Shown here: positions 1 through 41,841 of the stretch, one piece after another
Position numbering within the stretch: position 1 is the first letter of the stretch
How the letters are laid out: every line of letters begins with the position of its first letter
Source of the DNA: Cyanobacteria bacterium CG_2015-22_32_23
GTDB lineage: Bacteria > Cyanobacteriota > Cyanobacteriia > Cyanobacteriales > Cyanobacteriaceae
Length of the DNA stretch: 41,841 nucleotides
Reading direction: 5' to 3'
Assembly: GCA_009993045.1 (NCBI GenBank)
Contig: JAACUG010000080.1
Span: 1 to 41,841, forward strand
The notes under the pieces: generated by a model
Told to the model about the DNA's origin: nothing
What the model saw: only the letters and a program-made list of their open reading frames with translations
Database searches by the model: none
Made by a program: the position numbers and the translations under genes

Positions 1-290
1 AATGGGCAAAGGGCAAAGGTTTTAATGGTTTTGATTTTTGAAATTAGAGTTTGTAACTGTATAATACTACCCTATTTTTTGAGCAAAAATGCCTAAAACT
101 ACGCACTTTTTTATTAACTTAACGATGCCCCAAGCCTTGATTTTAATAGCTTTCTGATTTATTCAGCAGACCCTAATTATCAAGAAAACAGGGAATTAAG
201 AACTTTTCTAGTTTCCTCGTTTTCTCCCATTATTTTGTTGTCTTGCTTTATTAAAAGTCAAATTATTGTCCTCTTTCGTTATATATAATA
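1..290. other. Noncoding AT-rich stretch at window start
   Basis: I see no credible gene here. The first bases hold two copies of a GGGCAAA heptamer (positions 4-17), a short degenerate repeat of a kind found in other spacers of this window. A TATAAT hexamer at 284-289 touches the start codon of the next gene and has no properly spaced -35 partner, so I do not call it a promoter. Confidence 0.5.
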
Positions 291-1184
291 ATGAGTAAGT
301 CAATTAAAAAATTACGAGATGATTTGATAATTTTAAATACTAAAATTCAAGATTTAGCTACTAATTTACAAGGTTTTTATCAGAAGTATTTTGAAAATTT
401 AACTCCTATTGTTAATAATCAACTAATTCTAGCTACTTATCAAATATGTACTCAGAAATATCCTGATTCTTTCTTGAGTTTAAGTTATCAACAAAGAATT
501 AATTTACAAACAAAAATTAAAAAGTTAGATCAAATTTTTATTACAGATTTACTTAATAATTTACATTTAATAGAAGTACCAAATAATATAATAATTCAAG
601 ATTTTTATAAAAATACAATTGACTTTTTTTCTTCTTTACAAGTTATAGAAAATGAAGAAATTTTAAGGGAAGATTCAGTAAAAGAAATGTCTTCTTTGAA
701 GGATGAAAATAAGAATAATGAAGAAGATTTATTAATTTCTAATGATTTAAGTCCTGAAAATTTAATTAAATTTCAATTAAACATTGAAGAGTCTATAGAA
801 GATAGTTTAACTAAAATTTCTCATCGCACTAATAAATATTTACAAGAAGCTGGTATTTTACCCAATAATATACCAAATAAAATTTTAGAAATGGCTTTAG
901 AAGCAGAAGAAAATACTTCTATTTTTAGCGGTGCACCTAATTTATTAAGTCTTTTAATCGAAAAAGAAGATAAATCAGAAAGTCTCGATATTACTCCTAT
1001 TGTGGCTATTTGTTTACGATTAATTGATATTGAATTTAATAATTCAACTTTAAATTTAATTAGACAAAAAATCACAGATGTGATGAAAAATTTAGAATCT
1101 TTAGATAGTGAATTTCAGAAAAAAAACCAACAATATTCCATCTTACAAGCCGAATTTGCTTGGCGAAGTAGTTGGATAGATTAA
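291..1184 (+). CDS. Conserved-looking hypothetical protein, 297 aa
   Basis: I do not recognise a named family. The protein is mostly helical and rich in Leu, Ile, Asn and Glu. A helical N-terminal half (about residues 1-125) is followed by an acidic Asn/Glu-rich linker (about 130-150) and a second helical half that ends in a distinctive aromatic tail, AEFAWRSSW. There is no signal peptide or membrane segment. The ATG at 291 has no clear Shine-Dalgarno sequence, so the true start could lie further in. It is followed 30 bp later by pth on the same strand, so co-transcription is plausible. The function is unknown; codon use matches the AT-rich neighbours and shows no sign of damage. Confidence 0.7.
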   Translation: MSKSIKKLRDDLIILNTKIQDLATNLQGFYQKYFENLTPIVNNQLILATYQICTQKYPDSFLSLSYQQRINLQTKIKKLDQIFITDLLNNLHLIEVPNNIIIQDFYKNTIDFFSSLQVIENEEILREDSVKEMSSLKDENKNNEEDLLISNDLSPENLIKFQLNIEESIEDSLTKISHRTNKYLQEAGILPNNIPNKILEMALEAEENTSIFSGAPNLLSLLIEKEDKSESLDITPIVAICLRLIDIEFNNSTLNLIRQKITDVMKNLESLDSEFQKKNQQYSILQAEFAWRSSWID

Positions 1185-1214
1185 TTAGTAATCAAATAAT
1201 TTATTTCATAAACA

Positions 1215-1844
1215 ATGAATGAAAAAAAATTAGTTATTCCTGACGTTATTATTGGTTTAGGAAATCCCGAAAAGAAATATGAAAAAACTAGGCATAATAT
1301 CGGTTTTGAAATAGTTGATTATTTAGCCGATAAATGGGGTTTTATTTGGCAAAAAAATAATAAATTTAATGCTTTATTTTGTGAAGGAATTGCCCCTAAT
1401 CGTCGTAAAATTAGATTAGTTAAACCTTTAACTTACATGAATCTTTCTGGTCAATCTGTCAGGGCGGTGTTAGATTGGTATAAATTAAATGCAGATTCCA
1501 TTTTAGTGATTTATGATGACATGGATTTACCCTTTGGCAGAATCAGATTAAGGTTATCAGGTTCGGCAGGTGGCCATAACGGAATGAAATCCATTATCTC
1601 TCATGTTGGCAGTCAAAATTTTTCCCGTTTTCGCATTGGTATCGGAAAATCTGGCGGTAAAGAAGAAACTATTAGTCATGTTTTAGGCAAATTTTCTAAA
1701 ACCGAGGGAAAAGTTATGGATGAATTAATGGTTTTAACTTATGATACTATTCATGTTTGTTTACGAGATGGTGTTGAAAAAGCCATGAGTCTTTATAACC
1801 AAAAATTTATCAGTTTTGAAGAATTTAACCCTGAAATAAAATAG
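1215..1844 (+). CDS. pth: Peptidyl-tRNA hydrolase
   Basis: This cytosolic esterase cleaves peptidyl-tRNAs released by stalled or aborting ribosomes, which recycles tRNA. The family hallmarks are all visible: GLGNP at residues 14-18, the TRHNIG motif with catalytic His27 and Asn28, LTYMNLSG around residue 75, YDDMDLPFG around residue 100 supplying the catalytic Asp, and SAGGHNGMKS around residue 118. The 209-aa length is normal to slightly long for bacterial Pth. It lies 30 bp after the upstream hypothetical gene and converges with the txlA-like gene. No strong terminator is evident in the 93-bp gap between them. Confidence 0.97.
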   Translation: MNEKKLVIPDVIIGLGNPEKKYEKTRHNIGFEIVDYLADKWGFIWQKNNKFNALFCEGIAPNRRKIRLVKPLTYMNLSGQSVRAVLDWYKLNADSILVIYDDMDLPFGRIRLRLSGSAGGHNGMKSIISHVGSQNFSRFRIGIGKSGGKEETISHVLGKFSKTEGKVMDELMVLTYDTIHVCLRDGVEKAMSLYNQKFISFEEFNPEIK

Positions 1845-1937
1845 TTTTTATCTCTTTTTGATTTTGCCTAAATAATATGTAATTAAATTTAATATTTAAC
1901 TATATTTTTATTGTTCAAAGTAATCATAAAATTAGAT

Positions 1938-2489
1938 TTAGCTATGATCTCTAGGATTATCGTTATTTCCTTCGATAATTTCATTATTAGATTTTAAAGA
2001 AGAAATATTCCCATTCAAATTAACATAAGGTAAAGATTTTTCGGCAATTAATGCTTGTAAATTTTCTTTAAATATATTGTAAGGTTGTTCTCCAATACTG
2101 GAGGCGATCGCCGTTCCTTGATTATCTAAGAATACAAAATGAGGTATGCCATCAACATTGTAATTTAAAACTTCTGGCAACCATTTAGTATTATCAACAT
2201 TGAGCATGACAAAATTAACATCTTTTTGATACTCTTGTTTTAAAATAGCCAAATCACTAGCCATAGCTTGACAACTGGTACACCAATTAGCATAAAATTC
2301 TACTAGGGATGGTTTCCCATTATTAACAGCCAATTCTAAAGGTATAGCTTGTTTAGCTTGAGATTCCAAAGATTCAGAATTAACCGTAGTTTGGGAACTT
2401 AAAACTAAAACGATACCAAGAATTATGGCAATTAAAGCAATAATAAGATTACGGATTTGATTAACTGAATTAATGTTATTTTCAGACAT
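1938..2489 (-). CDS. txlA: TxlA/HCF164-type membrane-anchored thioredoxin
   Basis: A thiol-disulfide oxidoreductase of 183 aa. An N-terminal membrane anchor (about residues 13-31, Ile/Leu-rich) is followed by a short linker and a thioredoxin fold. The active site is WCTSC with cysteines at 70 and 73, and a cis-Pro-type GIPHFVFLD segment lies near residue 119. In cyanobacteria and chloroplasts this family sits in the thylakoid membrane with its domain facing the lumen and supplies reductant for cytochrome b6f and c assembly. That role is assigned from the family, not from this sequence. It is transcribed divergently from a NIL-domain ferredoxin, and the shared spacer carries a direct repeat. 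The symbol is a family-level assignment. Confidence 0.85.
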   Translation of the reverse strand: MSENNINSVNQIRNLIIALIAIILGIVLVLSSQTTVNSESLESQAKQAIPLELAVNNGKPSLVEFYANWCTSCQAMASDLAILKQEYQKDVNFVMLNVDNTKWLPEVLNYNVDGIPHFVFLDNQGTAIASSIGEQPYNIFKENLQALIAEKSLPYVNLNGNISSLKSNNEIIEGNNDNPRDHS

Positions 2490-2537
2490 AAAAATTAATG
2501 AATAAATTTGAGTTAATTATCAATTATAACAGTAACT

Positions 2538-2634
2538 ATTATCTCGTTTCTTAAATCAACAAAATTATAGTAAATAAAAATAAGTATTGACCAACTTTTT
2601 CTTTAATTATCTCATTTCTTAAATTAACAAAAAA
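2538..2634. repeat. Pair of 27-nt direct repeats in divergent txlA/ferredoxin spacer
   Basis: Copies begin at 2538 and 2606, 68 bp apart. Each reads ATTATCTC(G/A)TTTCTTAAAT and then (C/T)AACAAAA without a break, and they differ at only two positions over the first 27 bases. The second copy lies just upstream of the ferredoxin start at 2647. It could be a pair of operator sites or a remnant of a local duplication. Confidence 0.6.
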
Positions 2635-2646
2635 TTTTTAAAAATT

Positions 2647-3051
2647 ATGAAAAAAAGAGTAAATTTAACGTTCCCTCGCAGTGTAGTACAAATGCCTGTT
2701 ACTTACCGATTAGCAAAAGATTTTAACATTGCAGCGAATATTATCAGAGGACAAGTTGCACCAAATCAGGTAGGTAAATTAGTCTTAGAGTTATCAGGAG
2801 ACATCGATCAATTAGACGCCGCTATTGACTGGATGAAAGCTAATAACATCAACGTTTCTCTTACCACTGGAGAAATTATTATTGACGAGGAAACCTGTGT
2901 ACATTGTGGCTTATGTACAGGAGTATGCCCCACGGAATCTTTATCCTTAAATCAAAATACTTATAAGTTACAATTTCGTCAACAAACTTGCGTAGTATGT
3001 GAACAATGTATTCCAACGTGTCCCGTACAAGCTATTACTACCAATCTTTAA
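2647..3051 (+). CDS. NIL-domain 2[4Fe-4S] ferredoxin
   Basis: A soluble electron-transfer protein of 134 aa. An N-terminal NIL-type domain (about residues 1-78) is a ferredoxin-like fold also found as the substrate-sensing domain of MetN transporters. It is fused to a two-cluster bacterial ferredoxin with cysteines at 84, 87, 90, 94 and 115, 118, 121, 125, each set in the usual CxxCxxCxxxC(P) pattern. All eight ligands are present, so two [4Fe-4S] clusters are expected. NIL-ferredoxins are common in cyanobacteria and have been suggested to act in sulfur or Fe-S metabolism, but the physiological partner is not shown here. It is divergent from the thioredoxin gene, which hints at shared redox control (inference). 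Confidence 0.9.
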   Translation: MKKRVNLTFPRSVVQMPVTYRLAKDFNIAANIIRGQVAPNQVGKLVLELSGDIDQLDAAIDWMKANNINVSLTTGEIIIDEETCVHCGLCTGVCPTESLSLNQNTYKLQFRQQTCVVCEQCIPTCPVQAITTNL

Positions 3052-3342
3052 CTCATATTTAAGGTAAGGCAAAGGGAAAAAGAATTAAAATTGACTTAAA
3101 CTATACTAAAATTGATTTTTTTATTGTCAATTCATTAATTAACTAATCACCTGAGTTTGAGGAGATTAAACCTAAAACCTGCTACCTGATGCCTAATACC
3201 TAATAACTCATACTTTTTCAGTAAAGCCTAATGGATCATAATCCAAGATTATTTATTGTGATTTTCCATACAAAAATATAAAATATATGTTAAATTGTTA
3301 AGTAATGTTAACAAATAAATAAAGCAAGTCAATTTAAAAATT
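3052..3342. other. Noncoding spacer with degenerate short repeats
   Basis: No gene is seen. Around 3170-3215 there is a run of degenerate CCTAAxACCTxx units, the same style of short tandem repetition found between ribosomal genes later in the window. The promoter of the next gene presumably lies in the AT-rich stretch 3250-3320, but I could not pick a convincing pair of hexamers. Confidence 0.4.
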
Positions 3343-4116
3343 ATGGCAAATCAAGATCATCTGTTATTAGTAGAAGATATTGATGTGTGGAATCAATGGC
3401 GTATCAGACATCCTGAAATAATACCCGATTTGAGCGGTGCTGATTTAAGTAACCGAAATTTAGCTAATCTTAACTTAGCTGACGGAAATTTAAAAAACGT
3501 TAATCTTAGTCATAGTAATTTAATTGAAGTAAACTTGACCAAAGCCAATTTACAAGAAGCAAATTTAAAGGATGCTAATATTAGACGAGCAAATTGTTAC
3601 AAAGCCTCTTTTTTTAAAGCGAATCTCGAAAATGCCTATTTAGCAGAAACAGATTTAAGTATGGCAAATTTAGATACTACAAATCTCTGTCATGCTAATT
3701 TGATGGAATCTTATTTAATTAAAGCTAATTTGAGAAACGCCAATTTGAGTAACGCAAATCTTACAGGTGCAACGTTAACTTCTGCTAAACTTATTGGAAC
3801 TAATTTTACTCAAGCAAATTTAACTGAAGTTGATTTAAGTGATGTAGATGCTAGTTTTGCTCAATTTTCTGGTGCTAATTTAACAGGAATTTGTATTGAT
3901 GATTGGATTATTAATGATAGTACCAAACTTGATTCTGTTATCTGTAATTATTATTATCCCACTCCTAATCAAAAAAAATTAGTTTTACAAAATTCCATCA
4001 ATGTTAATCTACATCAAGAATTAGCCCTATTTTCTTCTCCACTACAAATATCACAGGTGACGATACCAGTTTATTACAATGGATTTACTTCATCTTTTAA
4101 TGTCATCACTGCATAA
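3343..4116 (+). CDS. Pentapeptide-repeat protein, 257 aa
   Basis: The protein is built from A(D/N)LxxA-type pentapeptide repeats spanning about residues 28-185. These are predicted to form a right-handed quadrilateral beta-helix. A short N-terminal cap precedes them, and a C-terminal region of about 70 residues lacks repeats. There is no signal peptide or membrane segment. Cyanobacteria carry many such proteins and most have no known role; the fold serves as a binding scaffold. It stands alone between the ferredoxin and the convergent ftsI. The repeat class is certain, the function is not. Confidence 0.9.
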   Translation: MANQDHLLLVEDIDVWNQWRIRHPEIIPDLSGADLSNRNLANLNLADGNLKNVNLSHSNLIEVNLTKANLQEANLKDANIRRANCYKASFFKANLENAYLAETDLSMANLDTTNLCHANLMESYLIKANLRNANLSNANLTGATLTSAKLIGTNFTQANLTEVDLSDVDASFAQFSGANLTGICIDDWIINDSTKLDSVICNYYYPTPNQKKLVLQNSINVNLHQELALFSSPLQISQVTIPVYYNGFTSSFNVITA

Positions 4117-4218
4117 ATATTAAAACGTTTAGGCATTGTGAACTTTAAAATTAATTGTTGATTTGATGTTTTAACTATCAGATGTCGGTTATCAGGTTTA
4201 AAAATCAAAAAAAATTGA

Positions 4219-6060
4219 CTACTTTTTCTTATCTTTTTTCAATCCGATAGGATAAGAAGGAGGTATTCCTTTGACACGAATTATAGAATTCATTACTTCT
4301 TTGACAACAGGTGCAGCAACCGTTGAGCCAAATGTATTACCTCCTTGAGGCTCGTCAACTACGGCAAAAACGACATACTGAGGATCATTTGTGGGTAAAA
4401 TGGCAACAAAACTGGTAAATTTGGCGTTGGCAAGGTATCTACCTTTTCCATCATCTTTTTGAGCTGTACCTGTTTTACCTCCTATATGATAGCCGTCAAT
4501 TTGAGCTGCAGCTCCCGTACCATTAGCAACCACTGAATCCATCATTTTAACGACACTATGAGCAGAACTTTCCGAGAAAATTTGTTTACTAGGTAATTTT
4601 GGTACAGATTTTAACTCTCCCTCAGCATTTACTAAACCTTCTACCACATGAGGGGTGACTAATTTTCCACCGTTAGCTAAAGCAGCGTGTAATTGTACTA
4701 ATTTTAATGGCGTTAATGAAAATCCTTGTCCGAAAGCCGAAACGGCTGGTTCAATATCTCGAGCGGTAAAGATTTCCTTCGGTTTAAGATACCCTGTCGC
4801 TTCAAAGGGTAAATCTATACCCATTAATGTATTTAGTCCTAATTCTTGCAGTCTTTGGTAATATTTAGCACGATTTATTTTTCTCATAATATAAATCATC
4901 CCCGTATTACTAGAAACTTCTAAAACTTTAGTGATACTAACCCAACCTTTTCCCGTTTTAGAAGCATTAGCAATAGGCCAACCATCTACATTAATACTTG
5001 GAGCATCTAATGCTAAAGAATCTGGGGTGATCACTCCTTCATCCAAAGCGATGGCTACATTAAGAGGTTTAAAGGTAGAACCGGGCTCATAAGTATCTGT
5101 AACTGACCAATTTTTATATAAAGAAAAATCGTAGAGAGAATATTTATTAGGATTATAAGTAGGTTCACAAGCTAAAGCGATAATTGCACCATTATGAACA
5201 TCCATAACGATGACTGTTCCTCTTTTTCCATTAAATTTTTTAAGTTGATTTTTGAGGGCTTCTCGTACTGCTCTTTGTAACCTTAAGTCTAAAGTTAATT
5301 TTAATTGCAGATCATCTAATTTCACAATACCATCAGGTAAAGAACCAGGAATAATTGCACCTTGTCCATCTTTTTGAACCGTTAACATTGATTTCATCGG
5401 TAAAGAAGAAACATCTCGTTCTAAAAGTTTTTCTTGACTATATTCTATTCCTGCTTGTCCTGAATGTTCTGTATCCACATAGCCCATAATATCAGCTAAA
5501 AGTTCACCTTGAGGATAAAAACGGGCATAGCGACGATTAAAATCAAAACCATTTAAGCTAAGTTCTTTAATTTTATTGCCTTGATCTTCGGTAATATTTT
5601 TTCCCAATAAGATTCCTGAATTGCGACTATTTAAAAGTTTTAAAATCTCATTTTTATCTCTATCTTTGAGAATATCAGACAACATTTGTGCCACTTCTTC
5701 TTTTGTCTTGACAAACTGATTCGGATGAACGTAAATCTCATAAACAACTTTATCAAGAGCTATCACATTTCCTCTACTATCAACAATAGAGCGACGAGGA
5801 ATATAAGGACGAAAATTATAAGTTTGTTGCTGTTTAGCTTTTTTTGTTAACTCATCCCCTTGTTTAATCTGTAATTGGTATAAACGCCAAAGTAAACCCG
5901 TTGCTCCCAACATTAGCACCAACCAAATAATAATTAACCTTACCAAAAAATCAAAATTAAGAGAGGTAAACTTAGGATTTTCATTTTTTAGTTGATTAAA
6001 CCAATTTTTGGAAGAAGCAGGTTTATTTATTTTTTGAGAATTGAGTTTAAAGACGTTCAT
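4219..6060 (-). CDS. ftsI: Septal peptidoglycan transpeptidase (class B PBP, FtsI/PBP3-like)
   Basis: A membrane-anchored DD-transpeptidase that cross-links septal peptidoglycan. A cytoplasmic N-terminus is followed by a transmembrane segment at about 38-60, a PBP dimerisation domain (about 80-245) and the transpeptidase domain. The three penicillin-binding motifs are intact: STFK at 328-331 (catalytic Ser328), SSN at 383-385, and KTG at 529-531. The 613-aa length is typical of bacterial class B enzymes. Six bases upstream lies a small single-pass coiled-coil gene that resembles FtsL, which supports FtsI over the elongation enzyme PBP2. A C-terminal Lys-rich tail closes the protein. Confidence 0.93.
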   Translation of the reverse strand: MNVFKLNSQKINKPASSKNWFNQLKNENPKFTSLNFDFLVRLIIIWLVLMLGATGLLWRLYQLQIKQGDELTKKAKQQQTYNFRPYIPRRSIVDSRGNVIALDKVVYEIYVHPNQFVKTKEEVAQMLSDILKDRDKNEILKLLNSRNSGILLGKNITEDQGNKIKELSLNGFDFNRRYARFYPQGELLADIMGYVDTEHSGQAGIEYSQEKLLERDVSSLPMKSMLTVQKDGQGAIIPGSLPDGIVKLDDLQLKLTLDLRLQRAVREALKNQLKKFNGKRGTVIVMDVHNGAIIALACEPTYNPNKYSLYDFSLYKNWSVTDTYEPGSTFKPLNVAIALDEGVITPDSLALDAPSINVDGWPIANASKTGKGWVSITKVLEVSSNTGMIYIMRKINRAKYYQRLQELGLNTLMGIDLPFEATGYLKPKEIFTARDIEPAVSAFGQGFSLTPLKLVQLHAALANGGKLVTPHVVEGLVNAEGELKSVPKLPSKQIFSESSAHSVVKMMDSVVANGTGAAAQIDGYHIGGKTGTAQKDDGKGRYLANAKFTSFVAILPTNDPQYVVFAVVDEPQGGNTFGSTVAAPVVKEVMNSIIRVKGIPPSYPIGLKKDKKK

Positions 6061-6066
6061 CTTTGA

Positions 6067-6597
6067 TTAATATGCGATGGGGGAAATTTTATCTATCTGT
6101 TTTGGTTCAGGAATATTAGAGGATTTTAAGACAATAGATTTGGGAGTTATATTCGGTAAAAAAATTGGCGGTTTAGTGGGATCTGGATTCACCAAACCTG
6201 AACCAGATTCACTAGCGGACTCCGCTAATTGATTTTTAATTATTTCATCTGTAAAACTAAATTGTCTTTCTTGTTTTTGTAAATCTTGTAATTGATGATA
6301 TTTTTCAGTCCATTGTTTTGGGGCATATACCGTCATTCCATACATAACTAAAGCTATTGCTACGCTAACATAACATAAAAGTGAAGAAGCATTCTCCATT
6401 ACCATCATACTTTTTAGCCAGAAAGGTTTATTTTTATTTATCTGACTGACGACTAAAGTAGAAGATGATAAATTTCCCCTTTTCAAAGAATGAGGTTTAT
6501 TTTTTAATTCTTTGTTATCTGGGTGACGCAGAAAAGATCTATTTTTTATAACCCGAAGGTTACTTTGTTTAGAAGGGAGATTATTTTGAACTAACAT
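6067..6597 (-). CDS. FtsL-like single-pass division protein (candidate)
   Basis: A 176-aa bitopic membrane protein. A basic cytoplasmic N-terminus (1-60) precedes one transmembrane helix at about 71-91, followed by a short Gln/Glu/Lys-rich helix (about 95-127) of coiled-coil character and a Pro-rich tail. This order, and its position 6 bp before ftsI, matches FtsL, the small divisome protein that pairs with FtsB and bridges FtsQ to FtsW/FtsI. FtsL diverges too fast for sequence recognition by eye, so the call rests on topology and synteny. The long Pro/Ser-rich C-terminus is unusual for canonical FtsL of about 100-120 aa. Confidence 0.6.
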   Translation of the reverse strand: MLVQNNLPSKQSNLRVIKNRSFLRHPDNKELKNKPHSLKRGNLSSSTLVVSQINKNKPFWLKSMMVMENASSLLCYVSVAIALVMYGMTVYAPKQWTEKYHQLQDLQKQERQFSFTDEIIKNQLAESASESGSGLVNPDPTKPPIFLPNITPKSIVLKSSNIPEPKQIDKISPIAY

Positions 6598-6663
6598 AAA
6601 GATAATCTGAGATAGAGACTAACTAATATTAGCAAATATAGCAAAAATAGCTAGTTTTTTCTT

Positions 6664-7236
6664 TTAATTATTAACTAGATTTTCTTGATTAAGTTTTGCT
6701 TCATTTTCCCTCCGTTTTTTTGCGTAAAGTTGGATAGTAACCGCCATCACAATAACTAAAGCAACAATTAACCATGTGGTTATATCTAAAGGTAAATTAT
6801 TTTTAAAGATAGCTAATAAAACAATAACTAATAATAAAATAGTGGGAGCTTCATTTAAAGCACGGAATTTTTGTCCACTCCATGTATTTTCGCCCTTTTC
6901 TAATTGTTTAATAATTTTACCACACCAAAAATGATAAATTAACAATAAACCTACAAATAGAAATTTGATATGTAACCAACCAGATTTTAACACTTCAGGT
7001 TCAGTAGTGATTAATCCAATAGCCATAGATACCGTTACAATCATTCCGGGAGTGGTAATAATATTGTAAAGGCGTTTTTCCATGATTTCATATTGCTGTT
7101 TTAAAATAGTTTGAGCTGGTTCTGGTTTCTGTTGTGCTTCTGCGTGATAAACAAAAAGTCTAACTAGATAAAATAAACCTGCAAACCAAACAACAATACC
7201 GATAAGATGAAATGCTTTATACCAATAGTAAGCCAT
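6664..7236 (-). CDS. hemJ: Protoporphyrinogen IX oxidase HemJ
   Basis: An integral membrane protein of 190 aa that oxidises protoporphyrinogen IX to protoporphyrin IX, the branch substrate for heme and chlorophyll. It has the HemJ N-terminus YKAFHLIGIVVWFAGLFYL with conserved His10 in the first membrane helix. Three further hydrophobic segments follow, and the loop between helices is charged. Length and hydropathy fit the family. Most cyanobacteria use HemJ in place of HemG or HemY. It is in the same orientation as the division genes downstream, 66 bp before the FtsL-like gene. Confidence 0.92.
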   Translation of the reverse strand: MAYYWYKAFHLIGIVVWFAGLFYLVRLFVYHAEAQQKPEPAQTILKQQYEIMEKRLYNIITTPGMIVTVSMAIGLITTEPEVLKSGWLHIKFLFVGLLLIYHFWCGKIIKQLEKGENTWSGQKFRALNEAPTILLLVIVLLAIFKNNLPLDITTWLIVALVIVMAVTIQLYAKKRRENEAKLNQENLVNN

Positions 7237-7352
7237 AATTTTGATAAAATTTCTTGTAATAGTTATTTTTAACTTTATTTGCTCAAAAGTTACACCATTT
7301 TATTTTAGTCGCCAAGAGGCTATGGGCAATTTGCAATTAATAAATTTTATAA

Positions 7353-9092
7353 TTATTCTCGATTAGATGCAAAAGAGTGAATCAGTAAAGAAGAAGTTGG
7401 GGGAAGTCGCCAAAGTTGATCTAATTTTGTAGCTGGAATGGTTAAATATAACACATCATTATCTGTTAGCTTCGTTTCCAGCAAATTCCAACTATGTAAA
7501 TTATTTTCCCCTCTGGAGATATAAAGAGGAACAAAATCCGCTTTACTAGCTATTTCTTGAACAATTTCTCCACAAAAAGGATGATTAGGTGTAATCATAG
7601 TGGCAATGGCTACCCATAGTAAATCATTTGTCATACCATTTCCTAAAATTCTACCCCCCAATGCCGCCGCCGCAAAAGAATAAGTAGCTAATTCGGTAGG
7701 GGATAACACATTTTCAAATTGGAATACTTCTTTGACTGATTCTGCAAATTGATTATCTTGTACTCTTAAAATCGTAGGAATTTTTGGGCTTAAGGCTTTT
7801 GCCGTCAAGGCAATTTCAACGTTAATCATATCATTACTTGTTACCACAAGGATACCATTTGCTCCTTTTAAATTTGCACTTTGTAAAATCTCTGGGAAAG
7901 AAGCATCTTCCACAATGACAGGAATTTTAAGCGATCGCACCGAATGTAAAAATCTGTTATTATGATCTGGTTCGATAACAACAATTTCATGGCCTTGTCG
8001 ATGTAATTCTCGGACAATCTCCATAGCAACATTACCTAAACCGCAGATAATATAATGATTTTTCGTTGGCACTCTAGCAGCATCCCAAAATTGTTTTAAT
8101 CGACTACCCAAAACAAAATCATTGATTAAAGCGTAACAAATACCTACAATTCCCGCACCAACAATCATCATAACGGCGGTAAAAACTTTAATTATATCTG
8201 GAGCACTTTCGGCGACTTCTTCTTTTCCTCCAGCACCTGTAATCATGCCAACGCTAAAATAAAGTGCATCTACGGGGGAAATGCCTCCGTTGACGCATAA
8301 ATAAGTAAAAGTAGCTAAAAAAATTAAAGTTAATAAAATTAATGTCACCACAATCATGGATTTGGCATATTGTTTATAAGTATTTAGATTCAAAAAAGCC
8401 TTTAACCAATTGAAAAGAAAAAAACTACGTTTACGCTTAATTTTTGCCTTATTTGCTAATATTATGTGATCTCCTACTTCTAATTTTTGATGATTTACTA
8501 CCCCTGACACAAGGTCAATTTCACTATTTTTGGGCAGATAATAGATTAACATTTGATCAAGATTGTCCCATAACTGTGTTAAAGTTAATCCATACCAAGG
8601 ATGTTCTTTACTGATAATTTGTTCTTGTAAAGCCCATGTTTGCTCAAACAATTTTAAATGTCCAATAGCTTGATTTCCCAAAGCCGAAAAAGCAAAAATA
8701 GGAGCAGCTAAAGATGGGACACTCATACTAAAATGATCTACTAAAGTGTGATCTAATCTTGCACCTAAAGTATGATTATAAATACGATTAATGATGCGAA
8801 TTTTGGGATTTAAGATTCTAGCTTGAGTTAAAATTGCCACATTCAGAGCGTCATCACTATTAGCTAAGACAATAGTACTAGCTCTTTTGATTCCAGCTTC
8901 TAGCAATACTTGAGATGAGCGTAAATTCCCTACAATGATTTTATCATCTGGTTTGATAGTGATGGGTCGATGTCCCTTTTGTGTCACTTCATGATCGCTA
9001 ATACCAACTACATCAGCACCTTGTAACTTTAATAAATTATAAATTTTATAACCAGTACGACCTAAACCAGAGACAATAATTAAAGGTTTCAT
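7353..9092 (-). CDS. Two-Rossmann TrkA-N ion channel protein
   Basis: A 579-aa protein with domains in this order: an N-terminal TrkA-N Rossmann domain (about 1-130, nucleotide motif GLGRTG at 9-14), a TrkA-C-like domain (about 150-215), TM1 (about 245-267), a re-entrant pore-like loop (about 272-290), TM2 (about 300-325), and a second Rossmann domain starting near residue 345 (GLGNVA) with a C-terminal regulatory part. This is the plan of a 2-TM, RCK-gated potassium channel. The pore loop, however, reads SVGMITGAGG rather than a TVGYG-type filter, so potassium selectivity is doubtful. It lies between sigA and hemJ on the same strand. Nucleotide-gated cation movement is likely; the ion is not established. 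Confidence 0.85.
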   Translation of the reverse strand: MKPLIIVSGLGRTGYKIYNLLKLQGADVVGISDHEVTQKGHRPITIKPDDKIIVGNLRSSQVLLEAGIKRASTIVLANSDDALNVAILTQARILNPKIRIINRIYNHTLGARLDHTLVDHFSMSVPSLAAPIFAFSALGNQAIGHLKLFEQTWALQEQIISKEHPWYGLTLTQLWDNLDQMLIYYLPKNSEIDLVSGVVNHQKLEVGDHIILANKAKIKRKRSFFLFNWLKAFLNLNTYKQYAKSMIVVTLILLTLIFLATFTYLCVNGGISPVDALYFSVGMITGAGGKEEVAESAPDIIKVFTAVMMIVGAGIVGICYALINDFVLGSRLKQFWDAARVPTKNHYIICGLGNVAMEIVRELHRQGHEIVVIEPDHNNRFLHSVRSLKIPVIVEDASFPEILQSANLKGANGILVVTSNDMINVEIALTAKALSPKIPTILRVQDNQFAESVKEVFQFENVLSPTELATYSFAAAALGGRILGNGMTNDLLWVAIATMITPNHPFCGEIVQEIASKADFVPLYISRGENNLHSWNLLETKLTDNDVLYLTIPATKLDQLWRLPPTSSLLIHSFASNRE

Positions 9093-9323
9093 TGTTATTT
9101 CTTAAATATTTACTAATTAATAGACTTTTTTATTTCAATAAATCACTTTTTAATAGAAGAAAATGCTTAAGAATATTGGTGATGTAAGAAATTTTTAAAC
9201 GCCGTAAATTAGATATATTATCTCTGAGTCTAAAAAAATTAAATGTAGTGTCGCAAACAAAAATAAATAATAATAAAAGGAAATGAAGAAGATTAAATCA
9301 TTCCCTATCTACTTTTTAAGTCT
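9093..9323. other. Spacer between sigA and the channel gene
   Basis: 231 bp of AT-rich sequence with no gene and no strong hairpin terminator after sigA. It may hold the channel gene's own promoter, but no convincing hexamer pair was found. Confidence 0.35.
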
Positions 9324-10499
9324 TTAGCGTATATATTCTTTTAAAATACTATTACGATTAGGATGCCGTAATTTACGCAACGCTTTAGCTTCAATTTGGC
9401 GGATTCTTTCACGGGTAACATTGAAAATTTGACCAATTTCTTCTAAAGTTTTCATTCGCCCATCATCTAAGCCATAACGTAATCGTAAGACATCTCGCTC
9501 CCTTGGACTTAAAGAATCTAAAACATTTTCTAAATCTTCTCGCAATAAATTTTTGGATACTTCATCTTCAGGAGTTTCCCCTTCAGCTTCAATAAAATCT
9601 CCTAGGCGAGAATCTTCTTCTTTACCGATGGGAGTTTCTAAGGATATAGGTAATTGAGCAGACTTAGCGATAAAACGCAACTTTTCGATAGTCATTTCCA
9701 TATCCTCAGCGATTTCCTCCTCTGTGGGTTTACGTCCCATTTTTTGAGATAGCATCTTTGTGGTTTTTTTGATGCGAGAAATAGTTTCGTAAAGATGGAC
9801 AGGAAGGCGAATAGTCCGAGACTGATCGGCGATGGCCCTTGTAATAGCTTGACGAATCCACCATGTAGCGTAAGTAGAGAACTTATAACCCTTTTCGTGG
9901 TCAAATTTTTCCGCTGCACGAATTAAACCCAGAGAACCTTCTTGAATCAAATCTTGGAAGGATAAACCACGATTCATATACTTTTTAGCGATAGAAACCA
10001 CTAAACGAAGGTTAGACTGTACCATTTTATCTTTTGCTCGTCTGCCGATATGTAAACGGCGGTTAAATTGACGCAACACAGGAATATCACAAGCGATCGC
10101 CCATTCTTGATCTGTAGGAATACGCCCTAAATGTTCCATTAAAGTTGCCCTGATATATTCTAAATCCAATAAATCAGCAATTTGTCGGGCTAACTCAATT
10201 TCTTCCTCCGCCCGAAGTAATCGGATTCTACCAATTTCTTGAAGATAGATACGAATAGAATCTTCCGTAAAAGGTTTTTTCTTAGTTTGCGCACGACGAC
10301 GAGTAGCGGGTAGTTTACGAGGTTTTTTACCATTAGGATTAGCCACACCAATAGAATCGACTTCAGTAATACTATCACTAAATTCAACCTCTATAGCAAC
10401 GATAGATCCATTTCGATTCTCATGAGAATGAAAGTCTAACATTTCCTCAAAATCATTTTTAGGTGAGATGGTGGTGAAAATTTCTTGTGTTTGGGTCAT
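9324..10499 (-). CDS. sigA: Primary sigma factor SigA (group 1, RpoD)
   Basis: The housekeeping sigma-70 subunit that directs RNA polymerase to most promoters. At 391 aa it has the short N-terminus usual in cyanobacterial SigA. Region 1.2 begins near residue 78 ([16 protein letters not shown]). Region 2 includes [16 protein letters not shown] and the -10-reading helix [19 protein letters not shown]. Region 4.2 has the helix-turn-helix [20 protein letters not shown]. The protein ends [13 protein letters not shown], the tail typical of cyanobacterial SigA rather than of group 2 factors. The start is supported by an AAGAGGAAAA ribosome-binding site just before the ATG. It is divergent from the coiled-coil operon across 1,055 bp. 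Confidence 0.95.
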
Positions 10500-11554
10500 G
10501 CCGTTTTCCTCTTACTCATAAACGAAAATTTAGCTAGAAGATGAATATTTCAAATCAAAATATAATGTAAAAACACAAACATCACAAAATCATCTATGAT
10601 TTACCTTTGGCAATTTCATGGAGACACTCATAGTAAATCTGTCTATCAAAAGAATTAACAGAAAAAAGTGAGTCAGTAAAATTGAGTAAAATCATCGACA
10701 TCGATTTTAAATAGTGTTGTGATAGATATTCATCAGGAAAAATCCTGAAATCTAAAGAAAATCAACGATTTAACGTAAATTTCTAAGACTGCTTTGGAGA
10801 TATTCCACAGTCTGGTATAGTTACTAATTATCAGGGAAAGATTTGTTAACTAGGGTTGTAAGATTATCTATGTAAATTAAAATTTAATCTGAATCTTGAG
10901 CAGAAAATGATAGTTATGGTCAGTAACACTTTTCTGTTTACCCTGAATAATGTTAGTTTTATCCTTCCTAACAAAAATTAAACCAATAATACATTTTAAA
11001 ATAATGAATTAAGAAGTTTTATTAGTCAAATCTTCAGATATTGTAATAAATTTCACAGAAAATAACATCCACAAGAGATATTTTTTTATATTAAGAAGCT
11101 CTGGTCTGTGATAGTACATAAGTTTTTTATAATTTCAAATCTTTGTCTTCCCTGAACACTAGGTTAACAAACCTTTCAGGTTTTGGGGAAAATATTTTAA
11201 AAATTTATCAAGAATTTGTCATCAAACTTTAATTAGTCCTTAGATAAGGGATGAGATTTTTAAGAGTGAGTAACATTTATTATTATTAAACTCCTCAAAT
11301 AAATGATACTTTTTCCATCAATTCTAATTATCTTTTATTGGTGATTTTTCATAGGAGAGAATAAAAATTTTCCTATTTAAAGTTATGTAACAAAATAGTG
11401 AGTTTTTCTGTTTAAATTCATGGCGATCAATAAATTTAGAGTTAAAATTCAAACTAGAAATAAATAAATTTTGAAAAATACTATCATCAAGATTGGTATT
11501 TATTTATTTAAAAAATTAAATATTTAAACATAGTCAAAAGTAGAGAAGATTTTT
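10500..11554. other. 1.06-kb noncoding spacer between sigA and coiled-coil operon
   Basis: No gene is supported on either strand. It must hold the sigA promoter(s) (minus strand) and the promoter of the coiled-coil operon (plus strand). Visible structures are two small hairpins at 10687-10709 and 10733-10748, which would lie in a sigA leader, and a perfect 6-bp stem with a 3-nt loop at 11169-11183. A weak plus-strand hexamer pair (TTGAAA at 11471, TGGTAT at 11494, 17-bp spacing) is the best promoter guess for the operon, at low certainty. Confidence 0.45.
10687..10748 (-). promoter_or_regulatory. Two adjacent stem-loops in putative sigA leader
   Basis: One inverted repeat pairs TAAAATC (10687-10693) with GATTTTA (10703-10709). 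The next pairs TCAGGA (10733-10738) with TCCTGA (10743-10748) around a 4-nt loop. Both are perfect and lie about 190-250 nt upstream of the sigA start. They would be transcribed if the promoter lies further up, which is unknown. Confidence 0.35.
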
Positions 11555-12451
11555 ATGGCTACAGAAGAGATTAATGCTCTAATTGAACAAGTGGATGAAA
11601 GGGCGCAAGGATTAATTACTGAAGGAGAAAAATCTTTCCAACAAGTAGAAGAAATAGTTGCCAAAGCCACAGAAATTGCCGAAAATCTTGCTACAGCAGG
11701 AGAAGAGGCACAAACAAAGTGGGAAGCGATGATTGCTGAAATTGAAGAAGCGGAAGCAACCCTCGAAACTGAGTTGGAAAATACTCGCAGTATTATGGAA
11801 GAGTTTGACGGAAAAGTTACGGAAATTACAGATCAAGTTAATCAATCTATTACGGATTTTCAAGCAAAATTACAGGAGTTTATTGCCAGAAAAGAAGAAA
11901 TAGCCTCAGAAATTGAAAATCAAACACAGGAGAGTAAATCTAATTTTGATCAATATTCTCAGAATATCAAAGAAACGGAAGAACAATTGGGAAATTATCA
12001 AGAGACGGCTAAAAGTAACATTGAAGAATTAAATGGTGCAGTAGATACAGCTACAGAAAGTTTCCAATCTCAAACAGAGAATGTTGTACAACAATTTACT
12101 GATTTAGCAGAGGAATTAAACAGCAAACTAGAAAGTTTACAAAGTGAATTTGAAGACGTACAAGAACAAGCTCAATCAAGTAGTGAGTCTTTGTTACAAA
12201 ATCTCGAATCTCAAGCTACGGATTTAGTAAGTAATTTAACTTCTAAATTTACAGAGGAATTAATGGGAGATTTAACAGAATCGGCGGGAGGTTTAACGGA
12301 GGCTTTAGGTTTCCTTGAAACTGCTGGAAGTGAAGCGGGAGATTTATTAGAAGGTGGTATTGGGGATATTGTTGATCAAGTAAGTGAAATTACCGATTTA
12401 ATTGAAGAAATAAAGCCCGTTTTAGACATGATTCAAGATGTTTTAGGTTAA
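11555..12451 (+). CDS. Coiled-coil operon protein 1, 298 aa, unknown function
   Basis: I recognise no family. The protein is almost wholly Glu/Gln/Thr/Ser/Ala-rich helix, strongly acidic, with no Cys or His, a single Pro and a single Trp, as expected for a long coiled coil. A motif GEEAQTKWEAM near residue 49 has a counterpart in protein 4 (GEQFDNNWDEL). A middle segment around residues 145-200 lines up with protein 5. The last 55 residues change character: they are Gly- and Leu-rich with amphipathic stretches (GGLTEALGFLETAG, then IGDIVDQV) and end VLDMIQDVLG. There is no signal peptide or membrane helix. It is the first gene of eight on this strand; AGAGAAG precedes the ATG as a modest ribosome-binding site. 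A structural or scaffold role is inferred. Confidence 0.8.
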   Translation: MATEEINALIEQVDERAQGLITEGEKSFQQVEEIVAKATEIAENLATAGEEAQTKWEAMIAEIEEAEATLETELENTRSIMEEFDGKVTEITDQVNQSITDFQAKLQEFIARKEEIASEIENQTQESKSNFDQYSQNIKETEEQLGNYQETAKSNIEELNGAVDTATESFQSQTENVVQQFTDLAEELNSKLESLQSEFEDVQEQAQSSSESLLQNLESQATDLVSNLTSKFTEELMGDLTESAGGLTEALGFLETAGSEAGDLLEGGIGDIVDQVSEITDLIEEIKPVLDMIQDVLG

Positions 12452-12494
12452 GGTTTTTTGTGTATTTTATATCTAATTTAAGGGGGTATTTGTG

Positions 12495-13487
12495 ATGGCT
12501 GAAACTCAAGTAATGGGGCAAAATATTGATGAATCTATTGAAAAGTTAGAGGAATTACTTAAATCTCTTGATGTTGCTAATAATCAAATGGGTGATTTTA
12601 CTCAACAGCTAGAATCTACTAATGAGTCTTTAAATCAATGTGAAGAAAATGTAACTAATATTTTAGAAACCGCTAGTAGTGATTTTGAAAGTTCTAAAGA
12701 AGAATTTACCCAAGATTCTGAGGCAATGATGGGGGAATTAACTACTTTTCAAGAAACTCTCAATCAGTTACAAGCTAAGTTAGATGAAGTTAATCAATCC
12801 ATTGAAGATAAAAAAACCGAAGTGGAGGGAGAAGTTGATAATCAACAGGAGGCTTTAGACGGAGTTTTTACTGAATTAGCTGATACTTTTAGTGACTTAA
12901 TGGAATCCATTACTAATCTTACTTCAGGTTTAGAGGAAAGTGGTAACACTGTCGAAGAATTTTTTAATACTTTTACCGAAGAAGTTTCAGGGTTACAAGA
13001 TAATTTAAGTTCTGCACAGGAAGAAACGGAGGGTAAATTAGAAGAAAGTGCCACTAATGTGGGAGAAACTCATAAAAGTTCATTAGATTCTCTCTTAAAT
13101 GATTTTAGCGGTAATTTGACGGGAGAACAATTAACGGAATTAACTTCTCAGTTAGATGATTTAACCAGTGGTTTTACTGATTTACTTTCTTCTTTCAGTG
13201 ATGAAAATATGGATTTAGCTGATCAACTTCAAGAACGACTAAAAGAAATTCTTGACAATACAGTTGAGCAAACAGGGGAAACCATGAAAGATGAATTAAC
13301 GGAGTCTTTCCAACAAGCCATGGAAGACGCTGTGTCGGCGTTGGGAGAGCAAATGGTGGAAAGCATTGCAACAACTACCATTGGCACTTCCGTAACAGGC
13401 TCAATTAGTCCTATTTTACCTCAAATTGTAGCGGCGAAAGCAGCGTTAAGTGCTATCAATGCTGTTTTAGATGCTTTCGATTTTTAA
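12495..13487 (+). CDS. Coiled-coil operon protein 2, 330 aa, unknown function
   Basis: An acidic helical protein with the same build as its neighbours: heptad-like Leu/Ile/Phe spacing, many Glu, Gln, Thr and Ser, one Cys and no Trp. Its C-terminus is special. About 25 residues (roughly 290-314) carry no charge and include SIATTTIGTSVTGSISPIL, followed by an Ala-rich helix KAALSAINAVLDAF. This could be a membrane-touching or self-association segment. I chose the ATG at 12495 over the GTG at 12492 because the AGGGGG at 12481-12486 is then 8 nt away. It starts 43 bp after protein 1. Function unknown. Confidence 0.8.
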   Translation: MAETQVMGQNIDESIEKLEELLKSLDVANNQMGDFTQQLESTNESLNQCEENVTNILETASSDFESSKEEFTQDSEAMMGELTTFQETLNQLQAKLDEVNQSIEDKKTEVEGEVDNQQEALDGVFTELADTFSDLMESITNLTSGLEESGNTVEEFFNTFTEEVSGLQDNLSSAQEETEGKLEESATNVGETHKSSLDSLLNDFSGNLTGEQLTELTSQLDDLTSGFTDLLSSFSDENMDLADQLQERLKEILDNTVEQTGETMKDELTESFQQAMEDAVSALGEQMVESIATTTIGTSVTGSISPILPQIVAAKAALSAINAVLDAFDF

Positions 13488-13529
13488 TTATTTTAATAAC
13501 ATTATCAATTATTAACAGGAGTTTTAATT

Positions 13530-14459
13530 ATGAGTGAGTTAGGGGATAGTTTAAATATGTTGTCTCAGTTGATAACTCAGTTTCCTGAAAGGTTAGAAAA
13601 TTTAATTACTTTAGCCGAAGAAGTGGAAGCCGAAGCCAATCAATTAGTAACAAATGTGGAAGAAAAACAAGCTCAAGTTGCCGAGATTATGTCACAAGTG
13701 CAAGAGTCTTTAACGGCTATGAAAGAGGAAATTACGGAAAATCAAACGGAAACTGATACTGAAGTTACTAATTTTGAAAATACCGCTAATGAGTTAAATT
13801 CTTTCTTAGATGAGGCACAACAACAAATGGTGGCTGAAATTACCGAAGCGATGGAAAAAATGAATGAATTTAAAACTCAAATTGAGGAGGGTAAAACTGC
13901 GACGGAAGATACTGAAGAAACAACTCAAACGACGTTAACTGAAGCACAAAACGCCATCAAAGGTAGTCAAGAGCAATTAGCCGCAGCCATGGAAAGTACT
14001 CTTAGCGTTATGGAAGGCTTACGAGATAAATTAGAAGATGTTAACAGTCGCATGGAAGAAGAGATGAGTAACTTTAGCGAACAAGTTAACCAAAGTCAAG
14101 AAACCGTTGGTAGTAGTATTCAAACTATGGCGCAGGAGTTTACTAGCGTTAGTGAGAATTTTAGTGGGGTTTTATCTTCAACTTCTGAGGCAATGTCAGG
14201 AGGAGTTAACGGTTTAATGGATAAAGCACAAAGTGAAATTGAAGAGCAATTACAAGAATTGATTTCATCGGCGGTGAGTAAAGTGACGGATTCTATTGAT
14301 GAAATGGTACAAAAAGTTACCGATGCGGAAAATGAATCTTCAGGGGTTAGTGACATCGTTAAAGATTTAATTGATGAATTAGAGGTGTTTATTGAGCCTA
14401 TTGAAGAGGGTATCGATAGTGTTAAATCAGCCGCAGAAAAATTTGGCGTTTCTTTTTAA
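13530..14459 (+). CDS. Coiled-coil operon protein 3, 309 aa, unknown function
   Basis: Acidic coiled-coil-type protein rich in Glu, Gln, Thr and Met, with no Cys, Trp or His and only two prolines (QFPERLE near residue 18 and IEPIEE near residue 290). The C-terminal 50 residues, from about SSGVSDIVKDLIDELEV onward, resemble the C-terminus of protein 1 in pattern (D-I-V followed by D-L-I-(D/E)-E) and end GVSF. An AGGAG ribosome-binding site lies 10 nt before the ATG. Its last nine codons and stop lie inside the first copy of an 86-bp tandem duplication, so a second, non-functional copy of its 3' end lies downstream. Confidence 0.8.
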   Translation: MSELGDSLNMLSQLITQFPERLENLITLAEEVEAEANQLVTNVEEKQAQVAEIMSQVQESLTAMKEEITENQTETDTEVTNFENTANELNSFLDEAQQQMVAEITEAMEKMNEFKTQIEEGKTATEDTEETTQTTLTEAQNAIKGSQEQLAAAMESTLSVMEGLRDKLEDVNSRMEEEMSNFSEQVNQSQETVGSSIQTMAQEFTSVSENFSGVLSSTSEAMSGGVNGLMDKAQSEIEEQLQELISSAVSKVTDSIDEMVQKVTDAENESSGVSDIVKDLIDELEVFIEPIEEGIDSVKSAAEKFGVSF

Positions 14460-14602
14460 AAAACATATATAAATACAAATAGACAACCAACAAATCATTC
14501 ATTAAAAACTATTCACTCGCAGAAAAATTTGGCGTTTTTTTTAAAGAACATATATAAATACAAATAGACAACCAACAAATCATTCATTAAAAACTATTCA
14601 CT
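14432..14602 (+). repeat. 86/85-bp tandem duplication over 3' end of coiled-coil gene 3
   Basis: Copy 1 is 14432-14517 and copy 2 is 14518-14602, head to tail with no gap. Copy 1 covers the last nine codons and stop of gene 3 plus the spacer. Copy 2 repeats it with a one-base deletion in the T-run and an A-to-G change near the former stop. The near identity points to a recent event. It makes this spacer the longest in the operon (164 bp). Confidence 0.93.
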
Positions 14603-14623
14603 ATTAAAAGGAGAAAAAAAATC

Positions 14624-15526
14624 ATGGCTGTAGATTTAGAAAATAGCATTGGTGAAACTGTCAATCAACTACAAGAATTATTGAATCGTGCAGAAGAAGC
14701 AGAAGAAAATCTGACTCAAGCAAGGGAAAAATTAGCCGCCGTTGGAGAGCAATTTGACAATAATTGGGATGAGTTATCTAACCGCGCCCAAGGATTATTA
14801 GATAAAATTTCCACGGCTAGAGAGGAGTTAAATACTCAAACTGATAGTTTAAAAGAAGGTTTAACTAATTTACAAAGTAATGTACAATCGGTTCAAGAAG
14901 AGGCTAGTCAAGGAGTAGAAGAAACTAAAACCGAAATTACTGCGTTAAAGGATGACAGTGAAACGAAATCATCGGAATTGCAAGAGGTTTTTAACACTAT
15001 CAAAGAAGCCTTAGAAACTTTACAAAGCAAAGTGGAAGAAGTACAACAGGATTTAGAGGATACTGTTACTGAATCTCAAGGTAAGTTAGAAAGCGATTTT
15101 CAAAGTGCTATTAATAGTAATCAAGAGCAAGTCGAAGAAAAAACCGCAGAAACAGAGCAACAGATTGCCCAAGATGCTATTTCTCGTTTAAATGATATGG
15201 TTTCTAATTTTTCTACCCAAATTGAGGAATTAACGGCTAATGTCACCACTCAAGCAGAAGAACAAAGTAACAATACTCAAGAGTCTGCTAACTCTACTTT
15301 AGAAGATTTTACAGGACAAGTAGAAGGAATTTTTGGAGATTTACTTTCTACTGCCGAAGGTATTGAAAGCGCTTTGACAACTCTTAGTGAAACTGTTTCA
15401 GGTTTGGGTACTACTGTTGACACGACAAAAGATACGGTGGTTACAGCAATGGATACTACTAATATTGGTTTAAAATCTGCCCTTGGCATTTTTGATGAGG
15501 TTAAGGAATTGTTAGGAAAAGTTTAA
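14624..15526 (+). CDS. Coiled-coil operon protein 4, 300 aa, unknown function
   Basis: A long acidic helical protein with no Pro, Cys, His or Tyr at all and a single Trp in the motif GEQFDNNWDEL, which mirrors protein 1. The central two thirds are typical coiled coil with Glu/Gln/Thr/Ser surfaces. The C-terminus turns to Gly, Thr, Val and Leu (TLSETVSGLGTTV and then IGLKSALGIF) and ends in a short helix KELLGKV. AAAGGAG lies 12 nt before the ATG, a good ribosome-binding site. Together with proteins 1-3 it forms the less AT-rich half of the operon. Function unknown. Confidence 0.8.
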   Translation: MAVDLENSIGETVNQLQELLNRAEEAEENLTQAREKLAAVGEQFDNNWDELSNRAQGLLDKISTAREELNTQTDSLKEGLTNLQSNVQSVQEEASQGVEETKTEITALKDDSETKSSELQEVFNTIKEALETLQSKVEEVQQDLEDTVTESQGKLESDFQSAINSNQEQVEEKTAETEQQIAQDAISRLNDMVSNFSTQIEELTANVTTQAEEQSNNTQESANSTLEDFTGQVEGIFGDLLSTAEGIESALTTLSETVSGLGTTVDTTKDTVVTAMDTTNIGLKSALGIFDEVKELLGKV

Positions 15527-15593
15527 TTATTTGACAATTAATCATTAACAATTAATAATTTTTTTTCCTGCTTAATCCTATCTATAAAATATC

Positions 15594-16490
15594 ATGACAT
15601 TAAATGAGTTAATAGATCAAATGACGGAAAATTTTGAGTTGATGGAGACTAAAACTCAGTCTTCTTCTACTTCTTTTTCTAGTATTAATAAAGCGATCTC
15701 ATCTTTGAAAGAAAGTATCAATAATATTAACGAAAATACTATTAATATTAGTAGCAATTTAGGGCAAAAAATCTTAGATTTAGCTACTCAATTGAAAGAA
15801 GAAAAAACATCATCTAGTGAAATTTTAAATCAATTAAAGCAACAAATAAATTTAGTTGATGAAGTTACCGAAGACTTAATTACTGAGTTTAAAGACAAAA
15901 ATAATGAATTTAAAGAAGAAATTAATAATATAGATTATCAAATAGAAACGGCTTCTAATCAATTACTTAATAATATCAATGATTGGTCAAATAATATTAA
16001 AACTTTAGAGGAAGACTTAATCAGTTATGAAGAAAAAACTACTCTAAATTTAGATAATTTACAAGAAACAAGTAATAATTGGTGCAATGATTTTAAAGAG
16101 CAACAAGATAAGATAGAAGAAAATTTGACATCTTTTGAAAGTAGTTTGAATAATGAAATTCAAGAATTAAATAATAGTTTTCCTCTATTAATTAATACTC
16201 TTAAAAATCAAATATCAGCTTTAAATACCTTAAATAATGAGCAAGAAAAAACTTTAAATCAACAGTTAAAAAAAGAGATAAATCAAGAAGTTATTGAAGA
16301 ATTAATAAAAAAAATAGAAGATAATCAAGAGATAACAAAAAATATTGATAATAAAATTAATAAATTAGCTGAAAAATTAATAGATATAATAGACAAAAAT
16401 AATGAAAAATCTCAAGAATATAATGATAAATTAACAGAGATAAAACAGCTTTCTGACGAAAGTTTAGACATCATAAAATCTATTGATTAA
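15594..16490 (+). CDS. Coiled-coil operon protein 5, 298 aa, unknown function
   Basis: The first gene of the Asn/Lys/Ile-rich half of the operon. The protein is nearly all helix with repeated Asn-Asn and Glu-Glu pairs, two Trp, one Cys (NNWCNDF) and one Pro. A stretch around residues 140-200 can be laid over protein 1 without gaps (shared pattern L..Y.E....N...L, then .F..Q, then LN..I..L...F), which suggests common ancestry. There is no Gly-rich C-terminus, unlike proteins 1-4. No clear ribosome-binding site precedes the ATG. The length equals that of proteins 1 and 8 (298 aa). Function unknown. Confidence 0.75.
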   Translation: MTLNELIDQMTENFELMETKTQSSSTSFSSINKAISSLKESINNINENTINISSNLGQKILDLATQLKEEKTSSSEILNQLKQQINLVDEVTEDLITEFKDKNNEFKEEINNIDYQIETASNQLLNNINDWSNNIKTLEEDLISYEEKTTLNLDNLQETSNNWCNDFKEQQDKIEENLTSFESSLNNEIQELNNSFPLLINTLKNQISALNTLNNEQEKTLNQQLKKEINQEVIEELIKKIEDNQEITKNIDNKINKLAEKLIDIIDKNNEKSQEYNDKLTEIKQLSDESLDIIKSID

Positions 16491-16504
16491 TACTAAAAAA
16501 AATT

Positions 16505-18139
16505 ATGGAAGTTTCAGAAAATGCAAAAAAAATAGTCGCTTCCGCCGTGGGAGGATTAGGAGTTTTAGGCAGTTTAATTAGTGTTGGTTTTAAAGCTAAT
16601 TCTCAAGTTAATGCCCAAGAAGTAATAGAAAATGTGGCAGGAAGTTTACAACAAAGTAGTACTGATTTATTGGCATTGGCTCAACAATTAGAGGGAGAAG
16701 AAGCGACAAAAGTTCAAGGAATGGGTGATTATATTGGACAAATGGCGAATAAAATCGCTCAAGGGGAAATGCCTACCCAAGAAGAAATTAAAGAATCACA
16801 ACAGAAACTAGATAATTTCAGTAATGGTTCTGAAAATGCGAATAATACTTCCTCATCGTCTCATGAAGATAATTCTAGGGAGGAGAAAAATAATCAAGAT
16901 AAAGAAAATAAAACATCATCAGGAGAAAATGATACTTCATCGGGTAGTCAGGGAAAATCTGCGGGTGATTCAGGAGAGAAAAAATCTGCTTCTGAGAGTG
17001 AAAAAAATGCGTCATCTCCTAAAAATAACGAGGCTAAAGGAGAGAATAAAGACGCTAAAGGAGAAAGTAAAGAAAAAGATAGTGGAGATAAAAATAAATC
17101 GGGAGGAAAAAGTGGCGGAGAGGAGAATAAATCAGGGGCGGAAGAAATGTCAAAAGATGTTGATAAAGCTGGGGAAAAAATGGATGAGATTAATGAAAAG
17201 TTAGGAGAATTAACTAAGTTATTTGATGATTTAACAGGAGAATCTGAGGAAAAAGTGGAGGAATTAAACGACACTAATCAACAGTTAGATGAATTATTGC
17301 AAAATTTGACAGACAAATTCACCGAAAATGAAACAGATATAGATAATCAGAATGATGATACTTTACAACAATTTACAGATTTTAAAACTATCTTAAATGA
17401 ATTAGTTACGACTCTTTCAGATATAAAAGAAACTTCTCAACAACAAACACCAAATCTGATTAATAAAATAGAATCTGATCAAGAATTACTTAAAAATAAG
17501 TCTAACAATATTGATAGTATTATTCAACAAATTATTGCAGGAGATTATGGTGATAGTAATAACGATGATAATGAAAATATAGTTACTACTCCAGAAAATT
17601 TAACTACAATTAAAGAAAAAATTGAAGAATCTTTTACTCCTTTTCAGTTACTAATTGATAACATTAATAATGGTTTAGAAAAAGAGATTAATGATACAGA
17701 TAATTTTATAAATAGCATAATAGATTTAGTTAATAATAGTCAATCAGAATTATCAGAAAAAATAGCTAATTTAATAACAAACATTCAAGATGAAAAAATT
17801 ATCAATATTGAAAATAGCTTTAACGATACTAGCCAAATATTAAAGGATGAAGCTGAAAATTTTATAGAAAAAAACTCAGATTTATTAACCCAATTTAAAA
17901 TTGATAGTGAATCATCTTTAGACGAAATAAAAAATAATGGAGATGAAGAAATAGAGGAAAAAATGACAGAATTAATTAATGAATTGTCAGAGTTTTTTGA
18001 GCAAAATGATAATAACTATCAAAATATTGAAGTTTTAATTAATGTCTTGACAGAAATAAATATTATTGCTGAAGATTTAATAGAAACAGCAAGTATAGCA
18101 GAAAAAATGAATGAAAATTTAGATAGTATTGTTATTTAA
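16505..18139 (+). CDS. Coiled-coil operon protein 6, 544 aa, anchored or exported, with disordered linker
   Basis: The odd member. Residues 10-29 are hydrophobic (IVASAVGGLGVLGSLISVGF) after a short charged start. They could be a transmembrane anchor or a signal peptide with a VNA|Q cleavage site after residue 37. A helical segment (38-104) follows, then about 105 residues (106-211) of Ser/Lys/Glu/Gly/Asn low-complexity sequence that must be disordered, then a coiled-coil region (212-544) like its neighbours. It begins 14 bp after gene 5 and ends 13 bp before gene 7, so it belongs to the same transcript. It may tether the soluble coiled-coil proteins to a membrane (inference). The family is not recognised. 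Confidence 0.78.
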   Translation: MEVSENAKKIVASAVGGLGVLGSLISVGFKANSQVNAQEVIENVAGSLQQSSTDLLALAQQLEGEEATKVQGMGDYIGQMANKIAQGEMPTQEEIKESQQKLDNFSNGSENANNTSSSSHEDNSREEKNNQDKENKTSSGENDTSSGSQGKSAGDSGEKKSASESEKNASSPKNNEAKGENKDAKGESKEKDSGDKNKSGGKSGGEENKSGAEEMSKDVDKAGEKMDEINEKLGELTKLFDDLTGESEEKVEELNDTNQQLDELLQNLTDKFTENETDIDNQNDDTLQQFTDFKTILNELVTTLSDIKETSQQQTPNLINKIESDQELLKNKSNNIDSIIQQIIAGDYGDSNNDDNENIVTTPENLTTIKEKIEESFTPFQLLIDNINNGLEKEINDTDNFINSIIDLVNNSQSELSEKIANLITNIQDEKIINIENSFNDTSQILKDEAENFIEKNSDLLTQFKIDSESSLDEIKNNGDEEIEEKMTELINELSEFFEQNDNNYQNIEVLINVLTEINIIAEDLIETASIAEKMNENLDSIVI

Positions 18140-18152
18140 TAAGGAATAAATT

Positions 18153-19082
18153 ATGATGATTGATGAAAATTTAATTACCAGTTTAGAATATATTAGTGAA
18201 GTAAAAAAACAACTTCCTGATGAGTTAAATAAAATGACGGAAAAATTAAATATTATTAAGGAAGAAATAATAGAAATAATAGATAATAATAAAGCAAAAC
18301 AAGCTGAAATTATTACTTTATTGCTAGATATAAAAAATAAATTAAAAGATTTTGCTGAAACTATTAATAATCAACAATCTTTGTTACAAAATAAAATTGT
18401 TTTTGTTGCTGAAAAGTTAAAAAAACTTGACGAAAATATGACACAACAAGAAGCAGAAATTTCTCCGATAATAGAAGCCTTAAATAATTATTTTGTTAAA
18501 TTTGAAGAACAATTAAATACTCTTAAAAGTAAACATTTACAGCTACTAACTCAAGGAATAAATACTTTTAATGAATTATGGCAAACTTTAGATGATAATC
18601 ATGAAAAAATAGAAATCTCATGGTTAGAAATGACACAAGAAATTCAGATTCTTAATGATAAAATTAGCAATTTTCAAAATTTAATACAGTCTGAAAATGA
18701 AAATGTTAAAGATAATTTAGACAATACAGAAAATAGTCTTGATAATTATATAGAAAGTATTTTGTCTGAGGAATTAAATCCCTTAGAAATTACTTTCAAA
18801 GAAGAGATAAATAATAGTTTAGAGAATATCGAAAATCAAATAACAGAATTTAGAGAAATAAGTGAAGAAAAAGTTAAAGAATTTAGCGACTTAGTAAAAG
18901 AAAAAATTAATAGTTTTATTGAGGAGGTAGAAAATTCAATTAAGTTAGATGACTATAATTCAAATTTACAAGAATCTCATAATTCATTTTGCGATAATGG
19001 GGAAAACCTAAAAGACTCAATTCCCAAACTTAAAAAATTAATCTGCGATATGGAAGAAGCGAAAGAATCTTTGAATATTTAA
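18153..19082 (+). CDS. Coiled-coil operon protein 7, 309 aa, unknown function
   Basis: Asn/Lys/Ile/Glu-rich helical protein. It has four prolines that could break the rod into segments (near residues 21, 105, 212 and 295), two Trp in the middle (ELWQTL and ISWLEM), and two Cys near the end (SFCDNG and LICDME). AAGGAAT precedes the start; ATG codons occur at both 18153 and 18156 and I kept the first. There is no membrane segment or signal peptide. The neighbours are 13 bp and 21 bp away. Function unknown. Confidence 0.75.
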   Translation: MMIDENLITSLEYISEVKKQLPDELNKMTEKLNIIKEEIIEIIDNNKAKQAEIITLLLDIKNKLKDFAETINNQQSLLQNKIVFVAEKLKKLDENMTQQEAEISPIIEALNNYFVKFEEQLNTLKSKHLQLLTQGINTFNELWQTLDDNHEKIEISWLEMTQEIQILNDKISNFQNLIQSENENVKDNLDNTENSLDNYIESILSEELNPLEITFKEEINNSLENIENQITEFREISEEKVKEFSDLVKEKINSFIEEVENSIKLDDYNSNLQESHNSFCDNGENLKDSIPKLKKLICDMEEAKESLNI

Positions 19083-19103
19083 TTTATTTATTGGAGTAAA
19101 AAA

Positions 19104-20000
19104 ATGACTAAACTTATTGATGTTGTAATGAATATCTATGAAGATTTATTAGATTTTGAAACAGAAAAAACTCAAACTTATAATGATATTGAAGAATTAG
19201 GAGAATTTTTGATAGAAAGTAAATCATTAATGGAGGAAAATTTTGTCAGTTTAGAAAATATATCGAAATCTTTATCCGAGGAAATAGATAATATATCAGC
19301 AGATTTTTTGTTAGAAACAGAAGCAATGTTAGAAGAGTTAGAAAATTTAGCAACTAAAATTGATGAGTTTATGATTGAAAGTGAAGAATTAACCACAGAA
19401 AAAAAAGAAAATGTGATTAATTTAGTGGATAAAATGAATAGTAATAGCGATACAATTAATGATTCTTTAGAAGAATTAGAAGAAATTGTTAATAAATTTA
19501 ATGAAACAGTTACAGAAATAAAACCACCTTTAGAATCAAAACTTATCAATACTCAAACTTTTATAAAAGATGTAATGGTGAGAGGATTACAAAATTATCA
19601 AAATATCATAGAAGATAATCAAGAAAACTTAGATAATTTTTATCAAGATAATCTAAATAGTTTGATTGAAGAAAAAAAAGAAAATATATCAACAGAAGTA
19701 GATGAAGTTTCTTCCGATATTGAGAATTTAACCTTAAACTATCAAAAAATTATTAATGTTATAGAGGAAACTTTAAAAGAATTTTATGATAATAACTCTA
19801 GTGAATTAAAAGAAAAATATCAAGAGTTATTCCAATTTATTGAAGATGAGTTAATCGAAAATTTAATGAGTCATGAAGAAAAGATTAATTATGAGGGAAA
19901 TAATCTCAGAGAGAATATTATAAATTTATTAGATAATTATTCAGAAATTAATCAAAATTCTGAGTCTTTAATTGATGTTTTTGAAAAACTTATAAATTGA
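19104..20000 (+). CDS. Coiled-coil operon protein 8, 298 aa, unknown function
   Basis: The last gene of the array. An acidic helical protein with many Glu, Asn, Leu and Ile, no Cys or Trp, and a single KPPLE break near residue 138. Downstream of this it carries several Tyr-containing heptads (NYQNII, NFYQDN, NYQKII, EFYDNN). TTGGAG lies 9 nt before the ATG. The gene ends 9 bp before the end of the convergent MscS-type gene. Same size class as proteins 1 and 5. Function unknown. Confidence 0.75.
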   Translation: MTKLIDVVMNIYEDLLDFETEKTQTYNDIEELGEFLIESKSLMEENFVSLENISKSLSEEIDNISADFLLETEAMLEELENLATKIDEFMIESEELTTEKKENVINLVDKMNSNSDTINDSLEELEEIVNKFNETVTEIKPPLESKLINTQTFIKDVMVRGLQNYQNIIEDNQENLDNFYQDNLNSLIEEKKENISTEVDEVSSDIENLTLNYQKIINVIEETLKEFYDNNSSELKEKYQELFQFIEDELIENLMSHEEKINYEGNNLRENIINLLDNYSEINQNSESLIDVFEKLIN

Positions 20001-20040
20001 TTCTAAACACTATTTATTCTCTAGGGAATCATTTATTTTT
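19998..20040 (+). terminator. Weak candidate hairpin between convergent genes
   Basis: TGATTC (19998-20003) can pair with GAATCA (20026-20031), followed by TTTATTTTT. The stem is short and the loop is 22 nt, so this is only a possible terminator for the coiled-coil operon. It overlaps the 3' ends of both convergent genes. Confidence 0.25.
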
Positions 20041-21065
20041 AAATAAGGATTAATCAAAGGAAAAGCTAAAATAATTTTCTCTTGTTTATAAACTTTGTGA
20101 ATCTCCTTAATAAATTCGTGAGTAACTAATAATCTATCTAAATATTCATTAATTTTTAAATAAACTGTTAAATTAATTCCATAATAATCAAAGCTATCAT
20201 ACCTTAAAAAAGGCTTAAATTCTTTATTTCCTCCTTGTATAATATATAAAATATTTTCAGCTATTGTTAAAGTTATTGCTTCAACTTTTACCAAATCATT
20301 ATCATAACTAATTCCTATTTTAATTGGTAATAACATTTGAGGATTATCTAAAGTATAGTTTTGAAAACTACTATCTATAATTTGCCCATTTGGAATTACA
20401 ATTACATTATTATAAATATCTTTAATTAAGGTATATTTTAATTCAACATCTACAACATAACCCTCTTCGCCATTTTGAAACTTTATATAATCTCCAGGGC
20501 GAATTTTACGAGAAACAATTATATTTACCCCAGAGATTAAATTGCTTAAAGTATTTTTAAATGCCAAACCAATGGATAAACTTCCCACCCCAAAAGCGGT
20601 AATTAAAGCTGTAATTTGAATACCAATAGATTGAATAATAACTAAAAATCCAATACTAAAAATTAAAACCTTTGTTAAATATTCAAATAATGATGTTAAA
20701 GAAACAGTAGTTTCATGTTTTAAACTATAAACTTGAATAGAATTTACTGCTAAACGAGAAGCCAAAATTGTTGCCATCGTTAAAGCGATAACTATTAAGA
20801 TTTTTTGAATTAAAATATTTAAAGATATTGGTAAATTAATACTTGGTAAAACTAAGGCAATTCCTCCTACGGTAAACCAAATAAAAATGATACCTTCAAA
20901 AGATTTTAAAATAAAAGAATATTGCCCAAATGGAATATTATCATCTATTTTTTTTATCCAATACTTTAACCTATTTTCAATAAAAAGCCCAATTAATATT
21001 GCCAATAACACTAAACCAATCGGAGTGGATATTTTGGCTATTAAATTCCAATTTACTAAAGACAT
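20010..21065 (-). CDS. MscS-family mechanosensitive channel
   Basis: A small-conductance mechanosensitive channel homologue of 351 aa. Three or four hydrophobic helices (about 10-30, 55-75, 85-105 and 125-150) lead into the pore-lining TM3 (ALITAFGVGSLSIGLAFKNT, about 153-172) with its Gly/Ala packing pattern. The MscS beta domain follows, with the signature IRPGDYIKFQNGEEGYVVDV and IPNGQIIDSSFQNYT, and then the alpha/beta C-terminal domain. Such channels release solutes on hypo-osmotic shock. It converges on the coiled-coil array with a 9-bp gap. A functional link to that array is not shown. Confidence 0.92.
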   Translation of the reverse strand: MSLVNWNLIAKISTPIGLVLLAILIGLFIENRLKYWIKKIDDNIPFGQYSFILKSFEGIIFIWFTVGGIALVLPSINLPISLNILIQKILIVIALTMATILASRLAVNSIQVYSLKHETTVSLTSLFEYLTKVLIFSIGFLVIIQSIGIQITALITAFGVGSLSIGLAFKNTLSNLISGVNIIVSRKIRPGDYIKFQNGEEGYVVDVELKYTLIKDIYNNVIVIPNGQIIDSSFQNYTLDNPQMLLPIKIGISYDNDLVKVEAITLTIAENILYIIQGGNKEFKPFLRYDSFDYYGINLTVYLKINEYLDRLLVTHEFIKEIHKVYKQEKIILAFPLINPYLKINDSLENK

Positions 21066-21256
21066 TTTACAAAAATTTTTACTATTTTTACAATTATATA
21101 CAACTATTAGTTTATAAAAATATTAGTCTTAATTTACAATAATTATTTATGCTCAAAACATATTTATTAACAAATATCAGAATTTTGCAATAAAAATATT
21201 ACTGTTGGCAACATAAAACCAATAACATAAAATTGTAAAAAAGATCTATTAAACTA

Positions 21257-21286
21257 TTGCGTTATGCGCCACTTATCATTTATAAT
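21257..21286 (+). promoter_or_regulatory. Predicted promoter of ribosomal protein super-operon
   Basis: A perfect TATAAT at 21281-21286 lies 18 bp after a weak -35, TTGCGT (21257-21262). Transcription would start near 21293, giving a leader of about 290 nt before the rplC start. This is the best sigma-70-like site in the spacer. Confidence 0.6.
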
Positions 21287-21389
21287 GATTGTTTGTGACT
21301 AAAATTACAAAACATAGCCACTTAAAGATACTGAGGTAAAAAGACTTACAAGTCGAAATCTTAAGTCTGTTAAGTTTAAAAAAGCTATT

Positions 21390-21497
21390 ACTAATCTTTA
21401 AGTTGAGATTAGTTGTTACTAAAAGTGTCTGCACAAAACAAGACATAATTGAGTAGTTAGTAACTAAGGTTGACTTACCATTCTAACTTCGGAGTTA
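21390..21497 (+). promoter_or_regulatory. Structured leader of rplC operon (two hairpins)
   Basis: ACTAATCT (21390-21397) pairs perfectly with AGATTAGT (21406-21413). Further on, TAACT (21484-21488) pairs with AGTTA (21493-21497) around a TCGG loop. A long folded leader ahead of ribosomal protein genes is the usual place for autogenous control (L4 in Escherichia coli S10). Whether it acts so here is inference. Confidence 0.4.
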
Positions 21498-21583
21498 CTG
21501 TGCACACAAAAAAAATCAGTTGGAAAGAAAATTCTTTCTCTGAATCAAATCCTGTTGTTTAGCAATTTAGAGGGACAGATCCC

Positions 21584-22267
21584 GTGAGCTTAGGCGTACT
21601 CGGTACAAAACTAGGCATGACTACCATCTTTGACCCCGAAACAGGTAACGCAATTCCTGTCACTGTGGTTCAAGCCGGCCCATGTTTAGTAACTCAAATC
21701 AAAACCAAAGAAACTGACGGTTATACAGCAGTTCAACTCGGATACAGCGAAGTACCTGATCGTAAACGTACCTTAAACACTAAAGAACCTAAAGAAGTTA
21801 ATAAATACTTATCCAGTCCTGAATACGGACATTTAAGCAATAAAGGACTTCCTGCTTTACGTCACCTTAGAGAATATCGTCTCGATGATGTTAGTTCCTT
21901 TGAAATCGGACAAACTATCGGAGCAGATTTATTTGAAGAAGGTGCATTAGTGGATGTAGGAGCAAAAACTATCGGGCGAGGCTTTGCTGGTTATCAAAAA
22001 CGTCATAACTTCAAAAGAGGTAATATGACTCACGGTTCTAAAAACCATCGCTTACCCGGTTCGACAGGTGCAGGTACAACTCCCGGTCGTGTTTACCCCG
22101 GTAAAAGAATGGCAGGACGTTATGGAAACACCAACGTCAAAATCCGTAAATTAACCATCGCAAAAATTGACTCCGAGCGTAATTTATTACTCATCAAAGG
22201 AGCAATACCCGGCAAAACAGGTAATTTAGTGAGCATTACTCCCGCTTTAATTGTGGGTCAAAAGTAA
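21584..22267 (+). CDS. rplC: 50S ribosomal protein L3
   Basis: First gene of the super-operon. L3 binds 23S rRNA early in assembly near the peptidyl transferase centre. The 227-aa sequence shows the L3 start [11 protein letters not shown], the conserved [21 protein letters not shown] region (methylated Gln site region) and [15 protein letters not shown]. It starts with GTG, supported by AGAGGGA at 21569-21575, 8 nt upstream. The operon begins with L3 rather than S10, which is the cyanobacterial arrangement. Confidence 0.98.
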
Positions 22268-22311
22268 GATAACTCACCGTTAAGATAAACGAAATTTCAT
22301 TTTTAAAAATT

Positions 22312-22950
22312 ATGGTTAATTGTGTAGTCAAAAATTGGCAAGGAGAACAAAGTGGCGAAACTACTTTAGAGATGGCCATCGCTAAAGAAGAAAACGCAGA
22401 ACACATTGTCCATCGTGCCTTAGTTCGTCAACTACATAATCAGCGTCAGGGTACAGCATCCACAAAAACCAGAGCAGAAGTTCGTGGTGGTGGTCGTAAA
22501 CCTTGGCGGCAGAAAGGTACAGGTAGAGCTAGAGCTGGTTCTATTCGTTCTCCTTTATGGCGTGGCGGTGGTGTTATTTTTGGACCAAAACCCAAAGACT
22601 ACAACATCAAAATGAATCGTAAGGAAAGAAGATTAGCTTTAAGAACTGCTTTTATTAGTCGTATTGAAGATCTTATTGTTGTTGAAAATTTCACCGATCA
22701 ATTAACTGCTCCTAAAACTAAAGAAGTAGTTGCGGCTTTAAGTCGTTGGGGTATCCCTAGTGGTCAAAAAGTGTTGTTGATTGCCACAGATCTCTCCTCT
22801 GATAACTTTTACCTCTCTGTTCGCAACTTACCCAATGTCAAACTCCTTAGACATGATTGTTTAAACATTTATGACATTTTGTACGCTGATAAAATTGTAG
22901 CTACCTCTGAAGCTATTACTAAAATACAGGAGGTTTATTGTGGCGAATAG
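22312..22950 (+). CDS. rplD: 50S ribosomal protein L4
   Basis: L4 of 212 aa. The long loop that reaches the exit tunnel is visible as [20 protein letters not shown], followed by [17 protein letters not shown], both diagnostic. In Escherichia coli L4 also represses its own operon through the leader, relevant to the structured leader upstream here. Its 3' end overlaps the GTG start of rplW by 11 bp, so the two are probably translationally coupled. Confidence 0.98.
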
Positions 22951-23278
22951 TAGATACGGAAAAACAACTAAAGTCAGAAAAAACACTGCGGAATTAGCCG
23001 ATATAGTTATCCGCCCCATCGTTACCGAAAAGGCAACTTATATGATGGAAGATAACAAATATACTTTTGAAGTAGTTAAACCTGCAACTAAGCCTGAAAT
23101 TCGTGCGGCCATCGAAAGTTTATTTGAAGTAAAAGTGGTCAAAGTCAATACCATGAATCAACCTCGTAAAAAACGTCGTGTTGGTCAAAGTATTGGTTAT
23201 AAACCTCAATACAAAAAAGCAATCGTAACCCTCGCCCAAGGAGATTCTCTCCAAAGTACATTTTTCCCTGATTTATAA
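22940..23278 (+). CDS. rplW: 50S ribosomal protein L23
   Basis: L23 of 112 aa sits at the tunnel exit and docks trigger factor and SRP. The core [20 protein letters not shown] and the [17 protein letters not shown] segment match the family. The start is GTG inside the end of rplD. A strong AGGAGG sits 7 nt upstream within rplD, which fixes this start. Confidence 0.97.
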
Positions 23279-23333
23279 TCTTTTGAGATTAATGGGAAAT
23301 TGCTCACAGAAACTGATAATTAATAATTAAATT

Positions 23334-24176
23334 ATGGGTGTTCGTACATATAGACCATATACACCGGGCAGAAGACAAGCAGTAAGCTCAGATTTCGCAG
23401 AAATCACAAAAAGCACTCCTGAAAAGTCTCTGACAAAATATGTCCATCGTAAAAAGGGACGTAATAACAGAGGTGTAATTACCAGTCGTCATCGTGGCGG
23501 CGGACACAAAAAACTTTATCGGATTATCGATTTCAAAAGAGATAAAAGAGATATTAGCGCTCAAGTAATAGCCATCGAATATGATCCTAACCGTAACGCT
23601 CGTATTGCCTTAGTACAATATGAAGACGGCGAAAAAAGATATATTCTCGCCCCTGCTGGGATTGAGGTAGGTGCTACTCTGATCGCTAGTGCTGATGCTC
23701 CTTATGAAATTGGTAACGCTTTACCTTTAGAAAAAATCCCCCTTGGTACTGAGATTCATAATATTGAACTCACCCTAGGAAAAGGCGGTCAAATCGTTCG
23801 TGCTGCTGGTGGTTTTGCACAATTAATGGCAAAAGACGGTGATTATGTCACCCTGAAGTTACCTTCTAAAGAGGTGCGGATGATTCGTAAAGAATGTTAT
23901 GCCACTATCGGACGGGTAGGAAATATCGAAGCCAGAAACCTCAAACTCGGAAAAGCTGGTAAGACTCGTCATTTAGGTATCAGACCTCACGTTCGTGGTA
24001 GCGCCATGAACCCTGTAGATCACCCCCATGGTGGTGGTGAAGGTCGCGCTCCTATTGGTCGTTCTGGCCCTGTTTCTCCTTGGGGACAACCTGCTCTAGG
24101 TAAGAAAACTCGTAAGAAGAAAAAACTTAGTAGCAAATACATCGTTCGTCGTCGTAACGCCAATAAAGGTAAATAA
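23334..24176 (+). CDS. rplB: 50S ribosomal protein L2
   Basis: L2 (280 aa) is a core 23S rRNA-binding protein needed for subunit joining. Signature stretches are [22 protein letters not shown] in the N-terminal domain and [22 protein letters not shown] near the C-terminus, which contains the conserved His of the peptidyl transferase region. Length is normal. The spacer before it (55 bp) has no distinctive element. Confidence 0.98.
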
Positions 24177-24217
24177 GACCACTTTCGAGATTTTAACCGC
24201 ATTAATAAGGAAAATTC

Positions 24218-24496
24218 ATGAGTCGTTCACTAAAAAAAGGACCATTTATAGCGGATAGCCTTCTCACCAAAATTGAAAAATTAAATCTCAAAGGTGAGAA
24301 ACAAGTAGTTAAAACTTGGTCCAGAGCTTCCACTATCATCCCCCAAATGATCGGTCATACTATTGCTGTTCATAATGGTCGTCAACACGTTCCTATCTTT
24401 GTCACCGAACAAATGGTAGGTCATAAATTAGGAGAATTTGCTCCTACTCGTACCTTCCGAGGTCATGCTAAAAGTGACAAAAAAGCAAGACGTTAA
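24218..24496 (+). CDS. rpsS: 30S ribosomal protein S19
   Basis: S19 (92 aa) lies in the 30S head next to S13 and the A-site finger. The start [10 protein letters not shown] and the tail [20 protein letters not shown] are diagnostic. AAGGAAA precedes the ATG. It is followed by a 125-bp spacer with a heptanucleotide tandem repeat. Confidence 0.98.
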
Positions 24497-24570
24497 GAGA
24501 TTAATTAGGAGAACAGGAGAACAGAAAAACAGCAGAATAGAAAAAATCCTATTTTCATTCTCAAATTTCT

Positions 24571-24605
24571 AATTCCTAATTCCTAATTCCTAATTCTTAA
24601 TTCAC
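24571..24605 (+). repeat. Heptanucleotide tandem repeat (AATTCCT) in rpsS-rplV spacer
   Basis: Three exact AATTCCT units are followed by AATTCTT and a partial AATTCAC, a short tandemly repeated repetitive (STRR) sequence of the cyanobacterial type. It is one of four such arrays with different units in this operon. Confidence 0.9.
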
Positions 24606-24621
24606 ACTTCACCTAATAATT

Positions 24622-24996
24622 ATGGCTAAAACACAGGAAAAACCAGAGGTTGATACCTCTCAAGAAGTAAAAGCGATCGCTCGTTATATCAGAATGTCAC
24701 CCTCAAAAGTGAGACGGGTTTTAGATCAAATTCGTGGACGTAGTTACAGAGAAGCATTAATTATTCTCGAATTTATGCCTTATCGTGCTTGTGAACCAAT
24801 TATTAAAGTTCTTCGCTCGGCTGTAGCTAATGCTGAACATAATCAAGGTTTAGAAGCATCTAACCTCGTGATCAGTACAGCCTTTGCTGACGGTGGACCT
24901 ACTTTAAAACGTTTCCGTCCTCGTGCTCAAGGTCGTGCTTATCAAATTCGTAAACGCACTTGTCATATTACTGTGGCAGTTGCCCCTACGATATAG
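24622..24996 (+). CDS. rplV: 50S ribosomal protein L22
   Basis: L22 (124 aa) lines the nascent-chain tunnel opposite L4. [23 protein letters not shown] and the tunnel beta-hairpin region [20 protein letters not shown] match the family. A HIP1 octamer lies within the gene at 24673. An acidic N-terminal lead of about 15 residues is slightly longer than in Escherichia coli. Confidence 0.97.
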
Positions 24997-25027
24997 TTAA
25001 CCATGAAAAAGGAACAACAAAAATAAC

Positions 25028-25753
25028 ATGGGACAAAAAGTACATCCAATTGGTTTTCGCCTCGGTTATACTAAGGAACACTCTTCCTGTTGGTATGCCG
25101 AACCGAAATTCTATCCTCAACTTCTTCAAGAAGATTATAAAATTCGTCAGTACATCGAAAAAAATCTCAGTAATGCTAGTATTGCTGAAATTAAAATTGA
25201 TCGAAAAGCAGACCAGATTGATCTTTCCATTCATACCGCTAGACCTGGTGTTGTGGTAGGAAAAGGCGGTCAGGGCATCGAAAAATTACGCACTGACTTA
25301 CAAGCACTCTTAAAAAATCAACGTCAGTTTCGAGTTAATGTCATCGAAGTTTCTAATGTTGATGCTTGTGCCCCCCTCATGGCAGAATTTATCACCTCTC
25401 AACTTGAAAGACGGGTTTCCTTCCGCCGAGTTGTTAGACAAGCCATCCAAAGAGCTCAAAAAGCTGAAGTATTAGGAATCAAAATCCAAGTTAGTGGTCG
25501 TCTTAATGGTGCTGAAATCGCTCGTACCGAATGGATCAGAGAAGGTCGTGTTCCCCTACACACTTTGAGAGCCGATATTGACTACTCTTACAAAACTGCT
25601 AGTACTATCTACGGTATTTTAGGTATCAAAGTCTGGATTTTTAAAGGTGAGATTATTCCGGGTGAAGAAGACTTGAGAGTAAATAACCCCAATCGTACGA
25701 AACAAGGACGTAAAAATCCTCGTCGTCAAAAATTTGAAGATCGCTCTGAGTAG
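25028..25753 (+). CDS. rpsC: 30S ribosomal protein S3
   Basis: S3 (241 aa) forms part of the mRNA entry tunnel. It starts [13 protein letters not shown]. The KH domain motif [14 protein letters not shown] and the C-terminal [13 protein letters not shown] and [14 protein letters not shown] segments are typical. AAAAAGGAAC precedes the ATG. It is followed by a spacer with another heptamer array. Confidence 0.98.
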
Positions 25754-25783
25754 TAAAACAGTGAATAGTGAACAGTGATTTAG

Positions 25784-25832
25784 TATCAACTATTAACTAT
25801 CAACTATCAACTATCAACTATTAACTATTAAC
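25784..25832 (+). repeat. Heptanucleotide tandem repeat (TATCAAC/TATTAAC) before rplP
   Basis: Seven uninterrupted 7-nt units (TATCAAC or TATTAAC) end 8 bp before the rplP start and occupy the place where a ribosome-binding site would be expected. The unit differs from the other arrays in the operon. Confidence 0.93.
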
Positions 25833-25840
25833 TAGAAATC

Positions 25841-26257
25841 ATGTTAAGTCCAAGAAGAACGAAATTCCGTAAACAACATCGGGGCAGAATGACAGGTAAT
25901 GCCTATAGAGGAAATACCATTAGTTTTGGGGATTATGGTCTTCAAGCTATCGAACCTTGTTGGATTACTGCTCGTCAAATTGAGGCAGCAAGACGGGCAA
26001 TTACTCGTTATGTCCGTAGAGGCGGAAAAATCTGGATTCGTATTTTCCCTGATAAACCCGTAACTCAACGTCCTGCAGAAACTCGTATGGGTTCTGGTAA
26101 AGGTAATCCTGAATTTTGGGTAGCAGTAGTTAAACCGGGACGAATCATGTTTGAGATTGTCGGTATTCCCGAAGAAACCGCTCGTGAAGCTATGCGTTTA
26201 GCCGCTCAAAAACTTCCCATCAAAACCAAATTTATCACCAGATCTGAGGAATATTAA
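25841..26257 (+). CDS. rplP: 50S ribosomal protein L16
   Basis: L16 (138 aa) helps place the aminoacyl-tRNA arm in the A site. [17 protein letters not shown] at the start and [23 protein letters not shown] toward the end are diagnostic. No Shine-Dalgarno is apparent because the upstream space is taken by the heptamer repeat; translation may be coupled or rely on an unstructured leader (inference). Confidence 0.98.
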
Positions 26258-26263
26258 GTCACT

Positions 26264-26488
26264 ATGGCACTTCCCTTAGTTGCAGACGCAAGAAAATTAA
26301 ACGATGAAGAATTAGCTGCAGAAATTGTTAACGCAAAAAAAAAGCTATTTCAATTAAGACTATTACAAACTACTGGGCGTTTAGATAAACCTCATGAGTT
26401 TAAACACACAAAACACTGGATTTCTCAATTGTTTACTGTTCAAGGTGAACGTGAAAGAGCTCAATCCGCTACTACTACTCAAGCATAA
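26264..26488 (+). CDS. rpmC: 50S ribosomal protein L29
   Basis: L29 (74 aa), a small two-helix protein at the tunnel exit next to L23. The [24 protein letters not shown] start and the basic middle fit the family. It begins 6 bp after rplP and ends 14 bp before rpsQ. Confidence 0.95.
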
Positions 26489-26502
26489 GGAGTAACTATT
26501 CC

Positions 26503-26757
26503 ATGGCAGTTAAAGAAAGAGTTGGCGTAGTCGTTAGCAATAAAATGGATAAAACCGCCGTTGTTGCTGTCGAAAATCGTTCTCCTCATCCCAAATACGG
26601 CAAAATTGTCGTTAAAACCAAAAAATATAAAGCTCACGATCCCGAAAATCAATGTAAAGAAGGCGATCGCGTAAGAATCAGAGAAACTCGTCCCCTAAGT
26701 AAAACCAAACGCTGGGAATTAGCAGAAATTCTAATTACCAAAGCAGTGGCGGTTTAG
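26503..26757 (+). CDS. rpsQ: 30S ribosomal protein S17
   Basis: S17 (84 aa), a primary 16S rRNA-binding OB-fold protein. [17 protein letters not shown] and [19 protein letters not shown] are family signatures, followed by [27 protein letters not shown] precedes the ATG. A HIP1 octamer lies at 26663. Confidence 0.97.
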
Positions 26758-26808
26758 GTTCGATGATAGTTTTCTTTATTCCCATAATCAATCAAATAAC
26801 TAAATAGA

Positions 26809-27177
26809 ATGATTCAACAACAAAGTTACCTAAACGTAGCCGATAATAGTGGGGCGCGTAAGATTATGTGCTTACGAGTGTTATCTACTGGTAACTGTAC
26901 TTATGGTGGCATCGGAGACGTAATTATTGCCGTAGTTAAAGACGCAATTCCTAACATGGCAGTTAAAAGATCCGACATCGTAAGAGCAGTAATCGTAAGG
27001 ACAAAACAATCTTTACGTCGTGACAGTGGCATGACTATTCGTTTTGATGATAACGCCGCCGTAATTATCAACAAAGATAACAACCCCAGAGGTACTCGTG
27101 TTTTTGGTCCTGTGGCTCGTGAATTACGGGATAAAAACTTTACAAAAATTATCTCTCTAGCACCAGAGGTACTCTAA
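26809..27177 (+). CDS. rplN: 50S ribosomal protein L14
   Basis: L14 (122 aa), at the subunit interface, where it forms bridges and is the landing site of Rsf[20 protein letters not shown] and the [20 protein letters not shown] stretch are diagnostic. It ends 3 bp before rplX. Confidence 0.98.
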
Positions 27178-27180
27178 ATT

Positions 27181-27537
27181 ATGAGATCATTAAAAAAGAA
27201 AAAACCATCTACCGGCAGATTTAAAATGCACGTCAAAAAAGGTGACACCGTGCAAATTATTTCAGGAAAAGATAAAGGCAAAGTAGGCGAAATTCTCACC
27301 TCTATCCCTAAAGATAGTACCGTCATCGTTAAAGGTGTGAATATCAGAACTAAACACGTTAAACCCAGACAAGAGGGAGAAAGCGGTCAAATTAGTACCT
27401 ATGAAGCACCTATTCATAGTTCTAAAGTAATGCTTTACTCAGAAAAAGAAAAAGTGGCTAGTCGTATTAGCTACGTCTTGACGGAAGAAGGCAAAAAAGT
27501 TAGAAAACTGAAAAAAACTGGTGAAATTATCGATTAA
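27181..27537 (+). CDS. rplX: 50S ribosomal protein L24
   Basis: L24 (118 aa), an assembly initiator for the 50S subunit. The KOW motif [19 protein letters not shown] lies at about 20-38, and the [19 protein letters not shown] segment confirms the family. It is tightly spaced after rplN. Confidence 0.97.
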
Positions 27538-27595
27538 TTTTTCGACCTATTTTCACAATTAACGGTATATTCATAATCATTAGTAAACACTTCCT

Positions 27596-28138
27596 ATGTC
27601 AAGATTAAAAACTTATTACCAAGAAACTATTACTGCTAAACTCAAAGAGCAATTTGGTTACACAAATATTCATCAAATACCTAAAGTAACTAAAATTGTG
27701 ATCAATCGAGGTTTAGGAGAAGCATCACAGAATGCTAAAGCACTGGAGTCCTCTCTGAGTGAACTAGCTGTGATTACTGGACAAAAACCTGTTGTTACTC
27801 GTGCCAAGAAAGCGATCGCAGGTTTTAAAGTTCGTCAAGGAATGCCCGTGGGTGCCATGGTGACTTTACGATCTGACAAAATGTACGCTTTCCTAGAGCG
27901 TTTGATCAGTCTTGCTTTACCCCGTATTCGTGATTTTCGTGGCGTTAGCCCTAAAAGTTTTGATGGACGAGGTAACTATAGCTTAGGAGTAAAAGAACAA
28001 CTAATATTCCCCGAAATTAGCTATGATACCATCGATCAACTTCGTGGCTTTGATATTTCTATTATCACCACTGCTAACACCGACGAAGAAGGACGTGCAT
28101 TGCTCAAAGAAATGGGAATGCCCTTCCGTGACAAATAA
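27596..28138 (+). CDS. rplE: 50S ribosomal protein L5
   Basis: L5 (180 aa) binds 5S rRNA in the central protuberance. [35 protein letters not shown] and [20 protein letters not shown] are diagnostic. The next gene is S8, without S14 between, which is the cyanobacterial order. A HIP1 octamer lies at 27812. Confidence 0.98.
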
Positions 28139-28165
28139 GAAATAACCAGAGGAAAAGAAGAAAGA

Positions 28166-28567
28166 ATGCCAGCACACGACACTATTTCAGATATGCTGAC
28201 TCGTATTCGCAACGCTTGTGCAGTTCGTCATTCCACCGTGAATATTCCTAGCACTCGTATGACCCGCAGTATTGCAGAGGTACTAAAAAGTGAAGGCTTT
28301 ATCACCAGTTATGAAGAAATCGGCGAAGGAGTCAAAAAAAATATCGTAGTCTCCCTTAAATATAAAGGAAGAAATCGTAAACCTATTATCCAAAATATTC
28401 GCCGAGTAAGTACTCCCGGTTTAAGAGTATATAGTAAGAAAAAAGACCTACCCAGAGTATTGGGCGGTATCGGCGTTGCGATTGTTTCCACTTCTCACGG
28501 TATTATGACCGATAGAGAAGCCAGAAAACAAAACATCGGTGGCGAAGTACTTTGCTATATTTGGTAA
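28166..28567 (+). CDS. rpsH: 30S ribosomal protein S8
   Basis: S8 (133 aa), a central-domain 16S rRNA binder and, in Escherichia coli, the repressor of the spc operon. It starts [18 protein letters not shown] and ends with the family's [33 protein letters not shown] lies before the ATG. Confidence 0.98.
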
Positions 28568-28647
28568 CAATTAGAGGCAAAAGGCAAAAGACAAAAAAAT
28601 TTTTAAGTCTGTGTCTATCTACCATTCTTAATTGTCAACTATAAATT

Positions 28648-28668
28648 ATTCACTATTCACTATTCACT
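28648..28668 (+). repeat. Heptanucleotide tandem repeat (ATTCACT) before rplF
   Basis: Three exact ATTCACT units end 3 bp before the rplF ATG at 28672, again displacing any Shine-Dalgarno sequence. The spacer before it holds a looser GGCAAAAGGCAAAAG repeat. Confidence 0.85.
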
Positions 28669-28671
28669 ATC

Positions 28672-29211
28672 ATGTCTCGTATTGGAAAACGTCCTATAAC
28701 GATACCCCCAAAGGTAGAAATCAAAATTGATGGACAACAAGTAAATGTTACTGGTCCAAAAGGTAACTTATCCAGAGATTTACCGTCTTTAATCACGATA
28801 GTTCAAGAAGCACAAGAACTTCTCGTCACCCGAGATAATGATTCTCGTAAAGCAAGAGAAAGACACGGTTTATGCCGTACTTTAGTAGCTAACATGGTTG
28901 ACGGCGTTAGTCAAGGCTTTGAAAAAAAATTAGAAATTCAAGGGGTAGGTTATCGAGCTGCCGCTCAAGGTTCTAAATTAACTCTTAACGTGGGTTACAG
29001 TAAACCAGTAGAAATGGAAATGCCCCAAGGAATTAACGTCGCTGTTAATACTAATACCGAAGTGGTAGTCACTGGTATAGATAAAGAATTAGTAGGTAAC
29101 GTTGCTGCTAAAATTCGTGCAGTTCGTCCTCCTGAAGTCTATAAAGGAAAAGGTATTCGTTACGCTGGGGAATATGTCAGACGTAAAGTAGGTAAAGCAG
29201 GTAAGAAATAA
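28672..29211 (+). CDS. rplF: 50S ribosomal protein L6
   Basis: L6 (179 aa), near the factor-binding site and the sarcin-ricin loop. [17 protein letters not shown], the [13 protein letters not shown] repeat and the C-terminal [19 protein letters not shown] with basic tail fit the family exactly. It ends 2 bp before the rplR ATG. Confidence 0.98.
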
Positions 29212-29213
29212 TT

Positions 29214-29576
29214 ATGACTATTAATCGTAAAGATCTCGTTCAACGTCGTCATTTGCGCATTCGGAAAAAAGTAAGCGGAACTGCTGATCGCCCTCGTTTA
29301 GCCATATTTCGTTCTAACTTTCACATTTACGCTCAAGTTATTGACGATGTAGCTCAACACACTTTAGTTTCTGCCTCCACCGTGGATAAAGAACTAAAAG
29401 AAAAATTAGCTACTACATCTAATTGTGATGCTTCTGCCGAAGTTGGCAAATTAGTAGCCCAAAGAGCATTATCTAAAGGTATCGAACAAGTCGTATTTGA
29501 TCGTGGTGGGAATCTCTATCATGGACGAGTTAAGGCTTTAGCCGATGCCGCTCGTGAATCTGGTCTTAACTTCTAA
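29214..29576 (+). CDS. rplR: 50S ribosomal protein L18
   Basis: L18 (120 aa), a 5S rRNA-binding protein. [38 protein letters not shown] and the closing [21 protein letters not shown] are the family signatures. The start is taken at the ATG just after the L6 stop. Confidence 0.98.
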
Positions 29577-29589
29577 AGAGGAACTTATT

Positions 29590-30144
29590 ATGGCAAAAGA
29601 AAGAGAACAAGAACAACAACGCAAAGGCGGTAAGCAAAGAAAACAGCGTAAAGAGAAAAAAGACAACACCTGGCAAGAAAGAGTTGTCCAAATCCGCCGA
29701 GTTAGCAAAGTAGTTAAAGGTGGTAAAAAACTCAGTTTCCGAGCTATTGTTGTTGTCGGTAACGAAAAAGGGCAAGTTGGAGTTGGTGTAGGTAAAGCAG
29801 GGGATGTAATTAACGCCGTGCGTAAAGCCGTTACTGACGGTAAAAAACATCTTATTACCATCAACATCAACAAAGCAAGTTCCATTACCCATATCAGTAA
29901 TGGTGCAGCTGGTGGAGCTAGAGTATTTATCCGTCCTGCCGCTCCGGGTACTGGGGTTATCGCTGGGGGTGCTGTGCGTACTGTCCTCGAACTAGCTGGA
30001 ATCAAAAATATTTTAGCGAAACAACAAGGATCTAATAACCCTTTAAATAATGCCAGAGCAGCCGTCAATGCCCTAGGGCAAATTCGTAGTTTTTCTGAAG
30101 TAGCAAAAGAAAGAGATATTCCGTTACAACAGATTTATTCATAA
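29590..30144 (+). CDS. rpsE: 30S ribosomal protein S5
   Basis: S5 (184 aa), at the mRNA entrance and important for decoding fidelity. The double-stranded-RNA-binding-like part [20 protein letters not shown] and the [29 protein letters not shown] and [12 protein letters not shown] segments are diagnostic. The frame stays open up to 29545, but the ATG at 29590 is right: it follows AGAGGAAC by a normal distance and gives the family's MAKERE-type start. S5 is followed by L15 with no L30 between, as usual in cyanobacteria. Confidence 0.97.
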
Positions 30145-30170
30145 GAGATCAAATTAATTCCATAATCATT

Positions 30171-30635
30171 ATGAGACTTCATCAACTATCCCCTAAGCCT
30201 ACATCTAAAAAACGTCGCCGCCGTATAGGCAGAGGTATTTCTGCTGGACAAGGTGCTAGTGGCGGTTTTGGGATGAGAGGACAAAAATCTCGTTCTGGTA
30301 CAGGTACAAAACCTGGTTTTGAAGGTGGACAAATGCCCCTTTACAGAAGAGTTCCAAAGTTAAAACACTTTCCTCTAATCAATCATAAAGAATTTACCAT
30401 CATCAACGTTGAGAAACTAAACACTTTAGCTGCTAACACTGAAGTTACCTTAGAATCATTAATGGCTGTAGGTATTGTTACCACAAATGATGGACCTTTA
30501 AAAATTCTTGGTAATGGTGAATTAACCGTCGCCCTTAATATTAAAGCCGCAGGGTGGAGTAAATCTGCTCAAGCTAAAATTGAAACTGCTGGTGGTACTA
30601 TTACAATAACTTCGCATAAAGCCCACTGGCTTTAG
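30171..30635 (+). CDS. rplO: 50S ribosomal protein L15 with IS-derived C-terminal tail
   Basis: L15 (154 aa as read), a late-assembly 50S protein. [32 protein letters not shown]-type N-terminal sequence (residues 13-43) and [19 protein letters not shown] are diagnostic. Homology-like sequence runs to about residue 147 (AGGTITIT). The last seven residues, SHKAHWL, and the TAG stop fall in or against the left-end hairpin of the TnpB element, so the insertion seems to have replaced the native 3' end. The family's core is complete, so function is probably kept. The insertion site and loss of the native stop are inferred from the reading frame and the IS end sequence. Confidence 0.93.
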
Positions 30636-32008
30636 TCGTGGGATGTATTGCGACACCCTGAAGGGTGTCGTGAATATTTGCTGTAAAGAATAGTTGTCAT
30701 TTTTGATTTTATCATGTTAAAATAATTACGTCAGCATAAATAACGTAAAATGTTTATCTTAGAGTTTAAAACTGTAGGCAAAACAACTCAATACTCGGCA
30801 ATAGATGAAGCGATTAAAACTGTTAAATTCATTCGCAATAAATCCCTTCGTTTTTGGATGGACAATAAAGGTGTAGGACAAAAAGGTTTGTACAACTACT
30901 CTACTTTGTTGCGTAAAGAGTTTCCTTTTGTAACTGATTTAAACTCAAGTGCTTGTCAGGCTTCTATCGAACCAACTTGGTCTGCTATTTCTCGTTTCTA
31001 TGATAATTGCAAAAAGCCTTCTGTCAAAAAGAAAGGTTATCCCAAATTTAAGAAAAATCAAAGAAGCGTAGAGTATAAAACTAGCGGTTGGAAGTTGTCT
31101 GAAGACAGAAAATCTATCACTTTCACTGACAAAAAGGGAATAGGAACATTGAAACTCAAAGGTAGTAGAGATTTGAACTATTTTCAGATTGATCAGATTA
31201 AAAGAGTGAGGATTGTTAAACGTGCTGACGGGTATTCTGTTCAATTCAACATCAAAGAAGATGTTAGAGCTATAAAACCCAGAGAATATGAACCTACTAA
31301 ACATTGCGTCGGTTTGGATGTCGGGTTAAAGTATTTTTATGCTGATAGTGACGGGAATACAGTTGAGATTCCACAACATTATCGTAAAGCTGAAAAACAA
31401 TTAAACAAGCTCAATCGCCGTAAGTCTAAAAAGTTTAGAAAAGGTAAACCTGTTTCAAGAAACTACTTAAAAGCTAAGAATCGATATGCTCGGAAACATC
31501 TAAAAGTAAGTAGGCAACGAGAAGAGTTTGCCAAAGAGAAGGCACTCCGTTTAATTCAATCTAGCGATTTGATAGCCTATGAAGATTTAGCTGTGAAGAA
31601 CATGGTAAGAAATCGACATTTAGCAAAAAGTATTAATGATGTGGCTTGGAGTACTTTTAGACGCTGGTTAGAATATTTTGGTTATAAATACGGGAAAATA
31701 ACAGTAGCAGTACCACCCTATAACACTAGCCAAGATTGCTCTAATTGTGGTCAAAAAGTACAAAAATCTTTGTCCGTAAGAACTCATGTATGTCCTCATT
31801 GTGGGTTTATATGTGACAGGGATATAAACGCCGCTATCAATATTTTGAAAAAGGCTCTAAGTACCGTAGGGCATACGGGAACTTTTGTCTTCAAGGCAAT
31901 AAACGCTTGGGGAGAGGATGCCTCTATTTTGATTGGTAGCAATACCTGTCAGGGTAAGCAACCTCGATGAACCAAGAATCCAACGTGCTTCAGCCGTTGG
32001 AGTGTCAA
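30617..32008 (+). mobile_element. IS200/IS605-family element (IS1341-type, TnpB only)
   Basis: About 1.39 kb. The left end carries two hairpins: AAAGCC/GGCTTT with an outer CCCAC/GTGGG pairing (about 30618-30643), and a perfect 9-bp stem CGACACCCT/AGGGTGTCG at 30651-30670. The right end carries TCCAACG/CGTTGGA around a 9-nt loop (31979-32001) followed by GTGTCAA. There is one gene, tnpB, and no Y1 transposase tnpA, so movement would need a transposase in trans. The exact ends (about 30617 and 32008) are estimated from the hairpins; no target duplication is expected for this family. It lies in the same direction as the host operon. Confidence 0.85.
30750..31970 (+). CDS. tnpB: TnpB RNA-guided nuclease of IS200/IS605 element
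   Basis: TnpB (406 aa), the ancestor-type of Cas12 nucleases, guided by a right-end transcript (omega RNA). The N-terminal helix-turn-helix-like domain includes RNKSLRFWMDNKG and SAISRFYDNCKK. The RuvC-like residues are all present: Asp190 in VGLDVGLKY, Glu278 in IAYEDLAV, and Asp356/Asp358 in CDRDINAAINI. A zinc ribbon has cysteines at 330, 333, 348 and 351. Nothing is broken, so the enzyme looks active. It lies inside the ribosomal super-operon in the same direction, between rplO and secY, and so may be transcribed from the strong operon promoter. Confidence 0.95.
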   Translation: MFILEFKTVGKTTQYSAIDEAIKTVKFIRNKSLRFWMDNKGVGQKGLYNYSTLLRKEFPFVTDLNSSACQASIEPTWSAISRFYDNCKKPSVKKKGYPKFKKNQRSVEYKTSGWKLSEDRKSITFTDKKGIGTLKLKGSRDLNYFQIDQIKRVRIVKRADGYSVQFNIKEDVRAIKPREYEPTKHCVGLDVGLKYFYADSDGNTVEIPQHYRKAEKQLNKLNRRKSKKFRKGKPVSRNYLKAKNRYARKHLKVSRQREEFAKEKALRLIQSSDLIAYEDLAVKNMVRNRHLAKSINDVAWSTFRRWLEYFGYKYGKITVAVPPYNTSQDCSNCGQKVQKSLSVRTHVCPHCGFICDRDINAAINILKKALSTVGHTGTFVFKAINAWGEDASILIGSNTCQGKQPR

Positions 32009-32024
32009 TCATGCTTCATCAGTA
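31840..32024 (+). ncRNA. Putative omega RNA (reRNA) at TnpB right end
   Basis: By analogy with studied IS200/IS605 elements, the TnpB guide RNA overlaps the 3' end of tnpB, runs through the right-end hairpin (31979-32001) and ends in about 16-20 nt of flanking DNA that act as guide (here from about 32009). Only the hairpin is seen directly; the 5' end is a guess. Confidence 0.45.
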
Positions 32025-32208
32025 AATGATCAAAGCAATAATGGTTAATTAGTGTCAAGATATTTAAGAATGTAGAATTGAGAATGTAGAATCTAAAATA
32101 GAAACTTTTATTTACTTCTTTTAACACTAAGAAAAAATATCTTAATTCTTAATTTTTCATTCCTAATTCCTCATTATTTATCCACCATTTATAGATATAA
32201 ATTAGATC

Positions 32209-33522
32209 ATGGTTGTTAGTAAAGAAAAAACTCCAACCGCTCAAGAAACCTTTATGCAAATGGCCAGTGCCGCAGGGCTACGAGGCCGTTTACTCATAAC
32301 GTTAGGTTTATTAATCTTGATTCGTTTGGGCATTTATATACCCGTACCCGGCATCGATAGACAAGCCTTTGAAGCGGCGGTACAAAATCTTCCCTTTTTA
32401 GGATTTTTAAACATTTTTACAGGGGGAGGTTTAGCCACAGTAGGTATTTTTGCCTTGGGAATTTTACCTTATATTAATGCTTCTATTATCATGCAGTTAT
32501 TAGCTTCGGCTATTCCTGCCTTAGAAGACTTACAAAAAAATGAAGGAGAAATTGGACGGCGTAAAATTGCTCAGATTACTCGATATGTCGCTCTAGGATG
32601 GGCTATTATTCAAAGTACTGGGATAACAGTCGGTTTGCTACGTCCTTACGCTATAAATGATAGCCCTTGGTTTATTGTCCAAACTGTATTGGCTATTACA
32701 GCAGGATCAATGTTTGTCATGTGGGTATCAGAGTTAATCACTGAAAGAGGTTTAGGAAATGGAGCTTCTTTGTTAATTTTCGTTAATATTGTTGCTGTCT
32801 TACCAAAAACATTAGCTAATACTATTGATTACGCTCAAACGGGAGGTCGCCAAGCCATCGCTCAAGTTCTTATCCTCGTCATCGTCTTCTTGATTATGAT
32901 TGTTGGTATTGTATTTGTACAAGAAGGTACTCGTCGAATTCCTATTATCTCCGCCCGTCGTCAAGTGGGGAGAAGACTATACAGAGAAAGAACCAGTTAC
33001 CTACCCTTAAGACTTAATCAAGGTGGGGTTATGCCTATCATTTTTGCTTCTGCTGTGTTAGTTTTACCTTCTTCGGTGGCAGGTTTTGCAGAAAAAAGCC
33101 CTTTTAATGCGATCCTAAATCAAATAGCCTTAGCTCTACGCCCAGGTACAATCTGGTATGTAGTAACCTACTCTGTACTAATCATCTTCTTTAGTTATTT
33201 CTATGCTTCCTTGATTTCTAATCCTGAAGATATAGCCCAAAACTTGAAGAAAATGGGCACAAGTATCCCCGGTATTCGTCCGGGTAAAGCTACGATTGCT
33301 TATTTAGAAGGAGTTTTAAATCGTTTAACCCTTTTAGGGGCGATTTTTCTAACTATTGTCGCTACCGTACCAACTTTTGTGGAAAGTGCCACGGGGGTAA
33401 CAACCTTTCAAGGTTTTGGTGCAACTTCCCTCTTAATTTTAGTTGGGGTTGCCATTGATACCGCCAAACAGGTTCAAACCTACGTTATTTCTCAACGTTA
33501 TGAAGGTATGGTCAAACAATAA
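32209..33522 (+). CDS. secY: Protein translocase subunit SecY
   Basis: The pore subunit of the Sec translocon (437 aa, ten transmembrane helices), serving both plasma and thylakoid membranes in cyanobacteria. Family marks are IYIPVPGIDRQAF near the start, TGGGLATVGIFALGILPYINASI, SELITERGLGNGASLLIF, and the C-terminal ANDIAKQ-like stretch VAIDTAKQVQTYVISQRYEGM. The normal rplO-secY spacing is enlarged here by the IS element and a degenerate AATTCCT-like repeat near 32150. Confidence 0.98.
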   Translation: MVVSKEKTPTAQETFMQMASAAGLRGRLLITLGLLILIRLGIYIPVPGIDRQAFEAAVQNLPFLGFLNIFTGGGLATVGIFALGILPYINASIIMQLLASAIPALEDLQKNEGEIGRRKIAQITRYVALGWAIIQSTGITVGLLRPYAINDSPWFIVQTVLAITAGSMFVMWVSELITERGLGNGASLLIFVNIVAVLPKTLANTIDYAQTGGRQAIAQVLILVIVFLIMIVGIVFVQEGTRRIPIISARRQVGRRLYRERTSYLPLRLNQGGVMPIIFASAVLVLPSSVAGFAEKSPFNAILNQIALALRPGTIWYVVTYSVLIIFFSYFYASLISNPEDIAQNLKKMGTSIPGIRPGKATIAYLEGVLNRLTLLGAIFLTIVATVPTFVESATGVTTFQGFGATSLLILVGVAIDTAKQVQTYVISQRYEGMVKQ

Positions 33523-33523
33523 T

Positions 33524-33551
33524 TAGGACATAGGAGTTAGGAGATAGGAGA
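33524..33551 (+). repeat. Heptanucleotide tandem repeat (TAGGAGA) between secY and adk
   Basis: Four 7-nt units: TAGGACA, TAGGAGT, TAGGAGA and TAGGAGA. This is the fourth STRR array of the operon, starting 2 bp after the secY stop and running to 63 bp before adk. Confidence 0.85.
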
Positions 33552-33614
33552 TAAATGAGCATTAATAATTCTCAATTCAACCTTCGACCTTTTCAATTCT
33601 CAATGAAATAAAGA

Positions 33615-34169
33615 ATGACAAAACTAATATTTCTAGGAGCACCGGGTGCTGGTAAAGGTACTCAGGCTCAAATTCTATCCCAAAATCTGGGTATTCCTCA
33701 TATTTCAACGGGGGAAATCCTCAGAAATGCCATCGCCGCAGAAACCCCTTTAGGGATCAAAGCCAAAGGTTTCGTTGATAACGGTGATTTAGTCCCCGAT
33801 GAACTAATTTTAGACTTAATCAAAGAAAGATTAGGACAAGAAGACGCTCAAAAAGGATGGATTCTCGATGGTTTCCCCCGCAATGTTCCTCAAGCAGATT
33901 TCTTAAACAATCTCCTTCAGGACTTAAATCAAGTCTGTAACGGTGTTGTTAACCTTGATGTACCTGATTCTGTGTTGTTAGAACGTCTTTTAAGTAGAGG
34001 CAGAGCAGATGATAATGAAGCGACTATTAGTAATCGTTTACAAGTTTATCGTCAACAAACAGCCCCTTTGATTGACTATTATCAACAAAATCAGTTATTA
34101 ATTAATGTTAATGGCCATCGGGAACTTTCCCAAATCAGTGAAGAATTAGAAACCATAGTTAAATCCTAA
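33615..34169 (+). CDS. adk: Adenylate kinase
   Basis: Interconverts ATP + AMP and 2 ADP in the cytosol. The P-loop GAPGAGKGTQ is at 8-17, the AMP-binding stretch HISTGEILRNAI follows, LDGFPRNVPQA is near residue 83, and the LID is short (SRGRADDNEATISNRLQVY). At 184 aa it is the short-LID type without a zinc domain. Its place after secY is conserved in many bacteria. Confidence 0.97.
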   Translation: MTKLIFLGAPGAGKGTQAQILSQNLGIPHISTGEILRNAIAAETPLGIKAKGFVDNGDLVPDELILDLIKERLGQEDAQKGWILDGFPRNVPQADFLNNLLQDLNQVCNGVVNLDVPDSVLLERLLSRGRADDNEATISNRLQVYRQQTAPLIDYYQQNQLLINVNGHRELSQISEELETIVKS

Positions 34170-34252
34170 AATGATCTACTTTGATTTTGAAGGGAAAATA
34201 GATTTGATAAAATCAACAAAGATTACATCAAACCAATAAAAGGATTATTACT

Positions 34253-34489
34253 ATGTCGAAAAAAGACCTCATTGAAATGGAAGGAACTGTTATGGAATCA
34301 CTCCCAAACGCAATGTTTAGAGTTGACTTAGATAACGGTTTTAATGTTTTAGCTCACATCGCTGGGAAAATTAGACGTAATTACATCAAAATTTTACCCG
34401 GTGATAGAGTAAAAGTCGAGTTAACTCCCTATGATTTAAGCAAAGGAAGAATTACTTATCGACTAAAAGGCGGTAGTGGTAAAAAATAA
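34253..34489 (+). CDS. infA: Translation initiation factor IF-1
   Basis: IF-1 (78 aa) binds the 30S A site during initiation. It is a single OB-fold protein with [40 protein letters not shown] and [14 protein letters not shown], all family signatures. AAAGGATTA precedes the ATG. The tail GGSGKK is slightly longer than in Escherichia coli. Confidence 0.98.
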
Positions 34490-34627
34490 TTGTATTATAT
34501 AAAAAATACTAGAATTATTGCTATTACCAAAAGTGACATTTTGCTTAAATAATCATCAAGAGACAAAAAATCTCTAAAAATGAAAAATAAAACAAAAAAT
34601 CACTTGACTTATACAACTAACCTATGT

Positions 34628-34656
34628 TTGACAGAGGTATAAAACCCTGTTATAAT
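34628..34656 (+). promoter_or_regulatory. Perfect-consensus sigma-70 promoter before rpmJ
   Basis: TTGACA (34628-34633), a 17-bp spacer and TATAAT (34651-34656) match the ideal housekeeping promoter at all twelve positions. Transcription would start near 34663, about 21 nt before the rpmJ ATG. It would separately drive rpmJ-rpsM-rpsK-rpoA-rplQ and onward. Confidence 0.9.
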
Positions 34657-34683
34657 TAAAAGCTTGCAGTGTAAACTACTACT

Positions 34684-34797
34684 ATGAAAGTAAGAGCATC
34701 AGTCAAAAAAATTTGCGACAAATGTCGTGTGATCCGTCGAAAAGGGCGGGTTATGGTGATCTGTTCCAACCCCAAACATAAACAACGTCAGGGATAA
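34684..34797 (+). CDS. rpmJ: 50S ribosomal protein L36
   Basis: A 37-aa protein, the smallest ribosomal protein. It starts [19 protein letters not shown] and ends NPKHKQRQG. The zinc-binding set is complete (Cys11, Cys14, Cys27, His32), so this is the zinc-bound form. It sits 21 nt after the predicted start of a consensus promoter and has no clear Shine-Dalgarno. Confidence 0.97.
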
Positions 34798-34885
34798 ATT
34801 ATTAACCATTAGTGTAACTCATAAACACTAAAAATTGACTAAATTTATTGGAAATAATAGCGAGATTAACAAAGGAAACTAAAAC

Positions 34886-35266
34886 ATGGCAAGGATATCT
34901 GGTATTGACTTACCTCGTGATAAACGAGTAGAAATAGGACTTACCTACTTGTATGGCATTGGTTTAACTTCTTCTCAAAAGATTCTGGCGGCAACAGGGG
35001 TAAACCCAGATACAAGAGTCAGAGATTTAAGCGATGAGGATGTAAGTAAACTAAGATTATACATTCAGGAGAACTTCGAGATCGAAGGGGATTTACGTCG
35101 TTTAGAAGCGATGAATATCAAACGCTTAGGAGATATAGGCACTTATAGAGGTCGTCGTCACCGTCAAGGATTACCCTTGAGAGGACAAAGAACTCGAACT
35201 AATGCCAGAACTCGTCGAGGACGTAAAGCTACCATCGCAGGGAAGAAAAAAGCTCCTAAGAAATAA
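34886..35266 (+). CDS. rpsM: 30S ribosomal protein S13
   Basis: S13 (126 aa), in the 30S head, contacting the P-site tRNA and bridges to the 50[22 protein letters not shown] and the C-terminal [18 protein letters not shown] are diagnostic; the basic tail ends KKKAPKK. AAAGGAAAC precedes the ATG. Confidence 0.98.
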
Positions 35267-35451
35267 ATAGAGGAACTGTGTTTTAGAACAAGTCATCCTG
35301 AATACCGTTCAGTTCGGGTTGCCCAAAACCTAAGATCACCTTTTATATAAAATAGTTCGGTGACAATTAATTCATCACCACTAAAAAAAACTAACTAATT
35401 CAATTAATCAAAAACTCCATAAACAAAATCAGTTAAAGAGGTAAATTCGGC

Positions 35452-35844
35452 ATGGCAAGACCCACAAAAAGGGGAGGACCAAAAAAACAAAAGAAAAACA
35501 TTCCCAGTGGAGTAGCTTATATAAAATCTACTTTCAATAACACCATTGTGACGATTACTGATGCGACAGGCAACGTAATTTCATGGGCAACAGCTGGTTC
35601 TAGTGGTTTTAAAGGAGCAAAAAAAGGAACTCCCTTTGCCGCTCAAACTGCAGCAGATAGTGCCGCTCGTACAGCAATGGACAACGGAATGAAACAAGTA
35701 GAGGTGATGGTTAGTGGACCTGGTGCAGGTAGAGAAACCGCCATCAGAGCTTTACAAGGAGCAGGGTTAGAAATTACATTAATTCGGGATATTACCCCAA
35801 TTCCTCATAACGGCTGTCGCCCACCCAAAAGACGCAGAGTCTAA
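35452..35844 (+). CDS. rpsK: 30S ribosomal protein S11
   Basis: S11 (130 aa), in the platform near the mRNA exit. [42 protein letters not shown] and the ending [18 protein letters not shown] are family signatures. AAAGAGG lies 11 nt upstream. The spacer after rpsM is 185 bp with no clear structure. Confidence 0.98.
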
Positions 35845-35943
35845 AATTATCCCATAGTCATCAACTCGAATTATTACTTGAGTTATTGATGATTAAAACC
35901 TTTGTATCTAAAACTGACATCATAAATCGAGGAAATAACCACT

Positions 35944-36933
35944 GTGGCTGTGTTTAAAATAGACTGCTTAGTAAATAAAACTCAAAAAAATCAAGGGCAA
36001 TATGCCAAGTTTGTACTAGATCCTTTAGAAAGAGGACAAGGTATAACTCTTGGTAATTCCTTGAGAAGAGTTCTGTTATCTAACTTAGAAGGTGCAGCAG
36101 TAACTGCCGTCAGAATTGCAGGTGTAAACCACGAATTTGCGGTGGTGGAAGGAGTAAGAGAAGATGTATTAGAAATGATGCTCAACATGAAAGGGATCAT
36201 TTTTAAAAGTTACACTCATACTCCCCAAATCGGTCGTTTAGTGGCTTCTGGTCCTTGTACTGTGACAGCCGCACAGTTTGATCTACCTTCGGAAATAGAA
36301 CTGGTTGAACCAAGTCAGTATATTTGTACTCTTGGTAAGGGAGCAAAATTAGAAATGGAATTTAAAGTAGAGAAAGGAAAGGGTTATCGAGCTATTGTCA
36401 GAGGCAAAGATGAACATAGCTCCCTCGATTTCTTACAAATAGATTCTGTTTTTATGCCCGTTACAAAAGTTAACTTCGTGGTAGAAGAAATTCGCTATGA
36501 AGGAAATTTAGCAGATCGTTTGATTTTGGAAATTTGGACTAATGGAAGTATAAAACCAGAAGAAGCTCTTTCGGATGCGTCGAAAATTTTAGTTGATTTA
36601 TTTTCACCTTTAACCGATGCTACAAGTATTACTGGTAAACCAGAAGAACTTGAAGAGCCTGAAGATCCAGCAAGTCAAATTCCTATTGAAGAATTGAATC
36701 TGTCAGTTCGTGCTTATAACTGTCTCAAACGGGCTCAAATTAACACTGTGGCTGATTTATTAGAATACTCTCAAGATGATCTTTTAGAAATTAAAAATTT
36801 CGGAGCGAAATCCGCAGAGGAAGTAATAGAAGCCTTACAACAGCGTTTAGGTATTACTTTAGCTGAAGGTAAGATGAAAGATCCACCATCAGGAGAGTTA
36901 ATTCATAGTATTGAGCCAGTGGCTACTCCCTAG
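35944..36933 (+). CDS. rpoA: RNA polymerase alpha subunit
   Basis: The alpha subunit (329 aa) dimerises to nucleate polymerase assembly. The N-terminal domain shows FVLDPLERGQGITLGNSLRRVLL and the conserved VREDVLEMMLNMKGI. A linker rich in Glu/Pro (about 233-245) leads to the C-terminal domain with LNLSVRAYNCLKRAQI and LLEIKNFGAKSAEEVIEAL. It starts with GTG at 35944 after a weak AGGAAA. The last 20 residues or so extend beyond the usual end and are Pro-containing. Confidence 0.98.
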   Translation: MAVFKIDCLVNKTQKNQGQYAKFVLDPLERGQGITLGNSLRRVLLSNLEGAAVTAVRIAGVNHEFAVVEGVREDVLEMMLNMKGIIFKSYTHTPQIGRLVASGPCTVTAAQFDLPSEIELVEPSQYICTLGKGAKLEMEFKVEKGKGYRAIVRGKDEHSSLDFLQIDSVFMPVTKVNFVVEEIRYEGNLADRLILEIWTNGSIKPEEALSDASKILVDLFSPLTDATSITGKPEELEEPEDPASQIPIEELNLSVRAYNCLKRAQINTVADLLEYSQDDLLEIKNFGAKSAEEVIEALQQRLGITLAEGKMKDPPSGELIHSIEPVATP

Positions 36934-36991
36934 TTTGAAAGGCTAGAAAAACAAAATCGTGAATTAATTAATAATTTTAAGGAGGAAATTA

Positions 36992-37342
36992 ATGCGTCAT
37001 CGTTGTAAAGTGCCTTTATTAGGCTTACCAGCAGACCAAAGAAAAGCCCTTCTCCGTGGATTAACCACCCACTTATTACGAGAAGGCGAAATTACAACTA
37101 CTAAAGCCCGTGCTAAAGCGGTTCGTAGTACTACGGATAAAATTATTACTTTAGCAAAAGAAGGATCTTTATCCGCCAGACGCAGAGCCTTAGCTTATGT
37201 TTATGATAAAGATCTCGTTAATGATGTTTTTGCCAAAGCTCAAGAACGTTATGGCAGTCGTAACGGTGGTTATACCCGTTTAATCCGCACGAAAAGTCGT
37301 CGTGGAGATAATTCGGAAATGGCAATCTTACAGTTAATCTAG
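36992..37342 (+). CDS. rplQ: 50S ribosomal protein L17
   Basis: L17 (116 aa), near the tunnel exit. [24 protein letters not shown] and [20 protein letters not shown] match the family, and it ends [13 protein letters not shown] very good AAGGAGG (36979-36985) lies 6 nt before the ATG, the strongest ribosome-binding site in the window. Confidence 0.98.
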
Positions 37343-37363
37343 TTCTTTTTAAGTCTAACCTTC

Positions 37364-38182
37364 ATGGATAATAGCACCCTAGAGAAAAAAAGAATTGCAA
37401 TTGTAATTCAATACTTAGGAGCTAACTATCACGGTTGGCAAAGACAGCCTAACTATAACAGTGTTCAAGAAGAAATAGAAAAAGCGATCGCCTCTGTAAT
37501 AGGCCATCCCGTCACCATTCACGGTGCAGGTAGAACCGATAGCGGAGTTCATGCAGCCGCCCAAGTAGCCCATTTTGAAGTTAACTCTTTCGTACCTCCT
37601 GATCGTTGGTCAAAAGTCCTTAATGGTTGTTTACCCGACGATATTGTAATCAGGGCTTCCGCACAGGTAGCTAATGATTGGCACGCTTGTTTTGGCGCTT
37701 CTTTTCGACGTTATCGTTATACTATATATACTGGTAAAGTTCCCAATCTATTTTTACAACCGTTTAGTTGGCACTACTATCATCAGCCTTTAGATGAATC
37801 ATTGATTCAAAAAGCGCTTAATCCCTTACTCGGAGTTCATGATTTAAGTGCTTTTCGTCGGGCAGGTTCTAAACGTTTACACTCTATTTTAGAAGTGCAA
37901 GAAGTTAGTTGTCAGCGAAAAGAAGACTTAATATATATTGAAATACAAGCCAGTGGTTTTTTATATGGCATGGTAAGGCTATTAGTGGGAATGTTAGTAG
38001 AAGTGGGAGCAGGAACAAGATCTGTGTCACAGTTCCAAGATATTTGGGTAAATCGTCGTCGGGATTTAGTGAAATATTCTGCCCCAGCAAAAGGATTATG
38101 TTTGTTAAGAGTAGGTTATCCGAATTTTCCGATACCTGAACCAATTTGGTTTAATACTCAACCTATTTTTACTTTTAGTTAA
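37364..38182 (+). CDS. truA: tRNA pseudouridine synthase A
   Basis: Converts uridines 38-40 in the anticodon arm of many tRNAs to pseudouridine. The motif HGAGRTDSGVHA holds the catalytic Asp59; YHGWQRQPNYNSVQEEIEKA precedes it and RASGFLYGMVRL-type sequence (SGFLYGMVRLLVG) follows. The 272-aa length is normal. It sits 21 bp after rplQ, a position common in cyanobacterial ribosomal operons. A HIP1 octamer lies at 37484. Confidence 0.97.
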   Translation: MDNSTLEKKRIAIVIQYLGANYHGWQRQPNYNSVQEEIEKAIASVIGHPVTIHGAGRTDSGVHAAAQVAHFEVNSFVPPDRWSKVLNGCLPDDIVIRASAQVANDWHACFGASFRRYRYTIYTGKVPNLFLQPFSWHYYHQPLDESLIQKALNPLLGVHDLSAFRRAGSKRLHSILEVQEVSCQRKEDLIYIEIQASGFLYGMVRLLVGMLVEVGAGTRSVSQFQDIWVNRRRDLVKYSAPAKGLCLLRVGYPNFPIPEPIWFNTQPIFTFS

Positions 38183-38197
38183 AAAGTCTCAATTAAA

Positions 38198-38653
38198 ATG
38201 AATAAAACACCAGTTCCTAAATTAGAAGATTTAGATAAAAAATGGTTTATTGTTGATGCTCAAGATCAACGCCTCGGCAGATTAGCCACCGAAATTGCTA
38301 ATGTTTTAAGAGGAAAAAATAAACCCACTTTCACCCCTCACTTAGATACAGGGGATTTTGTCATAGTAGTCAACGCTGAAAAAGTTGTTGTAACAGGTAA
38401 AAAAGGGGAACAAAAGCTCTATCGTCGTCATTCAGGGCGTCCTGGTGGTATGAAAACCGAAACTTTCGATAAATTACAAAAACGTATTCCTGAAAGAATC
38501 ATCGAAACCGCCGTTAAAGGTATGTTACCTAAAAATAGCTTAGGCAGAACTTTATTCACAAAACTTAAAGTTTATAGTGGTTCTGCTCATCCCCATGAAG
38601 CACAACAACCTCAAGTTTTAACTATTAATACCATACCCGGAGGCGATAAATAA
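38198..38653 (+). CDS. rplM: 50S ribosomal protein L13
   Basis: L13 (151 aa), an early 50S assembly protein. [37 protein letters not shown] and [19 protein letters not shown] are diagnostic. Its stop overlaps the rpsI start in TAATG, so the two are translationally coupled, as in many bacteria. Confidence 0.98.
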
Positions 38654-39051
38654 TGTCAGACAAAGTAGTTTATCTAGGTACAGGTCGTCGTAAATCTTCC
38701 GTTGCCAGAGTCCGTCTTGTACCAGGTACTGGTGCAGTGATTGTCAATAAAAGAGAAGGATCTGAATATTTTCAACAAATTCAAGATTACATTCAAGCCT
38801 TAAAAGCACCTTTAGAAACTTTAGGGTTAGAAAATGAGTATGACATTTTAGTTAATTCTCATGGGGGCGGTTTAACGGGTCAATCCGATGCGGTAAAATT
38901 AGGGGTAGCAAGGGCATTATGTCAACTAGATCCTGAAAATCGTCAACCTTTAAAAGCTGAAGGTTACTTAACTCGTGATCCTCGTGCAAAAGAGCGTAAA
39001 AAATATGGTTTACATAAAGCTCGTAAAGCACCTCAGTTCTCTAAACGTTAA
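38653..39051 (+). CDS. rpsI: 30S ribosomal protein S9
   Basis: S9 (132 aa), in the 30S head; its C-terminal tail reaches the P-site tRNA anticodon. [42 protein letters not shown]-type core and the ending [12 protein letters not shown] are family signatures. The start overlaps the end of rplM by one base. Confidence 0.98.
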
Positions 39052-39145
39052 TTTTGACTTTAGTAATTATTGTAGGAACGTTGCGTGCAGCGTCTCTACT
39101 AATCAATGGAAACTCATATTTATATTAAATAAGGAAATTAAAATA

Positions 39146-39391
39146 ATGCCTAAAGAAGGAATACACCCCCAATGGTATCCTGACGCTAAAGTTATGTGTA
39201 ATGGCGAAGAAGTAATGCGTGTGGGATCAACCCAACCAGAGATTAACGTAGAGGTTTGGTCTGGTAATCATCCGTTTTACACTGGTACTCAGAAAATTAT
39301 TGACAGTGAAGGTAGAGTAGATCGCTTCTTGCGTAAATACGGTATGCTCAGTGGTAAACAAGAAAATACTGAAGATACGGAAACGAAATAA
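39146..39391 (+). CDS. rpmE: 50S ribosomal protein L31 (zinc-free type)
   Basis: L31 (81 aa), at the subunit interface near 5S rRNA. IHPQWYPDAKVMCNGEEVM and VEVWSGNHPFYTGTQKI with VDRFLRKYG are diagnostic. Only one cysteine (Cys18) is present, so it is the zinc-free (C-) type, as is usual for cyanobacterial L31. The ATG at 39146 is chosen although the frame is open further up, because AAGGAAAT lies before it and the family start MPK follows. It is the last gene before a clear terminator. Confidence 0.96.
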   Translation: MPKEGIHPQWYPDAKVMCNGEEVMRVGSTQPEINVEVWSGNHPFYTGTQKIIDSEGRVDRFLRKYGMLSGKQENTEDTETK

Positions 39392-39416
39392 GTCAATTTT
39401 TCTAAAATATCATCAT

Positions 39417-39453
39417 AAACCCTGACGGACATATTATTTGTTAGGGTTTTTTT
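39417..39453 (+). terminator. Rho-independent terminator after rpmE
   Basis: AAACCCTGAC (39417-39426) pairs with GTTAGGGTTT (39440-39449) over 10 bp with one G-U pair, and a T-run follows through 39453. It lies 25 bp after the rpmE stop and probably ends the super-operon. Confidence 0.9.
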
Positions 39454-39489
39454 ATTATAAACGCCTTCAATTATCGATAAGTTTAGATT

Positions 39490-40329
39490 ATGGCACTCAT
39501 TCAATGGTATCCCGGACATATTAGCAAAGCGGAGAGACAATTAAAAGAACAAATAAAAAAAGTTGATGTAGTGTTAGAGGTAAGAGATGCAAGAATACCT
39601 TTAGCTTCCCATCATCCTCAGGTAAAAGAATGGATTGGGGAAAAACCTCGTATTTTAATTTTGAATCGGGAAGATATGATTACCGATAGTTTGCGTGATG
39701 AATGGCGTACTTGGTTTAGAAGTAAAGGAGAAATACCTTATTTTACTAATGCCAAAGATGGTAACGGAGTTAAAGCAATACAAAAAGCTTCTCAGTCGGC
39801 AGGTATCGCAGTTAACGAACGCCGTCATAGTCGTGGAATGTTACCTCGTCCTGTACGAGCAGTGGTGATCGGTTTTCCCAATGTCGGCAAGTCAGCTTTA
39901 ATTAATCGTTTACTCAAGCGTAAAATGGTAGCTAGTGCCAGAAAAGCCGGAGTAACAAGACAATTGCAATGGGTGCGTATTTCTGAGGAAATAGAACTAT
40001 TAGATGCTCCCGGTATCATTCCTTTAAAGTTAGAAAATCAGGAAGATGCTTTAAAATTAGCTATTTGCGAAGATATTGGCGACGCTGCTTATAATAATCG
40101 AGAAGTGGCACAGGCTTTTATTGATTTATTAGTTAACTTAGGTACAGAATCAGTATTACATTCTCGTTATGATTTAGACCCATTAGACATGACAGGGGAA
40201 GAATTTATTATTAAATTAGCACAATCTAAGTATAACAATGATATTGAAAGAGTTTCTCGTCAATTACTCCAAGATTTTCGTAAAGGTTATCTAGGTACAG
40301 TTTCTTTGGAATACCCTCCTCATTTATGA
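39490..40329 (+). CDS. rbgA: Ribosome biogenesis GTPase YlqF/RbgA
   Basis: A circularly permuted GTPase (279 aa) that acts late in 50S maturation. The start IQWYPGHISKAERQLKEQI is the family hallmark. G motifs come in permuted order: G4 as NRED at 59-62 (Arg where NKxD is usual), G1 GFPNVGKS at 128-135, G3 DAPG near residue 176. A C-terminal helical RNA-binding domain follows. It lies just after the super-operon terminator, so it needs its own promoter or readthrough, and overlaps nadD by 4 bp. Confidence 0.95.
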   Translation: MALIQWYPGHISKAERQLKEQIKKVDVVLEVRDARIPLASHHPQVKEWIGEKPRILILNREDMITDSLRDEWRTWFRSKGEIPYFTNAKDGNGVKAIQKASQSAGIAVNERRHSRGMLPRPVRAVVIGFPNVGKSALINRLLKRKMVASARKAGVTRQLQWVRISEEIELLDAPGIIPLKLENQEDALKLAICEDIGDAAYNNREVAQAFIDLLVNLGTESVLHSRYDLDPLDMTGEEFIIKLAQSKYNNDIERVSRQLLQDFRKGYLGTVSLEYPPHL

Positions 40330-40892
40330 ATATAGCTATTTTTGGGACAAGTGCAGATCCGCCAACGTCTGCCCATAAAATTATTTTACATTACCTCAGT
40401 TCTCACTATAATCTAGTCGCTGTTTACGCTTCCGATAATCCTTTTAAAAGTCATGGTACAGATTTATGTCACCGTAATCGGATGTTAGAATTACTCATTG
40501 AAGATCTTAATTTAACTCATGGTAACGTCCTTTATTGTCCCGAAATTAGCGATGTCCGTACAATACATACTGTCACCAAGGCAAGGAAAAAATGGGGCGA
40601 AAATATTGAGCTAACCATCGTTATTGGCACAGATTTAGCAGAACAAATTTTTACATGGTATGAAGCTCAAAAATTATGGAAGGGAGTGAAAATCTTATTA
40701 ATCCCTCGTGATGGTTATACTATCGACTTTAATGTTGTTCAAAATATAGATAAAATTACCTTAGGTTGTGCGATCGCTCAGTGTCAAATTCCGCCTTTTT
40801 CTTCTACAGATTATCGTAATAATCATAATCAAGAAGTTTTAACAGATAAAGTAAAGGATTATATACAAGAAAATTCTTTGTATTTCAATTAA
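40326..40892 (+). CDS. nadD: Nicotinate-nucleotide adenylyltransferase
   Basis: Joins nicotinate mononucleotide with ATP to form deamido-NAD in NAD synthesis. The nucleotidyltransferase start MNIAIFGTSADPPTSAHKII has a TSAH version (His17) of the usual (T/H)xGH motif; the later SSTDYR matches the ISSTxIR motif. At 188 aa the length is usual. It starts inside the last codons of rbgA (ATGA overlap), so the two are translationally coupled. A HIP1 octamer lies at 40770. Confidence 0.88.
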   Translation: MNIAIFGTSADPPTSAHKIILHYLSSHYNLVAVYASDNPFKSHGTDLCHRNRMLELLIEDLNLTHGNVLYCPEISDVRTIHTVTKARKKWGENIELTIVIGTDLAEQIFTWYEAQKLWKGVKILLIPRDGYTIDFNVVQNIDKITLGCAIAQCQIPPFSSTDYRNNHNQEVLTDKVKDYIQENSLYFN

Positions 40893-41184
40893 CGGTACTT
40901 AGACAAAAATTAAGCCCAAATAAACCCCAAACTAGCTTTATATAGCAAAAAACGAGTTGATAGAGATAATTTTAAAACTCACATTCCGCACGTCAATCTG
41001 TAATGCCAATGAAATGTGCAAATTGATTTTCAAGAGCAATTCCCATTAATAAGATGAATTTTTCCGAAACGTTGAAAATAAAATTTTTAAACATTTTTTT
41101 GCTATTTTTTGACAGCAAAAAGCTCACTTTTATTTAAGTAATTGTTTTTATCTTCTTTTTTGTTTTCTTCATTATTTGTAGTCA
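40893..41184. other. Spacer between nadD and transposase remnant
   Basis: No gene is seen. An 8-bp inverted repeat TTTTTGCT (41096-41103) / AGCAAAAA (41114-41121) is present but no T-run follows on either strand, so I do not call it a terminator. It may be part of the IS remnant's flank. Confidence 0.4.
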
Positions 41185-41700
41185 CTAATAATTATAATAT
41201 TTTTGACAATTATCACTAAAATAACCTAATATTTTTCTAATTTCTTCTGTTAAATTACTTACCATTTCTCGACTCTCTATTTCTACTAAATGAATCCCTT
41301 GAAACAACTGAAATATCCATCTTAATTTTGGATTTTCTATCTATTTTCTGACTTGATTCCTAATTTTTTCTCCTCTTTTATTCAATTCTTGTCTAATCAT
41401 TCTTTGACCTATGTTATACACCAATAAACATAATCCCATTAATATTCCCATTACTTCCACTCTTTTTGGACTTTTTACATACACACTTTTTATTAATAAA
41501 AAAGGATCTTTTAAAAATCTAAATCCTCTTTCACAACTCTGTTGATTTTTATATTGTTTCAACATTTCCTCTGCTGATAATTCTCCTTCATCCATCACAT
41601 TTGTTGCAATTATAAATCTGCCACACTTTCTTTTTTCTAATTCAATTATTGACTGATTCTCTTGATATTTTACTTCATACCCACATTCTGCATATTTCAA
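41185..41700 (-). pseudogene. IS4/IS1634-like DDE transposase C-terminal fragment with internal stop
   Basis: On the minus strand the frame reads from about 41700 (KYAECGYEVKYQENQS) through KNQQSCERGFRFLKDP, which holds the catalytic Glu and the Y-R-E-K-type signature, to NQVRK and a TAG at 41341-41343. The same frame continues after that TAG with IENPKLRWIFQLFQGIHLV and ends at a second stop at 41185, which is the usual C-terminus of these transposases. The gene therefore carries an in-frame nonsense codon. Upstream the frame stays open only to about 41770 and lacks recognisable transposase sequence, so the N-terminal Asp residues are missing and the element is truncated. Confidence 0.82.
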
Positions 41701-41841
41701 TAGAATACTAAAATAGATACATAAGACATTATTTAATATTGTAACCTTACAGATTGTCGTACTATGTTAATGCTAGGAAACAACAAATTTCTCACAAGAT
41801 TAGTTAAAATAATTTTGATTATTTAATTATCAGTTTTTTCT

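What the first reader, a model, noticed from the sequence alone, without database searches (positions are those of the whole stretch)
11555..20000. Eight-gene tandem array of unrecognised acidic coiled-coil proteins
Eight consecutive same-strand genes encode long, acidic, Cys/Pro/aromatic-poor helical proteins. Lengths are tightly clustered: 298, 330, 309, 300, 298, 544, 309 and 298 aa. Spacers are short (13-67 bp, one inflated to 164 bp by a duplication), so they look like one transcript. Local alignments by eye support common descent: proteins 1 and 4 share a GExxxxxW(E/D) segment, and proteins 1 and 5 align over about 50 residues without gaps. I see no chemoreceptor, SMC, phage tape-measure or enzyme motif. 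A multi-subunit filament, membrane scaffold or surface-fibre system is plausible. The composition alone could mislead, since unrelated coiled coils look alike.
Basis: partly seen in the sequence, partly recalled or inferred. Interest (0 to 1): 0.85.

Follow-up and report, generated by a model that had tools for sequence, protein, structure and literature searches.

The report
Doubled four-gene helical rod cassette
Eight neighbouring cyanobacterial genes turn out to be two copies of a four-gene set for long rod-like proteins that travels with phosphate-signalling genes and, in a few relatives, with toxin genes, so it may be part of an undescribed machine for conflict between cells.

Summary
The eight-gene array is real and its members share descent, but not as eight equivalent genes. 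It is a four-gene cassette (P1-P4) followed by a diverged tandem copy in the same order (P5=P1, P6=P2, P7=P3, P8=P4; P8 least certain). For P5-P7 the matched pair scores far above every non-partner pair. The P1-P4 core occurs in 27 of 388 genomes of the order, in ten families, and once outside it; the second cassette in seven. All 27 also encode a long relative of one membrane protein: dynamin-like, without a P-loop, usually with a phosphothreonine-reading FHA domain (22 of 24 genomes checked). Of the other 361 genomes 12 have it. Kinases, an FHA-WD40 protein and a glutamate-receptor-type channel are frequent neighbours; in the window's genome the partners, with a TPS-CHAT exoprotein, lie on another contig. 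In 4 of 28 array genomes intact polymorphic-toxin-like genes sharing a ~30-residue N-terminus sit inside the cassette, one beside a SUKH immunity gene. Best explanation: a phospho-regulated, membrane-linked assembly of helical rods serving conflict between cells. Homology and linkage are shown; the mechanism is inferred, and 24 of 28 array genomes lack the toxins. No known family fits.

The parts
11555..12451 (+). P1, 298 aa, first gene of cassette 1; predicted as one long helix plus a C-terminal helix (low confidence)
12492..13487 (+). P2, 331 aa (330 from ATG 12495), second gene of cassette 1; most hydrophobic 19-residue stretch near the C terminus
13530..14459 (+). P3, 309 aa, third gene of cassette 1
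14438..14602 (.). 80-bp direct repeat (91%) covering the end of P3 and the P3-P4 spacer
14624..15526 (+). P4, 300 aa, fourth gene of cassette 1
15594..16490 (+). P5, 298 aa, first gene of cassette 2, paralogue of P1
   Evidence: hhalign P1-P5 score 113 over 302 columns, E 1.2e-15; found by the P1 profile at 57 bits
16505..18139 (+). P6, 544 aa, second gene of cassette 2: N-terminal hydrophobic segment, low-complexity Ser/Asn/Lys/Glu region, then a P2-like region
   Evidence: hhalign P2-P6 score 107 over 317 columns, E 8.5e-14
16532..16588 (+). hydrophobic N-terminal segment of P6 (residues 10-28), candidate membrane anchor
   Evidence: no topology predictor was run
17159..18133 (+). P2-homologous region of P6 (residues 219-543)
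18153..19082 (+). P7, 309 aa, third gene of cassette 2, paralogue of P3
   Evidence: hhalign P3-P7 score 106 over 303 columns, E 1.5e-14; P7 profile finds P3 in 25 of 28 array genomes
19104..20000 (+). P8, 298 aa, fourth gene of cassette 2, paralogue of P4 (weakest pair)
   Evidence: hhalign P4-P8 score 63 over 184 columns, E 2.8e-8

Best explanation
SHOWN: the array is a tandem duplication of a conserved four-gene cassette. It encodes four related, acidic, helix-rich proteins (P1-P4) plus a diverged second set (P5-P8), of which P6 has an extra N-terminal hydrophobic segment and low-complexity region. The P1-P4 core co-occurs with a dynamin-related protein that lacks a P-loop and usually carries an FHA domain, and it is often near Ser/Thr kinases, an FHA-WD40 protein and an iGluR-type channel. 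In 4 of 28 array genomes intact polymorphic-toxin-like genes with a shared ~30-residue N-terminus lie inside the cassette. INFERRED: P1-P4 assemble as a hetero-oligomeric bundle of helical rods tens of nanometres long. Kinase phosphorylation of the rods or an adaptor creates phosphothreonine sites; the FHA pseudo-dynamin binds these at the membrane and the FHA-WD40 protein binds them in the cytoplasm, so assembly is switched by phosphorylation. The assembly organises or presents effectors at the cell surface: nuclease-type toxins where present, addressed by the short N-terminal helix, or a TPS-CHAT exoprotein in the window's genome. The function would be conflict or recognition between cells.
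For: Cassette duplication. Co-occurrence 27 of 27 against 12 of 361 (Fisher p 1.4e-32, not corrected for phylogeny). The two genes lie within 15 kb of each other in 19 of 28 array genomes (coordinates; loci). FHA-TM without its FHA columns matches cyanobacterial dynamin-like proteins (hhalign probability 96%, E 2.5e-9 for this one pair, reversed control score 18); no P-loop in 38 ORFs. FHA present in 22 of 24 array genomes whose protein was checked. Toxins: PT-HINT with Ntox24, and two Ntox44, above Pfam cut-offs; SUKH above cut-off next to a cassette toxin; six proteins in 4 of 28 genomes carry the shared N-terminus, all inside cassettes. Toxin and following gene sit in the same P2/P3 slot in G025 and in G512, which is outside the order. 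Partner locus of the window's genome. Long helix.
Against: 24 of 28 array genomes, including the window's, have no convincing toxin with this N-terminus, so toxin handling is not a constant property. In two of the four toxin-bearing genomes, G189 and G242, the FHA-TM relative has no detectable FHA domain, which weakens the switch there; in G512 FHA-TM was not sought genome-wide. No P protein shows an obvious signal peptide, but no predictor was run. Apart from TpsB, no conserved export machine was noticed and none was searched for systematically; single lineages have ExbB/ExbD (G096), an AAA ATPase (G154, alike by eye in G166 and G199) or polysaccharide-export genes (G512) beside the array. 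Structure models are low-confidence monomers (pLDDT 69, pTM 0.26 for P1; pLDDT 53 for P2). Phosphorylation of P proteins is untested. In family f1 one kinase-like partner has altered catalytic motifs. Odds lowered from 0.42 to 0.40 after the FHA check.
Confidence: 0.4

Rival explanations
1. A cytoplasmic or membrane-associated scaffold filament (intermediate-filament-like coiled-coil assembly) for shape, polarity or membrane organisation, regulated by Ser/Thr phosphorylation. The toxins in some relatives are unrelated insertions.
For: Long helices and acidic composition; the pseudo-dynamin suggests membrane organisation; 24 of 28 array genomes lack the toxins. Coiled-coil filament proteins exist in cyanobacteria (PMC7002697, passages read).
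Against: The toxins share a private N-terminus that was not convincingly found outside cassettes in 28 genomes and only weakly, in very long ORFs, among 388. The same P2/P3 slot is used in two lineages. Distribution is patchy, even within a genus (one of four other members), which is unlike a housekeeping scaffold.
Confidence: 0.31
2. An intracellular suicide or anti-phage device: the rods with kinase, FHA, trypsin-like and CHAT/caspase proteins form a switch that releases effectors inside the infected cell.
For: The kinase-like partner of the window's genome matches the PD-T4-6 defence-kinase models of PADLOC (116 bits, no curated cut-off), though any Ser/Thr kinase might. Caspase-like and trypsin-like genes lie nearby in some genomes. 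Related conflict systems are described in multicellular prokaryotes (PMC7159879, passages read).
Against: The CHAT domain here is fused to a TPS secretion domain with a TpsB gene next door. The SUKH immunity gene suggests intercellular toxins. PADLOC hits of P1-P4 are weak (at most 32 bits) and spread over long coiled-coil models such as ZorA, JetC and LmuB.
Confidence: 0.13
3. A sensory envelope complex responding to ligand or ion changes through the iGluR-type channel, with the rods as a signalling array.
For: iGluR-type channel gene in the fetched loci of 12 of 28 array genomes; MscS-type gene beside the array in the window.
Against: The channel was not in the fetched loci of 16 of 28 genomes (elsewhere in those genomes not tested). 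No known sensory domain above cut-off on the P proteins.
Confidence: 0.1
4. Eight unrelated coiled coils that resemble each other only in composition.
For: P1-P4 hit many coiled-coil models weakly, and P1-P4 mutual scores (94-124) exceed the reversed controls (52-90) by a moderate margin. P8 is only slightly above its non-partners.
Against: Matched-pair specificity of P5-P7, near-full-length colinear alignments of three pairs, genome-wide searches where the wider P1 profile finds only P1 and P5 at E 1e-10, and orthology over ten families.
Confidence: 0.02

Closest known systems
[quoted passage not shown] 2012, PMC3482391; passages read)
   Same: Exchangeable toxin C-termini (Ntox24, Ntox44, PT-HINT), a constant N-terminus, and a SUKH gene next to one toxin.
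   Different: The constant N-terminus matches no Pfam domain. The genes sit inside a rod cassette. 24 of 28 array genomes, the window's included, carry no convincing one.
Type VIIb secretion (EssB pseudokinase, FHA-bearing EssC, helical Lap/LXG targeting proteins; roles recalled)
   Same: A kinase-like protein with altered motifs, an FHA-bearing membrane protein, and toxins with a helical N-terminus, in analogy only.
   Different: LXG/WXG matches stay under cut-off. The FHA partner is dynamin-like. An FtsK-type ATPase was not searched for.
Bacterial dynamin-like proteins
   Same: FHA-TM without its FHA columns aligns over 164 columns with cyanobacterial dynamin-like proteins.
   Different: No P-loop found in 38 ORFs and an FHA domain N-terminal to the matched region. 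That the FHA sits inside the G domain is inference: the segment before it aligns to the P-loop strand only insignificantly (probability 0.2%).
Cyanobacterial coiled-coil-rich filament proteins (PMC7002697, passages read)
   Same: Coiled-coil-rich proteins of unknown function in cyanobacteria.
   Different: The passages read describe individual candidate proteins and no four-gene cassette; 'FHA', 'Stanieria' and 'Halothece' do not occur in its main text.
NTP-dependent conflict systems of multicellular prokaryotes (PMC7159879, passages read)
   Same: Kinase-, FHA- and protease-associated conflict genes in cyanobacteria.
   Different: No rod cassette in the passages read; 'dynamin' does not occur in its main text.

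Membership tests
Polymorphic toxin system (for the cassette toxins, not the P proteins) | C-terminal toxin domain above a curated cut-off | tested here: met
   L052:3604 Ntox24 71 bits (cut-off 24); L128:15058 and L129:11671 Ntox44 51 and 50 bits (cut-off 24). Of six N-terminus-bearing proteins three pass; GIY-YIG in L128:11770 is below cut-off (15 of 22.6); L129:9749 and L178:7483 match nothing.
Polymorphic toxin system (for the cassette toxins, not the P proteins) | adjacent immunity gene | tested here: met
   SMI1_KNR4 (SUKH) 41 bits, cut-off 25.4, next to the G512 toxin; the following genes in L052 (no family) and L128 (leucine-rich repeats) are unproven.
Polymorphic toxin system (window's own array) | toxin gene with the cassette N-terminus | tested here: not met
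   Only a match at E 0.07 in a 1909-aa ORF of the window's genome, taken as chance.
Type VII secretion | WXG100 or LXG protein above cut-off | tested here: not met
   P4: LXG 19.9 of 26.5 and WXG100_2 20.7 of 27; P2: WXG100_ESAT6 16.2 of 44.9.
Type VII secretion | FtsK/EssC-type ATPase | not tested
   No search was made.
Dynamin-like GTPase (for FHA-TM) | sequence relationship to the dynamin family | tested here: met
   hhalign probability 96%, E 2.5e-9 for this pair, 164 columns, reversed control score 18. Pfam itself shows only FHA.
Dynamin-like GTPase (for FHA-TM) | P-loop GxxxxGK[ST] | tested here: not met
   0 of 38 ORFs (36 distinct, one a C-terminal fragment) in their first 120 residues.
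FHA protein (for FHA-TM) | FHA domain | tested here: met
   Met in 22 of 24 array genomes checked; not met in G189 and G242. G008, G166 and G199 were not checked, but their profile matches span the FHA region.
Apolipoprotein A1/A4/E (PF01442) | Pfam gathering score | tested here: not met
   At most 39.5 bits of 90.
Intermediate filament (PF00038) and similar bacterial filaments | Pfam gathering score | tested here: not met
   At most 20 bits of 40.
Intermediate filament (PF00038) and similar bacterial filaments | self-assembly into filaments | not testable with these tools
   Needs protein or microscopy.

The most novel reading that the evidence does not exclude
A new class of toxin-presenting or toxin-delivering apparatus in cyanobacteria: four paralogous rods, each mostly one helix of up to ~240 residues (about 36 nm), bundle together and are anchored through a phosphothreonine-reading pseudo-dynamin in the membrane. 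They carry effectors addressed by a ~30-residue docking helix. Some lineages doubled the rod set and use a TPS-secreted CHAT protease as effector.
Probability: 0.17. Interest if true: 0.93.

Novelty: categorically new. Interest (0 to 1): 0.73.

Why it matters
A conserved, patchily inherited module of four rod-like proteins tied to a P-loop-less dynamin relative, usually with a phosphothreonine reader, has no counterpart in the family libraries scanned or in the papers that the searches listed. If the effector link holds, it would be a new way for cyanobacteria to deploy toxins, in a group where contact-dependent antagonism is little studied (general knowledge). Even as a scaffold it would be a phosphorylation-controlled helical assembly. 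The cassette, the partners and the toxin N-terminus are defined well enough to test directly.

Tried and rejected
Pfam and NCBIfam on P1-P8 gave only sub-cut-off, mostly coiled-coil hits, rejected as family evidence. PADLOC hits of P1-P4 (ZorA, JetC, LmuB and others, at most 32 bits) were rejected for the same reason. Mobile-element origin: no match to P1 in plasmids, phages or viral contigs at the sensitivity used. Structure prediction with two-sequence alignments gave one long helix for P1 and a poor model for P2; no fold search was made because a low-confidence helix gives meaningless matches. PDB sequence search with the FHA-TM profile found FHA domains and two weak helical chains. The promoter and terminator scan was near chance. 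Nine P1-profile hits of at most 36.4 bits were dropped as likely coiled-coil cross-hits before counting 27 array genomes; one of them, G010's and G000's extra hits aside, could be a remote relative. The 206 genomes that match only around the FHA domain were not counted as FHA-TM. Family alignments for one search left out ORFs under 200 aa, P1-P4 members under 140 bits, and the G300 second cassette from P5-P8. The ~30-residue motif as a general tag rests on a pattern written after seeing the proteins; its two C-terminal instances in G236 (L132) are weak. Hydrophobic periodicity had no shuffled control and is not used as evidence.
Full report
What is there. Eight same-strand genes fill 11555-20000 with spacers of 13 to 67 bp and one of 164 bp. 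The long spacer contains an 80-bp direct repeat. All eight products are acidic (pI 4.05-4.41) and poor in Cys, and none passes a Pfam or NCBIfam cut-off. The genes lie between a sigma-70 factor gene and an MscS-type channel gene, followed by ribosomal-protein genes (rplC, rplD and more, recognised by eye).

Two cassettes, not eight equals. I built family alignments from relatives and compared them profile to profile. P1 matches P5 (score 113, 302 columns, E 1.2e-15), P2 matches P6 (107, 317 columns, E 8.5e-14), P3 matches P7 (106, 303 columns, E 1.5e-14) and P4 matches P8 (63, 184 columns, E 2.8e-8); these E-values are for single pairs. Non-partner pairs are the natural control for shared coiled-coil composition. 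Taking both directions, P5, P6 and P7 score 103-122 with their partner and 26-74 with the other three; with reversed P1-P4 profiles they score 14-46. P8 is weaker: 57-75 with P4, 27-60 with P1-P3, 23-50 with reversed P1-P4. Profiles against their own reversal reach 90 (P4) and 64 (P6). P1-P4 are related to each other less clearly: 94-124 against 52-90 for reversed profiles.

Genome-wide tests. A 16-row P1 profile run over 386 genomes of the phylum at E 1e-10 gave 11 matches: 8 P1 and 3 P5 genes. A narrower 7-row P1 profile at E 1e-5 over 388 genomes of the order was less clean: besides P1 it found some P3, P5 and P8 genes and nine genomes with only hits of at most 36.4 bits. A P7 profile run over the 28 array genomes found P7 itself in seven and P3 in 25 (missed in G007, G010 and G329); six further weak matches (28-42 bits) all fall on other genes of the arrays. 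In a P3/P7 tree the seven P7 form one clade with support 1.0, as expected for one duplication, seen in the window's family f1 and in G300. P8 was not seen at the locus in G008 and G011.

Distribution. Among 388 genomes of the order, 36 match the P1 profile at E 1e-5; 27 score over 200 bits, in ten families, and nine at most 36.4 bits, which I dropped. One more, G512, lies outside the order. Within the window's genus one of four other genomes has it. P1, P2, P3 and P4 were all found in each of the 27 array genomes other than the window's own. No relative of P1 was found in plasmid, phage or viral collections at the sensitivity used.

The dynamin-related partner. A ~713-aa protein with an FHA domain and two hydrophobic stretches by eye ('FHA-TM') has a match of at least 200 bits in 39 of 388 genomes, including all 27 array genomes of the order. 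That is 27 of 27 against 12 of 361; Fisher p 1.4e-32, without correction for phylogeny. One of the 12, G005, is only 67% complete and has an in-frame stop in the gene; in G109 the gene is split into two ORFs. FHA-TM lies within 15 kb of the array in 19 of 28 array genomes; in G000, G007, G008, G010, G011, G154, G166 and G199 it lies further away or on another contig, and in G512 it is not in the fetched 16 kb and was not sought further. With the FHA columns removed the family matches cyanobacterial dynamin-like proteins at hhalign probability 96%, E 2.5e-9, over 164 columns, against a reversed control of score 18. The segment before the FHA domain aligns to the P-loop strand only insignificantly (probability 0.2%). 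None of 38 ORFs keeps a P-loop in its first 120 residues. An FHA domain was found in 22 of 24 array genomes whose protein I checked; it is missing in G189 and G242, two of the four toxin-bearing genomes. I read the usual form as a phosphothreonine-reading pseudo-dynamin; reading and membrane action are inferred from FHA domains and dynamins in general.

Other partners. Counted in fetched loci of 28 array genomes (for the window's genome only contig C117 was counted, for G008 only its array locus, and genes elsewhere are missed): FHA-WD40 in 17, Ser/Thr kinase in 15, iGluR-type channel in 12, COP23 in 9, trypsin-like protease in 9, TpsA in 7 and TpsB in 6. In the window's genome these lie on contig C117: channel, kinase-like protein, two COP23, an active-looking kinase, FHA-TM, trypsin-like protease, a 1958-aa TPS protein ending in a CHAT domain (207 bits, cut-off 24) and its TpsB. 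The kinase-like protein of family f1 reads H(Q/S)xxKPQ(N/H) in place of HRDxKPxN where the pattern could be read; in the window's own genome the pattern was not found.

Toxins inside the cassette. In four of 28 array genomes (G025, G189, G242, G512), six proteins with a shared ~30-residue N-terminus are encoded within the cassette. Three pass Pfam toxin cut-offs: PT-HINT with Ntox24 in L052:3604-4767 and Ntox44 in L128:15058-15699 and L129:11671-12330. The others have a sub-cut-off GIY-YIG match or no match. In G512 the next gene is SUKH, above cut-off. In G025 and G512 the toxin and following gene sit between P2 and P3. In an order-wide search with the toxin N-terminal profile, 11 of 388 genomes matched at E 0.01. 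Strong matches covering the N-terminus were only in G025, G189 and G242, inside cassettes. Four genomes match the pretoxin part alone, and four have weak matches (E 8e-5 to 8e-3), some reaching the N-terminal positions, in ORFs of 2341-4116 aa. The other 24 array genomes, the window's among them, have no convincing match; the window's best is E 0.07. G236 has two cassette-adjacent proteins with a similar C-terminal segment, seen by a pattern written after the fact.

Structure. AlphaFold2 with two sequences gives P1 as a helix of residues 2-239 followed by 245-297, mean pLDDT 69, pTM 0.26. A 238-residue helix would be about 36 nm (arithmetic). The P2 model is poor. In the eight family alignments the dominant hydrophobic period is about 3.50-3.59 in earlier 100-column windows and about 3.63-3.74 in later ones, though P7 returns to 3.54 in its last window (no shuffled control). 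Assembly into bundles is inference.

Interpretation. Shown: the duplication, the conservation, the co-occurrence, the company and the toxin location. Inferred: that the rods assemble, that kinases and FHA proteins control them, and that they serve effectors. The toxin link is the main argument for conflict over a plain scaffold. Its weaknesses are that 24 of 28 array genomes lack it and that two of the four that have it lack the FHA domain. I therefore give the conflict reading 0.40 (0.42 before the FHA check) and the scaffold reading 0.31.

Literature. Eight searches in open-access papers, each showing a capped list, listed no description of this cassette in titles or abstract starts. Passages of PMC3482391, PMC7159879 and PMC7002697 were read and do not mention it. 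Subscription papers, preprints and supplements were not searched. Roles of Type VII components and of FHA, SUKH, TPS and CHAT domains are recalled unless a call is cited.

Noticed in passing
L084:11611-17487 (window's genome, contig C117): A 1958-aa exoprotein with an N-terminal TPS secretion domain and a C-terminal CHAT domain, next to TpsB; G300 has a 3002-aa counterpart.
   Followed up: partly
L046:5366-7099, L047:4931-6667, L049:5904-7622, L084:3488-5143: Kinase-like proteins, most with altered catalytic motifs, ending in CPGPLC(P/V)(E/Q); neighbouring COP23 proteins in L046 and L049 end in CPPLFC(P/D).
   Followed up: partly
L186:4133-5968 (G242) and L187:760-2577 (G189): FHA-TM relatives of 605-611 aa without a detectable FHA domain, in two toxin-bearing array genomes.
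   Followed up: partly
L046:13860-16061 (G004): An aldehyde dehydrogenase gene (314 bits) and a PIN-like gene just below its cut-off, with a small partner, are inserted between P5 and P6.
   Followed up: partly
L144:7721-8753 (G096); L137:4893-6401 (G154); L178:1244-4559 (G512): ExbB and ExbD, an AAA ATPase, and polysaccharide-export genes lie beside the array in single lineages.
   Followed up: partly
L087:9145-10773 (G032): A relative of FHA-TM without an FHA domain, beside an era-like GTPase gene: the family is wider than the module.
   Followed up: partly
L132:4963-5796 and 5920-6762 (G236): Two proteins near P1 and P4 end in similar helical segments resembling the toxin N-terminal motif.
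   Followed up: partly
L088 (G005): FHA-TM with an in-frame stop lies a few genes upstream of rplC; in the window the array itself lies close to rplC.
   Followed up: no
L145-L151 (G328, G106, G196, G072, G249, G243, G244): FHA-TM without P1-P4 in the fetched stretch; in several it is beside small or repetitive acidic proteins, in G106 one of 437 aa.
   Followed up: no
window:6067-6597: A 176-aa protein with no Pfam match, next to a penicillin-binding protein gene.
   Followed up: no
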